From NCBI RefSeq assembly GCF_000378225.1, contig NZ_KB905141.1:883326-947325 (forward strand): a stretch of DNA of 64,000 nucleotides. The letters run 5' to 3'. Positions 1 to 64,000 of the stretch are shown here, in pieces. Numbering within the stretch: the stretch's first letter is position 1; every line of letters begins with the position of its first letter. The notes under the pieces are model-generated. The model had not been told where the DNA came from. It searched no databases and was given only the letters and a program-made list of their open reading frames with translations. Source of the DNA: Methylophilus methylotrophus DSM 46235 = ATCC 53528. GTDB lineage: Bacteria > Pseudomonadota > Gammaproteobacteria > Burkholderiales > Methylophilaceae. The translations under genes were made by a program, and so were the position numbers.

Positions 1-2237
1 TTTTCAAGCGATTTCACGTTGTCCATCACCTGTGCGATTTTGCCAGGCAGCTCATGTGCGGGCGTCTTGAGTTCGCCAGCCACTTGATTAATCAGCGTTT
101 GCTGCGTCTGTACCAGCCTGAGGGCACCCTCGCCTGTGGTAGCTTCTACGCGGCGCACTCCCGCAGCCACGCCACTTTCAGAAGTGATTTTGAACAGGCC
201 GATATCGCCGGTACGGCTGACATGGGTGCCACCACATAATTCGCGGCTGGAGCCAATATCAAGCACGCGTACTTCGTCACCGTACTTTTCACCAAACAGC
301 ATCATGGCACCGGTTTTTTGTGCGGACTCGATATCCATCAGGCGAGCCTCGGTTGCCACGTTGGCGAGGATTTCGGCATTGACCAGCGCCTCCACTTTGG
401 CAATTTCGGCATCCGTCATCGGCGCATTATGCACAAAGTCAAAACGGGTTTTTTCGGTATCGACCAAACTGCCTTTTTGCTGCACATGCTCACCCAGCAC
501 TTCACGCAAGGCTTTGTGCATCAGGTGCGTCGCCGAGTGGTTGCGCATGGTGCTGGCACGCGCTTGCAGATTGACTTTGGCTGTCAAATCGTCACCCACA
601 TACAAGGTCCCGGTTTTCAGCACACCGTGGTGACCGAATACCGCGGCCTGGATTTTTTGTGTATCTTCAACGGCAAAAATACCGTTGGCAGACTTGAGCT
701 CCCCGCTATCGCCGATCTGACCACCGGATTCGGCATAGAACGGTGTATGGTCCAACACGACCACGCCGAGATCACCTTCGTTAAGTGTGGCCACGGCACT
801 GCCATCTTTATACAAGGCGAGTACTTTGGCTGGGACTTCCAGTTTGTCATAGCCGTGGAAAGTGGTCGCAACACCCTCATATTCGAGGTTCAACGCCATT
901 TTGAATTTACCGGCGGCACGCGCCTGCTCTTTCTGGCGTGCCATGGCGGCATCAAATCCGGCCGTATCGACAGTCACTCCGCGTTCGCGGCAAATATCTG
1001 CGGTCAGGTCCAGTGGAAAGCCAAAGGTATCGTGTAATTTAAAGGCCAGGTCGCCATTAAACACCGCTGGCTTGGTTGCCAATTCAGTTTCCAGAATCTG
1101 CATGCCGTTTTCGATGGTTTCAAAAAAGCGGTCTTCTTCCTGCTTGAGCACGTCCGCGACACGCGCCTGGTTATTGGCCAACTCAGGATAAGCTTCACCC
1201 ATTTCAGCGACCAGGTCTGGCACCAGCTTGTGGAAGAAGGCGGCACGGCAGCCTAATTTATAACCATGACGAATCGCACGGCGGATAATACGCCGTAACA
1301 CGTAACCACGGCCTTCATTGCCTGGAATCACGCCATCGGCAATCAGGAAAGAACAGGCACGAATATGGTCCGCCAGTACCTTGAGTGAAGGACTATCCAG
1401 ATCGTCAGTATGCGTTTCTCGCGCAGCGGCTTTAATCAGCCCCTGGAACAAATCGATTTCGTAGTTGGCATGCACGCCTTGCAGTACGGCAGAAATGCGT
1501 TCCAGCCCCATCCCCGTATCGACAGATGGCTTGGGCAAAGGATGCATCACACCTGCTTCGTCGCGGTTAAACTGCATGAACACGTTGTTCCAGATTTCAA
1601 TAAAACGGTCGCCATCTTCGTCTGGCGAGCCTGGAGGGCCGCCAGGAATATGCGCACCGTGGTCATAGAAAATCTCGGTACAGGGACCACAAGGACCGGT
1701 ATCGCCCATCATCCAGAAATTATCAGACGCATATCTGGCACCCTTGTTATCGCCAATGCGGATAATCTTGTCCGCTGGCACGCCGACTTCCTTGTTCCAG
1801 ATATCGTAGGCTTCGTCGTCCTCAGCGTAGACGGTGACCATCAAACGCTCTTTAGGCAAGGCATAGACTTCGGTCAGCAATTCCCAGGCATACTTGATGG
1901 CATCACGCTTGAAATAATCCCCAAAACTAAAGTTACCCAGCATCTCGAAAAAGGTGTGGTGACGTGCGGTATAGCCCACATTCTCGAGATCGTTATGCTT
2001 GCCGCCAGCACGTACGCATTTTTGTGCGGTGGCTGCACGGGTATACGCGCGCTTGTCAAAACCCAGGAATACATCTTTAAACTGGTTCATCCCTGCGTTG
2101 GTAAACAGCAAGGTCGGGTCACCATGCGGCACCAGCGAACTGGAAGCCACCACCTGGTGACCTTTGGAAGCAAAGAAATCCAGGAAGGCCTGGCGGATTT
2201 GTTTGCTGGAAGGTTTTTGCCCGTACTTAACTGTCAT
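1..2237 (-). CDS. alaS: Alanyl-tRNA synthetase, 3' end cut off by window edge
   Basis: This gene charges tRNA-Ala with alanine in the cytoplasm. The ATG at 2237 begins [16 protein letters not shown], followed by the class II catalytic core ([15 protein letters not shown], then [20 protein letters not shown]). The editing domain carries HSATH near 550-530 and the ELCGGTHV signature near 240-215, so zinc and proofreading residues are present. About 745 codons are visible. The family is usually 860-880 residues, so roughly 120-130 C-terminal residues (the C-Ala/oligomerisation part) lie outside the window. The start overlaps the recX stop by 11 bases, which makes recA-recX-alaS a single left-reading unit with likely translational coupling. 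Identification is secure. Confidence 0.97.
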
Positions 2238-2685
2238 CTTCTGCGTGTCTATTCAAAATTTGTTTAATTACTTCAAACGTAAAACCCCGACTCTGTAAAA
2301 AACGGGCCTGTTTTGCCCATTCCTCGCGTGTTGTCGGGGCTGCTTTAAACTTTTTGCGCCAGACTTCACTGGCGCGTTCCACTTCACTGTCCTGCAAACC
2401 AGCAACTGCTTCGGCGATCAGGGTGTCGTCCACCCCTTTTTCGCGTAACTCATGCGCCACCCGCGCTGTACCGAACTTGGCCTGGCGCGCATGCACCATT
2501 TGTTCGGCATAACGCGCATCACTTAACCAGCCACGAGCCCTGAAATCAGAAATCAAGGCCGGGATATCATCCGCGTCGTCCGCATAACCCTTGAGCTTTT
2601 GCGCCAGTTCGGCTGCAGAATATTCGCGCTTGCTTAGATACTCCAGCGCACGCTGGCGCAGCGACTTTTCAATCGGCTGACGCAA
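2227..2685 (-). CDS. recX: RecX regulatory protein
   Basis: RecX binds RecA filaments and modulates recombinase activity. The product is 152 residues, the usual size, and consists of the helical RecX repeats ([20 protein letters not shown], then [18 protein letters not shown], then [15 protein letters not shown]). The first possible codon after recA is a TTG at 2685, five bases beyond the recA stop, so a non-ATG start is the best reading. The likely ribosome site GAGGAC lies inside the end of recA. It overlaps alaS by 11 bases. Its place directly after recA is the standard arrangement. Assignment is firm; the exact start is less so. Confidence 0.93.
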
Positions 2686-2690
2686 GCTGC

Positions 2691-3719
2691 TTAATCGTCC
2701 TCACTTCTGGCCGCAGTCATGCTATCTGCCAGCACATTAGAGTTGTCGCGAATCTTGGCTTCAATTTCTGCCGCAATCGCTGGATTCTCGCGCAGGAACT
2801 CTTTAGCGTTTTCTTTACCCTGGCCGATTTTTTCACCGTTGTAGCTGTACCACGCACCTGATTTCTCAACCAGTTTCAAATTTGTACCCAACTCAATGAT
2901 TTCGCCCAGACGGGAAATACCTTCGCCGTACATGATGTCGAATTCAGCCTGCTTGAACGGCGGCGCAACCTTGTTCTTGATGACCTTCACCTTGGTCTCA
3001 GAGCCAATCACCTCGTCGCCTTTTTTAATCGCACCGGTACGGCGGATATCGAGACGGACAGAAGAGTAAAACTTGAGCGCGTTACCGCCAGTGGTCGTTT
3101 CAGGATTACCGAACATGACACCGATCTTCATACGGATCTGGTTGATAAAAATCACCAGCGTATTGGTACGCTTGATGTTACCAGTGAGCTTACGCAATGC
3201 CTGTGACATCAGGCGTGCCTGCAAGCCCATGTGGCTGTCACCCATTTCACCTTCAATTTCGGCACGTGGGGTCAAGGCAGCCACCGAGTCAACAACCACG
3301 ATATCCACGGAGCCGGAGCGTACCAGCATATCGGCAATTTCCAACGCTTGCTCCCCGGTGTCAGGCTGTGAAATCAGTAATTCAGGCACATTCACGCCCA
3401 GCTTGGCCGCGTACTGTGGATCCAGAGCATGCTCAGCATCGATAAATGCTGCGACACCGCCCAACTTTTGCATTTCGGCAATCGCGGACAAGGTCAATGT
3501 GGTTTTACCGGAAGACTCAGGGCCATAAATTTCGATAATACGGCCACGTGGCAAGCCACCCACCCCCAGTGCGATATCCAGGCCCAGTGAGCCGGTGGAA
3601 ACCACTTGCAGGTCTTCGCCGATATCAGCATCGCCCATGCGCATAATGGAGCCTTTACCGAACTGTTTTTCAATTTGGGAAAGTGCGGCGGCGAGCGCTT
3701 TGCTTTTGTTGTCATCCAT
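2691..3719 (-). CDS. recA: RecA recombinase
   Basis: This is the strand-exchange ATPase of homologous recombination and the SOS co-protease. The 342 residues match the family length. Walker [10 protein letters not shown] sits at residues 66-74, and the [11 protein letters not shown] Walker B region and the [21 protein letters not shown] loop-2 region are intact. The C-terminal tail is acidic (ARSEDD). The ATG at 3719 has a GAAGG ribosome site about eight bases upstream. It heads the recA-recX-alaS unit. A degenerate LexA-like site lies 35 bases upstream of the start (listed separately), compatible with SOS control. Confidence 0.99.
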
Positions 3720-3753
3720 GCTGATTACCTTCTTTATTAGCGATAAAAATGCG

Positions 3754-3769
3754 CTGTTTATACAAACGC
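3754..3769 (-). promoter_or_regulatory. Possible degenerate LexA operator upstream of recA
   Basis: Read on the minus strand this is GCGTTTGTATAAACAG. It matches 11 of 16 positions of the CTGTATATATATACAG SOS box, with a perfect right half (ACAG) and a poor left half (GCGT). It lies 35 bases before the recA ATG and overlaps a TATAAA that could be a -10 element. The position is right for SOS control of recA, but the left half is weak, so this is a candidate only. Confidence 0.35.
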
Positions 3770-3877
3770 TATATAATCCAAACCATAACTTCTAATTATT
3801 TCATAAATCGACCATCAGTGAAATGGCGAAGCCATGAATTCAAGCCAGTGATTTCGGCTTAAAAATTCGGCCTGAAT

Positions 3878-3904
3878 CGTGTCAACCTTGAGCAGGATGA
3901 CACG
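3878..3904. promoter_or_regulatory. Inverted repeat upstream of the His-rich gene
   Basis: CGTGTCA at 3878-3884 is repeated as TGACACG at 3898-3904 with 13 bases between. Inside the arms a CC/GG pair extends the dyad after one mismatch. It sits about 50 bases before the start of the His-tailed secreted protein gene. It could be an operator for a dimeric regulator or a leader hairpin; the sequence alone does not decide. No T-run follows, so a terminator is unlikely. Confidence 0.35.
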
Positions 3905-3952
3905 TTAAGGGAATCTGGGAGCATTATTATGTTTTCCGTGAGAGGAGAATTT

Positions 3953-4300
3953 ATGAAAATCGTAAAATATTTAACAGGATTGGCATTGGGTAGCCTGGCT
4001 GCTTTCAATGCACAAGCCGGAGATAACTGGTCTGTAGGCGTGGTTGTTGGCAACCCTTACCCGCCTGCATACTATGCACCACCACCCGTTTATTACGCGC
4101 CGCCACCTGTCGTCGTGTACCGCCACCCACAAAGTAACTTTTACGGTGTGCCTGCCGTAGCTTATCCTGCCCCAGCGCCTGGGTTTATTCAGTTTTCATA
4201 CGGAAATGGCGGCTACGGCGGTTACAACTATGGTCCACGACACTTTCACGGTGGCAACTGGGGTCGCGGCCACGGGCACCATCATCATCACCAGCGCTAG
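3953..4300 (+). CDS. Secreted low-complexity protein with a natural poly-His tail
   Basis: No family function is recognised. The 115-residue product starts at ATG 3953, chosen because AGAGGAG lies six bases upstream; an upstream in-frame ATG at 3929 has no such site. A Sec signal peptide (MKIVKYLTGLALGSLAAFNAQAG) is followed by a Pro/Tyr-rich segment with repeated YYAPPP units, a Gly/Tyr-rich segment (GNGGYGGYNYG), and a C-terminus ending HGHHHHHQR. The composition suggests an exported, largely unstructured envelope or surface protein. The His cluster could bind Ni, Zn or Cu, which is inference. It stands alone on the plus strand and ends 19 bases from the convergent pncC. Confidence 0.8.
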   Translation: MKIVKYLTGLALGSLAAFNAQAGDNWSVGVVVGNPYPPAYYAPPPVYYAPPPVVVYRHPQSNFYGVPAVAYPAPAPGFIQFSYGNGGYGGYNYGPRHFHGGNWGRGHGHHHHHQR

Positions 4301-4319
4301 CATCATCAACGCAAGGTTA

Positions 4320-4826
4320 TTAGTCTGATTGATTGATCAGCCGTAGCAAGCCCTTCAAGAGATGACTGGCGGCTTGTTGCCGTACTTGTGTGCGGTCGCC
4401 TTCGAAATGACGGGTTTCGATAACAATCTGATTGCCCTGATTTTCGACGCCACGCATAGCCCAGGCAAAGCATACTGTTCCTACCGGTTTTAGTGCTGAG
4501 CCGCCTCCTGGCCCAGCAATCCCGGTAACGGCACCGCTGATATTTGCGTGACTACGTTGCAAGGCGCCCATCGCCATTGCTCTTGCTACCGGTTCACTCA
4601 CAGCCCCATGCTCCGCAATCAGCCTCTCGGGCACAGCCAGCATATCGATTTTTGCGGCATTGCTGTACGTCACAAAGCCGCGATCAAACCAGGCAGAGCT
4701 GCCCGCAATGGCAGTCACTGATTCTGCAATCATGCCTCCCGTACAAGACTCCGCAAGCGCTAATTGCCATCCTTGCGCCTGCATCGCCTGCCCCAAATCA
4801 GCACTTAACTCCAGCAAAGATGGCAT
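4320..4826 (-). CDS. pncC: Nicotinamide-nucleotide amidase (CinA C-terminal domain family)
   Basis: Members deamidate NMN to nicotinate mononucleotide in the pyridine nucleotide salvage cycle. The 168-residue product is the stand-alone CinA C-terminal domain. It carries the family motif AESCTGGMIAE near the N-terminus, then WFDRGFVTYSNAAK, and GAVTGIAGPGGG in the middle. The ATG at 4826 overlaps the pgpA stop as TGATG; a GTG three bases upstream is an alternative start. It is the last gene of the mogA-to-pncC unit. The N-terminal molybdopterin-binding-like domain found in full CinA is absent. Confidence 0.93.
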   Translation of the reverse strand: MPSLLELSADLGQAMQAQGWQLALAESCTGGMIAESVTAIAGSSAWFDRGFVTYSNAAKIDMLAVPERLIAEHGAVSEPVARAMAMGALQRSHANISGAVTGIAGPGGGSALKPVGTVCFAWAMRGVENQGNQIVIETRHFEGDRTQVRQQAASHLLKGLLRLINQSD

Positions 4827-5323
4827 CACACTATCCTTTGCACAACTTGCAAAACCAGTATCGCCATGACGGCGGCCAGCGCATCATCCAACATCACACC
4901 TAATCCACCTTTGACATGACGGTCAGCCCAGCTGATGGGAAAAGGTTTCCAGATATCAAACAAACGGAAACAGACAAATGCGGCCAACCCCCAAACAACA
5001 GAAAGTGGCACGGTGATTAATACAGCAGCCATGGCGACCACTTCATCCCAAACGATAGCACCGTGGTCACTGACACCGAGCGCATGACCGGTAAACTCGC
5101 AACACCAGATACCAAATAAGAACAACCCAACCAGAACTAGCCACTGTTGACTCACTGGCAAATCCATCAACAGCCAATAAAGTGGAAAACCCAACAGGCT
5201 GCCGGCTGTCCCTGGCGCTTTTGGTGACAAGCCAGTGCCCAAGCCAAAACTCATACAATGCAAGGGGTGCGAGAGCAATAGCTGCCAACTGGGTTGCACT
5301 TTGTGCTGAACACTACTAGCCAA
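4826..5323 (-). CDS. pgpA: Phosphatidylglycerophosphatase A
   Basis: This is an inner-membrane phosphatase that converts phosphatidylglycerophosphate to phosphatidylglycerol. The family signatures are visible: FGLGTGLSPKAPGTAGSLLG near the start, then DHGAIVWDEVVAM, FRLFDIWKPFPI and GGLGVMLDDALAA, interspersed with hydrophobic segments. I favour the TTG at 5323, which overlaps the thiL stop and has AAAGGA about ten bases upstream. It gives 165 residues, the family size. An ATG further upstream (near 5371) would add an unlikely basic extension inside thiL. It overlaps pncC downstream, so thiL-pgpA-pncC look translationally coupled. Confidence 0.92.
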   Translation of the reverse strand: MASSVQHKVQPSWQLLLSHPLHCMSFGLGTGLSPKAPGTAGSLLGFPLYWLLMDLPVSQQWLVLVGLFLFGIWCCEFTGHALGVSDHGAIVWDEVVAMAAVLITVPLSVVWGLAAFVCFRLFDIWKPFPISWADRHVKGGLGVMLDDALAAVMAILVLQVVQRIV

Positions 5324-6263
5324 AATGATCGTATCCTTTCTGCGACAGCACGATGGGGTTATTCGCATCAAAGACTTGCAGCCCTGGTTCAGCCTGAACT
5401 TTCCCGATGCGGCTTAAGGGCAAACCCAACTGCGCCGAGAGGGCGAGTACAGTCTGCCGCTCCGTCGCTGGCGCGGTAAAACACAGTTCATAATCATCAC
5501 CTCCCGTTAATACAGCCTGCTGCATGACCGGTTCACTGACTTGCGAATACTGCAAGACAGGCTGGGAAATCGCTTGCCAATCCAGCATCGCCCCGACCTT
5601 GGAGGCCTTCAAGATATGCCCTAAATCCGCCAGCAAGCCATCCGAAATATCTAGTGCTGCGGTGGCAACACCACGCAATGCCTGACCTAAGGCGACACGC
5701 GGTTGAGGATGATGCATAGCCGTGGCCAGCATGGCAACGTCTTCTGCATGCAGCACAAGCTGACCCAAGCGATACTGAAGCCACAAGGCGGCACACCCCA
5801 ACTCGCCACTGACCCAGATATCATCGCCAACTTGCGCACCATTGCGTTGCAACGCCTGCCCAAACGGTACTTCACCCATGATATTGATCGCGATAGTTAG
5901 TGGCCCCCGCGTGGTATCTCCGCCAATCAGCGACACACCAAACGCCTCTGCACACTTAAATAACCCATCGCTAAAGTCCCGCAACCATGATTCATCCAAC
6001 TCAGGCAAAGCTATCGACAAAGTGGCCCATTTTGGCTCAGCGCCCATGGCAGCCATATCGCTAATGTTTACGGCCATGCTTTTCCAGCCGATGGCAAACG
6101 GATTTATGTCAGAAAAAAAATGCGTGCCTGCCACTGACATATCCGCAGACACGGCCAGCTGATAGCCGTCACGCACCCGGATCAGGGCAGCATCATCCCC
6201 TATGCCTACATCCGCCTGGGCAGGTCGGGTAAAGTATTTAGCGATAATATCAAACTCAGCCAC
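5316..6263 (-). CDS. thiL: Thiamine-monophosphate kinase
   Basis: ThiL phosphorylates thiamine monophosphate to thiamine diphosphate with ATP, the last step of cofactor synthesis. The 315-residue product begins MAEFDIIAKYFTRP and has the GIGDDAALI metal/nucleotide motif near residue 20. SLIGGDTTRGPL in the middle and GGDDYELCF near residue 250 are also present, as expected of the PurM/ThiL fold. The start overlaps the stop of the upstream VanZ-like gene by eight bases. The thiL-pgpA pairing is common in proteobacteria and supports both calls. Confidence 0.97.
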   Translation of the reverse strand: MAEFDIIAKYFTRPAQADVGIGDDAALIRVRDGYQLAVSADMSVAGTHFFSDINPFAIGWKSMAVNISDMAAMGAEPKWATLSIALPELDESWLRDFSDGLFKCAEAFGVSLIGGDTTRGPLTIAINIMGEVPFGQALQRNGAQVGDDIWVSGELGCAALWLQYRLGQLVLHAEDVAMLATAMHHPQPRVALGQALRGVATAALDISDGLLADLGHILKASKVGAMLDWQAISQPVLQYSQVSEPVMQQAVLTGGDDYELCFTAPATERQTVLALSAQLGLPLSRIGKVQAEPGLQVFDANNPIVLSQKGYDHFG

Positions 6264-6612
6264 GTCGCTTGTTCCACCCGTGCTGCCACAGAACTACCAC
6301 AATCCAGGCCAATAAAATGCCAACAAGGTCAGCCAGCCAGTCGTATGTACTTGCCTGCCGAGTTGTGGTCAGCACTCCTTGCAATACCTCCATAAGGGCT
6401 CCAAACACCGCTAGCCCTAGCATGACCGCCTTAGGATAACGCTGAAATGCCAGCAGTCCCCAAAAAGCCACGCCGGCAAAAGCAGCAATGTGCTGCAGCT
6501 TATCCTTGTAAACTGAACCATTGTTACTGGGCGCCATTTCAATGAGTAAGAGATACGTCAAGAGAGCAAAGCAAACGAGAAAAACAAGCTTATGAGTGTT
6601 TTTGAAAAACAT
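6256..6612 (-). CDS. VanZ-like small membrane protein
   Basis: The 118-residue product has about four membrane-spanning segments. It carries features of the VanZ-like family: DKLQHIAAFAGVAFWGLLAF, then GALMEVLQGVLTTTRQASTYDWLADLVGILLAW. The conserved acidic residue and DWLAD-type motif near the C-terminus are typical. The biochemical role of chromosomal VanZ-like proteins is not established; resistance to teicoplanin is known only for the Enterococcus homologue. It lies 12 bases after mogA and overlaps thiL, so it is part of the same transcription unit. Confidence 0.8.
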   Translation of the reverse strand: MFFKNTHKLVFLVCFALLTYLLLIEMAPSNNGSVYKDKLQHIAAFAGVAFWGLLAFQRYPKAVMLGLAVFGALMEVLQGVLTTTRQASTYDWLADLVGILLAWIVVVLWQHGWNKRRG

Positions 6613-6624
6613 GCTATTCCTGAT

Positions 6625-7236
6625 TTAGCGTGTGGCAGCCTGACGTATGGCTGACTTGGGCCGAAATGATTTCACCAGAGCCTCATTCGTTTCCAGATAA
6701 GGCATCGCGCTATCGGGCGTGGCGAGCAGATCCAGGCAATATGGTACTGCTGCAAAGATTCCCGGCACCAGCGTATTACCGTCGTTATCTTTGAGACCTT
6801 CCAGCGTTTCCTGGATAGATTTAGGTTGGCCAGGCAAATTGATAATCAGGCACTGCTTGCGGATGACGGCCACCTGGCGCGATAAAATGGCGGTGGGCAC
6901 AAACCGCAGACTGATTTGCCGCATTTGCTCACCAAAACCGGGCATTTCGCGATCCGCCACAGCCAATGTCGCTTCTGGCGTGACATCCCTGACGGACGGC
7001 CCGGTGCCTCCTGTCGTTAATATTAAGTGGCAGCCTTCTTCGTCGACTAATTGCTTGAGCGTATTTGAGATAGTGGCCTGATCGTCTGCAATCAGCCGGG
7101 AAGATACCGTATATGGAGAAACCAGGGCCTGGGCCAACCACGCTGTGAGCGCAGGAATTCCCTTGTCCTCATAAACGCCTTGTGAAGCGCGGTCGCTGAT
7201 CGAAACTAATCCGATACGCGTAATGTCTTCTTGCAT
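6625..7236 (-). CDS. mogA: Molybdopterin adenylyltransferase
   Basis: MogA adenylates molybdopterin before molybdenum insertion in cofactor synthesis. The product from ATG 7236 is 203 residues and begins MQEDITRIGLVSISDRASQG. The MogA/MoaB motif TTGGTGPSVRDVTPEAT lies mid-protein, followed by GFGEQMRQISLRFVPTAILSRQ and LPGQPKSIQETLEGL. In-frame ATGs at 7275 and 7278 would add 13-14 residues; none of the candidates has a good ribosome site, so the start is uncertain. It heads a left-reading unit with vanZ-like, thiL, pgpA and pncC. It is divergent from the PDZ gene. No molybdoenzyme gene is in the window. Confidence 0.93.
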   Translation of the reverse strand: MQEDITRIGLVSISDRASQGVYEDKGIPALTAWLAQALVSPYTVSSRLIADDQATISNTLKQLVDEEGCHLILTTGGTGPSVRDVTPEATLAVADREMPGFGEQMRQISLRFVPTAILSRQVAVIRKQCLIINLPGQPKSIQETLEGLKDNDGNTLVPGIFAAVPYCLDLLATPDSAMPYLETNEALVKSFRPKSAIRQAATR

Positions 7237-7315
7237 AACCTTGTAGATGGGGTCTGTGTTAATGTACCGATACATCATAACATTACAAACTGTTATTCGA
7301 TCATGGAGAAACCTA

Positions 7316-8134
7316 ATGAATACACTGTGCAACCATGAGCAGCTGGCTACATCAACAAGCTTGCGTAGAAATCTGCCACCGGCAAAATCATTTTTATGGC
7401 TAACGCTTTTACTCATTGCCGCGACACTGCTAACCAGCCGTGCGATACGAGCAGAAGACAATCCTTACGCCAGTAATTACCAGGCACAGAACCAGGGCAA
7501 TTTGCACTCCATGCAGGCAAATCCAGAACCTCAAATATTCAGCGGCACCCGTAGAGACGAGGATAATATCAACATGCTGGAAAACGGCTATGACCTCATG
7601 GGAATTAGCAGCTTTGAAGCTGAGGTTGTCCCAGCCGAGCAAGCAATTAGCCATGGACGCACCATCAAGGCCGATAGCATCCTCGTCTATGTCAAAAAAG
7701 CTGGGAATACGACCGCCGCTTCTAAAATGGAAATGATCAAGGAGGCGAGCAGAAAAGGAAAGGCCCTGACAGAAAAAGACATGGCGGTCGATCCGACAAA
7801 ATATCGCTATTACGCCACTTACTGGGCAAAGTTACCCCCGCCTGTATTAGGCGTGCACGTGATCAAACTGGTGCCCCGCTCCACCTCAACAGAAAGCAAT
7901 GACAAACAAGTACACCCCGCAAGCAGCGATGGCGTACGAGTGATTGCCGTCATTCACGGCTCGGCAGCCGAAAAAGCAGGCCTGCTACGTGGTGACCAGC
8001 TACTAAGCATTAACCAGGAAAAAGTGCAGGATGCCGCCGAACTCTCTAACCTGGTACGCAAATACCGCGGGAAATTGATTCAATTACAATTGGAACGACA
8101 AAATGAGCCTGTACAACTGGAGGCTCAGCTTTGA
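7316..8134 (+). CDS. Membrane-anchored or secreted PDZ-domain protein
   Basis: Not assigned to a named family. The start at ATG 7316 is preceded by TGGAGAA. An N-terminal basic stretch and a hydrophobic segment (residues about 27-42) end in SRAIRAED, a plausible signal cleavage or anchor. The middle third (about residues 90-180) is unrecognised. The C-terminal 85 residues are a PDZ domain (GVRVIAVIHGSAAEKAGLLR, then GDQLLSINQEKV), which usually binds C-terminal peptides. No serine protease triad is visible, so this is a PDZ adaptor rather than a DegP-type enzyme. It probably acts at the periplasmic face of the inner membrane. Confidence 0.75.
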   Translation: MNTLCNHEQLATSTSLRRNLPPAKSFLWLTLLLIAATLLTSRAIRAEDNPYASNYQAQNQGNLHSMQANPEPQIFSGTRRDEDNINMLENGYDLMGISSFEAEVVPAEQAISHGRTIKADSILVYVKKAGNTTAASKMEMIKEASRKGKALTEKDMAVDPTKYRYYATYWAKLPPPVLGVHVIKLVPRSTSTESNDKQVHPASSDGVRVIAVIHGSAAEKAGLLRGDQLLSINQEKVQDAAELSNLVRKYRGKLIQLQLERQNEPVQLEAQL

Positions 8135-8187
8135 ACGATCAGCGCATGTTATCCTTGCCCTAACCAGTATCAAAGAAAGTGTTTCAC

Positions 8188-10161
8188 ATGTTTCGCCCCA
8201 TTTTTGATCACCAGATTGCCCGCGAAGCGGCTGGTGATATCAATGATATTGAATTTATACGCGCTTTATTCGACAACATTCGGCCTAAAGAATCGACCGA
8301 TATTGAAAGCGCCAGCAATGCTCTGCAAGCATTGTGTTTCTTATTGCAGCAGCAACCTCAGTTTGCCATGCTGTTGCGAAACAGCTTGTTACGCCTGCTC
8401 AACGAAAAAACGGTGATCTCGCTTTATTCAGATCATGGCATCCAGTCAGACCTGGGCTTTTTTACTGAAATTTATCGCCGACTTTCGCATAAAATCCTGC
8501 CGGATGTGCCTGATCCCAAATATCTGAAGGATGTGTTCGGCCAGATTTTTCATCAAAATGACGATGCCGACTGGGTGACCGGCATGCCAGACCAGATTTG
8601 GCGAGACTTCATGTTGACGCTGGATATCAGCCGTGGCGACTGGCAACTGCAGCAAAACTGTATTCAAGAGCTGAAAGACGCGCTGCAAGTGCTCTCTTTC
8701 CGGCTATCAGCCTCTGGACTGGATCCAGAGCTGATTCTGCAACACGAAGACCTGGAGTCGAATTCCTCGCCATTCATTACCCAAAATATCGAGATCCAGA
8801 AGTTTCTCGCTTTATCGAGTATCCAGGCTGAAGATGTGCAGCATCTGTACAGTGTGCTCAAGCGCTGCGAACAACTGACCTATGAAATCCGTAAGGCTAA
8901 TGCAAAAACGGGGACTAGCATCTCCCTGACCGCATTGATGCAACGTATTTTGCAGCAAATCCAGCGTATGCAACTGGTGGTGGATATCCTGCATGGACTC
9001 ATCCTCAAGCATGATGTCAGCCAGGCGATTACACGCCTGTTGAAACAATTAGTGAATGCAGAGTGCAAGAAAAACAACCTGTCGGATTACTGGCGCCAAA
9101 ATACCGAACTGCTGGCTTTGCGCGTTACTGAAAACGCCAGCCATACTGGCGAGCATTATATTGCGCAACATCGTAGCGAATATTACAGACTCATGGGGTC
9201 GGCCATGGGGGCTGGTGTCATCATCGCGGTCATGGCCATGTTTAAAATCATCATCGCCAGTTACCATTTACCGCCACTCACCGAGGCTATTTTATTCAGC
9301 CTCAATTATGGCCTGGGCTTTGTCATCATTCATCTGCTGCACTTTACAGTGGCAACCAAGCAGCCCGCCATGACCGCGGCGACCATTGCGTCTAGCATTG
9401 ATGATCATGGTCACGACAGCAAAAACATACACAACCTGGTCAATATCGTGGCACAAACCACAAGCAGCCAAACCATTGCCATATTGGGGAATGTGATCGT
9501 GGTGATCCCGGTAGCGATACTGATAGACTGGTTGATCATGGAGGCCACAGGGCATCACTTTATCGGGACAGAAAAAGCGCATGCATTACTGGATAGCAAT
9601 AATCCGTTAATCAGCCTGACCGCCTGGTACGCTGCGGTGGCCGGAGTGTGTTTATTCCTCTCTGGCCTGATCGCAGGTTATCACGATAACCTGGCAGCGT
9701 ATAACCGCATCCCCGAGCGGCTAAGCCATTTGACATGGCTACAAAAATTATTGGGTAAAGAACGCTTGTGGCGCATTACTGACTATATCCGCCATAACCT
9801 GGGAGCATTGGCCGGAAACTTTTACTTTGGCTGCCTGTTGGGCTTTGCCTCAGGTTTAGGCGTGATGCTGGGATTACCGCTAGATATCCGCCATGTGACT
9901 TTTGTAGCAGCGTTCACCGGCTATTCTCTCCCTGCGCTAGACTTCCAGGTCAGCGAATATATTGTTGGCACAGCCATTCTGGGCATTGCCTTGGTCGGTA
10001 CCCTTAACCTGATCACCAGTTTTGGCCTGGCCATTTATGTCGCGATGAAATCAAGAAAGGTACGCTATCGTCACTGGAAAGCGTTTTGGCTGGAATTATT
10101 CACTGCGCTTTATCGCCATCCAGGCAGATTTTTATTGCCGCCCAAGAAGCCAGTTGATTAA
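8188..10161 (+). CDS. Gcr-family ('site-specific recombinase') polytopic membrane protein
   Basis: The 657-residue product resembles the family annotated as 'site-specific recombinase, Gcr' (SpecificRecomb). The first 330 residues are soluble and helical. The second half has about seven strongly hydrophobic spans, for example near residues 340-360, 375-395, 435-455, 480-500, 545-575 and 590-620. No tyrosine- or serine-recombinase catalytic motif is visible, so the family name is doubtful here; membrane transport or envelope function fits the sequence better. ATG 8188 has AAAGAAAG upstream and is preferred to a GTG at 8179. It lies 53 bases after the PDZ gene on the same strand. Confidence 0.75.
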   Translation: MFRPIFDHQIAREAAGDINDIEFIRALFDNIRPKESTDIESASNALQALCFLLQQQPQFAMLLRNSLLRLLNEKTVISLYSDHGIQSDLGFFTEIYRRLSHKILPDVPDPKYLKDVFGQIFHQNDDADWVTGMPDQIWRDFMLTLDISRGDWQLQQNCIQELKDALQVLSFRLSASGLDPELILQHEDLESNSSPFITQNIEIQKFLALSSIQAEDVQHLYSVLKRCEQLTYEIRKANAKTGTSISLTALMQRILQQIQRMQLVVDILHGLILKHDVSQAITRLLKQLVNAECKKNNLSDYWRQNTELLALRVTENASHTGEHYIAQHRSEYYRLMGSAMGAGVIIAVMAMFKIIIASYHLPPLTEAILFSLNYGLGFVIIHLLHFTVATKQPAMTAATIASSIDDHGHDSKNIHNLVNIVAQTTSSQTIAILGNVIVVIPVAILIDWLIMEATGHHFIGTEKAHALLDSNNPLISLTAWYAAVAGVCLFLSGLIAGYHDNLAAYNRIPERLSHLTWLQKLLGKERLWRITDYIRHNLGALAGNFYFGCLLGFASGLGVMLGLPLDIRHVTFVAAFTGYSLPALDFQVSEYIVGTAILGIALVGTLNLITSFGLAIYVAMKSRKVRYRHWKAFWLELFTALYRHPGRFLLPPKKPVD

Positions 10162-10221
10162 GCGCCTGGACGCGAGATAGCCTTCACTAAGCAGGCTAAT
10201 CGCTAAGAGCTATTACCCGGT

Positions 10222-10464
10222 TTACAGGGCAGCGTCTTTTTCAATTAAAAAGTTGAATACGCCATCTTGCTTGTGTAGCGACAATAAGGTGACAGGATGA
10301 TTATTGATCAAATTACGAATATTCTGCTCACTACCCACTGCCGTCGTTTTCACAAGTACCACCTGCCCTGATCTCAGGCTATCCAGCAACTCTTTTGTTT
10401 TCAACATCGGCAAGGGACTATCCAAACCGGTTAAATCAAGTTCTATATCAATGTTGTTGTGCAT
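10222..10464 (-). CDS. TusA/SirA-like small protein lacking the active-site cysteine
   Basis: The 80-residue product has the TusA-family layout: a short beta strand, the (C)PxP turn, a helix, and a C-terminal strand (GVFNFLIEK). TusA proteins carry persulfide sulfur on the Cys of CPxP. Here the motif is LDSPLPMLKTKELL with Ser16 (codon AGT) in place of Cys, so it cannot work as a classical sulfur carrier. The ATG at 10464 has a strong AGGGAGGA site. It follows yjgA by nine bases on the same strand and is probably cotranscribed with it. Function is unknown; a regulatory or structural role is inference. Confidence 0.75.
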   Translation of the reverse strand: MHNNIDIELDLTGLDSPLPMLKTKELLDSLRSGQVVLVKTTAVGSEQNIRNLINNHPVTLLSLHKQDGVFNFLIEKDAAL

Positions 10465-10473
10465 ATATCCTCC

Positions 10474-11031
10474 CTACTCAGACATTCCGTCTTCGAATGC
10501 GCCATCGTCAAAACCCGCGTCTGCGACAACGCGCTTGTCTTCCATGATTTCCCGTATCATCTTGAATAGCTCACGGCTACTTTTAGGTGGCTTTCCAGCA
10601 GCATGTTCCTTCTGCGCATTACGGATTAAGGTCCGCATTTGCTGCACATTGGTTTGAGGAAACTCGGCAAGGAACAACTCAATTGCTTTTGCCTCTTCCA
10701 ATAATCGACTACGCCACCGCTCCATATGATGGAAACGGGCATTTTCCTCTTGATGCTTGCCTTCCCATTTTTCCAGCTGTTCAACAATAGGGGCCAAATC
10801 AGTCTCCCGCATCAGTCTCCCAATATACTGCATTTGACGACGAATCGCTCCATTGGAGGTAATGCGTTTAGCCTCTGTGATCGCATCCATAAGACTTTCC
10901 TCAAGCTGCAACTTTTTTAACTTGTCCTTTGGCAGTTCAACGAGTTTACGGCCAATGTCTTGCGCGGCGTCTGCCTCCGCCTTGAGGCGTGTTTTACTGG
11001 GTTGGGAATCATCAAAGGTTTCAGATGTCAT
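10474..11031 (-). CDS. yjgA: Ribosome-associated protein YjgA/DarP (DUF615)
   Basis: DarP/YjgA binds 50S subunits and aids late large-subunit assembly. The 185-residue product from ATG 11031 begins MTSETFDDSQPSKTRLK. It shows the all-helical DUF615 signature: AQDIGRKLVELPKDKLKKL, AKRITSNGAIRRQMQYIGRL and FHHMERWRSRLLEE, with PPKSSRELFKMIREI near the C-terminus. Upstream in-frame ATGs near 11100 would overlap the pmbA start and are rejected. It is divergent from pmbA with 73 bases between, and is followed by the TusA-like gene. Confidence 0.93.
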   Translation of the reverse strand: MTSETFDDSQPSKTRLKAEADAAQDIGRKLVELPKDKLKKLQLEESLMDAITEAKRITSNGAIRRQMQYIGRLMRETDLAPIVEQLEKWEGKHQEENARFHHMERWRSRLLEEAKAIELFLAEFPQTNVQQMRTLIRNAQKEHAAGKPPKSSRELFKMIREIMEDKRVVADAGFDDGAFEDGMSE

Positions 11032-11104
11032 GGTGAAAGCAATCTCTGCCAAATCACGGTATGATAACAGCTTTAACTGCCAAGCAAAAAACAAGCGCAT
11101 CAGC

Positions 11105-12427
11105 ATGCAACAGGATCAACTTCAACAAATTGCCCAAGACATCATTCAATTGACGCGTAAAGCAGGTGCCAGCAGTGCCGAGACCGAAATCAGTTTTGGC
11201 ACTGGTCAAAATGTTTCTGTCCGACAGGGCGAGACTGAAAATATTGAATACAATCGCGACAAAGGCTGTTCGGTCACGGTCTATTTCGGTCAAAGAAAAG
11301 GCTACGCCAGCACCTCAGACCTCAGTCCGCAAGCCTTGAAAGACACGGTTGAAGCTGCTTGCAATATCGCCAAATACACGGCGGAAGACGCTTTCTGTGG
11401 ATTAGCGGATGCTGAGTTGATGGCAAAAGACTTTCCGGATTTATCCCTGCATCATCCGTGGCATATCGATGTTGATACGGCACTGTCCCTGGCAAAGCGT
11501 TGTGAAGCAGCGGCCCTGGCGACAGACCCTCGCATCAGCAATAGCGAGGGTGCCAGCATTTACAGCCAGAGCGGCGCATTTGCTTATGCCAACAGTCATG
11601 GTTTTACTGGCGGCTACCCCAGCTCACGCCACAGTATTAGCTGCTCGGTCATTGCCGAGGCAAATGGGCTAATGCAACGAGATTACTGGTATAGCAGCGC
11701 GCGTGATGCGCTAGACTTAGATACCCCGGAACAAGTGGGGCAGATCGCAGGCTCCCGCACAGTCAGGCGCCTGGGCGCCCGCCCGATCAAAACCGGACAG
11801 TATCCGGTGATATTCGAAGCACCACTGGCTAGCGGGTTGATCAGCACGCTGATCAGTGCTATTTCGGGAGGCAACTTGTACCGCAAGTCCTCATTCCTGC
11901 TTGATAGTCTGGGGCAGCAAATTGCCAGCCCGTTGCTGCAGATTGATGAAGATCCTTTTTTACTCAAAGGCGCAGCCAGCAGTCCTTTTGACAATGAAGG
12001 TGTTGCCTGCCGCCCACGTACGCTGGTTGAAAACGGTGTATTGCAGGGTTATTTGCTCGGCAGTTACTCCGCACGCAAGTTAGGCATGCAATCCACAGGA
12101 AATGCTGGCGGTGCGCATAATATTCTGGTCCGCTCTACAGGCCATTCCCTGGTGGACTTGTTGCAAACCATGGGGACAGGCTTACTGGTGACAGAATTGC
12201 TTGGACATGGCATGAATATGGTCACAGGCGATTACTCCAGGGGCGCGGCAGGCTATTGGGTAGAAAATGGAGAAATCATGCACCCGGTCGAAGAAATCAC
12301 CATTGCCAGCAATATGAAAGAGATTCTGAAAGGCATTGTTGCGATTGGTAAAGACCATATCCCGCATAGTTCCAGGCTGACCGGCTCAATTCTGGTGGAC
12401 CGCATGACCGTCGCCTCAGGGGAATAA
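11105..12427 (+). CDS. pmbA: Metalloprotease PmbA/TldE
   Basis: TldD and TldE(PmbA) form a heterodimeric metalloprotease that trims modified or leaderless peptides; PmbA lacks the zinc ligands and is the partner subunit. The 440-residue product starts MQQDQLQQIAQDIIQLTRKA. It has the family markers VRQGETENIEYNRDKG and GHGMNMVTGDYSRGAAGYW, followed by GEIMHPVEEITIASNM. Its tldD partner is not in the window. The start at ATG 11105 is chosen over far-upstream frames that run antisense through yjgA. A strong bidirectional terminator follows. Confidence 0.95.
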   Translation: MQQDQLQQIAQDIIQLTRKAGASSAETEISFGTGQNVSVRQGETENIEYNRDKGCSVTVYFGQRKGYASTSDLSPQALKDTVEAACNIAKYTAEDAFCGLADAELMAKDFPDLSLHHPWHIDVDTALSLAKRCEAAALATDPRISNSEGASIYSQSGAFAYANSHGFTGGYPSSRHSISCSVIAEANGLMQRDYWYSSARDALDLDTPEQVGQIAGSRTVRRLGARPIKTGQYPVIFEAPLASGLISTLISAISGGNLYRKSSFLLDSLGQQIASPLLQIDEDPFLLKGAASSPFDNEGVACRPRTLVENGVLQGYLLGSYSARKLGMQSTGNAGGAHNILVRSTGHSLVDLLQTMGTGLLVTELLGHGMNMVTGDYSRGAAGYWVENGEIMHPVEEITIASNMKEILKGIVAIGKDHIPHSSRLTGSILVDRMTVASGE

Positions 12428-12451
12428 TCAATCATAAAAAGATGGCACAAT

Positions 12452-12482
12452 AAAAAAGGCTTTGCAGTGCAAAGCCTTTTTT
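12452..12482. terminator. Bidirectional terminator between pmbA and mlaA
   Basis: A near-perfect 31-base palindrome: AAAAAAGGCTTTGCA, one central base, then the exact complement ending TTTTTT. It gives a GC-containing stem with a T-run in both directions. It lies between the convergent pmbA and mlaA genes, so it can end transcription from both. Confidence 0.9.
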
Positions 12483-12503
12483 ATTGCTGCTGTGATGGGT
12501 AAT

Positions 12504-13592
12504 CTATTGTGCTGCCGGAGTCGCGGCTTCTAACGTGATCAACGTCTCATCCACGCCAGCAACCAGTGCCGCTGCGTCGGACTCAAGCGTAGGCGCATCC
12601 TCAATTGACTGATCAGCTTGCTCCAGTAATGGCGGCAATTCATCAATAGCTTCAGGTGTCATCTCGGCTGACTCACTGATTTCCGCAGCAGGCTCTACTG
12701 CCATTGTTGTATCAGTGGTCGCAGCTAGTGACTCGGTTTCAGTTGCAGACTCTACTACTTGTGTCGTTTCGTTAGCCCCTTCGATAGGCGCAGCCGATTG
12801 TAACAACACAGCATCAGCGCTTGAGGATGGCTGCAGGTCAGATTGAGCGGGCGCATCCTCCTCATCTGCAGGCTCAAACTCGTCTTGCAACAGTTCTTGA
12901 GGAACCAGCCCATCCTGAATCAGGCTGGCACGACGCTGCAGATAAGCATCACGCATAAATGCATAAGGATCAATAGATGCGTTATCAACCAAATCAGTCG
13001 CATCAAGCAATTGGGTACGTCTGTCCAGCAACTGAACTGCACGCACCTGGTTGTGGGCGCGGATTTGGCCGGTATTATGCAGGTAAGTGATCGGATCTGA
13101 CGTCACAGTATCGATGAAAAGACCACTGGCATCACGCACGGTGCTTGGCCCGAGGATAGGCAGAACGAGGTAGGCACCCGAGCCCACTCCCCAGTAACCC
13201 AAGGTTTGACCAAAATCTTCCTGGTGCTTGGGGACATTGTCCATACTGGCAACATCAATAAATCCAGCGATACCAAAGGTAGAGTTGATCACAAAACGGC
13301 CAGCGTCCGTAAAAGCTTGGGCAAACTTCAGCTGCAACAAGTCGTTGACGATGGTCGTCAACGTGCCGAGGTTGCTGAAGAAGTTGCTGATGCCTGTACG
13401 CACAGGCGTAGGGGCGACAGCCTTATAGGCTTTTGCGACAGGCTTCATTGCATAGCGGTCAGCCACGTCGTTAAATTTATAGATTCCCCGGTTAATGCCT
13501 TCTAGCGGGTCTTTATTGGTTGTTGCACAACCAGAGACACCAGACAGGACTGCAATCAATACTATCGCTCTTAATTTTTTCATATTAGTCAT
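12504..13592 (-). CDS. mlaA: MlaA (VacJ) outer-membrane lipoprotein with a long acidic C-terminal extension
   Basis: MlaA sits in the outer membrane and removes mislocalised phospholipids, passing them to the Mla transport system. A lipobox VSGC follows the signal peptide (MKKLRAIVLIAVLSGVSGC). The MlaA domain follows: DPLEGINRGIYKFND, then INSTFGIAGFIDVA, EDFGQTLGYWGVGSGAYLVL and ILGPSTVRDASG. After about residue 235 there is a tail of roughly 130 residues very rich in Glu, Asp, Ala, Ser and Thr that ordinary MlaA lacks. The start is ATG 13592 or 13583, nine bases apart. No other mla gene is near. The 214 bases between this gene and phr hold no other recognisable feature. Confidence 0.92.
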   Translation of the reverse strand: MTNMKKLRAIVLIAVLSGVSGCATTNKDPLEGINRGIYKFNDVADRYAMKPVAKAYKAVAPTPVRTGISNFFSNLGTLTTIVNDLLQLKFAQAFTDAGRFVINSTFGIAGFIDVASMDNVPKHQEDFGQTLGYWGVGSGAYLVLPILGPSTVRDASGLFIDTVTSDPITYLHNTGQIRAHNQVRAVQLLDRRTQLLDATDLVDNASIDPYAFMRDAYLQRRASLIQDGLVPQELLQDEFEPADEEDAPAQSDLQPSSSADAVLLQSAAPIEGANETTQVVESATETESLAATTDTTMAVEPAAEISESAEMTPEAIDELPPLLEQADQSIEDAPTLESDAAALVAGVDETLITLEAATPAAQ

Positions 13593-13806
13593 TATATTCA
13601 GAAGCTGCTCAAGCGTACTTAAAATTTGTATCCCCAACGTTGTTGCTTGCAGTGTGTAATTCGTTAAGACCTGCCATCACTGTTAACGGATATCTCTTCT
13701 AAAAAATGAAGGAATATCTGTGAAATGGCCAGTAAACTATACCAGCATAGCCTTATCCCAAATTAACCATAACACGAAGTAAATCGTTTTTATTCTACAT
13801 CAAATG

Positions 13807-15240
13807 TCATCTTTGCTTCACATTATTTTTGTATAGCCGCAAAGCCAGCTCGCGCTGTACTGCATGATCTACCACGGGCATGGGGTAATCCACAGCCGAT
13901 GACTTATCGAACAAGCCTTTTTTATGAAAACGCGGATCCCATGGCGCATGAATTTGCTGCTCTCCCAGGTCTGCAAGTTCCGGTAAATATTTACGGATAA
14001 ATTTACCTTGCGGATCAAATTTTTCTGATTGCGATTGCGGATTGAATATCCTGAAATAGGGTTGTGCGTCACAACCTGTCGAGGCTGCCCATTGCCAACC
14101 GCCATTATTGGCTGCAAAGTCAAAATCAATCAGTTTCTCGGCAAAGTAACGCTCACCCCAGCGCCAGTCGATCAGCAGGTCCTTGACCAGGAAACTGGCC
14201 ACCACCATACGCAGGCGATTATGCATGTAGCCCGTTTGATTCAATTGCCGCATCGCAGCATCCACAATGGGGAAGCCCGTGCGCCCTTCGCACCAGGCTG
14301 CAAACCACTGTTTATCGTTAGGGAAAGGCAGCGATTCATATTCCGGTTTGTAAGATTTACCTTGCTGTAAATCTGGGCGGTGAAACAATACCTGGAAATA
14401 AAAGTCTCGCCAGATCAGCTCGCTTAACCAGGTGGCCGCGCCTTCGCTACCGGCTAAAGATAACTGCCAGGCCGCAGCACCTAATTGCCGGATGGAAATG
14501 GTGCCAAAACGCAAATGCACAGAGAGATAAGAAACCCCTTTGATGGCAGGATAGTTACGCGCATCGTCGTATTGGTCTATGCGATGCAAAAAATCTTTAA
14601 ACAACTGCTGTGCGCCAGACATACCAGTGGGCAAGCGTAAGTCTACAAGGTTTGTGCGCTGAAAACCTAGTGACTCCAATGTCGGCATAGGCTCTGGATT
14701 AATCTGCGCAAGATGATTCAAATATCTTTTAACTGGATAAGCCTTGAGATAGAAGGCATTTAACTTGGCCAGGTGCGCATTTTTATAAGGGGTAAACACT
14801 CCATAAGGTTTTCCCGCTTGCGTCATGACCTCGTCCTGCTCAAACAAGACCTGGTCTTTAAACAAGTGTAGCGTCCGATTTGTTGCCAATAAAGTATTGG
14901 CAACCTCTTCATCACGTGCGATAGCGACTGGCTCGTAATCCTTGTTGGCAAACACTGCGGTAACTTGCAGTGTTTGCGCCAGCGCCGGGATCTCAACTTT
15001 TGCCCGACCGTGCAGCACAATCAAGTCAGCACCGTGCGCTTGCAGGGACTGTTTGAGTTCACGAACACTCTCCCAGATAAACTCTACCCTGCGGTCCTGT
15101 TTGTCTGCGAGATGATCCAGAATATCGGTATCAAACACGAAAGCGACATAGACTTGCGTATGGCGTTTCAATGCATGGTAAAGCGCAGCATGATCATCAT
15201 CGCGCAAATCGCGACGCAACCAGACTAAAGCAGTGGACAT
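13807..15240 (-). CDS. phr: Deoxyribodipyrimidine photolyase
   Basis: This flavoenzyme repairs cyclobutane pyrimidine dimers using blue light. The 477-residue product begins TALVWLRRDLRDDDHAAL, the N-terminal antenna-binding domain. The FAD/DNA-binding domain carries TGFPIVDAAMRQLNQTGYMH and NRLRMVVASFLVKDLLIDWR, then GGWQWAASTGCDAQPYFRIF. These are class I CPD-photolyase features, including the Trp-rich electron path. It starts two bases after the rlmH stop, an unusual partner for phr, and is probably cotranscribed from the panD promoter. Confidence 0.97.
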   Translation of the reverse strand: MSTALVWLRRDLRDDDHAALYHALKRHTQVYVAFVFDTDILDHLADKQDRRVEFIWESVRELKQSLQAHGADLIVLHGRAKVEIPALAQTLQVTAVFANKDYEPVAIARDEEVANTLLATNRTLHLFKDQVLFEQDEVMTQAGKPYGVFTPYKNAHLAKLNAFYLKAYPVKRYLNHLAQINPEPMPTLESLGFQRTNLVDLRLPTGMSGAQQLFKDFLHRIDQYDDARNYPAIKGVSYLSVHLRFGTISIRQLGAAAWQLSLAGSEGAATWLSELIWRDFYFQVLFHRPDLQQGKSYKPEYESLPFPNDKQWFAAWCEGRTGFPIVDAAMRQLNQTGYMHNRLRMVVASFLVKDLLIDWRWGERYFAEKLIDFDFAANNGGWQWAASTGCDAQPYFRIFNPQSQSEKFDPQGKFIRKYLPELADLGEQQIHAPWDPRFHKKGLFDKSSAVDYPMPVVDHAVQRELALRLYKNNVKQR

Positions 15241-15242
15241 GT

Positions 15243-15710
15243 TTATTCTCGGTGATAAGGATGACCGCTTAGAACAGTGTGGGCGCGGTAAAGTTGCTCG
15301 GCCAGCATGACGCGTACCATGCCATGCGGCATGGTCAATTTAGACAAGCTGAATAGCCATTGCGCCTGAGCTTTGAGCTGGGCATGCAAGCCATCCGCCC
15401 CGCCTATTACCAATGATACGTCGCAACCCATCTCTTGCCAGCTTTTGAGCTTTTCCGCCAGTTGCAAGGTGGTCACGGCCTGACCGCGTTCGTCCAGCGC
15501 AACCAGGTAATCTTTACCGGCCACTTCCAGGATGCGCTTGGCTTCTGCCTCTTGCACCACTTCGCTGTTCTTGCCGGAGGCACGTTTATCAGGTTTGATT
15601 TCGATGATGCGTGTTTCGAGCTCACGCGGCATGCGCTTCAGATACTCAGCGCATGCTGACTCTACCCAATCCGGCATTTTGTGGCCGACAGAGATAATAT
15701 TGAGTTTCAT
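15243..15710 (-). CDS. rlmH: 23S rRNA pseudouridine-1915 N3-methyltransferase
   Basis: RlmH methylates pseudouridine 1915 in helix 69 of 23S rRNA as a SPOUT-fold dimer. The 155-residue length is exact for the family. It begins MKLNIISVGHKMPDWV and has VALDERGQAVTTLQLAEKL, then SLVIGGADGLHAQLKAQA, with the C-terminal MPHGMVRVMLAEQLYRAHTV and PYHRE ending. It usually sits behind rsfS; here 120 non-coding bases lie between, containing a short ACACT/AGTGT hairpin. phr follows two bases later. Confidence 0.97.
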   Translation of the reverse strand: MKLNIISVGHKMPDWVESACAEYLKRMPRELETRIIEIKPDKRASGKNSEVVQEAEAKRILEVAGKDYLVALDERGQAVTTLQLAEKLKSWQEMGCDVSLVIGGADGLHAQLKAQAQWLFSLSKLTMPHGMVRVMLAEQLYRAHTVLSGHPYHRE

Positions 15711-15830
15711 GGCGTAATGATTGCATGAGAAAAGCGGAGGAAAGCATTGACACTGCTAAGTGTAGACCGGGGGACTACGCGACATGTGCGCACGTTCAGC
15801 ACGCACACTACCATCAAAGATAAAAGTCGT

Positions 15831-16202
15831 TTAAGCAGCAGAGGCCGCACGGCGAGACTGAGACTCGCTCCACAGTTGTTCGATATTGTAGTAGGCGCGT
15901 GTGGTTGGCACCATGACATGAACGACAATGTCGCCCAAATCCACCAGCACCCACTCACCTTCTTTCTCGCCCTCGACACCGCGTGTATCTACGCCTTTTT
16001 GCTTGAGCTTTTCGCGCACGTTATCGGCAATCGCCTTGCATTGGCGAGTGGAGTTACCGCTGGCGACAACCATGTAGCTGGTCACTGCCGTCATATGACG
16101 CACATCCATGACAGTAATATCAAAAGCCTTAATATCTTCCAGCGCGTCAACAACGGCCAGCTTCATGTCCTCGAGAGACAACACATCAATGTTAGGTTGC
16201 AT
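15831..16202 (-). CDS. rsfS: Ribosome silencing factor RsfS
   Basis: RsfS binds L14 on the 50S subunit and blocks subunit joining under starvation. The 123-residue product shows the family core: VVDALEDIKAFDITVMDVR, TAVTSYMVVASGNSTRQCKA, and GEWVLVDLGDIVVHVMVP. ATG 16202 is preferred; a TTG at 16214, two bases after panD, would add four residues. In most proteobacteria rsfS follows nadD. Here nadD is missing and panD takes its place, with rlmH still downstream. Confidence 0.95.
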   Translation of the reverse strand: MQPNIDVLSLEDMKLAVVDALEDIKAFDITVMDVRHMTAVTSYMVVASGNSTRQCKAIADNVREKLKQKGVDTRGVEGEKEGEWVLVDLGDIVVHVMVPTTRAYYNIEQLWSESQSRRAASAA

Positions 16203-16216
16203 AGGCGTACTCAAAA

Positions 16217-16597
16217 TCAGGCGGCTTGCGCGGGAATATGGTTTTTCTGTTCAACAATGCGGTTTTGCGCATCCACGTAGACCAGTTGCGGATGGTAATT
16301 GGACAGTTCGGCTTCGGTATATTGCGAATAACTGGCAATAATAATCAAATCATCCGGATCGGCTTTATGTGCAGCCGCACCATTGACTGAAATCACACCA
16401 GAATGACGCTCGGCACGGATGGCGTAAGTCGTAAAACGCTCACCATTGTTGATGTTGTAAATCTGGATTTGCTCATATTCGTGGATATTGGCAGCTTCCA
16501 GCAAGGCCTCATCAATCGCACAGCTGCCTTCATAGTGCAGCTCGCTATGCGTCACACGCACCCGATGCAGCTTTGATTTCAACATGGTTCTTTGCAT
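16217..16597 (-). CDS. panD: Aspartate 1-decarboxylase
   Basis: PanD makes beta-alanine from aspartate for pantothenate synthesis. The 126-residue product aligns with the E. coli enzyme in length and start ([17 protein letters not shown]). It self-cleaves between Gly24 and Ser25 in YEGSC to form the pyruvoyl cofactor, and these residues are present. [20 protein letters not shown] is the conserved core. The ATG at 16597 has AAGGGAC five bases upstream. A strong -10/-35 pair lies 45-75 bases upstream. It joins panC functionally and leads a panD-rsfS-rlmH-phr unit. Confidence 0.97.
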
Positions 16598-16641
16598 TGC
16601 GTCCCTTCAGTCGAACTCCCGCTCGCGCGGAAAAGGTCGTA

Positions 16642-16670
16642 ATTATAAAGTTATCAATGGCTTAGCGCAA
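16642..16670 (-). promoter_or_regulatory. Sigma-70-type promoter for panD-rsfS-rlmH-phr
   Basis: On the minus strand, TTGCGC (16670-16665) is followed by 17 bases and a perfect TATAAT (16647-16642). Transcription would start near 16635, about 38 bases before the panD ATG. It lies in the only sizeable gap (105 bases) between panC and panD, so panD can be transcribed apart from panC. Confidence 0.65.
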
Positions 16671-16702
16671 AATAAATTTATAAAAAACACGCACTCTTTT
16701 TA

Positions 16703-17557
16703 TCACACGCTGACTTCATAATTGTCGATCAGGCGCGTCTTACCCAGCCTGGCCGCCGCCAGGATGACCCAGTCCCGTGTCTGTGCATCCGGCAGGGTCA
16801 ATGCATGTTGACGCCGAATTTCTACATAATCCACCTGCCAGCCCTGCTGTTTCAACTGCAAACTGGCTTGCTCACACAGCTCAACATAATCACGGCGCCC
16901 GGCGAGCAATGCATTTTTCATACTCAACAATTGCTGCTGCAACTGCGACGCCTGTTTTTTTTCTGCAGCCGTCAGATAACCGTTCCTGGAACTCATGGCC
17001 AACCCGGAAGGCTCACGCACGGTATCTCCGGCGATAATTTCAATGTCAAAGTTGAGCTGGCGCACCAAGGCCCGGATCACCATCAGTTGCTGGTAATCTT
17101 TTTTACCAAATACTGCCACCTGTGGCTTGACCATATTGAATAACTTGGCCACCACCGTCGCCACGCCAGCAAAATGCCCGGGGCGGCTAGCACCGCATAG
17201 GTCATCCGCTAGGGGTGGCGGCTGGATGACGATTTGCTGATGTAAATCCCTGCCATCAAAATCCGGGTACATTTCCTCTACGGCTGGTGCAAACACGACC
17301 TCTGCGCCTACGGACTGCAGCTTTTCGCAATCAGACGACAATGTACGTGGATAACTGCCAAAATCCTCATTGGCTCCAAATTGCAACGGGTTCACAAAAA
17401 TACTGACTACCACCAAGTCGGCATGACTTTTGGCCAGCGTGACCAACTGGCAGTGCCCGGCGTGCAAATTGCCCATGGTGGGGACAAATCCAACCCGCTG
17501 ATCTGAGCGGCTGTCAAGGAAGGCGCGCAATTCGCGCAAGGTATGAAACAACTGCAT
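16703..17557 (-). CDS. panC: Pantothenate synthetase
   Basis: PanC condenses pantoate and beta-alanine with ATP. The 284-residue product has the nucleotidyltransferase HxGH motif (FVPTMGNLHAGH, residues about 24-35) and VSIFVNPLQFG. Further on are RPGHFAGVATVVAKLFNMV, VAVFGKKDYQQLMVIRALV, and MSSRNGYL (the KMSKS-like loop). It is the first gene of the left-reading pantothenate group and is divergent from mscL. PanD downstream provides its beta-alanine substrate; panB is not in the window. Confidence 0.98.
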   Translation of the reverse strand: MQLFHTLRELRAFLDSRSDQRVGFVPTMGNLHAGHCQLVTLAKSHADLVVVSIFVNPLQFGANEDFGSYPRTLSSDCEKLQSVGAEVVFAPAVEEMYPDFDGRDLHQQIVIQPPPLADDLCGASRPGHFAGVATVVAKLFNMVKPQVAVFGKKDYQQLMVIRALVRQLNFDIEIIAGDTVREPSGLAMSSRNGYLTAAEKKQASQLQQQLLSMKNALLAGRRDYVELCEQASLQLKQQGWQVDYVEIRRQHALTLPDAQTRDWVILAAARLGKTRLIDNYEVSV

Positions 17558-17726
17558 GAATTAACTGTTTGATCCATCAAAACCATGATGCTAGCAATAT
17601 ATCACAGAGACATTTTTTAAAGCCGGTACTTGCCATATCGTCGACCCGATAATTGACAAGTAAGTGAATCCACGTCTATAGTCACTTTTGCAATGTTGCT
17701 AACGATAACAATTGAGGGAACGAGTA

Positions 17727-18140
17727 ATGAGTGTCATGTCTGAATTTAAACAGTTTGCGCTAAAAGGCAATGTCATGGACCTGGCAGTCGGTGTCATTAT
17801 CGGCGGCGCTTTTGGCAAGATTGTGGGCTCCATGGTCGACGACATCATCATGCCGGTGGTCGGCAAAATTTTTGGTGGGTTTGATTTCAGCAACTTATAC
17901 GTCCCACTCAACGGACAATCAGCTGACCTGGCCCTAGCTGAAGCCAAAAAACTGGGAGCAGTCCTAGCCTACGGTAACTTTATCACCATCGTGCTGAACT
18001 TCGTCATCCTGGCATTCATTATCTTCCAGATGGTCAAGTTCATGAACACCCTTAAGCAGGCAGAACCACCTCCACCGCCTGCTGCAACACCGGAAGATAT
18101 TGTGTTGTTACGTGAAATCCGTGACAGCCTGAAAAAATAA
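17727..18140 (+). CDS. mscL: Large-conductance mechanosensitive channel
   Basis: MscL is a homopentameric inner-membrane pore that opens on hypo-osmotic shock. The 137-residue product begins [20 protein letters not shown], the amphipathic N-helix. It continues [20 protein letters not shown] (TM1, pore-lining glycines), then a periplasmic loop, TM2 ([17 protein letters not shown]), and the cytoplasmic helix [18 protein letters not shown] 17727 has GAGGG eight bases upstream. An ATG at 17736 is an alternative start. It is monocistronic and followed by a hairpin. Confidence 0.98.
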
Positions 18141-18160
18141 TTTTGAAGCCATTCAAAGAT

Positions 18161-18182
18161 AAAGGGCGCCGTGGCGCCCTTT
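18161..18182 (+). terminator. Hairpin after mscL
   Basis: AAAGGGCGCC and GGCGCCCTTT form a ten-base-pair stem around a two-base centre. The following TTTGTCAT is T-poor, so intrinsic termination may be partial. It lies 20 bases after the mscL stop and faces the convergent gene at 18233. Confidence 0.6.
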
Positions 18183-18232
18183 GTCATATCATGAGTCCAG
18201 AATTCAGGAGTGCGGAATTCACTGGACCGAAA

Positions 18233-18625
18233 TTAAAGATCGGCAGGATTAGGTTGCACCTCATAGCTCTGACCTGAACTGTTATCAGACCCATCGTTAT
18301 TCAGGAATACCACCACACTCACCTGGTCATCAATCAGATCAAGCTCAGTTGTCTGGTAATAAGCGCCCTGCGCGTCTTTGTTAATATTGTGATAATGCCA
18401 GATCGAAGCCACCACACGTCCACTGTCTTTTAACTTCACATCCTCTGCACGTGCAGGCTCTCCTAATAAAGCGACTAGTTGCGAGCGATTAAGCTTGCCA
18501 ACCGCATCAACGAATCCCTGCTCGTCCTCAGGAAACTTTCCACCACTGCCATCTGCTAACGCCATCGCACTCACAGACAATAACGCGACTGCCAACCACC
18601 CGTTCAACCAAGTTTGTGCTTTCAT
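18233..18625 (-). CDS. Small secreted protein of unknown function
   Basis: No family is recognised with confidence. The 130-residue product has a clear Sec signal (MKAQTWLNGWLAVALLSVSAMALADG). The mature domain (FVDAVGKLNRSQLVALLGEP, then VASIWHYHNINKDAQGAYYQ, then TTELDLIDDQVSVVVFLNND) has the helix-then-beta layout of BamE/SmpA-like small periplasmic proteins; that resemblance is weak and only suggestive. AAGGAG lies seven bases before ATG 18625; a tandem ATG at 18628 is the alternative. It is monocistronic, with no gene in the 296 bases upstream. Confidence 0.7.
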   Translation of the reverse strand: MKAQTWLNGWLAVALLSVSAMALADGSGGKFPEDEQGFVDAVGKLNRSQLVALLGEPARAEDVKLKDSGRVVASIWHYHNINKDAQGAYYQTTELDLIDDQVSVVVFLNNDGSDNSSGQSYEVQPNPADL

Positions 18626-18690
18626 CATCACTCTCCTTTTATATTGATACTGTGGCAATTAAAACGACGATAGGTTCCTGAAATCTCTCG

Positions 18691-18955
18691 GGCCTGTTAA
18701 CGCTATTTCAATTGTCGATGTTGCCTCTGTCCTCAGTGCTATCAAGGCGTGAGAAGCGCAGATTGGTTATTCCCAACAAATGCCGAACAACGCGGAGAGC
18801 GCTGATGACAGAGGTAACCCTGCGGGCTGGAGTCATTTATTCGCTGCGCTACGTGATGTAGCCAGCTACACCAAATCTATTCCTGCGACTCTTTCCGCCT
18901 TGCGTAACAAATAAATGCTCCCCAGCAGCGGCAACTGAAATAGCATTAACAGGCC
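18691..18955. repeat. Inverted pair of decayed homologous fragments downstream of corC
   Basis: The 33 bases starting GGCCTGTTAACGCTATTTCA at 18691 recur, inverted, ending at 18955, with 28 of 33 matching. The right arm abuts the corC stop. Weaker similarity continues inward (both arms reach CAAGGCG and then CGCAG). Translated outward-to-inward, the arms give GLLTLFQLSMLPLSSVLSRR and GLLMLFQLPLLGSIYLLRK, with several differences at third codon positions, so both look like remnants of one hydrophobic-protein coding segment. No open frame with a start codon spans either arm and no target-site duplication is obvious. Best reading: an inverted partial duplication or relic of a small mobile element. 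Confidence 0.55.
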
Positions 18956-19836
18956 TAGACAGACTCAATGGGATACGCCTCTTCCGGCAACTGTTCGACC
19001 AGCAATACATGTACGCGTCGGCTGTCTGCATGCACGACAGTCACACTCAGGTTATCAATACGAATATGCTCACCGCGTTTGGGTAAATGGCCGAAATGAT
19101 TAACGACCAGACCGCCTACGGTAGAAAACTCTTCATCACTGAATTCAGTACCGATTGCTTCATTAAACTCTGGAATCTCGGTTAATGCCTTGACGCGGTA
19201 CTTACCAGGTTCCTGCTGGATAATATTACTTTCGTCTTCGTCATCATCGTATTCATCTTCGATGTCGCCAACAATTTGCTCAAGCACATCTTCAATCGTG
19301 ACCATACCGGCCACACCGCCGTATTCATCTACCACAATGGCGATATGGTTACGGTTGCTGCGGAATTCCTTGAGCAACACATTCAGGCGTTTGGACTCGG
19401 GGATAAAGACGGCCGGGCGCAACATGTCACGCAGTTCGAATGTTTCATGCGCGTAATAACGCAATAAATCCTTGGCCAGCAAGATGCCGATCACATCGTT
19501 TTTATTATCTTCAATGACAGGAAAACGCGAATGCGCAGTTTCAATCACAAACGGCAAAAAACTTTCGGGCGGCTGAGCAATGTCAATGACATCCATTTGT
19601 GAGCGCGGAATCATGATATCCCGCACCTGCATTTCACTGACCTGCAGGACACCTTCAATCATGGCCAGCGAATCGCCGTCCATCAGGTGATTTTCGTAAG
19701 CCCCGTGCAGCAACTCAACCAGTTGCTCCCTATCTTCTGGCTCGCGCAAAAGAAAGTGGCTTAATCGTTCTAAAAGAGAGGGTTTATGAGACAACTTATC
19801 CGGCTCTGAAGCCATATGTACTGCTGAAACCAGCAT
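18955..19836 (-). CDS. corC: CorC/HlyC-family CBS-domain protein
   Basis: Family members are linked to Mg/Co efflux and membrane integrity. The 293-residue product has no DUF21 membrane domain. It has a leading helix typical of this class (LERLSHFLLREPEDREQLVE), two CBS domains (IMIPRSQMDVIDIAQPPESF to LRYYAH, and PAVFIPESKRLNVLLKEF to VDEYGGVAGMVTIEDVLEQI), an acidic linker (EDEYDDDEDES), and a C-terminal CorC_HlyC domain. The ATG at 19815 (MASEPDKL) is an alternative to 19836; neither has a strong ribosome site. The usual downstream neighbour lnt is absent; instead the decayed inverted repeat begins at the stop codon. Confidence 0.9.
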   Translation of the reverse strand: MLVSAVHMASEPDKLSHKPSLLERLSHFLLREPEDREQLVELLHGAYENHLMDGDSLAMIEGVLQVSEMQVRDIMIPRSQMDVIDIAQPPESFLPFVIETAHSRFPVIEDNKNDVIGILLAKDLLRYYAHETFELRDMLRPAVFIPESKRLNVLLKEFRSNRNHIAIVVDEYGGVAGMVTIEDVLEQIVGDIEDEYDDDEDESNIIQQEPGKYRVKALTEIPEFNEAIGTEFSDEEFSTVGGLVVNHFGHLPKRGEHIRIDNLSVTVVHADSRRVHVLLVEQLPEEAYPIESV

Positions 19837-19976
19837 CCTGTATAACGTGTTAATCTAAGCATACATGAAAATGGATGGCAATGTCACCTTCAAGCCAGTA
19901 GACGCCTCATTTGCAGCAAGATTTGTATTATCGGTCGCGTCAATAACGGTATAAACATTTAAATTCTGCTAAATTA

Positions 19977-22900
19977 ATGCCTATGTTGAATCGTCTACGT
20001 CGCACGCTATCTTACCTAGGCCAATCTGTTGCATTCAAGATTACCGCCGGACTCATTGTCTTTTATTTTTTATTTGCCTGGCTGGCGGTCAACCCATTGG
20101 CAAAATGGCTAGTGCCTAAGTTGGCACAAAGCCAACTGGCCAGCCAGGCCAGTGTGGAAAAGGTCACATTCGACCCTTTTAGCCTGACAGCGACCATCGA
20201 AAAGCTGTCTTTGACAGAAAAAAACGGCGCCCCACTAGCGGCGTTTGACAAACTGGTTGTTGACCTGGAAGCCAGCGGCCTGTTTAGCTGGGCCTGGAAA
20301 CTCAAACATATTGCCCTGACAGCGCCACGCGTCAATGTGCATATCTCCCAGCAAGGAAAACTCAACTGGGCCGACCTGATTGCAAAACTCAATGAAGACC
20401 CGTCACCGCCAAACCAGGACCTGCCGCGTGTCATCATTGAAAACATCACCATCAGCCAGGGCGATATTGAATACCTGGATGCACACCATGGCGAGCCACT
20501 GCAAGCTTCGCTCAAGCCGCTGGACTTCACACTGGAAGGTTTCTCGACCTTACCCAAAGACCGCGGCGATTACCTGATTGCGGCAAAACTGCCTTACCAG
20601 GGCGGCACCTTGAAATGGAAAGGGAATGTTGGCGTCAACCCTCTCGCCTCACAAGGCACATTAGCCATTGAAGCATTGCAAATTGCCAAAATCATGCAAT
20701 GGGTGAATCCCGGCACCCTGCCATTCCAGGCACAGGCAGGGACGTTTTCCAGTGAATTCAATTACGATTTCTCCATGCCTAACCGGCAACCCAAACTATT
20801 GCTGGCTGACATCCGCCTGCATGTAAAAGCGCTGGAAGGGACATTGGAGCCAGACGATAAACTTGCCCTCAAACAGTTGGAAGTCACCGCCAAACGCCTA
20901 GCTTTGAATCAGCAAACACAGTTAGCCATCGATACTGAAAACATCCGTATTCAACTGGATGATTTTAAACTGCAAAAGCCACAGGGTGATGTGTCGATGG
21001 CTAGCGGCAACCTTGAGTTGCCTAAACTTGCTTTTAAACAAGACAAAGAAACGCAACTTAATTTTGACAAGCTGGACTTGAATCTTCGTCAGCTGCAGAT
21101 TCAACATGCGCAGAAAACCTTGTTCCTGTTACCAGAGCTGGCCATCAGCCATGCCAGCCTCAACCTGGCAGAACGCCAGGCCAATATCGCCAATATCGCG
21201 TTGAACAATGGGCAGTTATCTGCCACACAAAACCCTGGGGGGACTTTGGACTGGCAGCAGGTATTTGCTGAGTCAGAGGCAAAAGCGCCTACCAGTAGCC
21301 AAAGTCCTGTAGCCAAAGCAGAAAATAACAATACCCCTTTCCATTTTGCTATTGGCGATATCAGCCTTGCACACTGGCAGCTCTCTTACACTGACCAGCA
21401 GTTCGCCAGCCCCCTGCAGGCCACCGTGGGAGACCTTAACCTGAACCTGGCCGTTGACAACCAGTCAGGGCTGGCACTGAAAAATATGCAGCTTGATGCT
21501 TCACAATTCACTCTGCAGTCAGACAAAAAGCCTGTCGCACAACTGGGAAAACTGACAGTTGCTCATGGACAGCTTGCCCTGGACCAGCAAAAAATAGAGA
21601 TTGGCAGTATTCAGCTCAGTGGACTCAAAACGGCTGTCATCCGACAAGCTAACCAACAATTAAATTGGCAAATCATATTAAGCTCTGCAAGCCATGTCGC
21701 GACAACATCAGTGGCACGCTCTTCGTCATCACAAACGACTGCACCAGCATCAAAACCCTGGGGATTTGCTCTGAAACGCTTGGCTTTACAACAGGCAGAT
21801 GTGCATATTGAGGATCAGTCTACGCCTACACCTGTCGTACTGGATGTGGTGGATGGCAAGATTGAGCTCTCAGACCTCAGTCAGAACCTGACTCGCTGGC
21901 AGCCGATCAAGGCCGGTTTCAAGGTTAAGCAAGGCGGTCAATTTAATCTGCAAGGCAAGCTGGCTGCGGCCCCATTTAAAACCGATATGCTATGTTCACT
22001 GACAGATTTATCACTGAAACCGTTTGCGCCTTATCTCCAGCAAGTCGCCTTACTGCGGCTGGAAAACGGCGCCGCCAGTGTACAGGGCAAACTACAGCAA
22101 ACCACTAATGGTGCCACCAACTTTGACGGCGGCTTTAGCATCAACCAATTATCCATTATTGAAGAAGACAGCCAGCAACCCTTCTTGCGCTGGGAGAAAC
22201 TACAAGGCGACGGGCTGGCGCTTTCGTTGACACCGAATAAATTGCAAATCAGCACACTGACATTGAGCAAACCCCAAACCAAATTTATTATTTACCCGGA
22301 CCGCAGCCTAAACATTACCAAGCTGATGCGCAGTCCAGCGCCAGCCACCAGCTTACCTGCAGATCAAAACACGACTGCCACACCTCCAGCAGCAGGCAAA
22401 CATCCGGCAGTGGCAAACACTGCCAGCGATACTCAGGAAGGCAGTTTTCCTGTCGGGATTGATAGTGTGCGCATTCAGAATGCCGAACTGGAATTTGCCG
22501 ACTTGTCATTGCCGCAACCATTTGGCACAAATATTCACAGCCTGGGTGGCGTCATCAACGGCATTTCCAGCAATCCGACATCGACTGCTCAGGTGGAAAT
22601 GGATGGTAAGGTGGATGACTACGGTGCTGCGCGTATCCGTGGCTCACTACAGCCATTTAAAACTACCGAATTCACAGACATCAAGCTCGCATTCACCAAC
22701 CTCGAAATGAACCGCTTAACGCCCTACTCTGGCAAATTTGCCGGGCGCAAGATTGAGTCCGGCAAGCTATCGGTCGATCTGGAATACAAAATCAAACAAC
22801 GCAAACTGGCTGGTGAAAATAAATTTGTTATCAACAAACTGACCTTGGGGGAGCGCGTTGACAGCAAAGATGCCGCCAACCTGCCTCTCGATTTGGCGAT

Positions 22901-23636
22901 CGCCATCCTCGAAGACGGTGATGGTGTGATTGACCTGGATTTACCCGTCAGCGGCAGCTTGGATGACCCCAAGTTCAGTCTGGGTGGCATCCTATGGAAA
23001 GCATTTACCAATGTAGTGACCAAAATTGTGACGGCGCCTTTTAGTGCGCTGGGCAAGCTCTTTGGCGGCGGTGAAAAACTCGAAGCGATTACCTTTGACC
23101 CGGGCAGTTCAACGGTTTCGCCACCCGAGCTGGAAAAACTACACTCTGTGAGTAACGCGCTTGGCAAACGCCAGCAACTCAAGCTGGGCATTGTGCCCGG
23201 CTATGACGTGGCAGCAGACACCCGCGCCATTCAGGAAACTACCTTGCGCAAACAGGTTGCAGAAGAAGTTGGCGTCAAACTGGAAGCAGGTCAGGCCGCT
23301 GGGCCGATTGATCTCAACAATCCCAAGGTGCAGTCTGCGATAAAGACATTGCATGACCGTTTAACCAACAAGGGGTTGCTGAAGCGTCTGGCTTCGAAAT
23401 TAGAAAAGACGCCTGCCGGTTTTTATGAGCAAGCACAAGAAACGCTAACCAAAAGCATACAGGTATCGGAAGCAGATTTGCAGACGCTGGCTCACAACCG
23501 GGCAGCAGCGATTCAAAAAGCGCTTATCGAATCAGGTGTTAGCCAGGAGCGCGTTGCTATCACGAATCCAGCGACAGTGAAAGCAGATAGTGATCATGTT
23601 CCAACCAAACTCACCCTGGAGGTCATCAAGCATTAA
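19977..23636 (+). CDS. Giant DUF748 (AsmA-like) envelope protein
   Basis: The 1219-residue product has one N-terminal membrane anchor (about residues 20-45: FKITAGLIVFYFLFAWLAV). The rest is long, beta-rich and periplasmic, typical of DUF748 (FDPFSLTATIEKLSLTEKNG, then LNWADLIAKLN, and DLALAILEDGDGVIDLDLPV near residue 975). The C-terminal 170 residues resemble an OmpA-like or helical tail. AsmA/TamB/YhdP-type proteins are thought to bridge the envelope for lipid transport, so this role is inferred by fold type, not shown. Start ATG 19977 or 19983. It is divergent from corC and convergent with the M50 protease gene; a hairpin separates the latter two. Confidence 0.88.
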   Translation: MPMLNRLRRTLSYLGQSVAFKITAGLIVFYFLFAWLAVNPLAKWLVPKLAQSQLASQASVEKVTFDPFSLTATIEKLSLTEKNGAPLAAFDKLVVDLEASGLFSWAWKLKHIALTAPRVNVHISQQGKLNWADLIAKLNEDPSPPNQDLPRVIIENITISQGDIEYLDAHHGEPLQASLKPLDFTLEGFSTLPKDRGDYLIAAKLPYQGGTLKWKGNVGVNPLASQGTLAIEALQIAKIMQWVNPGTLPFQAQAGTFSSEFNYDFSMPNRQPKLLLADIRLHVKALEGTLEPDDKLALKQLEVTAKRLALNQQTQLAIDTENIRIQLDDFKLQKPQGDVSMASGNLELPKLAFKQDKETQLNFDKLDLNLRQLQIQHAQKTLFLLPELAISHASLNLAERQANIANIALNNGQLSATQNPGGTLDWQQVFAESEAKAPTSSQSPVAKAENNNTPFHFAIGDISLAHWQLSYTDQQFASPLQATVGDLNLNLAVDNQSGLALKNMQLDASQFTLQSDKKPVAQLGKLTVAHGQLALDQQKIEIGSIQLSGLKTAVIRQANQQLNWQIILSSASHVATTSVARSSSSQTTAPASKPWGFALKRLALQQADVHIEDQSTPTPVVLDVVDGKIELSDLSQNLTRWQPIKAGFKVKQGGQFNLQGKLAAAPFKTDMLCSLTDLSLKPFAPYLQQVALLRLENGAASVQGKLQQTTNGATNFDGGFSINQLSIIEEDSQQPFLRWEKLQGDGLALSLTPNKLQISTLTLSKPQTKFIIYPDRSLNITKLMRSPAPATSLPADQNTTATPPAAGKHPAVANTASDTQEGSFPVGIDSVRIQNAELEFADLSLPQPFGTNIHSLGGVINGISSNPTSTAQVEMDGKVDDYGAARIRGSLQPFKTTEFTDIKLAFTNLEMNRLTPYSGKFAGRKIESGKLSVDLEYKIKQRKLAGENKFVINKLTLGERVDSKDAANLPLDLAIAILEDGDGVIDLDLPVSGSLDDPKFSLGGILWKAFTNVVTKIVTAPFSALGKLFGGGEKLEAITFDPGSSTVSPPELEKLHSVSNALGKRQQLKLGIVPGYDVAADTRAIQETTLRKQVAEEVGVKLEAGQAAGPIDLNNPKVQSAIKTLHDRLTNKGLLKRLASKLEKTPAGFYEQAQETLTKSIQVSEADLQTLAHNRAAAIQKALIESGVSQERVAITNPATVKADSDHVPTKLTLEVIKH

Positions 23637-23641
23637 AAATA

Positions 23642-23662
23642 TGAGCAGCTACTTGCTGCTCA
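23642..23662. terminator. Hairpin between convergent DUF748 and M50 genes
   Basis: TGAGCAGC and GCTGCTCA form an eight-base stem around TACTT. No T-run follows on either strand, so it may act as a mRNA 3'-end stabiliser or weak terminator. It lies six bases after the DUF748 stop and eight bases from the M50 stop. Confidence 0.45.
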
Positions 23663-23670
23663 AGCGGTCA

Positions 23671-24312
23671 TTACATGATGATGACCGCCAATAACTGCTG
23701 GAAAAAACGCAGCACTGGCGACAGCAAAATACCAAGAATGCCGGTAAACAACAAAGCGATCAGGATAAACATGCCATAGCGTTCGATCTGGGCAAATTTG
23801 ATCGCGGCTTTCATCGGCAACAAACTTACCGCAATGCGTCCACCATCCAGCGGTGGCAATGGAAACAGATTCAGCACTAACAATACCAAATTAATCTGTA
23901 TACCAGCCACGCTCATTTGTGACAGATACGCTTGTGCAGACTCAGGAAACAACCCCACCCTGGCCAACAATAACCCCCAGCCTATGGCCATGACAAAATT
24001 GGAAGCAGGCCCTGCAAGCGCCACCCACAACATATCCTGTTTAGGACGCCGTAACTGGCCAAAATTGACCGGCACGGGCTTGGCCCAGCCAAACAAAACA
24101 CCCCCGAGCATAATGCTCAAGGCGGGGAGCAAAATGGTTCCAATCGGATCAATATGTTTGAAAGGATTGAGGGTAATCCTGCCCATGCGCTCTGCGGTCA
24201 GGTCACCAAAATATTTGGCAGCATAGCCGTGGGCAGCCTCATGCACTGTAATCGCAAACAGGATAGGCAAGGCATACGCGGCAATTTTTTGTACAACAGT
24301 CAGTTCTTCCAT
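23671..24312 (-). CDS. Site-2-protease-type M50 metallopeptidase
   Basis: A 213-residue intramembrane zinc protease. HEAAHGYAAKYFGD holds the HExxH zinc motif (residues about 24-28). NLFPLPPLDGGRI holds the second zinc ligand (Asp) near residue 150. Five or six hydrophobic spans are visible. It lacks PDZ and CBS domains, so it is the minimal FwdE-like/Rv2869-type form and its substrate is unknown. ATG 24312 is preferred because GGAAG lies seven bases upstream. It follows yciO by 18 bases and is probably the last gene of the PHP-yciO-M50 unit. Confidence 0.9.
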   Translation of the reverse strand: MEELTVVQKIAAYALPILFAITVHEAAHGYAAKYFGDLTAERMGRITLNPFKHIDPIGTILLPALSIMLGGVLFGWAKPVPVNFGQLRRPKQDMLWVALAGPASNFVMAIGWGLLLARVGLFPESAQAYLSQMSVAGIQINLVLLVLNLFPLPPLDGGRIAVSLLPMKAAIKFAQIERYGMFILIALLFTGILGILLSPVLRFFQQLLAVIIM

Positions 24313-24330
24313 GCATACTTCCAAAAAACA

Positions 24331-24942
24331 TTAAGGCCAGGGTGCGACACCTGCACGCACAAGCTCAGGAGGGTCTTGCGTCAAATCCAATACAGTCGTT
24401 GCCCCGACATGCACAATATCACTGTCTATCACGGCGTCAATCTGATGCTCCAGGGTTTCGCGGATTTCCCAGCCTACAGACATTGGTGTCTCATCCCCTG
24501 GCAACTGCAAGGTCATGCTGAGCATGGACGAGTCTAACGCCTCCAGCAAAGCTTGCGTCACGATATGCTTGGGTACACGCAGGCCAATGGTGCTGCGTTT
24601 GGGATGCTGCAAGCGGCGCGGCACTTCGCGGCTGGCTTCAAGCAAAAAGGTATAAGCGCCGGGGGTCAACGCTTTCAGTAGGCGGAACTGACTATTATTG
24701 ACTTTAGCGTAAGTGCCAATCTCAGCCAGGTCACGGCAAATCAGCGTAAAAGGATGTTCGTCATCTACCCCGCGTAAGCGGCGGATACGCGTTTGCGCGT
24801 CCTTGAACTCCATAAGACAGACGAGTGCATAGCTGGAATCCGTGGGACAGGCCAGCACGCCTCCCTGCTTCAATAATTGTACTGCTTGCTGGATAAGCCT
24901 GAACTGCGGATTCTCCGCATGAATAATAAAATACTGTGCCAT
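24331..24942 (-). CDS. yciO: YciO, Sua5/YrdC-like protein
   Basis: The 203-residue product begins MAQYFIIHAENPQFRLIQQA. It has the YrdC-like fold markers GGVLACPTDSSYALVC, GVDDEHPFTLICRDL and LTPGAYTFLLEASREVPRRL, followed by KRSTIGLRVP. Sua5/YrdC make threonylcarbamoyl-AMP for tRNA t6A; YciO is a paralogue whose cellular role is less clear. The ATG at 24942 lies five bases after the PHP gene stop. The pairing matches the E. coli order yciV-yciO, which supports both names. Confidence 0.92.
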   Translation of the reverse strand: MAQYFIIHAENPQFRLIQQAVQLLKQGGVLACPTDSSYALVCLMEFKDAQTRIRRLRGVDDEHPFTLICRDLAEIGTYAKVNNSQFRLLKALTPGAYTFLLEASREVPRRLQHPKRSTIGLRVPKHIVTQALLEALDSSMLSMTLQLPGDETPMSVGWEIRETLEHQIDAVIDSDIVHVGATTVLDLTQDPPELVRAGVAPWP

Positions 24943-24947
24943 AACGA

Positions 24948-25799
24948 CTATTGTAACTGACTGGCTTCTGGCCAATCCTGCCAAACAGGCACGCAACCTG
25001 AAGGCAAAGCTGGCAAACGTCCCATCTCCATAAATGATAGTCCTGGCCCGTGGTAATCAGACCCTTGTGAAGCCTTTAAATCAAACCGATGTGCCAGCTT
25101 GGCAAACTGCTCATATTGCGGCGGCTGGTGACTGCCAGTCACCACTTCAATTGCCGCACCGCCCAGGTTCCTGAATTCATGTAATAACAAATGCATATTC
25201 ACAAATCCCAGGTCATAACGGCCAGGATGTGCAAGCACGGCCACCCCGCCACTGTCTCGGATTAGTGTCAGTGCATGTTCCAGGCTCATCCACTCGTGAT
25301 TGACGTAGCCAGGCCTACCTTTCACCATGTATTTCTTGAACACGGTCTTGATATTTTTGGCATACCCATGCTTCACCATGAATTGGGCAAAATGACTGCG
25401 CGTCATGACGCTGTTACCTGCAATTTCTTTTGCGCCTTCGTATGCACCTGAGATGCCAGCTTTTGCCAATCCATCGGCAATTTCACGGGCACGCGCCTCA
25501 CGCGCTTCCCTCACCTGTTGAAAAGCCATCAGTAACGCCGAGTTTTCCACATCCACACGCAAGCCCACCACATGCAATGTACGTTTTTTCCAGGTCACCG
25601 AAATTTCGACCCCATTGATTAAAGCAATACCATGCTGCTCGGCGGCTGCATGGGCCCTCGCCAGCCCACTCACTTCATCATGGTCAGTCAGCGCCAGCAC
25701 ACGCACGCCTTTGCTGGCGGCATGCGCGACAAGGTCTTCAGGGCTCAGCAAGCCATCCGACATGGTGGAATGACAATGTAAATCGATGGGGACTGACAT
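24948..25799 (-). CDS. PHP-domain phosphoesterase, RNase AM/YciV-like
   Basis: The 283-residue product from ATG 25799 starts MSVPIDLHCHSTMSDGLLSP. It carries the four PHP metal-binding motifs: DLHCHS, LTDHDEVSG, then the H of VLAHPGRYDLG, and GSDYHGPG near the C-terminus. E. coli YciV (RNase AM) is a 5'-3' exonuclease that matures rRNA 5' ends, and the yciV-yciO gene order is shared, so that activity is the best inference. A second ATG at 25817 would add six residues; neither has a clear ribosome site. It is divergent from yciB. Confidence 0.92.
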   Translation of the reverse strand: MSVPIDLHCHSTMSDGLLSPEDLVAHAASKGVRVLALTDHDEVSGLARAHAAAEQHGIALINGVEISVTWKKRTLHVVGLRVDVENSALLMAFQQVREAREARAREIADGLAKAGISGAYEGAKEIAGNSVMTRSHFAQFMVKHGYAKNIKTVFKKYMVKGRPGYVNHEWMSLEHALTLIRDSGGVAVLAHPGRYDLGFVNMHLLLHEFRNLGGAAIEVVTGSHQPPQYEQFAKLAHRFDLKASQGSDYHGPGLSFMEMGRLPALPSGCVPVWQDWPEASQLQ

Positions 25800-25928
25800 G
25801 ATCGATAATGATGACATCGCTGGTTAGAGGGGAGGTGCCATAAAATAGGCAACCTTTACATTTCGACAGAAATCATAGCAAAATAGTGCCCTTACAGATA
25901 GCAGGAATTCAGTCGCCTGAAGCCAGTC

Positions 25929-26474
25929 ATGCAAGTCATTACCGATTTATTGCCCGTCATCCTCTTTTTTATCGCCTACAAAAAAGCCGGGATTTTTACT
26001 GCCACAGCGGTCGCCATGATCAGTACATTGGTGCTCATGCTGATACTATGGATCAAACGCGGCAAAATAGACAAAATGCTGATGATCAATGGCGCAGTCA
26101 TCACCGTACTAGGCGGGATTACGCTATTGCTGCATGACAAAACCTACATCATGTGGAAACCGACCGCTATTTACTGGATAGGCGCACTGGCATTACTATT
26201 CAGTCGGTATATTTTCAAACGCAACCTGATTGAAAGCATGTTAGGCAAATTGATGGCGCCGCCATCAGCCATCTGGGACAGGCTAAACCTGTGCTGGATT
26301 ACTTTCCTGGTAGGCATGGGCATTTTAAACCTGTATATCGCATTCCACTTCAGTGAAGAAAACTGGGTCAACTTCAAATTGTTTGGCGCCACCAGCCTGA
26401 TGTTTTTATTTATTATTGCGCAGGTGTTTATGTTAAAAGATCACTGGATTGAACAAAATACCCCTTCTGCCTGA
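25929..26474 (+). CDS. yciB: Inner-membrane protein YciB (septation protein A family)
   Basis: The 181-residue product has five membrane spans and the family signature at its start (DLLPVILFFIAYKKAGIFTA), then KPTAIYWIGALALLFSRYIF and the LCWITFLVGMGILNLYIAF span. It ends in the hydrophilic WIEQNTPSA. YciB homologues affect intracellular septation and cell-envelope synthesis. It leads a right-reading group with yciI and bolA, and is divergent from the PHP gene with 129 bases between start codons. Confidence 0.94.
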   Translation: MQVITDLLPVILFFIAYKKAGIFTATAVAMISTLVLMLILWIKRGKIDKMLMINGAVITVLGGITLLLHDKTYIMWKPTAIYWIGALALLFSRYIFKRNLIESMLGKLMAPPSAIWDRLNLCWITFLVGMGILNLYIAFHFSEENWVNFKLFGATSLMFLFIIAQVFMLKDHWIEQNTPSA

Positions 26475-26489
26475 CTAAGAGAAAACGCT

Positions 26490-26789
26490 ATGCTTTACAT
26501 GATTTACGCACAGGACACGCCCAACAGCTTGTCACTACGCTTGGAGCATCGTCCGCCACATTTGGCACGCTTGCAGCAATTGCAAAGCGAAGGCCGCCTG
26601 GTGCTAGCCGGTCCTTTGCCAGCGATAGACAGCGTAGATCCCGGCGAAGCCGGTTTTAGCGGCAGTCTGATTGTGGCAGAATTTGATTCATTGCAAGCCG
26701 CCACCGACTGGGCCAACGACGATCCTTTTGTACATGCAGGCGTATACGGCCAGGTGCTGGTCAAACCGTTCAGAAAAACCTTGCCATAA
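26490..26789 (+). CDS. YciI-family protein
   Basis: The 99-residue product has the YciI/YCII dimeric alpha-beta barrel pattern: [47 protein letters not shown], then a C-terminal [21 protein letters not shown]. The conserved His and Asp (H29, D62-type positions) are proposed catalytic residues in this family, but no reaction is firmly established. It lies 15 bases after yciB and its TAA runs directly into the bolA ATG (TAAATG). Confidence 0.9.
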
Positions 26790-27053
26790 ATGCTTCACAC
26801 AGAAATTGAACAGCGTTTGCAAGCGCTAGCGCCTGAACAACTGGAGATTCAGGATGACAGTGAACTTCACCGTGGGCATGCAGGAAACACAGGCGGCGGG
26901 CATTTCACCATCAAGGTAAAAAGCTCGCTATTTTCAGGAAAATCACAGATAATGCGCCATCGCATGGTATATCAATGTTTGCAAGATTTAATGCCTCATC
27001 GCATACACGCGCTCAGTATTCAGGCCCTATCGACTGATGAGTCATTTATTTGA
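26790..27053 (+). CDS. BolA-family protein
   Basis: The 87-residue product has the BolA fold with the GGHFTIKVKSSLF segment and the conserved RHRMVYQCLQDLMPHRIHAL helix. BolA proteins pair with monothiol glutaredoxins to handle Fe-S clusters, and E. coli BolA also acts as a regulator. The start codon follows the yciI stop without a gap, so translation is probably coupled. The parvulin gene follows 55 bases downstream. Which BolA paralogue this is (BolA or IbaG) cannot be settled; the region before the helix has HRGHAGNTGGG. Confidence 0.92.
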   Translation: MLHTEIEQRLQALAPEQLEIQDDSELHRGHAGNTGGGHFTIKVKSSLFSGKSQIMRHRMVYQCLQDLMPHRIHALSIQALSTDESFI

Positions 27054-27108
27054 AACAATCCTGTTTTTTAATATCGCACCAATTCAAATCGTTATATAAG
27101 GATATTGC

Positions 27109-27918
27109 ATGAAATTTTTGAAAGTAATGTTGGCGATTGCTTGCTTTAGCGCATTGCCACATGTGTATGCGGCCGATGCCGATGCGGTTGCCACAGTGAA
27201 CGGCAAGCCGATTAAAAAATCCTGGGTAGATTTCATTTTGAAAGATGCCGAAGCACGCACCGGCCAGAAAGCCAACGATGGCATGAAAGCTGCCGTGGTC
27301 AACGAACTGGTAGGTTCTGAACTGGCTTACCAGGAAGCGCAAAAAGCCGGCATCGACAAACAACCGGATTTTATCGCCAGCGAAGAACTGGCCCGCCGCA
27401 AGTTGCTGGTAAACGCGTTCCTGGCCGACTTTATCAGAAAAAATCCGGTGACCGATGCCGAGAAAAAAGAAGGCTACGAGCAATATAAAAAAGAACTGGG
27501 CGACAAAGAATATAACGCTCGCCATATCCTGGTAAAAACAGAGGCTGAAGCCAAGGCGATTATTGCTGACCTGAAAAAAGGCACAGACTTTGCCAAAATT
27601 GCCAAAGAAAAATCTCAGGACCCAGGTTCTAAAGACAAAGGCGGCGATCTGGGCTGGTTCTCTCCGGCTGGCATGGTCAAACCATTTGCTGAAGCTTTGG
27701 TAGGCCTGAAAAAAGGCGAAACAACGCCTGAGCCTGTGCAATCTCAATTCGGCTGGCACGTGATCAAACTGGTTGATACCCGCGCACTGCAAGCACCTCC
27801 TTACGAAAAAGTACAAGAAGGCATTGAGCGCACATTGCAACAGCGCAAACTTGAAAAATACATGTTGAGCCTGAAAGACAAAGCCAAAATCGATGTCTCT
27901 GGCCTCGAGAAGAAATAA
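27109..27918 (+). CDS. Periplasmic parvulin-type peptidyl-prolyl isomerase
   Basis: This is an exported PPIase that helps fold envelope proteins. The 269-residue product has a Sec signal (MKFLKVMLAIACFSALPHVYA), then a SurA-like N-terminal helical chaperone region (VATVNGKPIKKSWVDFIL). A parvulin domain lies at about residues 140-230 (ARHILVKTEAEAKAIIADLK, then GGDLGWFSPAGMVKPFAEAL, then SQFGWHVIKLVD). A C-terminal helix follows. No lipobox is present. It resembles PpiC/PrsA-type proteins of betaproteobacteria. It ends the yciB-yciI-bolA-parvulin group and is followed by a strong terminator. Confidence 0.94.
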   Translation: MKFLKVMLAIACFSALPHVYAADADAVATVNGKPIKKSWVDFILKDAEARTGQKANDGMKAAVVNELVGSELAYQEAQKAGIDKQPDFIASEELARRKLLVNAFLADFIRKNPVTDAEKKEGYEQYKKELGDKEYNARHILVKTEAEAKAIIADLKKGTDFAKIAKEKSQDPGSKDKGGDLGWFSPAGMVKPFAEALVGLKKGETTPEPVQSQFGWHVIKLVDTRALQAPPYEKVQEGIERTLQQRKLEKYMLSLKDKAKIDVSGLEKK

Positions 27919-27941
27919 TCCAAGCACTACTCAAACGCAAT

Positions 27942-27969
27942 AAAAAAGCCAGTTCCAACTGGCTTTTTT
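27942..27969. terminator. Terminator after the parvulin gene
   Basis: AAAAAAGCCAGTT and AACTGGCTTTTTT form a 13-base-pair stem around CC, with a T-run at the 3' end on both strands. It lies 24 bases after the stop codon. Confidence 0.9.
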
Positions 27970-28064
27970 ATTTCATACCCACTGACTTCCAAAGCAATGA
28001 GCGAGTTTAAGCACATCTATCGCTGACAGAAATATTTCTTTGCCGATCAATCTAAGATAAAATC

Positions 28065-28083
28065 AAGAATTATTCTCATTTGT
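28065..28083. promoter_or_regulatory. Probable Fur box upstream of feoAB
   Basis: The 19 bases AAGAATTATTCTCATTTGT match 11 of 19 positions of the GATAATGATAATCATTATC Fur consensus. They match 14 of 19 positions of a GAGAAT-type variant read on the other strand. It lies ten bases before the feoA start, and feoAB is a classical Fur target, so iron repression is likely. Confidence 0.55.
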
Positions 28084-28092
28084 AACGCCTAC

Positions 28093-28344
28093 ATGCATCT
28101 AGACGCACTCAAACCTGGCCAGACGGCCATCATTGATCGCATCCATGCCGAACAAGCACTGTCACAACGCTTGAGTGCACTGGGGTTCAGGTCCGGCAAG
28201 CAACTGGAAGTCATCCGCCAGGCGGCTTTTAATGGCCCACTGCATGTGCGCATAGGCTCAACAGATGTGATCATCCGTCTGCAGGATGCTAAAACCATAC
28301 ACTTGCACCCACTCCCGCATCAAAAAGAATCCACCACTGTATGA
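28093..28344 (+). CDS. feoA: Ferrous iron transport protein A
   Basis: FeoA is a small SH3-like cytoplasmic protein that works with FeoB in Fe(II) uptake. The 83-residue product begins MHLDALKPGQTAIIDRIHAE, then LSQRLSALGFRSGKQLEVIR and FNGPLHVRIGSTDVIIRLQD, the standard FeoA core. It overlaps the feoB start by four bases (ATGA), so the two are coupled. A probable Fur box lies just upstream. Confidence 0.95.
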   Translation: MHLDALKPGQTAIIDRIHAEQALSQRLSALGFRSGKQLEVIRQAAFNGPLHVRIGSTDVIIRLQDAKTIHLHPLPHQKESTTV

Positions 28345-30131
28345 AACGTGTTGCCCTGCTCGGTATGCCCAACACGGGCAAATCAACCCTGTTCAATCGC
28401 TTAAGTGGCGCTTCTGCGCGGGTCGGTAACTGGCCTGGGATCACCGTCGACTTGATGAGTGCAAAGATATTACTTGGCGGCCATATTGCCGAGCTGGTTG
28501 ATTTACCAGGCCTGTATGACCTACATGGCTTTTCGGATGACGAGCACGTGGTTCGCCATTTCCTGAGCCATCATGCTGTCGACCTGGTGCTGATTATCCT
28601 TAACAGCGCGCAGATTGACCGCCAATTATCACTGGCATTGCAGATTCGCTCACTAGGCTTACCCGCCCTACTGTTGCTGAATATGGAGGATGAAGCCAAG
28701 CGCGCCGGCATCACGATTGACGCGCAGGCCATGAGCAAGCAATTAGGCATACCTGTGCGTACCATCAGCGCCAAATATGGACAAGGTTGCCCTGAAGCAC
28801 TACAGCTGGCAGCACAAACGATATTGCAGCAACCCAATTTAGTGACGCCGCAAACCATCGCCCACAAACTGGAAATGGAAAATGCCATTGAGCAGGAAAT
28901 GCACCAGATTATTGACCGTACCGTGCATTTCCCGTTGCAGCTCAATCACAGCCTGACCGACCGCCTGGATAAAGTGCTGCTACACCCGTGGCTGGGCCTG
29001 CCGCTCTTCCTGTTATCGGTTTTCCTGTTGTTCCAGTTTATTTTTACTGTTGGCGCCCCGTTACAAGAAGGCATGGGCTGGCTGTTTGATAGCCTGCGCA
29101 GCGAATTGCTGGAACCAGTACTGACCAGCTTACCCTCCTGGTTAAACGGCCTGTTGCTGGATGGCTTGTATACCGGGTTTAGTACCGTGGCAGCATTTGT
29201 ACCGATTATCGTGCTGTTTTTCCTGGTCATGAGTATGGTGGAAGACAGTGGCTACCTGTCACGCGCGGCCTTCCTGATGGATACGCTGATGGCAAAAATG
29301 GGGCTGGATGGCCGCGGTTTTGTCATGATGCTCATGGGCTTCGGCTGCAACGTGCCTGCCCTGATGGGCACCCGCGTCATGCGTAGCCGTCCCATGCGAC
29401 TACTGACCATGCTGACCATTCCACTTTCGCTGTGTTCAGCCAGGTTGCAGGTGTTCTTGTTTATCATTGCCATCCTATTCCCGCCCTCACAAGCAGCGCT
29501 GGTACTATTCTCACTCTACATGGTGAGCTTTGCGACTATTTTTATCACAGCCATCCTGTTTAAAAGCAAATTTTCCAGCCGCGAACCGTTTGTGCTGGAA
29601 CTCCCGCCCTACCGCTTTCCGACGCCGCAACAAATCTGGATGCGTGGTTGGCAGGAAGTGAAACACTTCCTGGCGCGTGCCACCAAATTTATTGTCATTG
29701 GTGTGATCATGGTCTGGATGCTCACACATTTACCCACCACAGCGGTCCCGGCAAGCCCGGACACATGGGCAGGCAGTATAGGTAGATTCTTTGCACCCGT
29801 GCTGGACCCGATAGGCATTGATACCGAGCTAGCGATTGCCCTGATTTTTGGCTTTGTGGCCAAAGAAATTGTAGTCGGCTCACTGGCGGTGATCTACGGC
29901 TTGCAGGGAGATGCTCTGAGTCATCAGATTGCAGCCAATATTGATTGGGTGCAAGGCATGAGCTTTATGCTGTTTACGCTGATTTACACGCCCTGCCTAT
30001 CCACCATTGCCACACTTAAATCCGAAAGCAAAAGCAGCGGGTTTATGTGGCTCTCGCTTGGCTGGTCACTGGGCCTGGCCTGGATCGTCAGCTTCCTGTT
30101 CTATCAAAGCGTTCGCGCACTGGGTTACTAG
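28341..30131 (+). CDS. feoB: Ferrous iron transporter FeoB, short form
   Basis: FeoB imports Fe(II) through the inner membrane and has a GTP-binding N-terminal domain. G1 GMPNTGKST is at residues 8-16, G2 follows at GNWPGITVD, and G3 is DLPGLYDL near 60. A helical insert follows. The transmembrane part then has Gate domains with GCNVPALMGTR near residue 335 and FVAKEIVVGSLAVIYG near 510. At 596 residues it is shorter than the 750-780 of enteric FeoB and lacks the C-terminal soluble tail; no FeoC gene follows. A terminator-like hairpin comes 24 bases after the stop. Confidence 0.96.
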   Translation: MKRVALLGMPNTGKSTLFNRLSGASARVGNWPGITVDLMSAKILLGGHIAELVDLPGLYDLHGFSDDEHVVRHFLSHHAVDLVLIILNSAQIDRQLSLALQIRSLGLPALLLLNMEDEAKRAGITIDAQAMSKQLGIPVRTISAKYGQGCPEALQLAAQTILQQPNLVTPQTIAHKLEMENAIEQEMHQIIDRTVHFPLQLNHSLTDRLDKVLLHPWLGLPLFLLSVFLLFQFIFTVGAPLQEGMGWLFDSLRSELLEPVLTSLPSWLNGLLLDGLYTGFSTVAAFVPIIVLFFLVMSMVEDSGYLSRAAFLMDTLMAKMGLDGRGFVMMLMGFGCNVPALMGTRVMRSRPMRLLTMLTIPLSLCSARLQVFLFIIAILFPPSQAALVLFSLYMVSFATIFITAILFKSKFSSREPFVLELPPYRFPTPQQIWMRGWQEVKHFLARATKFIVIGVIMVWMLTHLPTTAVPASPDTWAGSIGRFFAPVLDPIGIDTELAIALIFGFVAKEIVVGSLAVIYGLQGDALSHQIAANIDWVQGMSFMLFTLIYTPCLSTIATLKSESKSSGFMWLSLGWSLGLAWIVSFLFYQSVRALGY

Positions 30132-30154
30132 TCCTATCGGCGACAGTTTTAATA

Positions 30155-30180
30155 GCCACTTGCGTGTGGCCGTTTTTGTT
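30155..30180 (+). terminator. Terminator after feoB
   Basis: GCCAC and GTGGC pair around TTGCGT, followed by CGTTTTTGTT. The stem is short but the T-run is good. It separates feoAB from purL. Confidence 0.6.
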
Positions 30181-30254
30181 GATTAGACCTGCGAGAAAAC
30201 GCGCTTTCTGTTAAAATAACGGTTTGAATTTTCATCGAAAAATCCAACCGTCAC

Positions 30255-33200
30255 ATGTCCAGTCAAGCGCATTTCTTTAGCCTGCGCGGCAGCGCCGCCC
30301 TCTCGCAATTCCGTCTCGATAAACTGTATAGCGTCCTCACCACCAGCGCTCCGAATATCGACCACATTTATACCGAATTTGTGCATTTTGCCTTTAGCGA
30401 AAATGCACTAAGCCCAGCCGAACAAGACACGCTGCGCCAGATTCTGACTTACGGCCCGAAAACTGACATTGAATCCCCGAGCGGTGAACTGCTGCTGGTC
30501 ATACCACGCATAGGCACCATTTCCCCCTGGGCCTCACGCGCGACTGACATTGCCCATAATTGTGGCCTGGGTAGCCTGTTACGCCTTGAGCGCGGCATTG
30601 CCTACTACGTGACCACCAAAAATGGCGCGCCACTGACAGACAGCGAAAAACAGGCTTTGCGTGCCGCCATCCAGGACCGCATGACTGAGACTGTGACCTA
30701 CAGCCAGGCAGATGCCGAAAAGTTGTATCACCATGCTGACCCAAAACCTTTATCCAGCATTGACATCCTGGCCGGTGGCAAAGCCGCTCTCGAAACCGCC
30801 AACAATGAGATGGGCCTGGCCTTGTCGCCGGACGAAGTAGATTACCTGCTGGAAAACTACCGCAAAATGGGCCGCAACCCGACGGATGTCGAGCTGATGA
30901 TGTTTGCCCAGGCCAACTCTGAGCATTGCCGCCACAAGATTTTCAATGCCGACTGGGTGATTGATGGTGTGCAGCAAGAGCTGTCACTGTTCAACATGAT
31001 CCGCAACACGCACAAACTCAACCCAGGCAATACCGTGGTGGCCTATTCGGACAACTCATCGATTGTGCAAGGGCAGAAAACCAAACGCTTCTACCCCACT
31101 GCCAACCAGAGTTACCAGTTTGTGGAAGACAATATGCACTACCTGATGAAGGTAGAAACGCATAACCACCCGACGGCGATCTCCCCATTTGCCGGTGCCG
31201 CGACGGGCGCCGGTGGCGAAATCCGCGACGAAGGCGCGACCGGTATAGGCTCCAAGCCCAAAGCAGGTTTAACTGGCTTTTCAGTTTCCAACCTTAATCT
31301 GCCAGGCTTCAAGCAACCGTGGGAATCCAATTACGGCAAACCCGGCCGTATCGCCAGCCCGCTGCAGATCATGATAGACGGCCCACTGGGTGGCGCCGCT
31401 TACAACAACGAATTTGGCCGCCCTAATATTGCCGGTTATTTCCGCACCTTTGAACTGGAAACCACCAGTGCCGATGGTAAAACAGAAGTGCGTGGCTACC
31501 ACAAGCCGATCATGCTGGCAGGTGGTGTCGGTAACATTTCCGATAGCCATAGTCATAAAAACAGTATTCCTCCAGGTTCTGCATTGATTCAGCTTGGCGG
31601 CCCTGCCATGCTGATTGGCCTGGGCGGCGGCGCGGCCTCAAGTATGGATACCGGTGCCAACACTGAAAACCTGGATTTTGACTCCGTGCAGCGTGGCAAC
31701 CCGGAGCTGCAACGCCGTGCGCAAGAAGTCATCGACCGCTGCTGGCAAATGGGTGACAAGAACCCTATCCTGAGTATCCATGACGTCGGTGCCGGGGGTA
31801 TTTCCAACGCTTTTCCTGAACTGGTGAACGACGCCAAAGTCGGTGCCGTGTTCCAGCTGCGTGATGTGCATAACGAAGAGCCTGGCATGAGCCCGCGCGA
31901 GTTATGGAGTAACGAAGCCCAGGAGCGTTATGTGCTGGCCGTCACGCAAGACCAGCTGCCATTGTTTGAGGCGATTTGTGAACGTGAGCGCTGTCCATTT
32001 GCCGTGGTTGGCGTGACCACGGAAGAGCGCCATTTAACTGTGGAAGACACGCACTTTGGCAACAAACCGGTGGATATGGAACTCTCAGTGCTGCTGGGCA
32101 AACCGCCAAAAATGCTGCGTGATGTTAAATCAGTACAAAAAGTATTGCCAGCCTTTGATACCAGTAACATCGACCTGAACGAGGCCGTGGCACGTGTCCT
32201 GCGCCTGCCTGGCGTGGCGGACAAAACCTTCCTGATCACCATTGGTGACCGTAGCGTGACAGGCCTGATTGCGCGCGACCAGATGGTCGGCCCCTGGCAG
32301 GTACCGGTCAGCAACGTGGCCGTGACCTGTGCCGGATTTGAAACCAATATCGGTGAAGCCTTCGCTATCGGTGAAAAAGCCCCGTTGGCGCTGATTGATG
32401 CACCGGCCTCCGGCCGCATGGCGATTGGTGAAGCCATCACCAATATTGCCGCTGCAGCCATTAGCGACATCGTCAACCTCAAACTGTCCGCCAACTGGAT
32501 GGCACCCGCCGGGCATGCCGGTGAAGATGCCGCCTTATACGCCACCGTGAAAACGGTAGGGATGGAGCTGTGCCCGGCCCTGGGCATCAGCATCCCGGTC
32601 GGCAAGGACTCCATGAGTATGAAAACGGTGTGGCAAGACAACGGTGAAAACAAAGTCGTGACCGCACCAATCTCACTGGTGATTTCCGCGTTTGCCAATA
32701 CGCCTGATGTGCGCAAAACATTGACCCCTCAACTGCGTACCGATCTGGGTGAGTCCGAGCTGATCCTGATCGACCTCGGCAACGGCCGTAACCGCATGGG
32801 CGGGTCGGCACTGGCCCAAGTCTATAAACAGCTGGGCAATGTCGTGCCTGACGTTGACCAGCCTGCACAGCTAAAAGCATTTTTTGCTGCCATCCAGCAA
32901 CTTAACAACGATGGCAAACTGCTGGCCTACCATGACCGCTCTGATGGCGGCCTGTATGTGACCTTGGCAGAGATGGCTTTTGCCGGTCATTGCGGTTTCA
33001 ATGCTGACTTATCGAGCCTGAAAGGCGACACGATTAGCATCCTGTTTAACGAAGAACTGGGTGCTGTGATACAAGTACGCACTGGTGATGCAAGCACAGT
33101 GACCGCCCAACTTGAACAGGCGCTCGGTGCCTGCGTCCATCGCATTGGCCAGGTCAATGCCGGCCATGATATTGCCATCACACACGGCAACATGCAGTAC

Positions 33201-34166
33201 AACGCTTCCCGCATTGAGTTGCACCGTATGTGGTCTGAAACGACTTACCGCATGCAAAGCCTGCGTGACAACCCGATTTGTGCGCAGCAGGAATACGACC
33301 GACTGCTCAATGCAGACGATGCTGGTTTACATGCCAAGCTGACATTTGACCTTAACGACAACATTGCTGCGCCGTATATCAATAGTGGCAAACGCCCCAA
33401 CATGGCGATTTTGCGTGAGCAAGGCGTCAACGGCCAGACCGAAATGGCGGCCGCGTTTGACCGCGCCGGCTTTAACAGCGTAGATGTACATATGAGCGAC
33501 GTGATCAGCGGCCGCGTATCACTGAAGGACTTTGCTGGCCTGGTCGCCTGCGGTGGGTTCTCTTACGGTGACGTACTCGGCGCGGGCGAAGGCTGGGCCA
33601 AGTCTATCCTGTTCAACAGCCGGGCGCGTGATGAATTCAGCGCCTTCTTTAACCGCAGTGACACATTCGCCCTGGGGGTGTGCAATGGTTGCCAGATGAT
33701 GAGTAACCTGCACAGTATTATTCCGGGCGCCGACCACTGGCCACATTTTGTGCGCAACAAGTCTGAGCAATTTGAGGCGCGTGTCGCGTTGGTTGAGATT
33801 TTATCTTCACCTTCCATCTTCTTTGATGGCATGGCCGGTAGCCGTATGCCGATTGCGGTGGCACATGGTGAAGGTTTTACGGAATTTACTGATGCCAGCA
33901 TGGTCACAAGTGTGCTACAACAGCAACTGGCAACTGTGCGTTATGTGGATCATGCCGCGCAAGCGACCGAAGTCTATCCGTTCAACCCTAATGGCTCACC
34001 TCAAGGCTTGACTGGTTTTACGACGCAAGACGGTCGTTTCAGCATCATGATGCCGCATCCGGAACGTGTATTCAGGACGGTGCAACACTCCTGGCATCCT
34101 GACGGGTGGCAAGAAGATGGCCCATGGATGCGCATGTTCCGTAACGCACGCAAGTTTGTGGGTTAA
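30255..34166 (+). CDS. purL: Phosphoribosylformylglycinamidine synthase, long single-chain form
   Basis: PurL converts FGAR, glutamine and ATP to FGAM in purine synthesis. The 1303 residues match the large proteobacterial enzyme that fuses the synthetase and glutaminase. Visible parts are the N-terminal PurS-like domain, the FGAM synthase core ([20 protein letters not shown] near 300), and [20 protein letters not shown] mid-protein. The C-terminal class I glutaminase has GVCNGCQMM (Cys about 1143) and [10 protein letters not shown]. It is monocistronic. An imperfect AACCATA/TATGGTT hairpin without a T-run follows at 34171-34189. Confidence 0.98.
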
Positions 34167-34246
34167 GCGGAACCATAGATTTTATGGTTTCGCCATTAAA
34201 ACAAAGTTGTTATTTTTAAAAATGAAATCAGGTGTTTGGAGAGATT

Positions 34247-34732
34247 ATGAAATCAGTTAAGTTTTTAGTGGCCTTGTTCTCACTGTCATTTGCCTTGCAG
34301 GCATTTGCATTGTCCGATGAGGAATATATGGAGTTTACCGAGGCCCTTACCGGTGGCAACGTGAAAGTGGTTAAAAAATTTGTCGAGGCCGATCCGAGCC
34401 TGGTCAAACAGAAATTCTTTGCCTGGGAGCCGCTGCAAATGGCAGCCTCAAAAGGAAAGATTGACGTGGTTAAATACCTGGTTTCCAAAGGCGCTGACCT
34501 GAACTACGTACACCCAGCCAGTCACAATACCGCTTTCCATATGGCAGCCTTTATTGGTGACACTGACACTATGAAATACCTGGCTTCTGCAGGTGCAGAT
34601 GTGAACGTTAAACTGAAAGGCGATGTGTCATTGGTGCGTTTTTTCAAAGAAGAAGGAAATCAGAAGATGGTGGACTTGCTGACACAACTGGGCACCAAGA
34701 ATGATGGTTGCCAGGAAGAAAAATGCTTTTAA
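34247..34732 (+). CDS. Small secreted ankyrin-repeat protein
   Basis: The 161-residue product has a Sec signal (MKSVKFLVALFSLSFALQAFA) and about three to four ankyrin repeats. One covers NVKVVKKFVEADPSLV, the next EPLQMAASKGKIDVVKYLVSKGADL, and another TAFHMAAFIGDTDTMKYLASAGADV. It ends NDGCQEEKCF with two cysteines that could form a disulfide. Ankyrin repeats bind proteins; the partner is unknown. ATG 34247 is chosen for the GGAGAG site; a GTG at 34232 is less likely. It is monocistronic between purL and the flavocytochrome operon. A longer ankyrin protein is at 56409. Confidence 0.85.
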   Translation: MKSVKFLVALFSLSFALQAFALSDEEYMEFTEALTGGNVKVVKKFVEADPSLVKQKFFAWEPLQMAASKGKIDVVKYLVSKGADLNYVHPASHNTAFHMAAFIGDTDTMKYLASAGADVNVKLKGDVSLVRFFKEEGNQKMVDLLTQLGTKNDGCQEEKCF

Positions 34733-34760
34733 CCGCTTGTGAGTAATAGGATGTTAATGC

Positions 34761-34790
34761 AAAACGGTCATGAGATTCATGGCCGTTTTT
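34761..34790 (+). terminator. Terminator after the small ankyrin gene
   Basis: AAAACGGTCATGA pairs with TCATGGCCGTTTT (one G-T pair) around a short GAT loop, followed by TTGTTTTAATTT. It lies 29 bases after the stop codon. Confidence 0.85.
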
Positions 34791-34886
34791 GTTTTAATTT
34801 ACCCTGATCAATGTAACCATAGTCACGCACGCCAGCATCATCTGTTTAGAATAATGTGACATCTCAAACAATCATCTGGGGGAAGC

Positions 34887-35243
34887 ATGCAACGTTTCAC
34901 TGTCACACTTGTATGGGTTTGTTTTACCTTGGCCACGTTCCCGGCACAGGCAGAAGAGCTTGCCTTGACCAGCACCCGCACCCTGGCAGCCTCTTGCGCT
35001 GCGTGCCATGGCCCCAATGGTAATAGCCTGGGCAGCACCCCAACACTGGCTGCACTCAATCAGCAATATTTTATCCAGCGCATGCAGGGCTTTAAAGATG
35101 GCTCAGTCAGCTCTACCGTGATGCATCATCATGCCAAAGGCCTGACCACAGAGGAAGTCACTGCAATGGCGGCCTATTTTGCGCAGCAACCCAGGCAGAC
35201 GCCGCAACCCCTGCCGCACCAATCATTTCTGGGAGCACAATAA
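34887..35243 (+). CDS. Monohaem cytochrome c, FccA-like subunit of flavocytochrome c
   Basis: The 118-residue product has a Sec signal ending AQAEE and one haem-binding CAACH at Cys37-Cys40-His41, in the ASCAACHGPNGNS context of cytochrome c553/c4-type domains. A distal Met ligand is plausible in STVMHHHAKGL. Its stop overlaps the start of the FccB-like gene (TAATG). In flavocytochrome c sulfide dehydrogenase the cytochrome subunit takes electrons from the flavoprotein, so this is inferred to be that subunit; the single haem matches Chlorobium-type rather than the dihaem Chromatium type. ATG 34887 follows GGGGGAAG. Confidence 0.88.
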   Translation: MQRFTVTLVWVCFTLATFPAQAEELALTSTRTLAASCAACHGPNGNSLGSTPTLAALNQQYFIQRMQGFKDGSVSSTVMHHHAKGLTTEEVTAMAAYFAQQPRQTPQPLPHQSFLGAQ

Positions 35244-36532
35244 TGGCGATGGAGAAAATTACCAGACTGCCTGTTCCCACGCGCAGGCAGTTCGTACGTT
35301 CAGTCATTTATGGCGGACTCGCTTTTTATGGTTTGCCAGCTTTTGCACGTGCCGGCAAACCGCCTTTGGGCCACGTGGTGGTGGTCGGTGCAGGCTTTGC
35401 CGGCCTCACCGCAGCTAAATACCTGCGCGAATGGAGTATGGGCAACCTCAAAGTCACCCTTATTGAACCGAATCCGCAATTTATCTCCTGCCCGCAAAGC
35501 AATCTGGTGCTGGGTGGCAGCCGCACCTTGGACCAGTTGAGCTTCAGCTATGACATCGCGCGCAAGCAGCATGATCTGCATTGGATACGGGATAGCGTGA
35601 TGTCCGTCGACATGGCGAACAAGCAGGTCAAACTCACGCGCGGCAGCCTCAGCTATGACCGGCTGGTGCTGGCGCCTGGTGTTGATTTCAATTACAGCAA
35701 GATTCCCGGGATGCCTTCCCCTGTAGAGAATATCCCGCATGCCTGGAAAGCAGGTAAGCAAACCTTGCAATTGCGGCAGCAACTGGAAAGCATGCCGGAT
35801 GGTGGCGTGTTTGTCATGACCATCCCCAGTGGCGCTTACCGCTGCCCGCCTGGCCCTTATGAACGTGCCTGCCAAGTGGCACATTACTTCAAACAGCACA
35901 AACCGCGCAGCAAAGTGATTATCCTGGATGCGAACGCCGATATTGTCTCGAAAAAAGGACTATTCCTGCAAAGCTTTAATGGGGCTTATCAGGGCATGAT
36001 TGAATACCATAACAACAGCGAGATTTTACAACTCGACACCGGCAGCAAAACCATCAAAACCGACTTTGAAACAGTCAAGGCCGATGTTCTCAATGTGATC
36101 CCACCACAGCTGGCGGGCAAAGTAGCGCAAGTGGCCGGACTGAATAATGTAGACCAGCGCTGGTGTGAAGTGGATTTTGTGAGCTATGCATCCACCCTGC
36201 AATCAGATGTGCATATTATCGGGGACAGCATTTCGGCAGGGTTACCGAAGTCTGCCCATATGGCAACCTCGCATGCGAAAGTATGCGCAGCAGCCATCAT
36301 TGAGCTCCAATCCGGTCACGCCCCTAACCCGTTGCCCGTGTTTGCCAATACTTGTTACAGCTTTGTCGATGACCAACAAGCCATGCATGTCGCTAATGTA
36401 TACCGCTATGATCCGGCCAAAAAATCCATGGTCTCGGCTGAAGGCGGCGGTGTGTCTGCTAAAGCCTCGCTGCAGGAAGGTGAATATGCACAGGCTTGGG
36501 CACATAATATCTGGGCGGACACATTGACATGA
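35243..36532 (+). CDS. fccB: Flavocytochrome c sulfide dehydrogenase flavoprotein subunit
   Basis: FccB-type enzymes oxidise sulfide in the periplasm and pass electrons to a cytochrome c. The 429-residue product has a twin-arginine signal (TRRQFV, residues 13-18) and an FAD-binding GAGFAGLTAAKYL. By comparison with Chromatium FccB, three key cysteines are present: Cys83 in ISCPQSN (covalent FAD site), Cys201 in RCPPGPYER, and Cys371 in NTCYS (the redox disulfide pair). AWKAGKQT and IPPQLAGKVAQVAGL are also conserved. It overlaps the cytochrome gene upstream and the next gene downstream (ATGA), so three genes are translationally coupled. ATG 35249 is an alternative start. Sulfide as substrate is inferred from residues, not tested. 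Confidence 0.9.
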   Translation: MAMEKITRLPVPTRRQFVRSVIYGGLAFYGLPAFARAGKPPLGHVVVVGAGFAGLTAAKYLREWSMGNLKVTLIEPNPQFISCPQSNLVLGGSRTLDQLSFSYDIARKQHDLHWIRDSVMSVDMANKQVKLTRGSLSYDRLVLAPGVDFNYSKIPGMPSPVENIPHAWKAGKQTLQLRQQLESMPDGGVFVMTIPSGAYRCPPGPYERACQVAHYFKQHKPRSKVIILDANADIVSKKGLFLQSFNGAYQGMIEYHNNSEILQLDTGSKTIKTDFETVKADVLNVIPPQLAGKVAQVAGLNNVDQRWCEVDFVSYASTLQSDVHIIGDSISAGLPKSAHMATSHAKVCAAAIIELQSGHAPNPLPVFANTCYSFVDDQQAMHVANVYRYDPAKKSMVSAEGGGVSAKASLQEGEYAQAWAHNIWADTLT

Positions 36533-37743
36533 CCGCGGCGCGCATCCATATCTCTGCCGTCAGCAAGGTTTCCCGGTTTTTATTCATCGGGCTGGCAGGC
36601 TTATCTATGGCGATTGGCTTGCATTATGCAATGGCGCAAACGCAGGAAGTCAATACAGCCCTGGCAAAGCTGGAAGTGCCTGCCGGACTCAGAATTGAGC
36701 GTTTCAGCGATGTCAGCCGCTGGGGCGCTCCTCGCATGCTGGCGCTTGATAGACAAGGCAGGCTACTCGTGAGCCTGTCGGATACCGGCCGCGTTTTGCG
36801 CCTTGACGAGGAAGGCAAGGCAGAGATCATTGCACAAGGCCTGAACGCGCCCCACGGAATGGCATTACTTGGAGATGACCTGCTGGTGGCCGAACAAACC
36901 GGTGTGGTTAAACTGGCCTGGCAGGGAGAGGGCTGGGCAGCGCCACAACCGTTTATCCGCAACCTGCCCAGTGGTGGGCATAGCCTGAAAACAGTCAAAG
37001 TCTCGCCGGATGGTTATATTTTCATCAATGTTGGTTCTAGCTGTAATGTCTGTGTAGAGGATAATCCTGTGCGCGGCACCTTATTGCGTTATAGTGCAGA
37101 CGGTCGCCCCGCAGGTGCTTTGCTGACTGTTGGCCGCCATGCACAAAGCGCTATTTGGGCCATCGGATTACGTAACAGTCAAGGCTTTACCTGGCATCCA
37201 GACACAGGGGAGATGTTTGCCACTAATAATGGCGCAGATAACCGTAGCGCTGTTAAAAATGGCAGCATTCATGATGACCTGCCGCCGGAACACCTAAATA
37301 AAATCGAGGCTGGAAAACACTATGGCTGGCCCTATTGCTGGGGGCACCCAGACCAGCCCGGACAACTTTTCCAGGACCCGAACTTTACCGGTGAACCGGA
37401 TATTTGCCAGCAAGCGCAGGCGCCTGCGCTGACTTTGCCTGCGCATAGTACGCCTATCGGCATCACCTTTCTGGCTTCAAGCCGCTTGCCATCAGACATG
37501 CAACAGGATGCCGTCATCGCCCTGCATGGCTCCTGGAACCGCAAACAACCCAGCGGTTACGCCTTGCTGCGTGTACAATTCAGGAACCAACAGCCTGTTG
37601 CAGCCGTCCCATTGATCAGTGGCTGGCTAGAAGGAAAACAAGCCTGGGGACGTCCAGTAGACGTGATTGTCGGTGCAGATGGCTGGCTTTACATTTCTGA
37701 CGACCTGACAGGCTGGATTTACCGGATACGTAGTACGCAATAA
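36529..37743 (+). CDS. Exported beta-propeller of the sugar/sorbosone dehydrogenase type
   Basis: The 404-residue product has an N-terminal signal or anchor (about residues 17-37) and a six-bladed propeller of the glucose/sorbosone dehydrogenase superfamily. Visible markers are PHGMALLGDDLLVAEQ, SGGHSLKTVKVSPDGYIFIN, GSSCNVCVEDNP, AIGLRNSQGFTWHPDTGEMF and NKIEAGKHYGWPYCWG. Soluble relatives can use PQQ; the active-site His of the GGH context is present, but PQQ binding cannot be shown here. It starts within the stop of fccB (ATGA), implying a joint role with the flavocytochrome, which is unusual for this family. Confidence 0.8.
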   Translation: MTAARIHISAVSKVSRFLFIGLAGLSMAIGLHYAMAQTQEVNTALAKLEVPAGLRIERFSDVSRWGAPRMLALDRQGRLLVSLSDTGRVLRLDEEGKAEIIAQGLNAPHGMALLGDDLLVAEQTGVVKLAWQGEGWAAPQPFIRNLPSGGHSLKTVKVSPDGYIFINVGSSCNVCVEDNPVRGTLLRYSADGRPAGALLTVGRHAQSAIWAIGLRNSQGFTWHPDTGEMFATNNGADNRSAVKNGSIHDDLPPEHLNKIEAGKHYGWPYCWGHPDQPGQLFQDPNFTGEPDICQQAQAPALTLPAHSTPIGITFLASSRLPSDMQQDAVIALHGSWNRKQPSGYALLRVQFRNQQPVAAVPLISGWLEGKQAWGRPVDVIVGADGWLYISDDLTGWIYRIRSTQ

Positions 37744-37785
37744 AAACCTTAAATGACTGAGATTTTTTTCAGGAGCAAGCAAATA

Positions 37786-38370
37786 ATGAAACGTATTTTA
37801 TTATCTATCAGCAGCGTGCTTTGCCTGGGCTGGATGAGCATGAGCCAGGCAGGTGCGCAACCTTCACTGGTGATACAGGTGCCAGAAGCTTTTTACCAGC
37901 ATCCGGTAAGATTCCTGCATCCTTATATCAACTATTGGCACAACCGTGCAGAAGCGGCTGAAACAACAGGTATCAGTAGCTTCCAGTCAAAAAACTACGC
38001 GACCTCCAGCTGTGAAGCCGAGGCGAAAGGCCAGGCATTGGTGGTGATTGAACCGAATATATTTTATAACCCGCAAACGGGCATTTATTACAGCGAAATT
38101 ACTGCCAAAGTATACAATCAGCCTGCGGCTGATAGCGCTTTAAGTAAACCCCTGATGACGGTCAAAGGCCATGGGCAATCACGTGGCTGGCTTTCCTTCA
38201 ATGTAGAACATTCAACACATCAATCGTACCAGCAGGCGTTTGATCAGGTCATCGAGCAATTGCAGAAGAACCCGGTTTTCCAGCAGTCTGTCGAACAGGG
38301 GCCTCTACAAACCTACCAGGCTTTATGCAATAGCATCGACACCCTCTCCCAACCCAAAGCCTTTTTCTAG
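37786..38370 (+). CDS. Secreted protein of unknown function in the flavocytochrome operon
   Basis: No family is recognised. The 194-residue product has a Sec signal (MKRILLSISSVLCLGWMSMSQAGA). A mature domain follows with YQHPVRFLHPYINYWHNRAE near its start, one cysteine at SSCEAEAKG, and a C-terminal cysteine (ALCNSID). The pair may form a disulfide. No haem, flavin or metal motif is evident. ATG 37786 is taken because AGGAG lies ten bases upstream; an in-frame ATG at 37753 lacks one. It lies 42 bases after the propeller gene and eight bases before the next, so it is probably cotranscribed. Confidence 0.72.
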   Translation: MKRILLSISSVLCLGWMSMSQAGAQPSLVIQVPEAFYQHPVRFLHPYINYWHNRAEAAETTGISSFQSKNYATSSCEAEAKGQALVVIEPNIFYNPQTGIYYSEITAKVYNQPAADSALSKPLMTVKGHGQSRGWLSFNVEHSTHQSYQQAFDQVIEQLQKNPVFQQSVEQGPLQTYQALCNSIDTLSQPKAFF

Positions 38371-38378
38371 GAGTGTGT

Positions 38379-39263
38379 ATGCTGTTTAAATGCCATCCGC
38401 ACCATCGTTTCTTTTCCAGCGTTCTGGCGACCTTGTCACTCACTTTTGCTGGCTACAGCCATGCACATGGACTGGACGCAGTCAGCGGCTTATTGACGCC
38501 AGAGTCTGTGGTACAAGCTGCTGATGGCAAAATCTATGTCTCCGAAATCAATGGTTTTGGCCAGGATGGAGACGGCCAGATTCGAGTGATAGACCAAGGA
38601 AAAACGGCGGTACTGGTCAAGGGCCTCGATGACCCCAAAGGCTTGGTGATCATCGGCAGTGATTTGTATATTGCCGATAAATCACGCGTATTGCGCATCG
38701 CCTTGAATCAGCCAGCTGCTAGTGCCGAAGTGTTTCTGGCAGCCACTGACTTTCCCAAAATCCCGCAATTTTTAAATGATTTGAGCGCAGATGCCAATGG
38801 CAATCTTTATATCAGTGACAGTGGCGATATTTTGGGCACAGGCAAAGGCGGTGCAATTTACAAAGTGACGCCTCAACGTGCATTAAGCCTGTTACTGGAT
38901 GGCAATATTGACGCGCGCATCCTGGCCCCCAATGGCCTGCTGGCGGATGCGAAGGGTGAGCAGCTGTTATTGGTCGACTTCACCTCGGGCGTGCTTTACA
39001 ACTACAACCAGTTGACCGAACAGCTGGACGAAATAGCGAGTGGGTTTGGTGGTGCAGACGGCATTGTCAAACAGGCCAATGGCAATATCTATATCAGTGA
39101 CTGGAAGAATGGCAAAGTATTCCGTGTCGATACGCAGCACAAAGTCACCTTGATAAAAGAGGGCTATCAGTCTGCAGCCGATATTGCCCTGACACAAGAT
39201 GACCATCATTTGCTGGTACCAGATATGAAAGCGGGCAAGCTCGATATTATCGACTTGCGTTAA
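38379..39263 (+). CDS. Exported NHL/SMP-30-like beta-propeller protein
   Basis: The 294-residue product has a Sec signal ending AGYSHAHG. It carries repeated propeller blades of about 45 residues: TPESVVQAADGKIYVSEING, DDPKGLVIIGSDLYIADKSR, NDLSADANGNLYISDSGD, APNGLLADAKGEQLLLVDF, GGADGIVKQANGNIYISDWK. The repeated LYISD/IYISD strand with a Gly-Asn turn is typical of NHL/SMP-30/gluconolactonase-like folds. Enzyme activity cannot be read from sequence. ATG 38379 has AGGAG five bases upstream. It closes the five-gene redox operon; two propellers in one operon suggest a shared periplasmic complex or substrate. Confidence 0.78.
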   Translation: MLFKCHPHHRFFSSVLATLSLTFAGYSHAHGLDAVSGLLTPESVVQAADGKIYVSEINGFGQDGDGQIRVIDQGKTAVLVKGLDDPKGLVIIGSDLYIADKSRVLRIALNQPAASAEVFLAATDFPKIPQFLNDLSADANGNLYISDSGDILGTGKGGAIYKVTPQRALSLLLDGNIDARILAPNGLLADAKGEQLLLVDFTSGVLYNYNQLTEQLDEIASGFGGADGIVKQANGNIYISDWKNGKVFRVDTQHKVTLIKEGYQSAADIALTQDDHHLLVPDMKAGKLDIIDLR

Positions 39264-39283
39264 TTGCATCTCAAACGACAGGT

Positions 39284-39309
39284 AAAAAAAACCACGCTTG
39301 CGCGTGGTT
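39284..39309 (-). terminator. Terminator for the small minus-strand gene
   Basis: AACCACGC and GCGTGGTT form an eight-base stem around TTGC. On the minus strand it is followed by eight Ts (39291-39284 read as TTTTTTTT), an ideal intrinsic terminator for the 62-residue gene ending at 39388. On the plus strand there is no T-run, though the hairpin also lies 27 bases after the propeller stop. Confidence 0.8.
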
Positions 39310-39387
39310 AAGTGAGAGGATACACACGAAACCGCTGATTGCCTCAACACACTGCAGGGAATTCAGCATGCTAAGGCAACTTCACAG

Positions 39388-39576
39388 TTACTTGGTTTGC
39401 GCAGTTTTTTTGTCAACCTCCTTTTGGGTGTTGACCGCTGGCTGCGCGACAGCGTGTCTGGCGAATTTCATATGCTTTTGCATTTCAGACTGGTCGTGGG
39501 GAGAAGGATTGGTCCCCGCAACTGCCAAGGCTGAAGTAATCAATACCGATATGAATAACAAGATCTGTTTGTTCAT
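39388..39576 (-). CDS. Tiny secreted protein of unknown function
   Basis: The 62-residue product has a Sec signal (MNKQILLFISVLITSALAVAG) and a short hydrophilic mature part of about 40 residues (NPSPHDQSEMQKHMKFARHA, then VAQPAVNTQKEVDKKT). It is supported as a real gene by a strong TAAGGAG site before the tandem ATGs at 39579/39576 and by an intrinsic terminator 80 bases downstream of its stop. No family is recognised. It lies head-to-head with the response regulator gene and tail-to-tail with the redox operon, so its 194-base upstream region may hold a regulated promoter. Confidence 0.72.
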   Translation of the reverse strand: MNKQILLFISVLITSALAVAGTNPSPHDQSEMQKHMKFARHAVAQPAVNTQKEVDKKTAQTK

Positions 39577-39770
39577 CATCGCTCCTTAAAGATTGCGCAT
39601 TCAATCTCTGTTGCTCATCTGTCATGTGACAGTGCGCCCACTGCCCACGATTGCACAATACACCCCTACCCTTACAGCTAACTTACGCCTTTCTTGCAGC
39701 AAACTTACAACACGAAAAACCGGGTGACATTGAGGTAAACTGGCTGCATTGAAATGAGCAGGTAACAGCG

Positions 39771-40448
39771 ATGCGCCTATTAATAGTGGAAGATGATTTG
39801 GTCATTGCAAATGGACTGGTCCGGGCTTTAGGGCAGTCTCAGTATGCAGTGGATCATGTGACTGATGGCAAACAGGCTTTGCGGGCCATCCAGGATGACG
39901 TCTATGACCTGGTGATCCTGGATCTGGGGCTACCGACCATGGATGGCATGCAACTGTTGTCACACTTGCGGCAACAGGCCAACCCGATTGCCGTCTTGAT
40001 ATTAACGGCACGCGAAGATGTCGCGACCCGGGTACAGGCACTCGACCTGGGGGCCGATGACTTTTTGACCAAGCCCTTTCACCTTGAAGAACTTGAAGCA
40101 CGTGTACGTGCACTGATCCGTCGCAGCAAGCTGGGCAACAATCTACCCTTGCAATGCGGCAACCTGAAACTGGATGTGGCCAATAAACTGGCCAGCATCA
40201 ACGACCAGCCTATCACTCTCTCGGCACGTGAAATTAACCTGCTGGAGACCTTGATGATGCGTATGGGAAAAATCATCGCCAAAGAGCAGATCATGGAATC
40301 CCTGTGCAATTGGGATGAAACCCTGGGCGACAATGCGATTGAAGTGTATGTACACCGTTTACGAAAAAAAATTGAACCCAGTGGCGCGCATATCCGTACC
40401 GTCCGCGGGCTCGGTTACATGCTGGAAGCAGCACATAACGGCGTGTAA
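39771..40448 (+). CDS. OmpR/PhoB-family response regulator
   Basis: The 225-residue product has a receiver domain with the phosphoacceptor Asp51 in VILDLGLP, acidic pocket EDD at 7-9, switch Thr and Lys (LTAREDV, TKPFHLEEL), and a C-terminal winged-helix domain (AREINLLETLMMRMGKIIAK, then VYVHRLRKKIEP, then IRTVRGLGYML). It resembles QseB/TctD/BasR-type regulators. Its TAA runs directly into the ATG of the sensor kinase. Possible targets are the neighbouring small secreted gene or the redox operon; this is inference from position. Confidence 0.95.
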   Translation: MRLLIVEDDLVIANGLVRALGQSQYAVDHVTDGKQALRAIQDDVYDLVILDLGLPTMDGMQLLSHLRQQANPIAVLILTAREDVATRVQALDLGADDFLTKPFHLEELEARVRALIRRSKLGNNLPLQCGNLKLDVANKLASINDQPITLSAREINLLETLMMRMGKIIAKEQIMESLCNWDETLGDNAIEVYVHRLRKKIEPSGAHIRTVRGLGYMLEAAHNGV

Positions 40449-41897
40449 ATGATCAACATCGGACCCCGCTCGCTTAAAAACCAGCTCAGGCTGTGGTTGT
40501 TGCTCACCATGTTGCTGGTCCTAGGTGTCTCTGCTGCCCTGTCCTATTCGCGCGCGCTGCTCTACGCCACACAGGCTTACGACCAGGCCTTGTTACGCAC
40601 CGTACTCGCCCTGGCAGATGAAGTCATCATTGATGCCAACAATGAGGTCAAAATCGAGATTCCGGAAGTCACGAGCCACTTGCTCAGCTATAACGAGGGT
40701 GACCGTATTTACATACGTATCAGCGCCCCCGACGGCAAGCTGGTCTTTGGTGAAGCCAATTTGCCTCCACCCACCAGGCCACCTGGCGGTAACCAGCAGG
40801 TCTATTACAATAGCTTCTACAAAAACGAGACGATTCGGGCTGTCACCTTCGGTCTGCCTGAAAGCAACGCTGTCAATGCAAAGAATATATTGATTACCAT
40901 GGCAGAAACCACAGGCAAGCGCGATGCCCTGGTGGCAGAAATAATAGAAGAAATGCTATTGCCGCAAGTACTGATGATGATCCTGGCGGCCATCGTGATT
41001 GAATTGGGAATCCATTTCGCTCTCAAACCTATGCAGGATCTGCGGGAGTCTTTGCTCCAACGTTCTCACCGCGACCTAAGCCCCCTGGACACCACTGTCT
41101 CGCCCCTTGAGTTACAACCATTGCTACATGCCATGAATGCCCTGCTATCACGGGTGAAAGCAGGGATACAGCAACAACAGCAATTTATCGCAGATGCGTC
41201 TCACCAGTTACGTACACCCATCGCTGGCTTGCAAACACAAGCCGAACTCGCGCTGAGAAGCCCTTCGCCCGAAGCGGTGAAAGAACCTTTGAATTACATC
41301 CTGCGCAGCACCACGCGGTTATCACATTTGATTCAACGCCTGTTAAGCCTGGCGAGAACGGATGCGGCCAGCAGCCAGCTGGTATTCAAGCCTGTCTCGC
41401 TGACCAGCCTGATTTATGATGAATGCGCACGCTGGGTGGGTCCCGCTTCGGACAAACAGCTGGAACTGGAAGTCTTGATTGAAACCCAGCAAGACCAAGT
41501 GCTGGGTGATGCCTTAATGCTGTCTGAAATGCTGAACAACCTGCTGGAAAACGCAATCCAGTACACACCCGAGCACGGGCTGTTGCAAATACGCCTCTGG
41601 CAAGACGGCAAGCAACTTTTATTACAAGTCACCGACAGTGGGGTGGGCATCCCAAATGAGCAAAAAGAACATGTTTTTGAACGCTTTTATCGGTTGGATC
41701 CTAACCAGGGCAATGGCTGCGGACTGGGCCTGGCGATTGTGGCCGAAATTGCAGAGCACCACAATGCGACAATTACCGTCAAGCCGGGACTGGAGCACCC
41801 AACCAGAAACCACATAGGGAGCCAATTCACGGTAAAATTCGAGCGCTATGACACGTTGCCTGAGAAACCTCGCCCTAAAAGCACTGACAATTTGTGA
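40449..41897 (+). CDS. Membrane sensor histidine kinase (QseC/TctE type)
   Basis: The 482-residue product has TM1 near residues 13-33, a periplasmic sensor of about 140 residues, and TM2 near 178-196. A HAMP-like linker (LKPMQDLRESLLQRSHRDLS) follows. The DHp H-box is DASHQLRTPIAGLQTQAELA with His252. The catalytic domain has the N-box (NNLLENAIQYTPEHG), G1 (DSGVGIP), F-box (HVFERFYR) and G2 (GCGLGLAIV). It follows the regulator with no gap. Its 3' end overlaps the next gene by 50 bases. The signal is unknown. Confidence 0.95.
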   Translation: MINIGPRSLKNQLRLWLLLTMLLVLGVSAALSYSRALLYATQAYDQALLRTVLALADEVIIDANNEVKIEIPEVTSHLLSYNEGDRIYIRISAPDGKLVFGEANLPPPTRPPGGNQQVYYNSFYKNETIRAVTFGLPESNAVNAKNILITMAETTGKRDALVAEIIEEMLLPQVLMMILAAIVIELGIHFALKPMQDLRESLLQRSHRDLSPLDTTVSPLELQPLLHAMNALLSRVKAGIQQQQQFIADASHQLRTPIAGLQTQAELALRSPSPEAVKEPLNYILRSTTRLSHLIQRLLSLARTDAASSQLVFKPVSLTSLIYDECARWVGPASDKQLELEVLIETQQDQVLGDALMLSEMLNNLLENAIQYTPEHGLLQIRLWQDGKQLLLQVTDSGVGIPNEQKEHVFERFYRLDPNQGNGCGLGLAIVAEIAEHHNATITVKPGLEHPTRNHIGSQFTVKFERYDTLPEKPRPKSTDNL

Positions 41898-42678
41898 CCC
41901 GGAGCAAAAATGCAGCCTAGTAGCGTCATTGTGGGATGACTACCTGGCAGGTACACTTGAAGTTGATACCAAGCTCACGCTGGAAGCCTCGCCGCAGGGC
42001 ATCCCCGGCCGCCCGGCTAAACCTAAACTGGTAGCGCCCAGGCTGGTGCAACGCAGGGCCATGCACACCCCTGAAGGACGAGCGGCGCTCATTCACGCAC
42101 TGGCCCATATCGAATTCAACGCCATCAACCTGGCATTAGACGCTGTATGGCGTTTTGCCGGTATGCCGCAAGACTACTACCATGACTGGCTACAAGTTGC
42201 CAAAGAAGAGGCTTACCATTTTTCATTGTTGAATGATCACTTGCAGACGCTGGGTTTTCAGTATGGTGATTTCGATGGTCACAACAGTCTGTGGGAGATG
42301 GTTGAAAAAACTCAATCTGATGTGCTGGCGCGCATGGCATTAGTGCCACGCACACTGGAGGCCCGAGGCCTGGACGCCACCCCGCCCCTCAAGCAAAAAC
42401 TGTTACAAGCGGGCGACCATCAGGCTGCCGCTATCCTGGATATCATCCTGCGCGATGAAATTGGTCACGTTGCCATTGGCAACCGCTGGTTCAAATTCCT
42501 ATGCGACAGTCACCAACTGGAGGCTATGAGCACCTTTGATCGTTTACGTCAGCAATATCGCGCACCCCAATTAAGGCCACCATTTAATCTGGCGGCACGC
42601 AAACTGGCTGGCTTCAGCGAAGCCGAGCTCCTCTACTTGGAGGGTGACGTCAGCGCCACCGGAACCGTTTCACCGTAG
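41848..42678 (+). CDS. DUF455 ferritin-like protein
   Basis: The 276-residue product belongs to the DUF455 ferritin-like group. HALAHIEFNAINLALDA, then AKEEAYHFSLLNDHLQTLGF, and LRDEIGHVAIGNRWF supply the Glu/His pattern of a diiron four-helix bundle. Relatives include MiaE-like hydroxylases, but no substrate is known. The ATG at 41848 overlaps the kinase gene by 50 bases. The N-terminal segment (LRNLALKALTICDPEQKCSL) fits the family, so the overlap is probably real. It completes a regulator-kinase-ferritin-like unit. Confidence 0.88.
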   Translation: MTRCLRNLALKALTICDPEQKCSLVASLWDDYLAGTLEVDTKLTLEASPQGIPGRPAKPKLVAPRLVQRRAMHTPEGRAALIHALAHIEFNAINLALDAVWRFAGMPQDYYHDWLQVAKEEAYHFSLLNDHLQTLGFQYGDFDGHNSLWEMVEKTQSDVLARMALVPRTLEARGLDATPPLKQKLLQAGDHQAAAILDIILRDEIGHVAIGNRWFKFLCDSHQLEAMSTFDRLRQQYRAPQLRPPFNLAARKLAGFSEAELLYLEGDVSATGTVSP

Positions 42679-43231
42679 CGAGTGTTTCGAACTCAAACGA
42701 CCAATTTTTCTGGCATCCATTGCTGCAACGATTTGGGTTAAAAACACCTGGTTTAAACGGCTAAGCGATGTACTTTAACGCCATGGTAATCATGGTCACT
42801 AATTGTAGATGCTTTATGCTCCCTGCTTATGTGAATTATTTTATTTATATTAGGCTTTAGCGCTAGCTGGCTGATAACTGCAGCTATGGTCAACTTTAAA
42901 TGAAAAAAAGAGATCGCCCTGTTCCGTCACCATTAGCGATATATCAATAGATTTCACAAGGTTTTAACATTCATGACTATCTGCTTATTCCAGTAAGCGT
43001 GAGCGTTACCATATTTTTCAACCCCAATTCAATAACAAACTAATATATTATTGCGATAATATTTAATGAACTTATTTACATATTTTGAAGTCAGCAATCA
43101 CCAATAATGTTTGTTTGTTTAAACTAGCCTTTAAATAAAACGCTTATTAAAGATTTATCGCAATACAAGAAACCTTATAATGGCAGGACGTATGGTTGTA
43201 CTTATTAAAACAATATTTGGAGCGAAAGTTT
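42679..43231. other. AT-rich intergenic region before the EAL gene
   Basis: No gene or RNA is recognised in these 553 bases. The stretch is visibly richer in A and T than its surroundings. It holds a perfect dyad ATATTAT-TGCG-ATAATAT at 43045-43062 and a likely promoter near 43154-43181. The first part has no clear terminator for the ferritin-like gene. The composition change suggests that the EAL gene and its upstream DNA may have a different history from the flanks. Confidence 0.6.
43154..43181 (+). promoter_or_regulatory. Probable promoter of the EAL gene
   Basis: A perfect TATAAT at 43176-43181 is preceded, 16 bases upstream, by TTTATC at 43154-43159, a poor -35. Transcription would begin near 43188, about 45 bases before the ATG at 43232. 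The weak -35 suggests activation or modest strength. Confidence 0.5.
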
Positions 43232-43978
43232 ATGAATTGTGGAAAGTGCAATCCTCAGAATTTAGGTTTAGACTTTTCAATGGCTTTTCAGCCTATTGTG
43301 GCATTTGCACAAAAAGCAGTCTGGGGCTATGAAACATTGGTGCGAGGCATCAATAATGAACCAGCTTCGTTTATTCTTGACAAGATTGATTCGTCCAGAA
43401 TTCACAGTTTTGATCAGGTCATCCGCTCAAAAGCCATCAGGTTGGCCAATAATTTGCAATTTGAGCAAATTCTTTCTATTAACTTTTTACCCAATGCGGT
43501 TTACAACCCGGAAAACTGTATCCAGTCTACGCTGGCAGTCTGTGATGAGCTGGGGTTCGATAAAAAACGAATTATGTTTGAAGTGACCGAAGCTGAAAAA
43601 ATCACTGACCATGCCCATTTAAAGAATATTTTTGCCGAATACAAAAAGCATCAGTTTCTCACCGCCATTGATGATTTTGGCTCAGGTTACTCAGGATTGA
43701 ATTTACTCGCAGAATGGCAGCCGGACATTATCAAGCTGGATATGAACCTGATTCGTGATATCGACCAGAACAAAACCAAGCAACTGATTGTGAAAAGCAT
43801 TCTGGATGTCTGTCAGGGACTGGGTATCCAAGTGATTTCAGAAGGCGTAGAAACCCGTGCCGAGTTAGGCGTACTGGTAGATTTCGGTGTTGATCTGTTT
43901 CAGGGCTATTACTTTGCGAAACCATTGTTTGAGGGCTTGCCTGCCGTACCTGATAGCTGTTTTCAACTGACTAACTAA
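43232..43978 (+). CDS. EAL-domain cyclic-di-GMP phosphodiesterase, stand-alone
   Basis: The 248-residue product is a single EAL domain. The catalytic set is present: Glu34 in YETLVRG (ETL instead of EAL), Asn84, Glu117 in FEVTE, Asp147-Asp148 in IDDFGSGYSG, Lys168, Glu204 in SEGVE and Gln224 in FQGYYFAKP. It should therefore hydrolyse c-di-GMP to pGpG. An N-terminal CGKC pair (Cys3, Cys6) could bind metal or respond to redox. ATG 43232 has TTGGAG upstream and is preferred to a TTG at 43196. It has no fused sensor or GGDEF domain and stands alone. Confidence 0.92.
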   Translation: MNCGKCNPQNLGLDFSMAFQPIVAFAQKAVWGYETLVRGINNEPASFILDKIDSSRIHSFDQVIRSKAIRLANNLQFEQILSINFLPNAVYNPENCIQSTLAVCDELGFDKKRIMFEVTEAEKITDHAHLKNIFAEYKKHQFLTAIDDFGSGYSGLNLLAEWQPDIIKLDMNLIRDIDQNKTKQLIVKSILDVCQGLGIQVISEGVETRAELGVLVDFGVDLFQGYYFAKPLFEGLPAVPDSCFQLTN

Positions 43979-43981
43979 CAT

Positions 43982-44023
43982 GCTCCCTCATGGCGACAAT
44001 CTTGAGTTGCGCCACGAGGGAGC
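43982..44023. terminator. Strong hairpin between the EAL gene and dabA
   Basis: GCTCCCTC-TGGCG pairs with CGCCA-GAGGGAGC over 13 base pairs with one mismatch. It begins four bases after the EAL stop and lies 56 bases from the convergent dabA stop. There is no T-run, so it may be a factor-assisted terminator or transcript-end stabiliser for both genes. Confidence 0.6.
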
Positions 44024-44079
44024 CGCTATTCAGTAGCGAGTGACTGATGCGCTGACTGGATTGAGTGTGCCTGCTGCGG

Positions 44080-46620
44080 TCAACCCATCTCAAGTGCCTG
44101 CCAGCCTTGTGGGTCATATCGCCAGCACTGTCCGTGTTCTTCGCACCACAAATGCAACCAGCCGTGGTTAACTAGATGACTGACAGCCGCATGCTTTTTA
44201 ATGATGCGCTGTATCCTTGACCGGCTGGCAACCACCACCACAGTGAGCCTCAGCGGTTCATGCATCCAGTCCTCGCCGTCATGGAGAGACTGTTTTGACA
44301 ACCCGATTCTGAGATCACCACCGTTCCCTTCAAACACGCCGATGCGGCCACCCACCACGTTGTGCAGCAGTTTATTGCCACTTCCAAATTTGTCCGGAGC
44401 GCATGTAGAGGCATGGTATTGCCAGTTAATCCAGTGTGTGACCAGCATGGGTGCCGTCATCAGCTGCTCCAGTAGTTGCCCATCCTGGTCTAGCTGCTCG
44501 TCATACTCATGTAAAAATGCACGGCCCATGAGATTGAGATGTTTGGTGCGCGCCCGCGGTGCCATGATGAATGCGGCGTTATTCGCCAAGCCCCACTCTG
44601 GACGCGTCTGTGCACCATCATTGGCCCGTTGGCGGAAAGCCCGGAACAAAGCCGTTGCATTCATCGCTGAGTTCAGTGGCTGCGTGGGCAGTGCAGGTTG
44701 AGCCCTGAGTTGGTTACCAGCGGCCTTGAACAAAGTGGCAGCCAACTGCCATTGCTTTTGTTTGGCGGGGGTTAGCATATCCAAGTCAAAGGCCTCCACC
44801 TCCTGCGTGGTGGTATTGTGCAGGGCAGCCACAAATGCTGTCTCTTCGGGAATATCGACACCGATACTGGCAAGCTGGGCCCTGACCTCCCTATCATTCA
44901 GCAGCGCAGCCAGCGCACGCGTATTGACCTCACCGGATTGTCCGCAACAGGCACCACAATCAAGGCTGGAGGCATGCGCGTTATTTTGGCTTTGGCTCGC
45001 GTGACCGACCAGCAGCACCATGGGTGCGAGGCCATTAATCAGGCCCAAACTCCCCAGAACGCGTGCTGCGATTTCCGCTTTTTCTGCCACGCTGACGGCT
45101 TGCAGCAATGGCCGCGTCAGCGAGCGATATTTTTGCGGCAAACCATACTGATCCATGGAAACCCTGGCTAGCCGCTTGGGACGAACCAGTGACCAGAGCG
45201 ACTTGAGGAACATCGGGCCTGCACTCTCCACTAACGAAAACGCAGCGCCTGGATACTGATTTAAGCGGGCGAGCTGATTGCCAAAAGTAAAGTTTCTGAT
45301 CCGTTTTCCCTTCACTTCTGCATCCAGTAATGATTGCGCTACCTGTGTTTGCTCTGCGCAGTCTCGTTTGGCTGGCGCTGGCTTCACCTGATCACTGACC
45401 TGCAGCTGAGGCGCCAACAATCCCGGCAATTGTGGCCGCTGTTGCTCCGAGCCCAAAGGCTGGTAGGCGATGGGCAAGCCAAAGAAACCGGCCACGCCCA
45501 AAGTCTGCACATGCGGTGAGAACGATTCGATCGCGCGACGCAAAGGTTCACTACGAACATCAATACAAAATGCCGCCTGAATCTGCGGCGCAGGTGCTGG
45601 CTCTGTTGCAGGGATAGGCAGTTGCAGTTGTTGTGCTAACACGCGCTGATATCCCTGCTCCAGGGCAAGCTGCCAGATTTCATCAATCACAAGCGACTGT
45701 TCGGCCTCCTGAATATCGTTGGAAGCATGCTGCCATTTCTGCTGGATCACCTTGATGGCAGTGTTTGTTGCATTCAGCCCCTTGCATTGCATTAAGATCA
45801 CCCCCCAGGCCAGGCGGATCGCCAGCAAATCCCGCAATGATTCATCTGACTTTCCTTGCAGACTGGCTTGCCATGCCAGATAGGCACACCAGGAAGCCCA
45901 CCCATTCACGGTGAGCAGGACTGCCTCGAAATAGTCTGCCAGCACTTCCTCACTGAGGCCCAAAGCTTCCACTACCCAGCGTTCTGCCTGTTGACGCGTC
46001 AACGGTAAATAATCCAGGTATTGATGGATATTCGGTAAACCCATCAATACGGCGATGCCATGATCATGCACAATCATTTCTCGCCAAAAATGATATAAGC
46101 CACCTTCACGTTGCGGTTGCCAGTCCGACTGATCCTGATCAAAATAGGCAGCACAGGCTTGGCTCACCTGGTGCGTGATCGCGTCACGCCAGGTCAGGCG
46201 CTGAAAACGTTGCGCATCATCGTCGAGCACATCAATCAGCAATGGCAATGCTGGTAAATTGAATGGATCAGACAGATGTGCCACACAGTCTTCAATCGTC
46301 AATCGGTTGTGCTTGAGTTGTGTCATGGCCTGCGTCAGGTCAGTGGCCGTCACCCTACCCGCCTGCCAGGCTTGCAAGAAGTAAGTCCGCTCGGGGAATA
46401 CTTGCACTTTTCCTAATACTGCCATACGAGCAGCCACTGTTCTCAAGGGCATCTGTATACGATGCCAGTGCGGATTCACTGCAATCGACTGATCCAGCGG
46501 CCACGCAGGTGCAATACTATCGCAAGCCTGCTGGCAGGCGCGACTGATGACTGCCTCCGACAATGGCTGGTGAGGCGATTTGCGACGTGGTGGGAATAAC
46601 TGATCCTCAATAAAAAACAT
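44080..46620 (-). CDS. dabA: DabA, zinc subunit of the dissolved inorganic carbon transporter
   Basis: DabA (DUF2309/UPF0753) works with the membrane subunit DabB to accumulate bicarbonate, using a beta-carbonic-anhydrase-like zinc site. The expected residues are present: Cys and Asp in AAFCIDVRSEPLRRAIE (C352, D354 from the chosen start). His and Cys follow in LVGHASQSQN...LDCGACC (H540, C555), with the same 15-residue spacing as Halothiobacillus DabA. I choose ATG 46620 because GGAG lies six bases upstream; the tandem ATG at 46635 has no ribosome site. It follows dabB by 36 bases. Confidence 0.93.
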   Translation of the reverse strand: MFFIEDQLFPPRRKSPHQPLSEAVISRACQQACDSIAPAWPLDQSIAVNPHWHRIQMPLRTVAARMAVLGKVQVFPERTYFLQAWQAGRVTATDLTQAMTQLKHNRLTIEDCVAHLSDPFNLPALPLLIDVLDDDAQRFQRLTWRDAITHQVSQACAAYFDQDQSDWQPQREGGLYHFWREMIVHDHGIAVLMGLPNIHQYLDYLPLTRQQAERWVVEALGLSEEVLADYFEAVLLTVNGWASWCAYLAWQASLQGKSDESLRDLLAIRLAWGVILMQCKGLNATNTAIKVIQQKWQHASNDIQEAEQSLVIDEIWQLALEQGYQRVLAQQLQLPIPATEPAPAPQIQAAFCIDVRSEPLRRAIESFSPHVQTLGVAGFFGLPIAYQPLGSEQQRPQLPGLLAPQLQVSDQVKPAPAKRDCAEQTQVAQSLLDAEVKGKRIRNFTFGNQLARLNQYPGAAFSLVESAGPMFLKSLWSLVRPKRLARVSMDQYGLPQKYRSLTRPLLQAVSVAEKAEIAARVLGSLGLINGLAPMVLLVGHASQSQNNAHASSLDCGACCGQSGEVNTRALAALLNDREVRAQLASIGVDIPEETAFVAALHNTTTQEVEAFDLDMLTPAKQKQWQLAATLFKAAGNQLRAQPALPTQPLNSAMNATALFRAFRQRANDGAQTRPEWGLANNAAFIMAPRARTKHLNLMGRAFLHEYDEQLDQDGQLLEQLMTAPMLVTHWINWQYHASTCAPDKFGSGNKLLHNVVGGRIGVFEGNGGDLRIGLSKQSLHDGEDWMHEPLRLTVVVVASRSRIQRIIKKHAAVSHLVNHGWLHLWCEEHGQCWRYDPQGWQALEMG

Positions 46621-46656
46621 TTTCTTCTCCATCATGAGTGGAATTGAACTGCCTGG

Positions 46657-48192
46657 TTAACGGTTAGCATGTGACTCTTTGCCCCAACTGATGGGCCATA
46701 ATTTCAGCACATTGCGTGTATAGAACTCATCCAGGTAAAGTCCGGCATAGATCCAGCGGTGCAGGCGCCCCAGTCTCGCTGGCATCAGCACAATCAGGGC
46801 AGTTGCACTATACAAGCCAATCATCGCCACCATCATCCATGGGGTATCAGTCGCATGCGGATGGTCTTGAATCCCCAGGGGCAAGGTATGGAACAGCAGG
46901 CTGACGACTGTCAGCATCAAGGTCACCAGGCTGCCAAATGCGATGGACTGCCACTGCGTCCAGACGGATGAAGCGGACTGTTGATGTAGCCAGAGCAAGG
47001 GCGCCCAGGCCAACGCCAGTACCACATTCCACCAGGCAGGCCACATGGCATGTGCTAATCCGGCCTGTGCTGCAAAGACAATCCCCAAGGTAATGCATGG
47101 TGCCAGCCAAAAACTCCAGGGGTAATACCTAGGCTTGCCGGTCAGATGTTTTAACCGGGTCTGGGTCACCACATCTGCGGCAGAAAGGAAAGCATAAGCT
47201 TTATAAATCGAATGCCCGATCAGATGCAGGGCGGCAAAGGTGTACAACCCCAATGCGCATTCAACCACCATGAATCCCATTTGCGCCACGGTTGACCAGG
47301 CAAGGCGGACTTTGATGCTGACACGCGTTAACATGACCAGGGAGGCCACCATACAGGTGATCAGCCCAATACTCATGAGGCAATGTCTGGCTGGCGCATA
47401 ATGCTCCATCAAGGGGGCTAACCGGATCAGCACAAATCCTGACAGGTTCACCACGCCTGCATGCAACAAGGCAGAGACAGGAGTAGGTGCTTCCATGACT
47501 TGGATCAGCCAGCCGTGCACTGGCAACAGTGCTGTTTTTAACACCACCACCAGTACCAACAAGCACGCGCACCAGGCAACAAGTTGACTGTCACCATGGC
47601 TGGACACATGTTCCAAGAACACCGAGATGCGCATGCTGCCAGTTTCAACATAGGCGAATAAGGCCATCAGCAGTAATGCTGCATCAGCCAGCATATCGGC
47701 CACGGTTTTCTTGTGCGATGCCAGTAGTGCGAATGGTCTTTGCTCATAAAAACACAGTAAATGCCGCATACATAAGCCAATGGAAGACCATGCCGCCGCA
47801 AATAGCAACCAATGATCAGCAATCAATAACAGATGCACGCTCACCAGCACCAGGCTCAGTGCCGCTACAAATCTGCGTTGATGAGATTCGCCTTCAAGGT
47901 ATCTGGTGGAAAATACACCAATGACCCAGCCGAGGAACTGTACCAAGATAGCCAATACTGACTGCAAAGGTGTTACCGTGAGCGCCCAGTTTGTATCAAT
48001 TTGCGCAGGAATATTCCCAGCCTGGGTCAGTACATTGGTCATTGCCAATATAACCAATATCAATGAGATCATGGCGGCTCTGTTAAACCGGTGCCAGCCG
48101 CGTGCATCTTGCCAAGGGCTAGCAATGGTGAGCATAGCTGTTGCCAGCATCACCAGACAGGGAGTGAGAGCCATGACTATCTGAAGATTCAT
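46657..48192 (-). CDS. dabB: DabB, membrane subunit of the inorganic carbon transporter
   Basis: The 511-residue product is a NuoL/MrpA-like antiporter-type membrane protein with about 13 hydrophobic spans. Core markers are LLFAAAWSSIGLCMRHLLCF, the HGWLIQVMEAPTPVSALLHA segment with GVVNLSGFVLIR, and RVSIKVRLAWSTVAQMGFMV. These contain the charged residues used for ion translocation in this superfamily. Pairing with dabA fixes the function as energy-coupled inorganic carbon uptake rather than complex I. GAAAGG lies about nine bases before ATG 48192. It is preceded by a small gene with a 77-base gap. Confidence 0.92.
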   Translation of the reverse strand: MNLQIVMALTPCLVMLATAMLTIASPWQDARGWHRFNRAAMISLILVILAMTNVLTQAGNIPAQIDTNWALTVTPLQSVLAILVQFLGWVIGVFSTRYLEGESHQRRFVAALSLVLVSVHLLLIADHWLLFAAAWSSIGLCMRHLLCFYEQRPFALLASHKKTVADMLADAALLLMALFAYVETGSMRISVFLEHVSSHGDSQLVAWCACLLVLVVVLKTALLPVHGWLIQVMEAPTPVSALLHAGVVNLSGFVLIRLAPLMEHYAPARHCLMSIGLITCMVASLVMLTRVSIKVRLAWSTVAQMGFMVVECALGLYTFAALHLIGHSIYKAYAFLSAADVVTQTRLKHLTGKPRYYPWSFWLAPCITLGIVFAAQAGLAHAMWPAWWNVVLALAWAPLLWLHQQSASSVWTQWQSIAFGSLVTLMLTVVSLLFHTLPLGIQDHPHATDTPWMMVAMIGLYSATALIVLMPARLGRLHRWIYAGLYLDEFYTRNVLKLWPISWGKESHANR

Positions 48193-48269
48193 GCAATCAG
48201 CCTTTCTTGAATAAATAATACTTTCAAAAAATAGAACATATTTTTAATTTAAATAGATAATAGAGATAA

Positions 48270-48467
48270 TCATCCTGAGACTTCGACCTTTTCATTCAAG
48301 CTAGAGGCTATCTGCCGATTCAACTCCTGAGATGGCGTGTAAATTTCATTCGCTGGCAACAACTCAACCACCACCTTACCTGGTGCAATCACCTCATTAC
48401 CATTAATCTCAATTTTTTTGGGATAGACCGTCACGATGCGGCCATCAATTTCAAGGGTTTTGATCAT
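48270..48467 (-). CDS. 65-residue protein at the head of the dab operon
   Basis: No family is recognised. The product begins MIKTLEIDGRIVTVYPKKIE, then INGNEVIAPGKVVVELLPAN, and ends with a charged helix-like tail (LNRQIASSLNEKVEVSG). It has no signal peptide or membrane span and looks like a small beta-rich cytoplasmic protein. CAGGAA lies nine bases before ATG 48467; an upstream ATG at 48509 is less likely. It is 77 bases before dabB on the same strand and 108 bases from the divergent LysR start, so it is inferred to be the first gene of the dab transcript. Confidence 0.68.
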   Translation of the reverse strand: MIKTLEIDGRIVTVYPKKIEINGNEVIAPGKVVVELLPANEIYTPSQELNRQIASSLNEKVEVSG

Positions 48468-48548
48468 GATTTTTTTCCTGAATAATGACTTTAAAATGTC
48501 AGGTAGCACGGATTTTGACGCAGATAATTAATTAGGTAAAATATATAA

Positions 48549-48575
48549 ATATTAACTTTAAGTTCTATTTAATAT
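48549..48575. promoter_or_regulatory. Candidate LysR-type operator between the regulator and dab genes
   Basis: ATATTAA and TTAATAT form a dyad with 13 bases between, ending at the base before the LysR start codon. The layout fits the T-N11-A-like dyads bound by LysR-family regulators, and such sites often lie in divergent promoters. The region is very AT-rich, so chance is a real alternative. Confidence 0.35.
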
Positions 48576-49475
48576 ATGGAAAGACTGAATTATCACCATC
48601 TGAAATATTTTTGGCATATCGTCAAGGTAGGCAGCTTGACCAAAGCGGCAGAGAAATTGCACATTTCTCAGTCCGCCCTCTCCTCGCAAATCCGCCAGTT
48701 GGAGGAGAGTCTTGAGTGCAGCCTGTTTTTGCGGCAGGGACGCAAATTGATATTGACCGAGTTTGGAAACTTAGCGTTTTCGTATGCTGACTCTATCTTT
48801 ACCAAAGGGATAGAACTGGAGAACTTGCTCAGAAAGGGCATTGCCGCTGAGCATCAGACATTACGCATTGGCGTACTTTCCACCATGTCGAGGAACTTTA
48901 TTGAGAGTTTTGTCGAGCCACTGTTGAACCATGCCAATATCAAGCTGGAAATTGCCGCCAGTGGCCAGACCAATTTGCTCAAAGCGCTTTCAAACCACCA
49001 GCTGGATCTGGCCCTCACCAATATTGAAGTGCGAGGCAACCACGACCAGTTATGGGAATGCATTTTGCTGGACCGCCAACCGATCAGTGTCATCGGTCCC
49101 TCCAGTCTGGACATTAAATCCGGTTTTTCAGCCAAATACGCGGATTACCACTGGATTCTGCCTAACCAGGACAGCCCTATCCGCGCCGCGTTTGATGGGT
49201 TGTGCGCCCTGCATCATTTAGAGCCGAATATCGTCGCTGAGGCGAACGACATGGCGATGCTGCGATTGTTAGCCAGAGATAGCATGGCACTGACTGTGAT
49301 GCCTGAAGTCGTGGTGAAAGATGAACTCAAGAACGGCGTACTCAAATCGTTCACGCAATTAGAGGGTATTTTTGAGAACTTTTATGCGGTGACGGTTAAA
49401 AAACATTTCCGCAACTTTGAAATCAATCAGTTAGTGAATCAGTTCCTGATGAAAAAAATTTCGTCTCCCTCTTGA
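48576..49475 (+). CDS. LysR-family regulator, NhaR-like, divergent from dab genes
   Basis: The 299-residue product has an N-terminal winged helix-turn-helix (NYHHLKYFWHIVKVGSLTKA, AEKLHISQSALSSQIRQLEE) and a C-terminal substrate-binding domain. The NYHHLxYFW opening resembles NhaR-type regulators more than CbbR. It is divergent from the small gene-dabB-dabA unit and probably regulates it. No ribosome site precedes the ATG, so translation may be leaderless or weak. Its stop codon lies inside a heat-shock-type promoter for groESL. Confidence 0.92.
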   Translation: MERLNYHHLKYFWHIVKVGSLTKAAEKLHISQSALSSQIRQLEESLECSLFLRQGRKLILTEFGNLAFSYADSIFTKGIELENLLRKGIAAEHQTLRIGVLSTMSRNFIESFVEPLLNHANIKLEIAASGQTNLLKALSNHQLDLALTNIEVRGNHDQLWECILLDRQPISVIGPSSLDIKSGFSAKYADYHWILPNQDSPIRAAFDGLCALHHLEPNIVAEANDMAMLRLLARDSMALTVMPEVVVKDELKNGVLKSFTQLEGIFENFYAVTVKKHFRNFEINQLVNQFLMKKISSPS

Positions 49476-49497
49476 AATTATTTTTACAGCCCATACT
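49471..49497 (+). promoter_or_regulatory. Sigma-32 (RpoH) type promoter for groESL
   Basis: CTTGAAA at 49471-49477 is followed by 12 bases and CCCATACT at 49490-49497. That closely fits the RpoH consensus CTTGAA-N13-CCCCATNT in both boxes and spacing. The -35 box overlaps the stop codon of the LysR gene. Transcription would start near 49504. No CIRCE element (TTAGCACTC-N9-GAGTGCTAA) is present, so control is by RpoH rather than HrcA. Confidence 0.75.
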
Positions 49498-49504
49498 TTC
49501 GCCA

Positions 49505-49580
49505 TATCAGCAGTTCTGCTGATACTTATTTCGCCACTGGAGGCATGATTGCCAGTTGCGTCTGCAAACGTCTCCAGTGG
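49505..49580 (+). promoter_or_regulatory. Two hairpins in the groES leader
   Basis: TATCAGCAG-TT-CTGCTGATA (49505-49524) is a perfect dyad at the predicted transcript 5' end. A second stem pairs CCACTGGAG (49534-49542) with CTCCAGTGG (49572-49580) and holds a small TTGC/GCAA hairpin in its loop. The ribosome site AAGGAG lies at about 49604, outside both. They may protect the transcript, bind a regulator, or act as an attenuator; the second stem is followed by a broken T-run (TGTGTTTTGTT). Confidence 0.5.
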
Positions 49581-49617
49581 TGTGTTTTGTTGAACTTATC
49601 GCTAAGGAGAATTGAAC

Positions 49618-49935
49618 ATGAATATTCGTCCCCTGTATGACCGCGTCATTGTCAAGCGAGTCGAGCAACAACGGACGACCGCTTCCGGCATTGTGATCCC
49701 TGACACTGCAGCAGAAAAGCCAGAGCAAGGAGAGGTCATTGCCGTGGGCAGTGGCAAACAGCTGCAGGACGGTAGCCTGCGACCACTGGAAGTCAAGGTG
49801 GGCAACCATATCCTGTTTGGCAAGTATTCTGGTCAAACGGTCAAGCTTAACGGCGAGGAACTGCTGGTCATGCGTGAGGAAGACATTCTCGGCGTGATTG
49901 AACCCAGTCCTGCCGACCTCAAAAAAGTCGCTTAA
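49618..49935 (+). CDS. groES: Co-chaperonin GroES
   Basis: GroES caps GroEL. The 105-residue product begins [20 protein letters not shown] and has the mobile loop ([20 protein letters not shown]) and [20 protein letters not shown]. About nine extra residues follow the usual end ([14 protein letters not shown]). Typical GroES has 95-97 residues. ATG 49618 follows TAAGGAGAATTGAAC. It is 36 bases before groEL and is expressed from the sigma-32-type promoter. Confidence 0.97.
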
Positions 49936-49968
49936 TCACTTCACTGCTGATACAGAAAGGAGAATTGA

Positions 49969-51591
<1,623 letters not shown>

Positions 51592-51619
51592 TACTTATTA
51601 CTCAACGCCATAAACGTTT

Positions 51620-51643
51620 AAAGCCCCGTAAGGGGCTTTTTTT
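51620..51643 (+). terminator. Terminator after groEL
   Basis: AAAGCCCC and GGGGCTTT pair around GTAA, followed by TTTT. It lies 28 bases after the groEL stop. Confidence 0.92.
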
Positions 51644-51690
51644 CTATCTGGATAATGTAAATGAGACGCTTAGAAAAGCGCCATACATCA

Positions 51691-51927
51691 TCAGGCAGGT
51701 CTTCTTGGCGGCAGATGCCTGAATGTAATCCGGCCCTTGCCCATGTCGTAAGGAGACATTTCAATGGTGATTTTATCGCCCGCCAAAATGCGTATTTTAT
51801 GCTTGCGCATTTTGCCACCGGTGTAGGCAGTCAACTGATGCCCATTGTCCAGCGTCACACGGTAACGTGCATCTGGCAACACTTCAGTCACTGCACCCTG
51901 CATTTCAATCAATTCTTCTTTAGCCAT
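51691..51927 (-). CDS. infA: Translation initiation factor IF-1
   Basis: IF-1 binds the ribosomal A site during initiation. The 78-residue product begins [20 protein letters not shown] and keeps the OB-fold core ([20 protein letters not shown], then [20 protein letters not shown], then GRITFR). It ends in a Pro/Arg-rich tail (HLPPRRPA) not found in E. coli IF-1 (72 residues). Many betaproteobacteria have two infA genes; this one is not in a ribosomal operon but next to a cold-shock gene, so it is probably the second copy. AAGGAA precedes ATG 51927. Confidence 0.95.
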
Positions 51928-51946
51928 GTAATTCCTTATCAATGAA

Positions 51947-51971
51947 TAAAAAAAGCCCGCAAACGGGCTTT
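51947..51971 (-). terminator. Terminator after the cold-shock gene
   Basis: AAAGCCCG (51952-51959) and CGGGCTTT (51964-51971) pair around CAAA; on the minus strand a run of seven Ts follows. It lies 28 bases after the cspA stop and ends before infA, so infA may need read-through or its own promoter. Confidence 0.9.
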
Positions 51972-51999
51972 ATAGGCTGAGCGTGAAGCCCAGGCTTGA

Positions 52000-52206
52000 C
52001 TAAGCAATTACTTGAATCGCAGAAGCTTGCTTGCCTTTAGGTCCTGTGGTTTCTTCATAAGAAACGCGCTGATTATCTGCCAGGCTTTTAAACCCGATGG
52101 ATTGAATCGCAGAAAAATGTGCAAACAAGTCTTCACCACCTTGATCCGGGGTAATAAAACCAAACCCTTTTGCATCGTTAAACCATTTGACAATACCTGT
52201 AGCCAT
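52000..52206 (-). CDS. cspA: Cold-shock protein, CspA family
   Basis: This RNA chaperone binds single-stranded RNA and DNA. The 68-residue product begins [20 protein letters not shown] with RNP1 KGFGFI and RNP2 DLFAHFS, and ends [17 protein letters not shown] lies about nine bases before the ATG. The leader to the likely promoter is about 140 bases, typical of cold-shock mRNAs. infA lies downstream on the same strand, separated by a terminator; both act on translation. Confidence 0.96.
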
Positions 52207-52350
52207 ATTTAAATCCTTTTTAAATGAAAGGGAAAAACCCTTGAAAGGCGAGGAACAAGTAAGCAGGATTAACGAGAGAACCAGAAGATACCACCAGAGA
52301 AAACAACAATGCTTGAACGTCGCGTGTAGGCACTATGCGCCTTATGCACC

Positions 52351-52359
52351 ACAATAGCA
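52351..52359 (-). promoter_or_regulatory. Extended -10 promoter for cspA
   Basis: On the minus strand the sequence TGCTATTGT is an extended -10 (TGnTATTGT). No good -35 is seen at the usual distance; an AT-rich run lies upstream. Transcription from here would give a leader of about 137 bases, as expected for a cold-shock gene. The 245-base gap between serB and cspA holds no other recognised element. Confidence 0.45.
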
Positions 52360-52451
52360 AATGTTATTTTCAAAAAATCCAAAATAAATCAAATATTTAT
52401 TAATTCCTCATCAATATTTGGCAATGGCTACACAGGCAATGATATGTCTCT

Positions 52452-53291
52452 TTACACTGTCAGCAGATTCGCCACCCCATCCAGGCCCACCACATTCAGG
52501 GCATACATCGCCTGCTCCTGCACCACCGGTTTGGCGTGATAAGCCACCCCTACCGCAGCCACCGCCATCATTTTGAGGTCATTGGCGCCATCCCCAATCG
52601 CAACGGTCTGCGCAGCAGCCAGACCTAACTGGTCACGCAATTTGATCAGCTCATCGGCTTTACGCTGGGCATCGACAATATCACCCACTATCTGGCCGGT
52701 GAGTTTGCCATCCACGATTTCGAGAGTATTGGAAACGGCATAATCCAACCCCAGCTTGTCTTTGACGTGGTTGGCAAAAAAGGTAAACCCTCCCGAGACG
52801 ACCATGGTTTTGATGCCATGCTGCTTGCAAGCATCTATCCACGCTTGTGCACCTGGGTTAAAGCGCAAACGTTCATCTATCACGCGTTGCAGCGCAGTCT
52901 CGGGCAAACCTTGGAGCAAAGCCACCCGTTTGCGCAGGCTGGCCGAAAAATCCAGTTCCCCGCGCATGGCAGCTTCGGTAATTTCAGCCACCTGTGGTTT
53001 AAGGCCCATCATGTCGGCAATTTCGTCTATGCATTCAATGGCAATCAAGGTCGAGTCCATATCCATCACACACAAGCCCATTTTCTGCAACCGGTGGGCA
53101 TCTTGCACCAGGGCGCAATCGATCTGCTGACTGGCACAAAAGGTTTTTACATCAATGTAGTCGCCTTCCGCCACAGGCAGGTAGTAGGCATGCTGAGCCA
53201 CTTGCATGAATTGGGTGTGTCCGCCAACCAATCCATGGATATGAGACAAATGCGCCATGCTGATGGCAGGGCCTTGAACCACTAAACGCAT
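52452..53291 (-). CDS. serB: Phosphoserine phosphatase
   Basis: SerB releases serine from phosphoserine, the last step of serine synthesis. The 279-residue product has a HAD catalytic motif CVMDMDSTLIAIE with Asp77 and Asp79, motif II VVSGGFTF, and motif III AIGDGANDLKMM. ECIDEIADMMG and ITEAAMRGELDFSASLRKRV are typical SerB segments. The first 70 residues form a shorter N-terminal domain than enteric SerB. It is monocistronic and divergent from the membrane cytochrome gene. Confidence 0.97.
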   Translation of the reverse strand: MRLVVQGPAISMAHLSHIHGLVGGHTQFMQVAQHAYYLPVAEGDYIDVKTFCASQQIDCALVQDAHRLQKMGLCVMDMDSTLIAIECIDEIADMMGLKPQVAEITEAAMRGELDFSASLRKRVALLQGLPETALQRVIDERLRFNPGAQAWIDACKQHGIKTMVVSGGFTFFANHVKDKLGLDYAVSNTLEIVDGKLTGQIVGDIVDAQRKADELIKLRDQLGLAAAQTVAIGDGANDLKMMAVAAVGVAYHAKPVVQEQAMYALNVVGLDGVANLLTV

Positions 53292-53439
53292 GATAAAAAT
53301 CGTTCATTAAACAAAAGCGCGATTATACCAGTTGCCCACCCAAACGCTGAGTACAGGCTGTTTTTAAGGAGTATTTCCATTTTTGGATTGCACTAAGCGA
53401 TGGTATGCTTGCAGGCAAATTAAAAAACCCGGGGAATGT

Positions 53440-54210
53440 ATGAAACAAGACTCACAAACACTGCCATGGCTTAACCTGCCAAACTTGCCCTTACCACTCA
53501 AAGCACTGTTTATCGGCTACCTGCTGGTCATCGGTGTCGGGCTATGTATGGCTGGTTTGCAAATCATGCTCACACACGGCATGGCAGACGGTAAATTCGG
53601 CCTCTCAGTCAATGATATCGTTTACAGCTATTATGGCGACCGCAGTGGTACCAAACTGGCGAGCAAGCTCAATGGTTCCATGTCCGACAAAGCGCCACTG
53701 GAAGTACGCCAGGACATTATCAAATGGGCGCAATTAGGCGCACCGCAAGACCAGTGGGAATCACATTACAAACAGGTATTTGCCCAGCACTGTGTGATGT
53801 GCCATAGCAATATTCCGGGTATCCCCAACTTTACCAAATACGAAGAAGTGAAATCCCGCGCCGAAGTCAATGAAGGCGCCACCATCAGCGGCCTGACTCG
53901 TGTTTCTCATATCCACTTGTTTGGCATCAGTTTTATCTTTTTCTTCATTGGCCTGATTTTCAGCTTTGCGGTCAATGTGCCTAAGTCTGCCAAGATCATT
54001 GCCATCGCCTTCCCGTTTGCCTTCCTGATTGTCGACGTCATGTCATGGTGGCTAACCAAACTTTCACCACATTTTGCCTGGCTCACGATTATCGGTGGGA
54101 TTGGATATAGCCTGGCCTCCAGCTATATGTGGGTAGTCAGCATGTATCAAATGCTGGTGTTGTCACGCAGTGGCAAGGTATATGGTAATGCCTGGGCGCA
54201 AGATATTTAA
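53440..54210 (+). CDS. Inner-membrane protein with one c-type haem
   Basis: No named family is assigned. The 256-residue product has an N-terminal membrane span (about residues 20-45) and a periplasmic segment with a haem-binding CVMCH (Cys118, Cys121, His122). Three further spans follow (HLFGISFIFFFIGLIFSFAV, IIAIAFPFAFLIVDVMSWWL, and the last from FAWLTIIGGIGYSLASS). The layout resembles membrane cytochromes fused or coupled to respiratory or oxidase systems. ATG 53440 has GGGGAA upstream. It is monocistronic and followed by a strong terminator. The electron donor and acceptor are unknown. Confidence 0.82.
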   Translation: MKQDSQTLPWLNLPNLPLPLKALFIGYLLVIGVGLCMAGLQIMLTHGMADGKFGLSVNDIVYSYYGDRSGTKLASKLNGSMSDKAPLEVRQDIIKWAQLGAPQDQWESHYKQVFAQHCVMCHSNIPGIPNFTKYEEVKSRAEVNEGATISGLTRVSHIHLFGISFIFFFIGLIFSFAVNVPKSAKIIAIAFPFAFLIVDVMSWWLTKLSPHFAWLTIIGGIGYSLASSYMWVVSMYQMLVLSRSGKVYGNAWAQDI

Positions 54211-54240
54211 ATATCAGCGCTTGCGTTAAATGATTTAAAG

Positions 54241-54266
54241 AACCGCATCCACATGCGGTTTTTTTG
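54241..54266 (+). terminator. Terminator after the membrane cytochrome gene
   Basis: AACCGCAT and ATGCGGTT pair around CCAC, followed by seven Ts. It lies 30 bases after the stop codon. Confidence 0.92.
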
Positions 54267-54280
54267 TTTGCCGTCTAGCC

Positions 54281-54309
54281 TTGACAGGGTATTTGCGCGA
54301 AAATAGAGG
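54281..54309 (+). promoter_or_regulatory. Candidate promoter of sucCD
   Basis: A perfect TTGACA at 54281-54286 lies between the upstream terminator and sucC. At 17 bases the -10 would be TAGAGG, a poor match, so strength or dependence on an activator is uncertain. It is the only -35 of this quality in the gap. Confidence 0.45.
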
Positions 54310-54336
54310 CTTAACTATTAAAACCACAAAACTTTC

Positions 54337-55506
54337 ATGAATCTGCACGAATACCAGGCCAAACATTTACTGCAAAAGTATGGTTTGGCAACCCCGACCG
54401 GTCTGGTCGTCCAATCTGAAGAAGCTGCGGCCGCTGCCACCAAGGAATTAGGCGGCGAAGCCTGGGTTGTCAAGGCACAGGTCCACGCGGGTGGCCGGGG
54501 CAAGGCTGGTGGCGTCAAAGTCGTCAAGTCATCACTGGAAGCACAAACCGTCGCTGGCAGTTTATTAGGCAAACATTTGGTGACTTACCAGAATGCCCCT
54601 GACGGTCAGCCGGTACATCAGGTATTGGTTGAACAGACTTTACCGATTGCACGTGAACTGTATCTCTCCATGCTGGTGGACCGCACACTTGAACGTGTGG
54701 TCATGGTCGCCTCCAGCGCCGGTGGCATGGATATTGAAGAAATTGCGGCAACACAACCGGAAAAGATTCTGCAAGAAATCTGCGACCCACTCAATGGCCT
54801 GGTGGATTACCAGGCACGCAATCTGGCTTTTGGCTTGGGCTTAAGTGGCGACCAGATTGTTGCGTTTACCAAACTGGCCAAAGGTTTGTACAAATTATTC
54901 AAAGACAATGACCTGTCATTGCTGGAAATCAACCCGCTGATTGTGACGACTGACGGTAAACTGGTGGCGCTGGATTGCAAGATGATCGTCGACGATAACG
55001 CGCTCTACCGCCAGAAACCGTTTGCTGAAATCCGTGACTGGTCACAAGATGATGCCAAGGAAGCCGAGGCGCATCATAGCGGGCTCAATTATATTGCCTT
55101 GAACGGCAATATCGGCTGTATGGTCAACGGCGCTGGCTTGGCCATGGCCACCATGGACCTGATCAAGCTGCATGGCGGCATGCCGGCCAACTTTCTGGAT
55201 GTCGGTGGCGGTGCCACGGCAGAAACCGTGACCAAGGCTTTCAAGATTATTCTGTCCGACCAGAATGTAAAAGCCATCCTGGTCAATATTTTTGGCGGCA
55301 TCATGCGTTGCGACATCATTGCAACAGGGATTATTACTGCAGTGAAGGAAGTCGGCATGACGATTCCTGTCGTGGTCCGCCTCGAAGGCACTAACGTGGA
55401 GCTGGGCAAGCAAATGTTGCGCGACAGCGGTTTGAATATTATCTCTGCCGAAGGGTTGACTGACGCTGCCCAGCAAGCGGTTAAAGCAGTGAGCAAAGGT
55501 GTGTAG
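54337..55506 (+). CDS. sucC: Succinyl-CoA ligase, ADP-forming, beta subunit
   Basis: With SucD this enzyme interconverts succinyl-CoA and succinate with ATP/ADP. The 389 residues match the family length. The N-terminal ATP-grasp ([20 protein letters not shown], then [18 protein letters not shown]) and the C-terminal ligase/CoA domain ([19 protein letters not shown], then [17 protein letters not shown]) are intact. sucD follows two bases after its stop. The 2-oxoglutarate dehydrogenase genes often next to sucCD are absent, as is common in obligate methylotrophs with an incomplete TCA cycle (inference). Confidence 0.97.
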
Positions 55507-55508
55507 TC

Positions 55509-56390
55509 ATGGCCATTTTAGTTGATAAGAATACCAAAGTGTTGTGCCAGGGCTTTACCGGTAAACAGGGCACGTTCCACTCCGAACAGGCGCTGGCCTA
55601 CGGCACTAAAATGGTGGGTGGCGTGACCCCTGGCAAAGGCGGGCAACAGCATCTGAACCTGCCTGTGTTTAATACCATGCGTGAAGCGGTGAAAGAAACA
55701 CAAGCCAATGCCAGCGTGATTTATGTCCCACCACCGTTTGCGGCCGATTCCATTTTGGAAGCTGCTGACGCAGGCATTGAATTAATCGTGTGCATTACCG
55801 AGGGTATCCCCGCCCTGGATATGCTGAATGTGAAAGCGGCCCTGCGCGCCAATGGCACCAAACTCATTGGCCCTAATTGCCCAGGCGTGATTACACCGGA
55901 TGAATGCAAGATTGGCATCATGCCTGGCTTTATCCACAAACGCGGCAAAGTGGGTGTGGTATCCCGCTCAGGCACCCTCACCTACGAAGCCGTACACCAA
56001 ACCACTGCGCTCGGTTTAGGTCAAACCACTTGTGTGGGGATTGGTGGCGACCCAATCAAAGGCTTGAACTTTATTGAATGCCTGGAACTCTTTCAAAAAG
56101 ACCCCGAAACAGAAGCAATTATTATGGTGGGTGAAATCGGTGGTAGCGATGAAGAGGCGGCTGCAGACTTTATCAAGCATCATGTGACCAAACCTGTAGC
56201 AGCCTATATTGCAGGCCTGACCGCACCGAAAGGCAAACGCATGGGTCATGCAGGCGCAATTATTTCAGGTGGCTCGGGGAAAGCAGAAGACAAAATTGCC
56301 GCCCTGGAATCTGCAGGTTGTGTTGTCGCTGACTCCCCAGCAGGTCTGGGCAAGGCAGTTCTGGCAGCGATTCAACGTGCCGGCAAATAA
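55509..56390 (+). CDS. sucD: Succinyl-CoA ligase, ADP-forming, alpha subunit
   Basis: The 293-residue product begins [20 protein letters not shown], with the CoA-binding Rossmann domain and [20 protein letters not shown]. The phosphohistidine loop [15 protein letters not shown] carries the catalytic His. [20 protein letters not shown] is the conserved central part. It is cotranscribed with sucC. The two together form a normal sucCD pair rather than malate thiokinase, judged by the subunit lengths and motifs. Confidence 0.97.
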
Positions 56391-56408
56391 CCCTTTACAG
56401 GAGATAGC

Positions 56409-57464
56409 ATGAAGCATATTCCCCAGACGATGACATACCGGCTCAGCCTGTTGCTGTGCGGTAGCATGCTGTTAATGGGGTTTTGCCTGAGTGCTCATGC
56501 TGCCAGCAAAAACAAAAGCAAACCAGCGCCTGACAGTCCGATCATAGACAAATCAGCGATGGAGGTGCCCCCGCTTGACACCAGTGCCGACGTTTCTTAT
56601 CTGCTGATTGCCGCTTCCAAAGGCGATATTGCCACTGTCCGCGCATTGCTTAAAAGTGGTGCCAACCCTAACGTGACCGATACCGAAAAAATCACCCCGA
56701 TTATGTATGCGGCTCGCAAAAATCAGGCCGAGGTCATCCGTGAGTTACTGACACACGGAGCTGATATCAACGCCAAGGATCAGGGCGGCTGGACTGCACT
56801 GATGTTTGCGGCCAAGAAAAACAATCTTGATGCCGTGAAAGTCTTGCTCGAAAAAGGCGCAGACGTAAAAGTGCGAGACCCTGCGGGCTGGAGCGCACTG
56901 GGACTTGCCGCCACTTCAGGATACAGCGAAGTGGTCGGTCTGGTCATTGCGCGTGGGTTTGATGCTAATGTACGCTCTTCCGATGGTAAAACGGTACTGA
57001 TGTACGCCGCAAAAAGTGGGGATGTGCCTACCATCACCACGATACTCACACATGGTGCAGATGCCAACCTGAAAGACAAACTGGGCACCACGGCACTGAT
57101 GATTGCCGCCAGAGAAGGCCATACTCCGGCTGCGGTCTATCTGGTGGAACACGGCGCCAAAGTGGATGAAGAAGACGAGCATGAATGGACGGCGCTCACC
57201 TGGGCGGTTGAGAAAAACCAGGTCGAAGTCGCCAAAGCTCTGTTGGAACACAAGGCCGATGTCAATCATAAAGACAGTGAGGGCACGCCGTTGCTACACA
57301 TGGCTGTCAGCAACAACGCCCCGGAAATGGCGGGCCTGCTGTTGGAACATGGGGCCAATGTCAAAACCCGTGATCAATATGGCTTAACCGCGTATGTATA
57401 CGCACTCAAAGGCCAAAATCCTGCCATGGTAGAGTTGATCAAGGCGGCTGGCGGAAAGTACTAA
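56409..57464 (+). CDS. Secreted protein of nine ankyrin repeats
   Basis: The 351-residue product has a Sec signal (ends CLSAHAASKN), a short linker, and nine consecutive 33-residue ankyrin repeats from about residue 60 to the end. Each shows TALM-AA...VVxLLLEHGADV-type strands (for example TALMFAAKKNNLDAVKVLLE and TALMIAAREGHTPAAVYLVE). Such solenoids bind proteins; a periplasmic partner is likely but unknown. AGGAGA precedes the ATG by five bases. It is 18 bases after sucD and 40 bases before nadE, so it may be cotranscribed with sucCD. Confidence 0.9.
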   Translation: MKHIPQTMTYRLSLLLCGSMLLMGFCLSAHAASKNKSKPAPDSPIIDKSAMEVPPLDTSADVSYLLIAASKGDIATVRALLKSGANPNVTDTEKITPIMYAARKNQAEVIRELLTHGADINAKDQGGWTALMFAAKKNNLDAVKVLLEKGADVKVRDPAGWSALGLAATSGYSEVVGLVIARGFDANVRSSDGKTVLMYAAKSGDVPTITTILTHGADANLKDKLGTTALMIAAREGHTPAAVYLVEHGAKVDEEDEHEWTALTWAVEKNQVEVAKALLEHKADVNHKDSEGTPLLHMAVSNNAPEMAGLLLEHGANVKTRDQYGLTAYVYALKGQNPAMVELIKAAGGKY

Positions 57465-57504
57465 GCCTCATCAGCATTTAATTAGGGCACCATATTAGAA
57501 CACC

Positions 57505-59106
57505 ATGAAACTTGCAATTGCGCAAATGAACTGCATGGTCGGTGCCATGCAGAAAAATGCAGAACATATCCTATCACTGGCCAATCAGGCCTATCAGTCT
57601 GGTGCACAGTTGCTGCTCACTCCTGAGCTCTCCTTGTGCGGCTACCCGCCTGAAGACCTGTTGTTCAGGCAGGACTTTCATGACGCGAACCAGCGTGCAT
57701 TGCAATGGCTGGAGCAATACTTACCCCCCGCGATGGCTGTGATCATAGGTCACCCACACAAAGCCGGAAACAAACTGTACAACGCGGCTTCTGTGATTCA
57801 TTCTGGCAGAATCCAAGCAACCTACCACAAACATCACCTGCCTAACTATAGTGTGTTTGATGAAGAGCGTTATTTTGAGGCTGGTGACCTACCTGTAATG
57901 TTTGAATGGCAGGGGGTGCGTTATGGCATACTGATTTGTGCCGACAGTTGGGAACCGGGGCCAGCCTTGCAAGCGCTGCAAGCGAACGCTCAAGTACTGC
58001 TAACCATCAATGCTTCGCCATACCATATGCATAAACAGCAGACGCGTTATCAGGTGCTGCGTGATCGCATCAAGGAAACCGGGTTAGCGATGGTGTATGC
58101 CAATATGGTGGGCGGCCAGGACGAACTGGTATTTGATGGTGCTTCATTCAGTATGAATAGCCAGGGTGAGTTGATGCACGAACTGCCCATGTTTGAAGAG
58201 CAGCTGGGTTATTTTGACATAGCAGGTACGCAACCCCTGCCAGCTGACATTGCGGCGCCGCTGCCCATCGAGGCTGCCGTATATAAAGCCCTGCGACTGG
58301 GCTTGCAGGACTATGTCAACAAGAACAAGTTTCCCGGCGTGGTGTTAGGCCTTTCTGGTGGCATAGATTCAGCACTGACACTGGCAATCGCAGTGGACGC
58401 ATTGGGCAAAGAGCGTGTCAAGGCCGTCATGATGCCTTCGGAATTTACAGCCGGCATCAGTATCGATGATGCAGCTGAAATGGCTCGCGTTATCGATGTC
58501 GAATACAGCGTCCTGCCGATCAAGCCATTATTTGATGGCTTTTGTGACACGCTGGCTGGCGAGTTTGCTGGCAAATCGTTTGATACCACCGAAGAAAACT
58601 TGCAGGCACGCATCCGCGGCATGCTGTTGATGGCGATTAGTAACAAGTTTGGCAGTCTGGTCATCACGACCGGTAACAAATCAGAAACTGCTGTCGGCTA
58701 CAGTACCCTGTATGGTGATATGGCCGGTGGTTTTGCGCTGATTAAAGATGTCCCTAAAACACTGGTTTACCGCCTGGCTGCCTATCGTAACCAAATCAGC
58801 CCTGTGATCCCGGAAAGAATCATCACCCGCGCACCCAGCGCCGAATTACGTGCCAACCAGACTGACCAGGACAGCCTGCCAGCCTATGAAATCCTGGACG
58901 CAATCATGGAAGCGTATGTTGAAAAAGATCTCAGCATTGACGCGATTATCCAACTTGGCTATTCCCGTGCTGACGTCCAGCGCGTTACGCGCCTGATAGA
59001 CCGCAACGAATACAAGCGCAGGCAGGCAGCAGTAGGCGTGCGCATCACTGAGCGCGGGTTTGGCAAAGACCGCCGCTACCCGATTACCTGCAACCTAACA
59101 TTTTAA
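57505..59106 (+). CDS. nadE: Glutamine-dependent NAD+ synthetase
   Basis: NadE amidates nicotinate adenine dinucleotide to NAD+. The 533-residue product fuses an N-terminal nitrilase-type glutaminase to the synthetase. Catalytic Glu41 (TPELSLCGYPPEDLL), Lys109 (TYHKHHLP) and Cys145 (LICADSWEPG) are present. The C-terminal part has the PP-loop SGGIDSALTLAIAVDALG and the TGNKSETAVGYSTLYGDMAG motif. It can therefore use glutamine as well as ammonia. It is followed by the glnB gene with its own promoter. Confidence 0.97.
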   Translation: MKLAIAQMNCMVGAMQKNAEHILSLANQAYQSGAQLLLTPELSLCGYPPEDLLFRQDFHDANQRALQWLEQYLPPAMAVIIGHPHKAGNKLYNAASVIHSGRIQATYHKHHLPNYSVFDEERYFEAGDLPVMFEWQGVRYGILICADSWEPGPALQALQANAQVLLTINASPYHMHKQQTRYQVLRDRIKETGLAMVYANMVGGQDELVFDGASFSMNSQGELMHELPMFEEQLGYFDIAGTQPLPADIAAPLPIEAAVYKALRLGLQDYVNKNKFPGVVLGLSGGIDSALTLAIAVDALGKERVKAVMMPSEFTAGISIDDAAEMARVIDVEYSVLPIKPLFDGFCDTLAGEFAGKSFDTTEENLQARIRGMLLMAISNKFGSLVITTGNKSETAVGYSTLYGDMAGGFALIKDVPKTLVYRLAAYRNQISPVIPERIITRAPSAELRANQTDQDSLPAYEILDAIMEAYVEKDLSIDAIIQLGYSRADVQRVTRLIDRNEYKRRQAAVGVRITERGFGKDRRYPITCNLTF

Positions 59107-59115
59107 AAGCGACAT

Positions 59116-59512
<397 letters not shown>

Positions 59513-59531
59513 ATATAATGTTTGATATATC

Positions 59532-59570
59532 CGGGTGGCTGCTGAAGACGCGCCACCCGTTTTTCTTTTT
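59532..59570 (+). terminator. Terminator after glnB
   Basis: CGGGTGGC (59532-59539) and GCCACCCG (59552-59559) form an eight-base stem, followed by TTTTTCTTTTT. The DMT-like gene begins 13 bases later, so it must rely on read-through or an internal promoter. Confidence 0.88.
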
Positions 59571-59582
59571 GATGACCTCAGC

Positions 59583-59927
59583 ATGTCCCTTACACTGATT
59601 AAAACCGTCCTGTTATTAGCCGCAGCCAACCTGTTTATGCTGTTTGCCTGGTATGGTCATCTGCGCGATCTGCATCACAGACCCTTATGGATTGCCATTA
59701 TTGCCAGCTGGGGTATTGCCCTGATTGAATATTGCCTGCAGGTCCCCGCTAACCGCATTGGTTTTACACAGCTCAATCTGGCCCAACTCAAGATTTTGCA
59801 AGAAGTTATTACCTTAGTGATGTTTGTGCCATTCGCCCTGATGTACATGCACCAACCCTTGAAATGGGACTATCTATGGGCAGGCCTGTGCATGATGGGA
59901 GCTGTTTACTTTATCTTCAGGGCCTAA
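59583..59927 (+). CDS. DMT/DUF486-family small membrane protein
   Basis: The 114-residue product has four membrane spans and the DUF486 pattern (NLFMLFAWYGHLRDL, then IASWGIALIEYCLQVPANRI, then KILQEVITLVMFVPFALMYM). It belongs to the four-helix drug/metabolite transporter-like group, whose substrates are unknown. ATG 59583 is chosen as the start of the family-like sequence; an in-frame start at 59535 would lie inside the terminator and adds a non-family extension. No ribosome site is clear. Confidence 0.85.
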   Translation: MSLTLIKTVLLLAAANLFMLFAWYGHLRDLHHRPLWIAIIASWGIALIEYCLQVPANRIGFTQLNLAQLKILQEVITLVMFVPFALMYMHQPLKWDYLWAGLCMMGAVYFIFRA

Positions 59928-60020
59928 TGACTAGCCCTAATGGGCCATTTCCCGGATGCCTCACAATAGCCATAATTGCACCCGAGTTAACACTTTAATA
60001 AATACCAATTGGGGAAAATT

Positions 60021-60536
60021 ATGCTGAAAAAACTTTTGATTGCAGCTTCATTACTTGCCAGCAGCTCTGCTTTTGCTACCTCCACAACTACGACATTTAG
60101 CGGCAACGACTTACCTGGTACATCACCCGCAAGAACGGCTAAAATCACAATTACGTCTGCTGTTGATTTTGATTTAACAGGGATACTTGACCCAAACGCT
60201 AAATTTCTAGCAGACACTAACTCAGGTTTGTACCAAGGCCTTACTATCATCAGCAACTCAAACGCGACATTTGAATATGCGCCAATTATTCTGCCACTGA
60301 GCCAATTTGACCTGACTCGCTATACATTTAGCGTGTTTAATTTAGAAGCTGGCAGTTACACATTGCAATTCAATTTGACTGGAATTTTGGGTCTTAACGA
60401 AGGTGGTCATTACACAGGCAGCTACACTATCAGCCCAATTACTGTACCTGTACCAGAACCAGAAACTTACGGCATGATGTTCGCAGGCTTGGCTTTGATG
60501 GGCGTGATTGCTTTCCGTCGCCAGAAAAACAGCTAA
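60021..60536 (+). CDS. PEP-CTERM sorted exported protein
   Basis: The 171-residue product has a Sec signal (MLKKLLIAASLLASSSAFA). A Thr/Ser-rich beta domain without cysteine follows. The C-terminal sorting signal is VPEPETYGMMFAGLALMGVI followed by the basic RRQKNS. Such signals are cut by exosortase (EpsH) and are linked to exopolysaccharide and biofilm matrix in Gram-negatives. No exosortase gene is in the window, so one should exist elsewhere. ATG 60021 follows GGGGAAAATT. The 93 bases upstream hold no clear promoter. Confidence 0.92.
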   Translation: MLKKLLIAASLLASSSAFATSTTTTFSGNDLPGTSPARTAKITITSAVDFDLTGILDPNAKFLADTNSGLYQGLTIISNSNATFEYAPIILPLSQFDLTRYTFSVFNLEAGSYTLQFNLTGILGLNEGGHYTGSYTISPITVPVPEPETYGMMFAGLALMGVIAFRRQKNS

Positions 60537-60559
60537 CCAGTCATCTGTTTAGATGCAAT

Positions 60560-60588
60560 AAAAAGCCTCGCTATTTGCGAGGCTTTTT
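60560..60588. terminator. Bidirectional terminator between the PEP-CTERM gene and kdsB
   Basis: AAAAAGCCTCGC and GCGAGGCTTTTT form a 12-base-pair stem around TATTT, with T-runs on both strands. It separates convergent genes. Confidence 0.93.
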
Positions 60589-60604
60589 ATTTCTGTTGAG
60601 AACT

Positions 60605-61345
60605 CTATCCGGCAAACACTTTCCGCACCAAGTCTAAATCCTCAGCAGTATCTACACCGCTGGCTGGTGCATGTGCCGTCATTGTCACCGCAATTTGATA
60701 ACCGTGATATAGCACCCTTAATTGTTCCAGGCTTTCAATCTTTTCTAATTCAGTGACCGGCAAACTGGCATATTGCTTGAGAAAACCGACACGATAAGCA
60801 TAAATCCCAATATGACGGTAGGCAGCGATAGCGTGGCGATGCTCTGCATCACGGGGAAAAGGAATGGGTGCACGACTGAAATACATTGCCTGGTGTTTGG
60901 CATTCAGAACTACCTTGACCACATTGGGATTATCGAATGTTTCGCTTTCATGCAAGGGATGACAGGCAGTAGACATGACCGCTTGTGCATCATGTGCGAG
61001 GGTCTGTGCAACGTCATTAATCAATACCGGATCAATTAACGGTTCATCTCCTTGCACATTCACCACGATCATGTCATCTGGCCAAGCCATTTTCTCAACC
61101 ACTTCAGCAATACGATCGGTACCAGAGACATGGTCCGTCCGCGTCCTGACACTAGCAACACCATAAGACTGAGCTGCCTGCATGATACCTTCATGATCAG
61201 TTGCAATCACCACTTCATTCGCCTGACTTTTTGCAGCCTGTTCAGCCACGCGGATCACCATGGGTTTGCCGGCAATATCCAGTAACGGTTTACCCGGCAA
61301 ACGGGTACTGGCAAAACGGGCGGGGACAACCACTTTAAACATCAT
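60605..61345 (-). CDS. kdsB: 3-deoxy-manno-octulosonate cytidylyltransferase
   Basis: KdsB activates Kdo as CMP-Kdo for lipopolysaccharide core synthesis. The 246-residue product begins FKVVVPARFASTRLPGKPLL, with VIRVAEQAAKSQANEVVIAT, then DDMIVVNVQGDEPLIDP and MYFSRAPIPFPRD, and HIGIYAYRVGFLKQYASLP near the C-terminus. It has tandem start ATGs at 61345/61342; the first overlaps the ycaR stop (TAATG). It is the last gene of the msbA-lpxK-ycaR-kdsB envelope group. Confidence 0.97.
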   Translation of the reverse strand: MMFKVVVPARFASTRLPGKPLLDIAGKPMVIRVAEQAAKSQANEVVIATDHEGIMQAAQSYGVASVRTRTDHVSGTDRIAEVVEKMAWPDDMIVVNVQGDEPLIDPVLINDVAQTLAHDAQAVMSTACHPLHESETFDNPNVVKVVLNAKHQAMYFSRAPIPFPRDAEHRHAIAAYRHIGIYAYRVGFLKQYASLPVTELEKIESLEQLRVLYHGYQIAVTMTAHAPASGVDTAEDLDLVRKVFAG

Positions 61346-61527
61346 TACTCACTGTATTCATGTTCTTCAAGTCGGCGTGCTTCATCTTCCAGCATGACAG
61401 GGATACCGTCCCGTACCGGATAAGCCAGGCGTGCGGCTTTTGATACCAGTTCCTGCTTTTGCTTATCGTATACCAGCGGCCCTTTGGTCACCGGACACAC
61501 CAGAATTTCCAGTAATTTAGGATTCAT
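61345..61527 (-). CDS. ycaR: Trm112/YcaR-like small protein
   Basis: The 60-residue product is [20 protein letters not shown] followed by [20 protein letters not shown] and the acidic [12 protein letters not shown]. It belongs to the Trm112p-like family, small proteins with a metal-ribbon fold; only one Cys of the usual pairs is seen ([10 protein letters not shown]). Its molecular role is unknown, but it is almost always between lpxK and kdsB. AAAGGAAG lies about seven bases before ATG 61527, one base after the lpxK stop. Confidence 0.9.
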
Positions 61528-61528
61528 G

Positions 61529-62542
61529 TTAACTTCCTTTGCGTTGTTGCAACAAGCCTGTGACATGTGCTATCAGGGGCGTATCATGGCCCACGGACTG
61601 AAGCTCAGCGCTCACACGCAAAAACCAGGCGTTGTCTAATCGAAGATGCTGACATTTTACGGCATCTTTCTCAGTCATCAGTATGGTTTTTCCATGCAGT
61701 GAAGCAAAATCAGCCTGCGTGTAAGCATAATGGTCGGCCTGTGGCCGTTGCTCTACCTGCAAGCCCATGCCCTCCAATACGTCGAAAAACCGCTGTGGAT
61801 GCCCTATGCCTGCCATGGCCACCAAAGGTTGACCACGCAATACTTCAGTAGATGTTTCACTCTTAAAGTCAGTCACAGAGGTCCAGGTATCCGGGCGCAA
61901 ATTGAGCTGGTAACTCACAGTATGCGATGGCGCTACCGGTAACTGACCGCTTTCCACCACGATATCCACCTGCTGTAAGCGGCCAATTGGCTCACGTAAT
62001 GGTCCGGCAGGTAACAACCTGCCATTACCCAGCCCTAATGGTCGTTGTACGACAGCGATTTCGATATCACGCTGCAAAGCATAATGTTGCAGACCATCGT
62101 CGCAAATCAATACATTGACCTCAGGATACACCTTTATTAACGCTGACCCGCCTGCCACCCTTGAAGCATCTACCCAAACAGGGCAGCCACTGCGCCTGGC
62201 GATTAATACCGGTTCGTCGCCAAACAATTCTGGCCGACTATCTGGCATGACTTCTCCGGTATATTTTCCTCCGTAGCCTCTACTTAAAATACCAGGAGTG
62301 TAGCCTACTGCTTTTAATTGCTGAGCCAGGTAAATGACCAGTGGGGTTTTACCAACACCACCTACGGAAAGGTTACCCACAACAATCACGGACACTGGCA
62401 AGGCCTGGCTCGAAAGCAGGCCAGCCTTGTAGCTCCAGCGTCTCACTGCTGCCAGCAAGGCAAACAACCAGGACAAAGGGAATAATAGGCTTTGTGCCCA
62501 GCCTGTTGTTTGCCACTGTCGTTCAAACCATCGCCGCAACAT
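61529..62542 (-). CDS. lpxK: Tetraacyldisaccharide 4'-kinase
   Basis: LpxK phosphorylates the lipid A precursor at the 4' position in the inner membrane. The 337-residue product has an N-terminal membrane-associated helix ([19 protein letters not shown]) and a P-loop [20 protein letters not shown]. Further on are [45 protein letters not shown] and [16 protein letters not shown]. Its ATG overlaps the msbA stop (TGATG). Pairing with msbA and kdsB is the standard lipid A export and assembly operon. Confidence 0.97.
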
Positions 62543-64000
62543 CAGTCATCTTGAAACTGTTTATGATACAGCCGGCTGTAATAACCATTCTCAGCCAGCA
62601 GTGCCTGGTGCGAGCCAGTTTCTATGATCTTGCCGTGGTCCATGACAAAAATCCTATCGGCGTTTTCAACCGTACTCAACCGGTGTGCAATCACAATGGT
62701 TGTGCGATCCCGCATGAGGCGGTCCAGTGCCATTTGTACATGCAATTCTGATTCACTATCCAGCGCAGAGGTGGCCTCATCGAGTAACAACACAGGTGCA
62801 TTTTTCAAAATGGCGCGTGCAATGGCAATACGCTGGCGCTGACCGCCAGACAAGCGCACACCGCGGTCACCAATCTCACTTTGCAATCCTTGTGGCATTT
62901 GCTGGATAAACTCCCAGGCATTCGCCGCCTTGGCAGCCTCAATGACCTCCAACTCACTGGCCTCCCGCAAGGCACCATAGGCAATATTGTTGAAAATGGT
63001 ATCGTTGAACAACACGATATCCTGGCTGACCAACGCAAATTGTGACCTCAAGTTCTCGAGATCGTAATTTTTAACATCAATACCATCTAATATGACTGCA
63101 CCGTGTTGCGACTCATAAAAGCGTGGTAGCAGATTTACCAGCGTCGTTTTACCGCTGCCTGAACGGCCGACCAATGCCACTTTCTCACCCGCTTTAATTT
63201 CGAAGCTCAGTGAAGACAATGCATCTTTTTTTGCTTGAGGATAACGAACAGTGACATTTTCGAAACGAAGATTTCCCTGAACCCTGTCGCTACGATAACT
63301 GCCACGGTTATCTTCGTTTTGCATATCCAGCACATCAAATACACTTTGGGCGGCCGCTAACCCTGTCTGCAGGTCTTCATTGGCCGCAGTGATATGTTTC
63401 ACAGGCGCGATCAGCATCATCAAGGCGCCCACAAATGCTGCAAACTCCCCCACCGTGAACTGGCCCAGTGCATAGAAAACCACCAGACCCAATGCAATCG
63501 CAGATAACACTTCAATCACAAAACTGTTCAAGCCGGAGATTCTGGCAGTTCTTAACTCAAGCTGCCTATTGCGGGAGACAACCTCACCAAAGCGTTGATT
63601 CTCAAAGTTTTGCGCACCGAAAATCTTGACGATACGCTGCGCGGCAATCGCCTCTTCTGCCGTTTTGGTAATCTCACCAACGGCTTGCTGTACTTTTTTG
63701 GCATTTGCACGCAACTTGGGGGTTGTTCGCCCCAAATACATGCCCATTAATGGTGTGACGGCAGCAAACACCAGCGTCAATCGCCAATCAAGATAAAGCA
63801 TGTAGGCTATCAAGCCAATCACCGTCAACACATCACGCAATACATTGAGGGCAGAGCGAGTGACAACATTCGATAAGCGCTCAATATCATAAGTCATTTT
63901 TGAAACTAAATAGCCATTGGAGTTAGCATCAAAAAAGCTAACAGGTAACATCATCAGCTTTGCAAACACCTGCTTGCGCATGGTTTCAACCACCCGTCGA
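62542..64000 (-). CDS. msbA: MsbA lipid A flippase, 5' end cut off by window edge
   Basis: MsbA is an ABC exporter that flips lipid A across the inner membrane. About 486 residues are visible and roughly 100 N-terminal residues (the first transmembrane helices) lie beyond the right edge. The remaining transmembrane part (MTYDIERLSNVVTRSALNVL) precedes the nucleotide-binding domain. That domain has Walker A GRSGSGKTTLVNLLPRFY, Q-loop FALVSQDIVLFND, signature RLSGGQRQRIAIARAIL, Walker B APVLLLDEATSALD, and the H-loop IVIAHRLSTVE. The neighbouring lpxK supports the lipid A assignment over other exporters. Confidence 0.95.
   Translation of the reverse strand, partial: RRVVETMRKQVFAKLMMLPVSFFDANSNGYLVSKMTYDIERLSNVVTRSALNVLRDVLTVIGLIAYMLYLDWRLTLVFAAVTPLMGMYLGRTTPKLRANAKKVQQAVGEITKTAEEAIAAQRIVKIFGAQNFENQRFGEVVSRNRQLELRTARISGLNSFVIEVLSAIALGLVVFYALGQFTVGEFAAFVGALMMLIAPVKHITAANEDLQTGLAAAQSVFDVLDMQNEDNRGSYRSDRVQGNLRFENVTVRYPQAKKDALSSLSFEIKAGEKVALVGRSGSGKTTLVNLLPRFYESQHGAVILDGIDVKNYDLENLRSQFALVSQDIVLFNDTIFNNIAYGALREASELEVIEAAKAANAWEFIQQMPQGLQSEIGDRGVRLSGGQRQRIAIARAILKNAPVLLLDEATSALDSESELHVQMALDRLMRDRTTIVIAHRLSTVENADRIFVMDHGKIIETGSHQALLAENGYYSRLYHKQFQDD

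Follow-up and report, generated by a model that had tools for sequence, protein, structure and literature searches.

A five-gene run of the Methylophilaceae headed by a predicted flavocytochrome c sulfide dehydrogenase

The closest described systems to the locus reported here are the flavocytochrome c sulfide dehydrogenases of known structure (1fcd, 3vrd and 5n1t), in which, as here, a cytochrome and a flavin subunit are adjacent, carry the same domains and have cysteines that align. The Methylophilaceae are known for the use of methanol and methylamine, and no earlier description of the present five-gene run was found in the literature searched. The interpretation preferred here, with a probability of about 0.55, is that of an operon passed on vertically within the Methylophilaceae and encoding electron-donor enzymes of the periplasm, which is headed by a flavocytochrome c sulfide dehydrogenase and shares CRP-type control with soxYZ.

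Arrangement of the locus

The window (the whole stretch of DNA analysed, 64,000 nucleotides) contains five open reading frames in one co-oriented run, preceded by an ankyrin gene and a box:

34232–34732, + strand: ankyrin-repeat protein with signal-like N-terminus (Pfam Ank), the constant upstream neighbour
34761–34789, + strand: terminator-like hairpin of 13 pairs followed by a T run, between the ankyrin gene and the five-gene run
34812–34827, + strand: CRP-type box TGTAACCATAGTCACG before the cytochrome gene (core 34813–34826)
34887–35243, + strand: FccA-like monohaem cytochrome c (nearest solved chain 1fcd_C, E 1.2e-16)
35243–36532, + strand: FccB, flavin subunit of flavocytochrome c sulfide dehydrogenase, with Tat-like signal (FCSD_central, FCSD-flav_bind; 3vrd_B)
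36529–37743, + strand: GSDH-type propeller, probable PQQ-dependent dehydrogenase (PF07995 above cut-off, 68.7 bits)
37786–38370 (frame opens at 37753), + strand: ORF4, orphan periplasmic protein with LptE/PelC/PqiC/CsgG-like predicted fold (Foldseek on model)
38379–39263 (frame opens at GTG 38373), + strand: last propeller, six-bladed, Ca2+ lactonase/DFPase-like (SGL, 46.8 bits)

The first-pass annotation had described five co-oriented genes, the first three overlapping by 1–4 bases, and this is confirmed, as the cytochrome and fccB genes overlap by one base (TAATG) and the fccB and GSDH genes by four (ATGA). The export signals claimed for all five proteins are also recognizable by eye, being Tat-like in FccB (TRRQFV) and Sec-like in the other four. 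On visual inspection of ribosome sites and of N-termini resembling signals, the starts are probably better placed at ATG 37786 for ORF4 (194 aa) and at ATG 38379 for the last propeller (294 aa).

The ankyrin gene, omitted from the earlier description of the run, looks exported as well. Here it is probably a transcript of its own, separated from the run by the hairpin with its T tail; similar hairpins occur in 27 of 94 ankyrin–cytochrome gaps in the family. Hairpin-plus-T sites inside the run are rare (cytochrome–fccB 1/89, fccB–GSDH 0/76, GSDH–ORF4 4/79, ORF4–last propeller 0/90). The scan gave no + strand terminator directly 3' of the run, the sole candidate being on the minus strand (39309–39290). 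The five genes are presumably co-transcribed.

Cofactor sites and predicted folds

FccB aligns with the solved chains 3vrd_B (E 3.6e-94), 1fcd_A (4.2e-91) and 5n1t_A (3.8e-89), and scores 148.9 bits for the FCSD central and 85.7 bits for the flavin-binding domain against cut-offs of 27 and 26. Its Cys83, which we take to be the FAD-linking residue, and Cys201 and Cys371, presumably the redox pair, had been singled out at first reading; in alignments with 3vrd_B and 1fcd_A each of the three falls on a cysteine, and they are invariant in the family sequences that cover them (104/104, 104/104 and 105/105, from a set of 106). The FccA-type cytochrome gene adjoins fccB, both being present in 98 of 98 loci, and the haem motif C-x-x-C-H and Met79 are kept in all 103 family sequences. 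Judged from their sequences, the flavin subunit and the cytochrome probably form a true flavocytochrome c sulfide dehydrogenase. FccB would oxidise sulfide at Cys201/Cys371, beside the covalently bound FAD, and electrons would pass to the FccA haem and on to the cytochrome c pool, while the sulfur would leave as polysulfide or be handed to a SoxYZ carrier.

The profile of the GSDH-type propeller matches 6jt5 and 6i1q over nearly the full length. His151 and Arg215-Asn216, presumably of the cofactor region, are kept in 80 of 80 family sequences, and pqqC, for PQQ synthesis, is found in the genome. The protein is a probable PQQ-dependent dehydrogenase, which would feed electrons from an aldose or aldehyde separately into the same cytochrome c pool.

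The last propeller gave a predicted model with pLDDT 91, nearest to which are Pizza designs, Cj1041C with Ca2+, the lactonase RPA3624 and DFPase. Glu42, Asn133, Asn185 and Asp227, compared with what we take to be the metal ligands of DFPase, are invariant in 25 of 25 sequences. The former label NHL-like is better replaced by SMP-30/DFPase/lactonase-like. The model looks like a Ca2+ lactonase-type enzyme, and the protein may serve as a Ca2+-dependent lactonase-type hydrolase.

ORF4 matches no Pfam or NCBIfam family above cut-off, its profile finds no PDB sequence at E 1, and no lipobox is seen by eye. Foldseek on its predicted model (pLDDT 84) ranks the LptE/PelC/PqiC/CsgG/DUF330 group first (best E 9e-05); in the 50 matches listed, TM-scores do not exceed 0.45 (query) and 0.55 (target). 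Two cysteines are kept in 110/110 and 109/110 alignment rows. Undescribed and almost confined to the family, ORF4 has a predicted fold that may be LptE/PelC/PqiC-like, and could be an accessory periplasmic protein. One of the three extra proteins, nearly family-specific, stays alone in several streamlined genomes. All three, unstudied and exported-looking, gain a concrete context from the present locus.

Conservation and independent loss in the family

The family survey covered 106 Methylophilaceae loci anchored on purL and extending 6 kb or more behind it; genes were counted by HMM labelling of all six reading frames. All five genes lie in one order behind the ankyrin gene in 69 of the 106 loci and are found in 15 of 23 genera, while in 20 of 23 fccB is accompanied by one or more of the extra three. 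The propellers and the orphan are thus conserved beside fccAB, which answers the doubt raised with the first-pass annotation.

Such conservation could reflect nothing more than common descent of neighbours whose functions and control are unrelated; purL and the ankyrin gene are just as syntenic (106/106), and GSDH, ORF4 and the last propeller are each singly missing in some loci. However, the complete order is kept in those 15 genera although ORF4 identity has fallen to 20%, the genes overlap or are closely spaced (median gaps between HMM envelopes of 13, 53, 41 and 54 bases), and synteny fades behind the run, as evident from the response-regulator gene labelled there in only 4 of 40 loci. Descent alone is considered an improbable explanation.

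The cytochrome and fccB genes are the only pair gained and lost together, and the five proteins do not behave as an obligate complex. The single periplasmic complex or pathway proposed earlier is not supported, given the independent loss of GSDH and fccAB: of the 106 loci, 23 have fccB but no GSDH and 7 have GSDH but no fccB, with at least nine state changes for GSDH and at least five for fccAB, and fccB is mostly unchanged when GSDH changes (few pairs). In four genomes (G007, G009, G038 and G163) GSDH is retained at the locus although fccB has no ortholog anywhere in the genome. The same observations bear on the suggested re-use of FccAB, whereby its cytochrome or the whole flavocytochrome would accept electrons from GSDH in one complex or pathway. 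The overlapping genes, the joint presence of fccB and GSDH in 75 of 106 loci and the PQQ synthesis gene agree with re-use, but the independent losses, the four genomes, the invariance of the sulfide-active cysteines and the adjacency of fccAB to soxYZ elsewhere speak against it, and we regard it as very improbable.

A further alternative places the main task in periplasmic sugar oxidation, GSDH making a lactone that the last propeller hydrolyses, with fccAB as a passenger. GSDH does resemble PQQ sugar dehydrogenases, the last propeller is similar to lactonases and has its metal-site residues conserved, and the two occur together in 79 of 106 loci. Yet the last propeller is kept in 23 loci without GSDH, where a lactone could at most be supplied through further GSDH-like genes located outside the locus, GSDH occurs in 3 without the last propeller, and it is the cytochrome–fccB pair that stands at the head, behind the conserved box. 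Sugar oxidation as the main task appears improbable.

Shared CRP-type box and comparison with known systems

The CRP-type box precedes the cytochrome gene in 38 of 104 loci as compared to 1.2 in shuffles, namely in 19 of 20 loci of the discovery genus and 19 of 84 others, and is rare or absent before the other genes of the locus (fccB 2/104, last propeller 1/101, GSDH 0/83, ORF4 0/110, ankyrin 0/106). Of 30 loci with a soxYZ fusion gene, 23 have a perfect box before it (0.005 in shuffles). The site in the window has two mismatches to TGTGA-N6-TCACA, which is chance level for 64 kb taken alone. Points against a sulfide regulon include this chance-level site, the absence of the box from 66 of 104 loci under the pattern used, the widespread nature of this signal and the finding of no soxYZ within the fetched purL loci. 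Of the fccAB copies away from purL, all five tested follow a soxYZ match in the same orientation at 19–959 bases, a sixth fccB-like gene (G048, 32% identity, L253) being left out of this count.

The conserved palindrome before both the fcc operon and soxYZ suggests a shared putative CRP regulon, and the control signal likely connects the set with the oxidation of sulfur and not with the use of sugar. Through the box shared with soxYZ, and through the soxYZ-fccAB clusters, sulfide oxidation, one of the two roles first envisaged, gains support over that of acceptor for a sugar dehydrogenase. The only CRP-type (non-FNR) regulator found with PF13545 is divergent from a run of bigR-like, TIGR01244 and SQR genes; the bigR-like match is below cut-off (98.7 vs 155 bits), and no box occurs between the two divergent genes. 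A CRP-type regulator, probably acting in sulfide response, would control the operon and the soxYZ fusion gene. No methanethiol oxidase (SBP56, PF05694) was found in the genome.

A broader periplasmic sulfur module has also been considered, in which FccAB, SoxYZ, both propellers and ORF4 would cooperate under the control of a CRP-family regulator that responds to sulfide; the propellers would then act not on plain sugar but on organosulfur compounds or on sugars or aldehydes carrying a sulfur adduct. We give it little credence. The preferred interpretation, an operon of periplasmic electron-donor enzymes, suggests that gear for sulfide oxidation is common equipment of the Methylophilaceae, and bears on the fate of sulfur freed from dimethylsulfide and other C1 sulfur compounds in these bacteria. 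It also offers a predicted regulon for testing, comprising the fcc operon, the soxYZ fusion gene and the CRP-type regulator adjoining SQR.

When compared with known systems, the cytochrome subunit is a 118-aa monohaem protein as against chains of 174 aa in 1fcd and 3vrd, although 5n1t_B is also short (102 aa). The PQQ-dependent sugar dehydrogenases 6jt5 and 6i1q (PF07995) correspond to GSDH across nearly the whole chain, whereas GSDH has four extra invariant cysteines, in part common to a paralog in the same genome. The last propeller agrees with Cj1041C, RPA3624, DFPase and the SMP-30 family in predicted fold and in the order along the chain of Glu, Asn, Asn and Asp, a putative metal site, with identities of 16–26% in the Foldseek list. 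The soxYZ-fccAB clusters of the Methylobacillus group and of one further genome in the family (L078, L095, L097, L098 and L211) contain the same cytochrome–fccB pair, there placed behind the soxYZ fusion gene and without GSDH, ORF4 and last propeller in the fetched stretch. None of these three genes lies within about 1.5 kb of the 24 nearest fccB loci outside the Methylophilaceae, whereas in the present locus fccAB is followed by all of them, GSDH, ORF4 and the second propeller.

Layout of the run and identity of FccAB

Re-reading of the open reading frames in the window bore out the arrangement proposed in the first-pass annotation, namely five ORFs on a shared strand with overlaps of 1 and 4 bases. 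The features concerned are as follows.

34232-34732: ankyrin-repeat gene; product with a signal-like N-terminus
34761-34789: hairpin with a T tail, behind the ankyrin gene and ahead of the run
34812-34827: palindrome upstream of the cytochrome gene
34887-39263, + strand: five-gene run of cytochrome c (cytc), fccB, GSDH propeller, ORF4 and last propeller
37786, + strand: probable start of ORF4, judged by eye
38379, + strand: probable start of the last-propeller gene, likewise judged by eye

By its sequence, FccB clearly belongs to the FCC sulfide dehydrogenases: a Pfam scan finds the FCSD_central domain at 148.9 bits and the FCSD-flav_bind domain at 85.7 bits, and the protein matches the solved chains 3vrd_B (E 3.6e-94) and 1fcd_A (E 4.2e-91). 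Cys83, Cys201 and Cys371, singled out earlier as functional residues, each align with cysteines in both chains; we take Cys83 to link FAD and Cys201/Cys371 to form the redox pair. The nearest solved relative of the run's cytochrome is 1fcd_C, the FCC cytochrome subunit. That FccAB is a working sulfide dehydrogenase, this claim taken alone, has a probability of about three in four. The available text of PMC8399692 records fccA, sqr and soxY in Methylophilus genomes, and that of PMC6548844 a 1.67-fold increase of FccB in Methylophaga on DMS. The run's operon is undescribed in the available parts of these two papers and of PMC5095479, and the word flavocytochrome is absent from that of PMC6794327, a study on genome reduction within Methylophilaceae.

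Distribution and modularity of the run

Among 187 Methylophilaceae genomes, ORF4 matches were recorded in 139 (24 of 24 genera), FccB-like matches in 133, weak SQR-like ones counted in, and GSDH matches at E 1e-20 in 124, paralogs counted in. Regions were fetched around part, not all, of these matches, and the fetched loci are therefore biased toward holding at least one run gene. Genes were labelled by HMMs on all six frames in 121 loci; addition of 11 loci gave 112 with purL, and in 106 of these the sequence extends to 6 kb behind that gene (6 shorter ones were dropped; genome G055 enters twice). These 106 loci hold cytc in 98, fccB in 98, GSDH in 82, ORF4 in 97 and the last propeller in 102, all being present in 69. 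All 106 have the ankyrin gene, placed after purL and ahead of the run, whereas each module behind it is sometimes missing. The anticipated co-occurrence was confirmed, as fccB is accompanied by at least one of GSDH, ORF4 and the last propeller in 20 of the 23 genera having a purL locus, and all five genes occur together in 15.

The distribution speaks against a single obligate complex, as fccB, GSDH, ORF4 and the last propeller vary separately across loci. While cytc and fccB are always paired (98/98), fccB and GSDH occur together in 75 of the 106 loci, fccB only in 23, GSDH only in 7 and neither in 1; the corresponding values are 79, 3 (GSDH only), 23 and 1 for GSDH and the last propeller, and 94, 3 (ORF4 only), 8 and 1 for ORF4 and the last propeller. 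On a FastTree tree of the last 450 PurL residues, GSDH changes state at least 9 times, fccB at least 5, ORF4 at least 7 and the propeller at least 4 times. Across 5 supported independent pairs differing in GSDH, too few for a test, fccB is unchanged in 4.2 on average. The 7 GSDH-only loci stem from 6 genomes: G053 and G055 carry fccAB elsewhere, beside soxYZ, and an fccB ortholog is absent from G007, G009, G038 and G163 (the sole match in G038 is at 8.3e-9); G039, with a shorter locus, likewise has GSDH without an fccB ortholog. Strain LSUCC0135 displays an fccAB-ORF4-propeller run without GSDH, and ORF4 stands without any other run gene in nine loci, mostly of small genomes of group g15. Such independent loss of modules is the pattern expected of independent enzymes under common control.

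Individual loci show further variation. The purL-ankyrin-GSDH-ORF4-propeller region occurs twice in G055 with equal match scores (C1:927000-939000 and 1069000-1081000; L079, L251). In Methylobacillus genomes, ORF4 is separated from the last propeller by a gene for a CynX/NimT-like transporter of the MFS type (238 bits, below a cut-off of 406 bits; L077:7742-9073, L109:8736-10031). An opposite-strand nitroreductase-family gene takes GSDH's place between fccB and ORF4 at L084:6141-6794. A lone ORF4 in a small g15 genome adjoins an opposite-strand glutathione-peroxidase gene (L080:5073-6200), the sole such locus given a neighbour Pfam scan.

Outside the family, the 24 nearest fccB genes with loci, from 177 matching genomes, have a labelled cytochrome gene beside them within ~1.5 kb in 18 cases; none of the 24 has GSDH, ORF4 or the last propeller within that distance. 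The ORF4 profile matched 20 of 399 genomes of the order, 13 of them Methylophilaceae and 7, matched weakly, from other families (best E 4.7e-16 to 1.5e-8). At L245:5713-7683 (G276:C5), in a genome from a different family of the order, one open frame of 657 residues with no Pfam match contains three stretches resembling ORF4.

Control region and sulfur genes

Alignment of 20 loci from the window's genus revealed a recurrent palindrome in the ankyrin-cytc gap. GTNAC-N4-GTNAC is found upstream of cytc in 29 of 104 loci (0.13 in dinucleotide shuffles) and GTRA-N6-TYAC in 38 of 104 (1.2 in mononucleotide shuffles), the latter comprising 19/20 discovery loci and 19/84 others. The same 200-base test with GTRA-N6-TYAC gave 0/106 for the ankyrin gene, 2/104 for fccB, 0/83 for GSDH, 0/110 for ORF4 and 1/101 for the last propeller. 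TGTGA-N6-TCACA precedes the soxYZ fusion gene in 23 of 30 loci, the best matches among 164 genomes having one, as compared to 0.005 in shuffles, and 5 of 5 tested fccAB copies away from purL sit 19 to 959 bases behind a same-strand soxYZ match.

A PF13545 search found two full-length CRP/FNR-type regulators in the window's genome, one with an FNR-like cysteine cluster and the other with a CRP-like recognition helix, judged by eye against the CRP consensus. The latter gene is divergent from a run (L295:4301-7247, contig C2) of a bigR-like gene (98.7 bits, below the cut-off of 155), a TIGR01244 gene (90.5 bits, cut-off 85.85) and an SQR gene (E 1.2e-109 to mitochondrial SQR). FccAB would most likely belong to a CRP-controlled sulfur regulon. 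Against CRP control, the window's own site has 2 mismatches and does not exceed chance for 64 kb, the box is missing in 66 of 104 loci, and the stretch that separates the CRP gene from the bigR-like gene has no box.

The window's genome, in which the window itself lies on contig C1, bears on contig C7 two soxY-soxZ fusion genes (L296:5264-6064 and L297:4955-5791), one with a perfect TGTGA-N6-TCACA ~65 bases upstream. The available text of PMC5095479 reports soxYZ for strain LSUCC0135.

The propellers and ORF4

The GSDH profile aligns over nearly full length to PQQ sugar dehydrogenase 6jt5 and to soluble quinoprotein glucose dehydrogenases; 80 of 80 sequences share His151, Arg215-Asn216 and four cysteines, and pqqC is present in the window's genome. 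Its C-x-x-C stretch is not operon-specific, because a paralog in the same genome has it as well. GSDH is most likely a separate periplasmic enzyme.

ORF4 has no domain family above cut-off in Pfam or NCBIfam, and its profile no match among PDB sequences. Its model (pLDDT 84) has 3bf2, DUF330, PelC, CsgG, PqiC and LptE chains as nearest Foldseek matches at modest TM-scores, and the protein is most likely an accessory one.

The last protein is predicted to be a six-bladed propeller (pLDDT 91), its top Foldseek matches being Pizza designs, Cj1041C with and without Ca2+, lactonase RPA3624, PknD and DFPase, and this lactonase-like propeller is most likely also a separate periplasmic enzyme. Glu42, Asn133, Asn185 and Asp227 are invariant in 25/25 sequences; compared along the sequence, this Glu-Asn-Asn-Asp series follows the same order as the metal ligands of DFPase.
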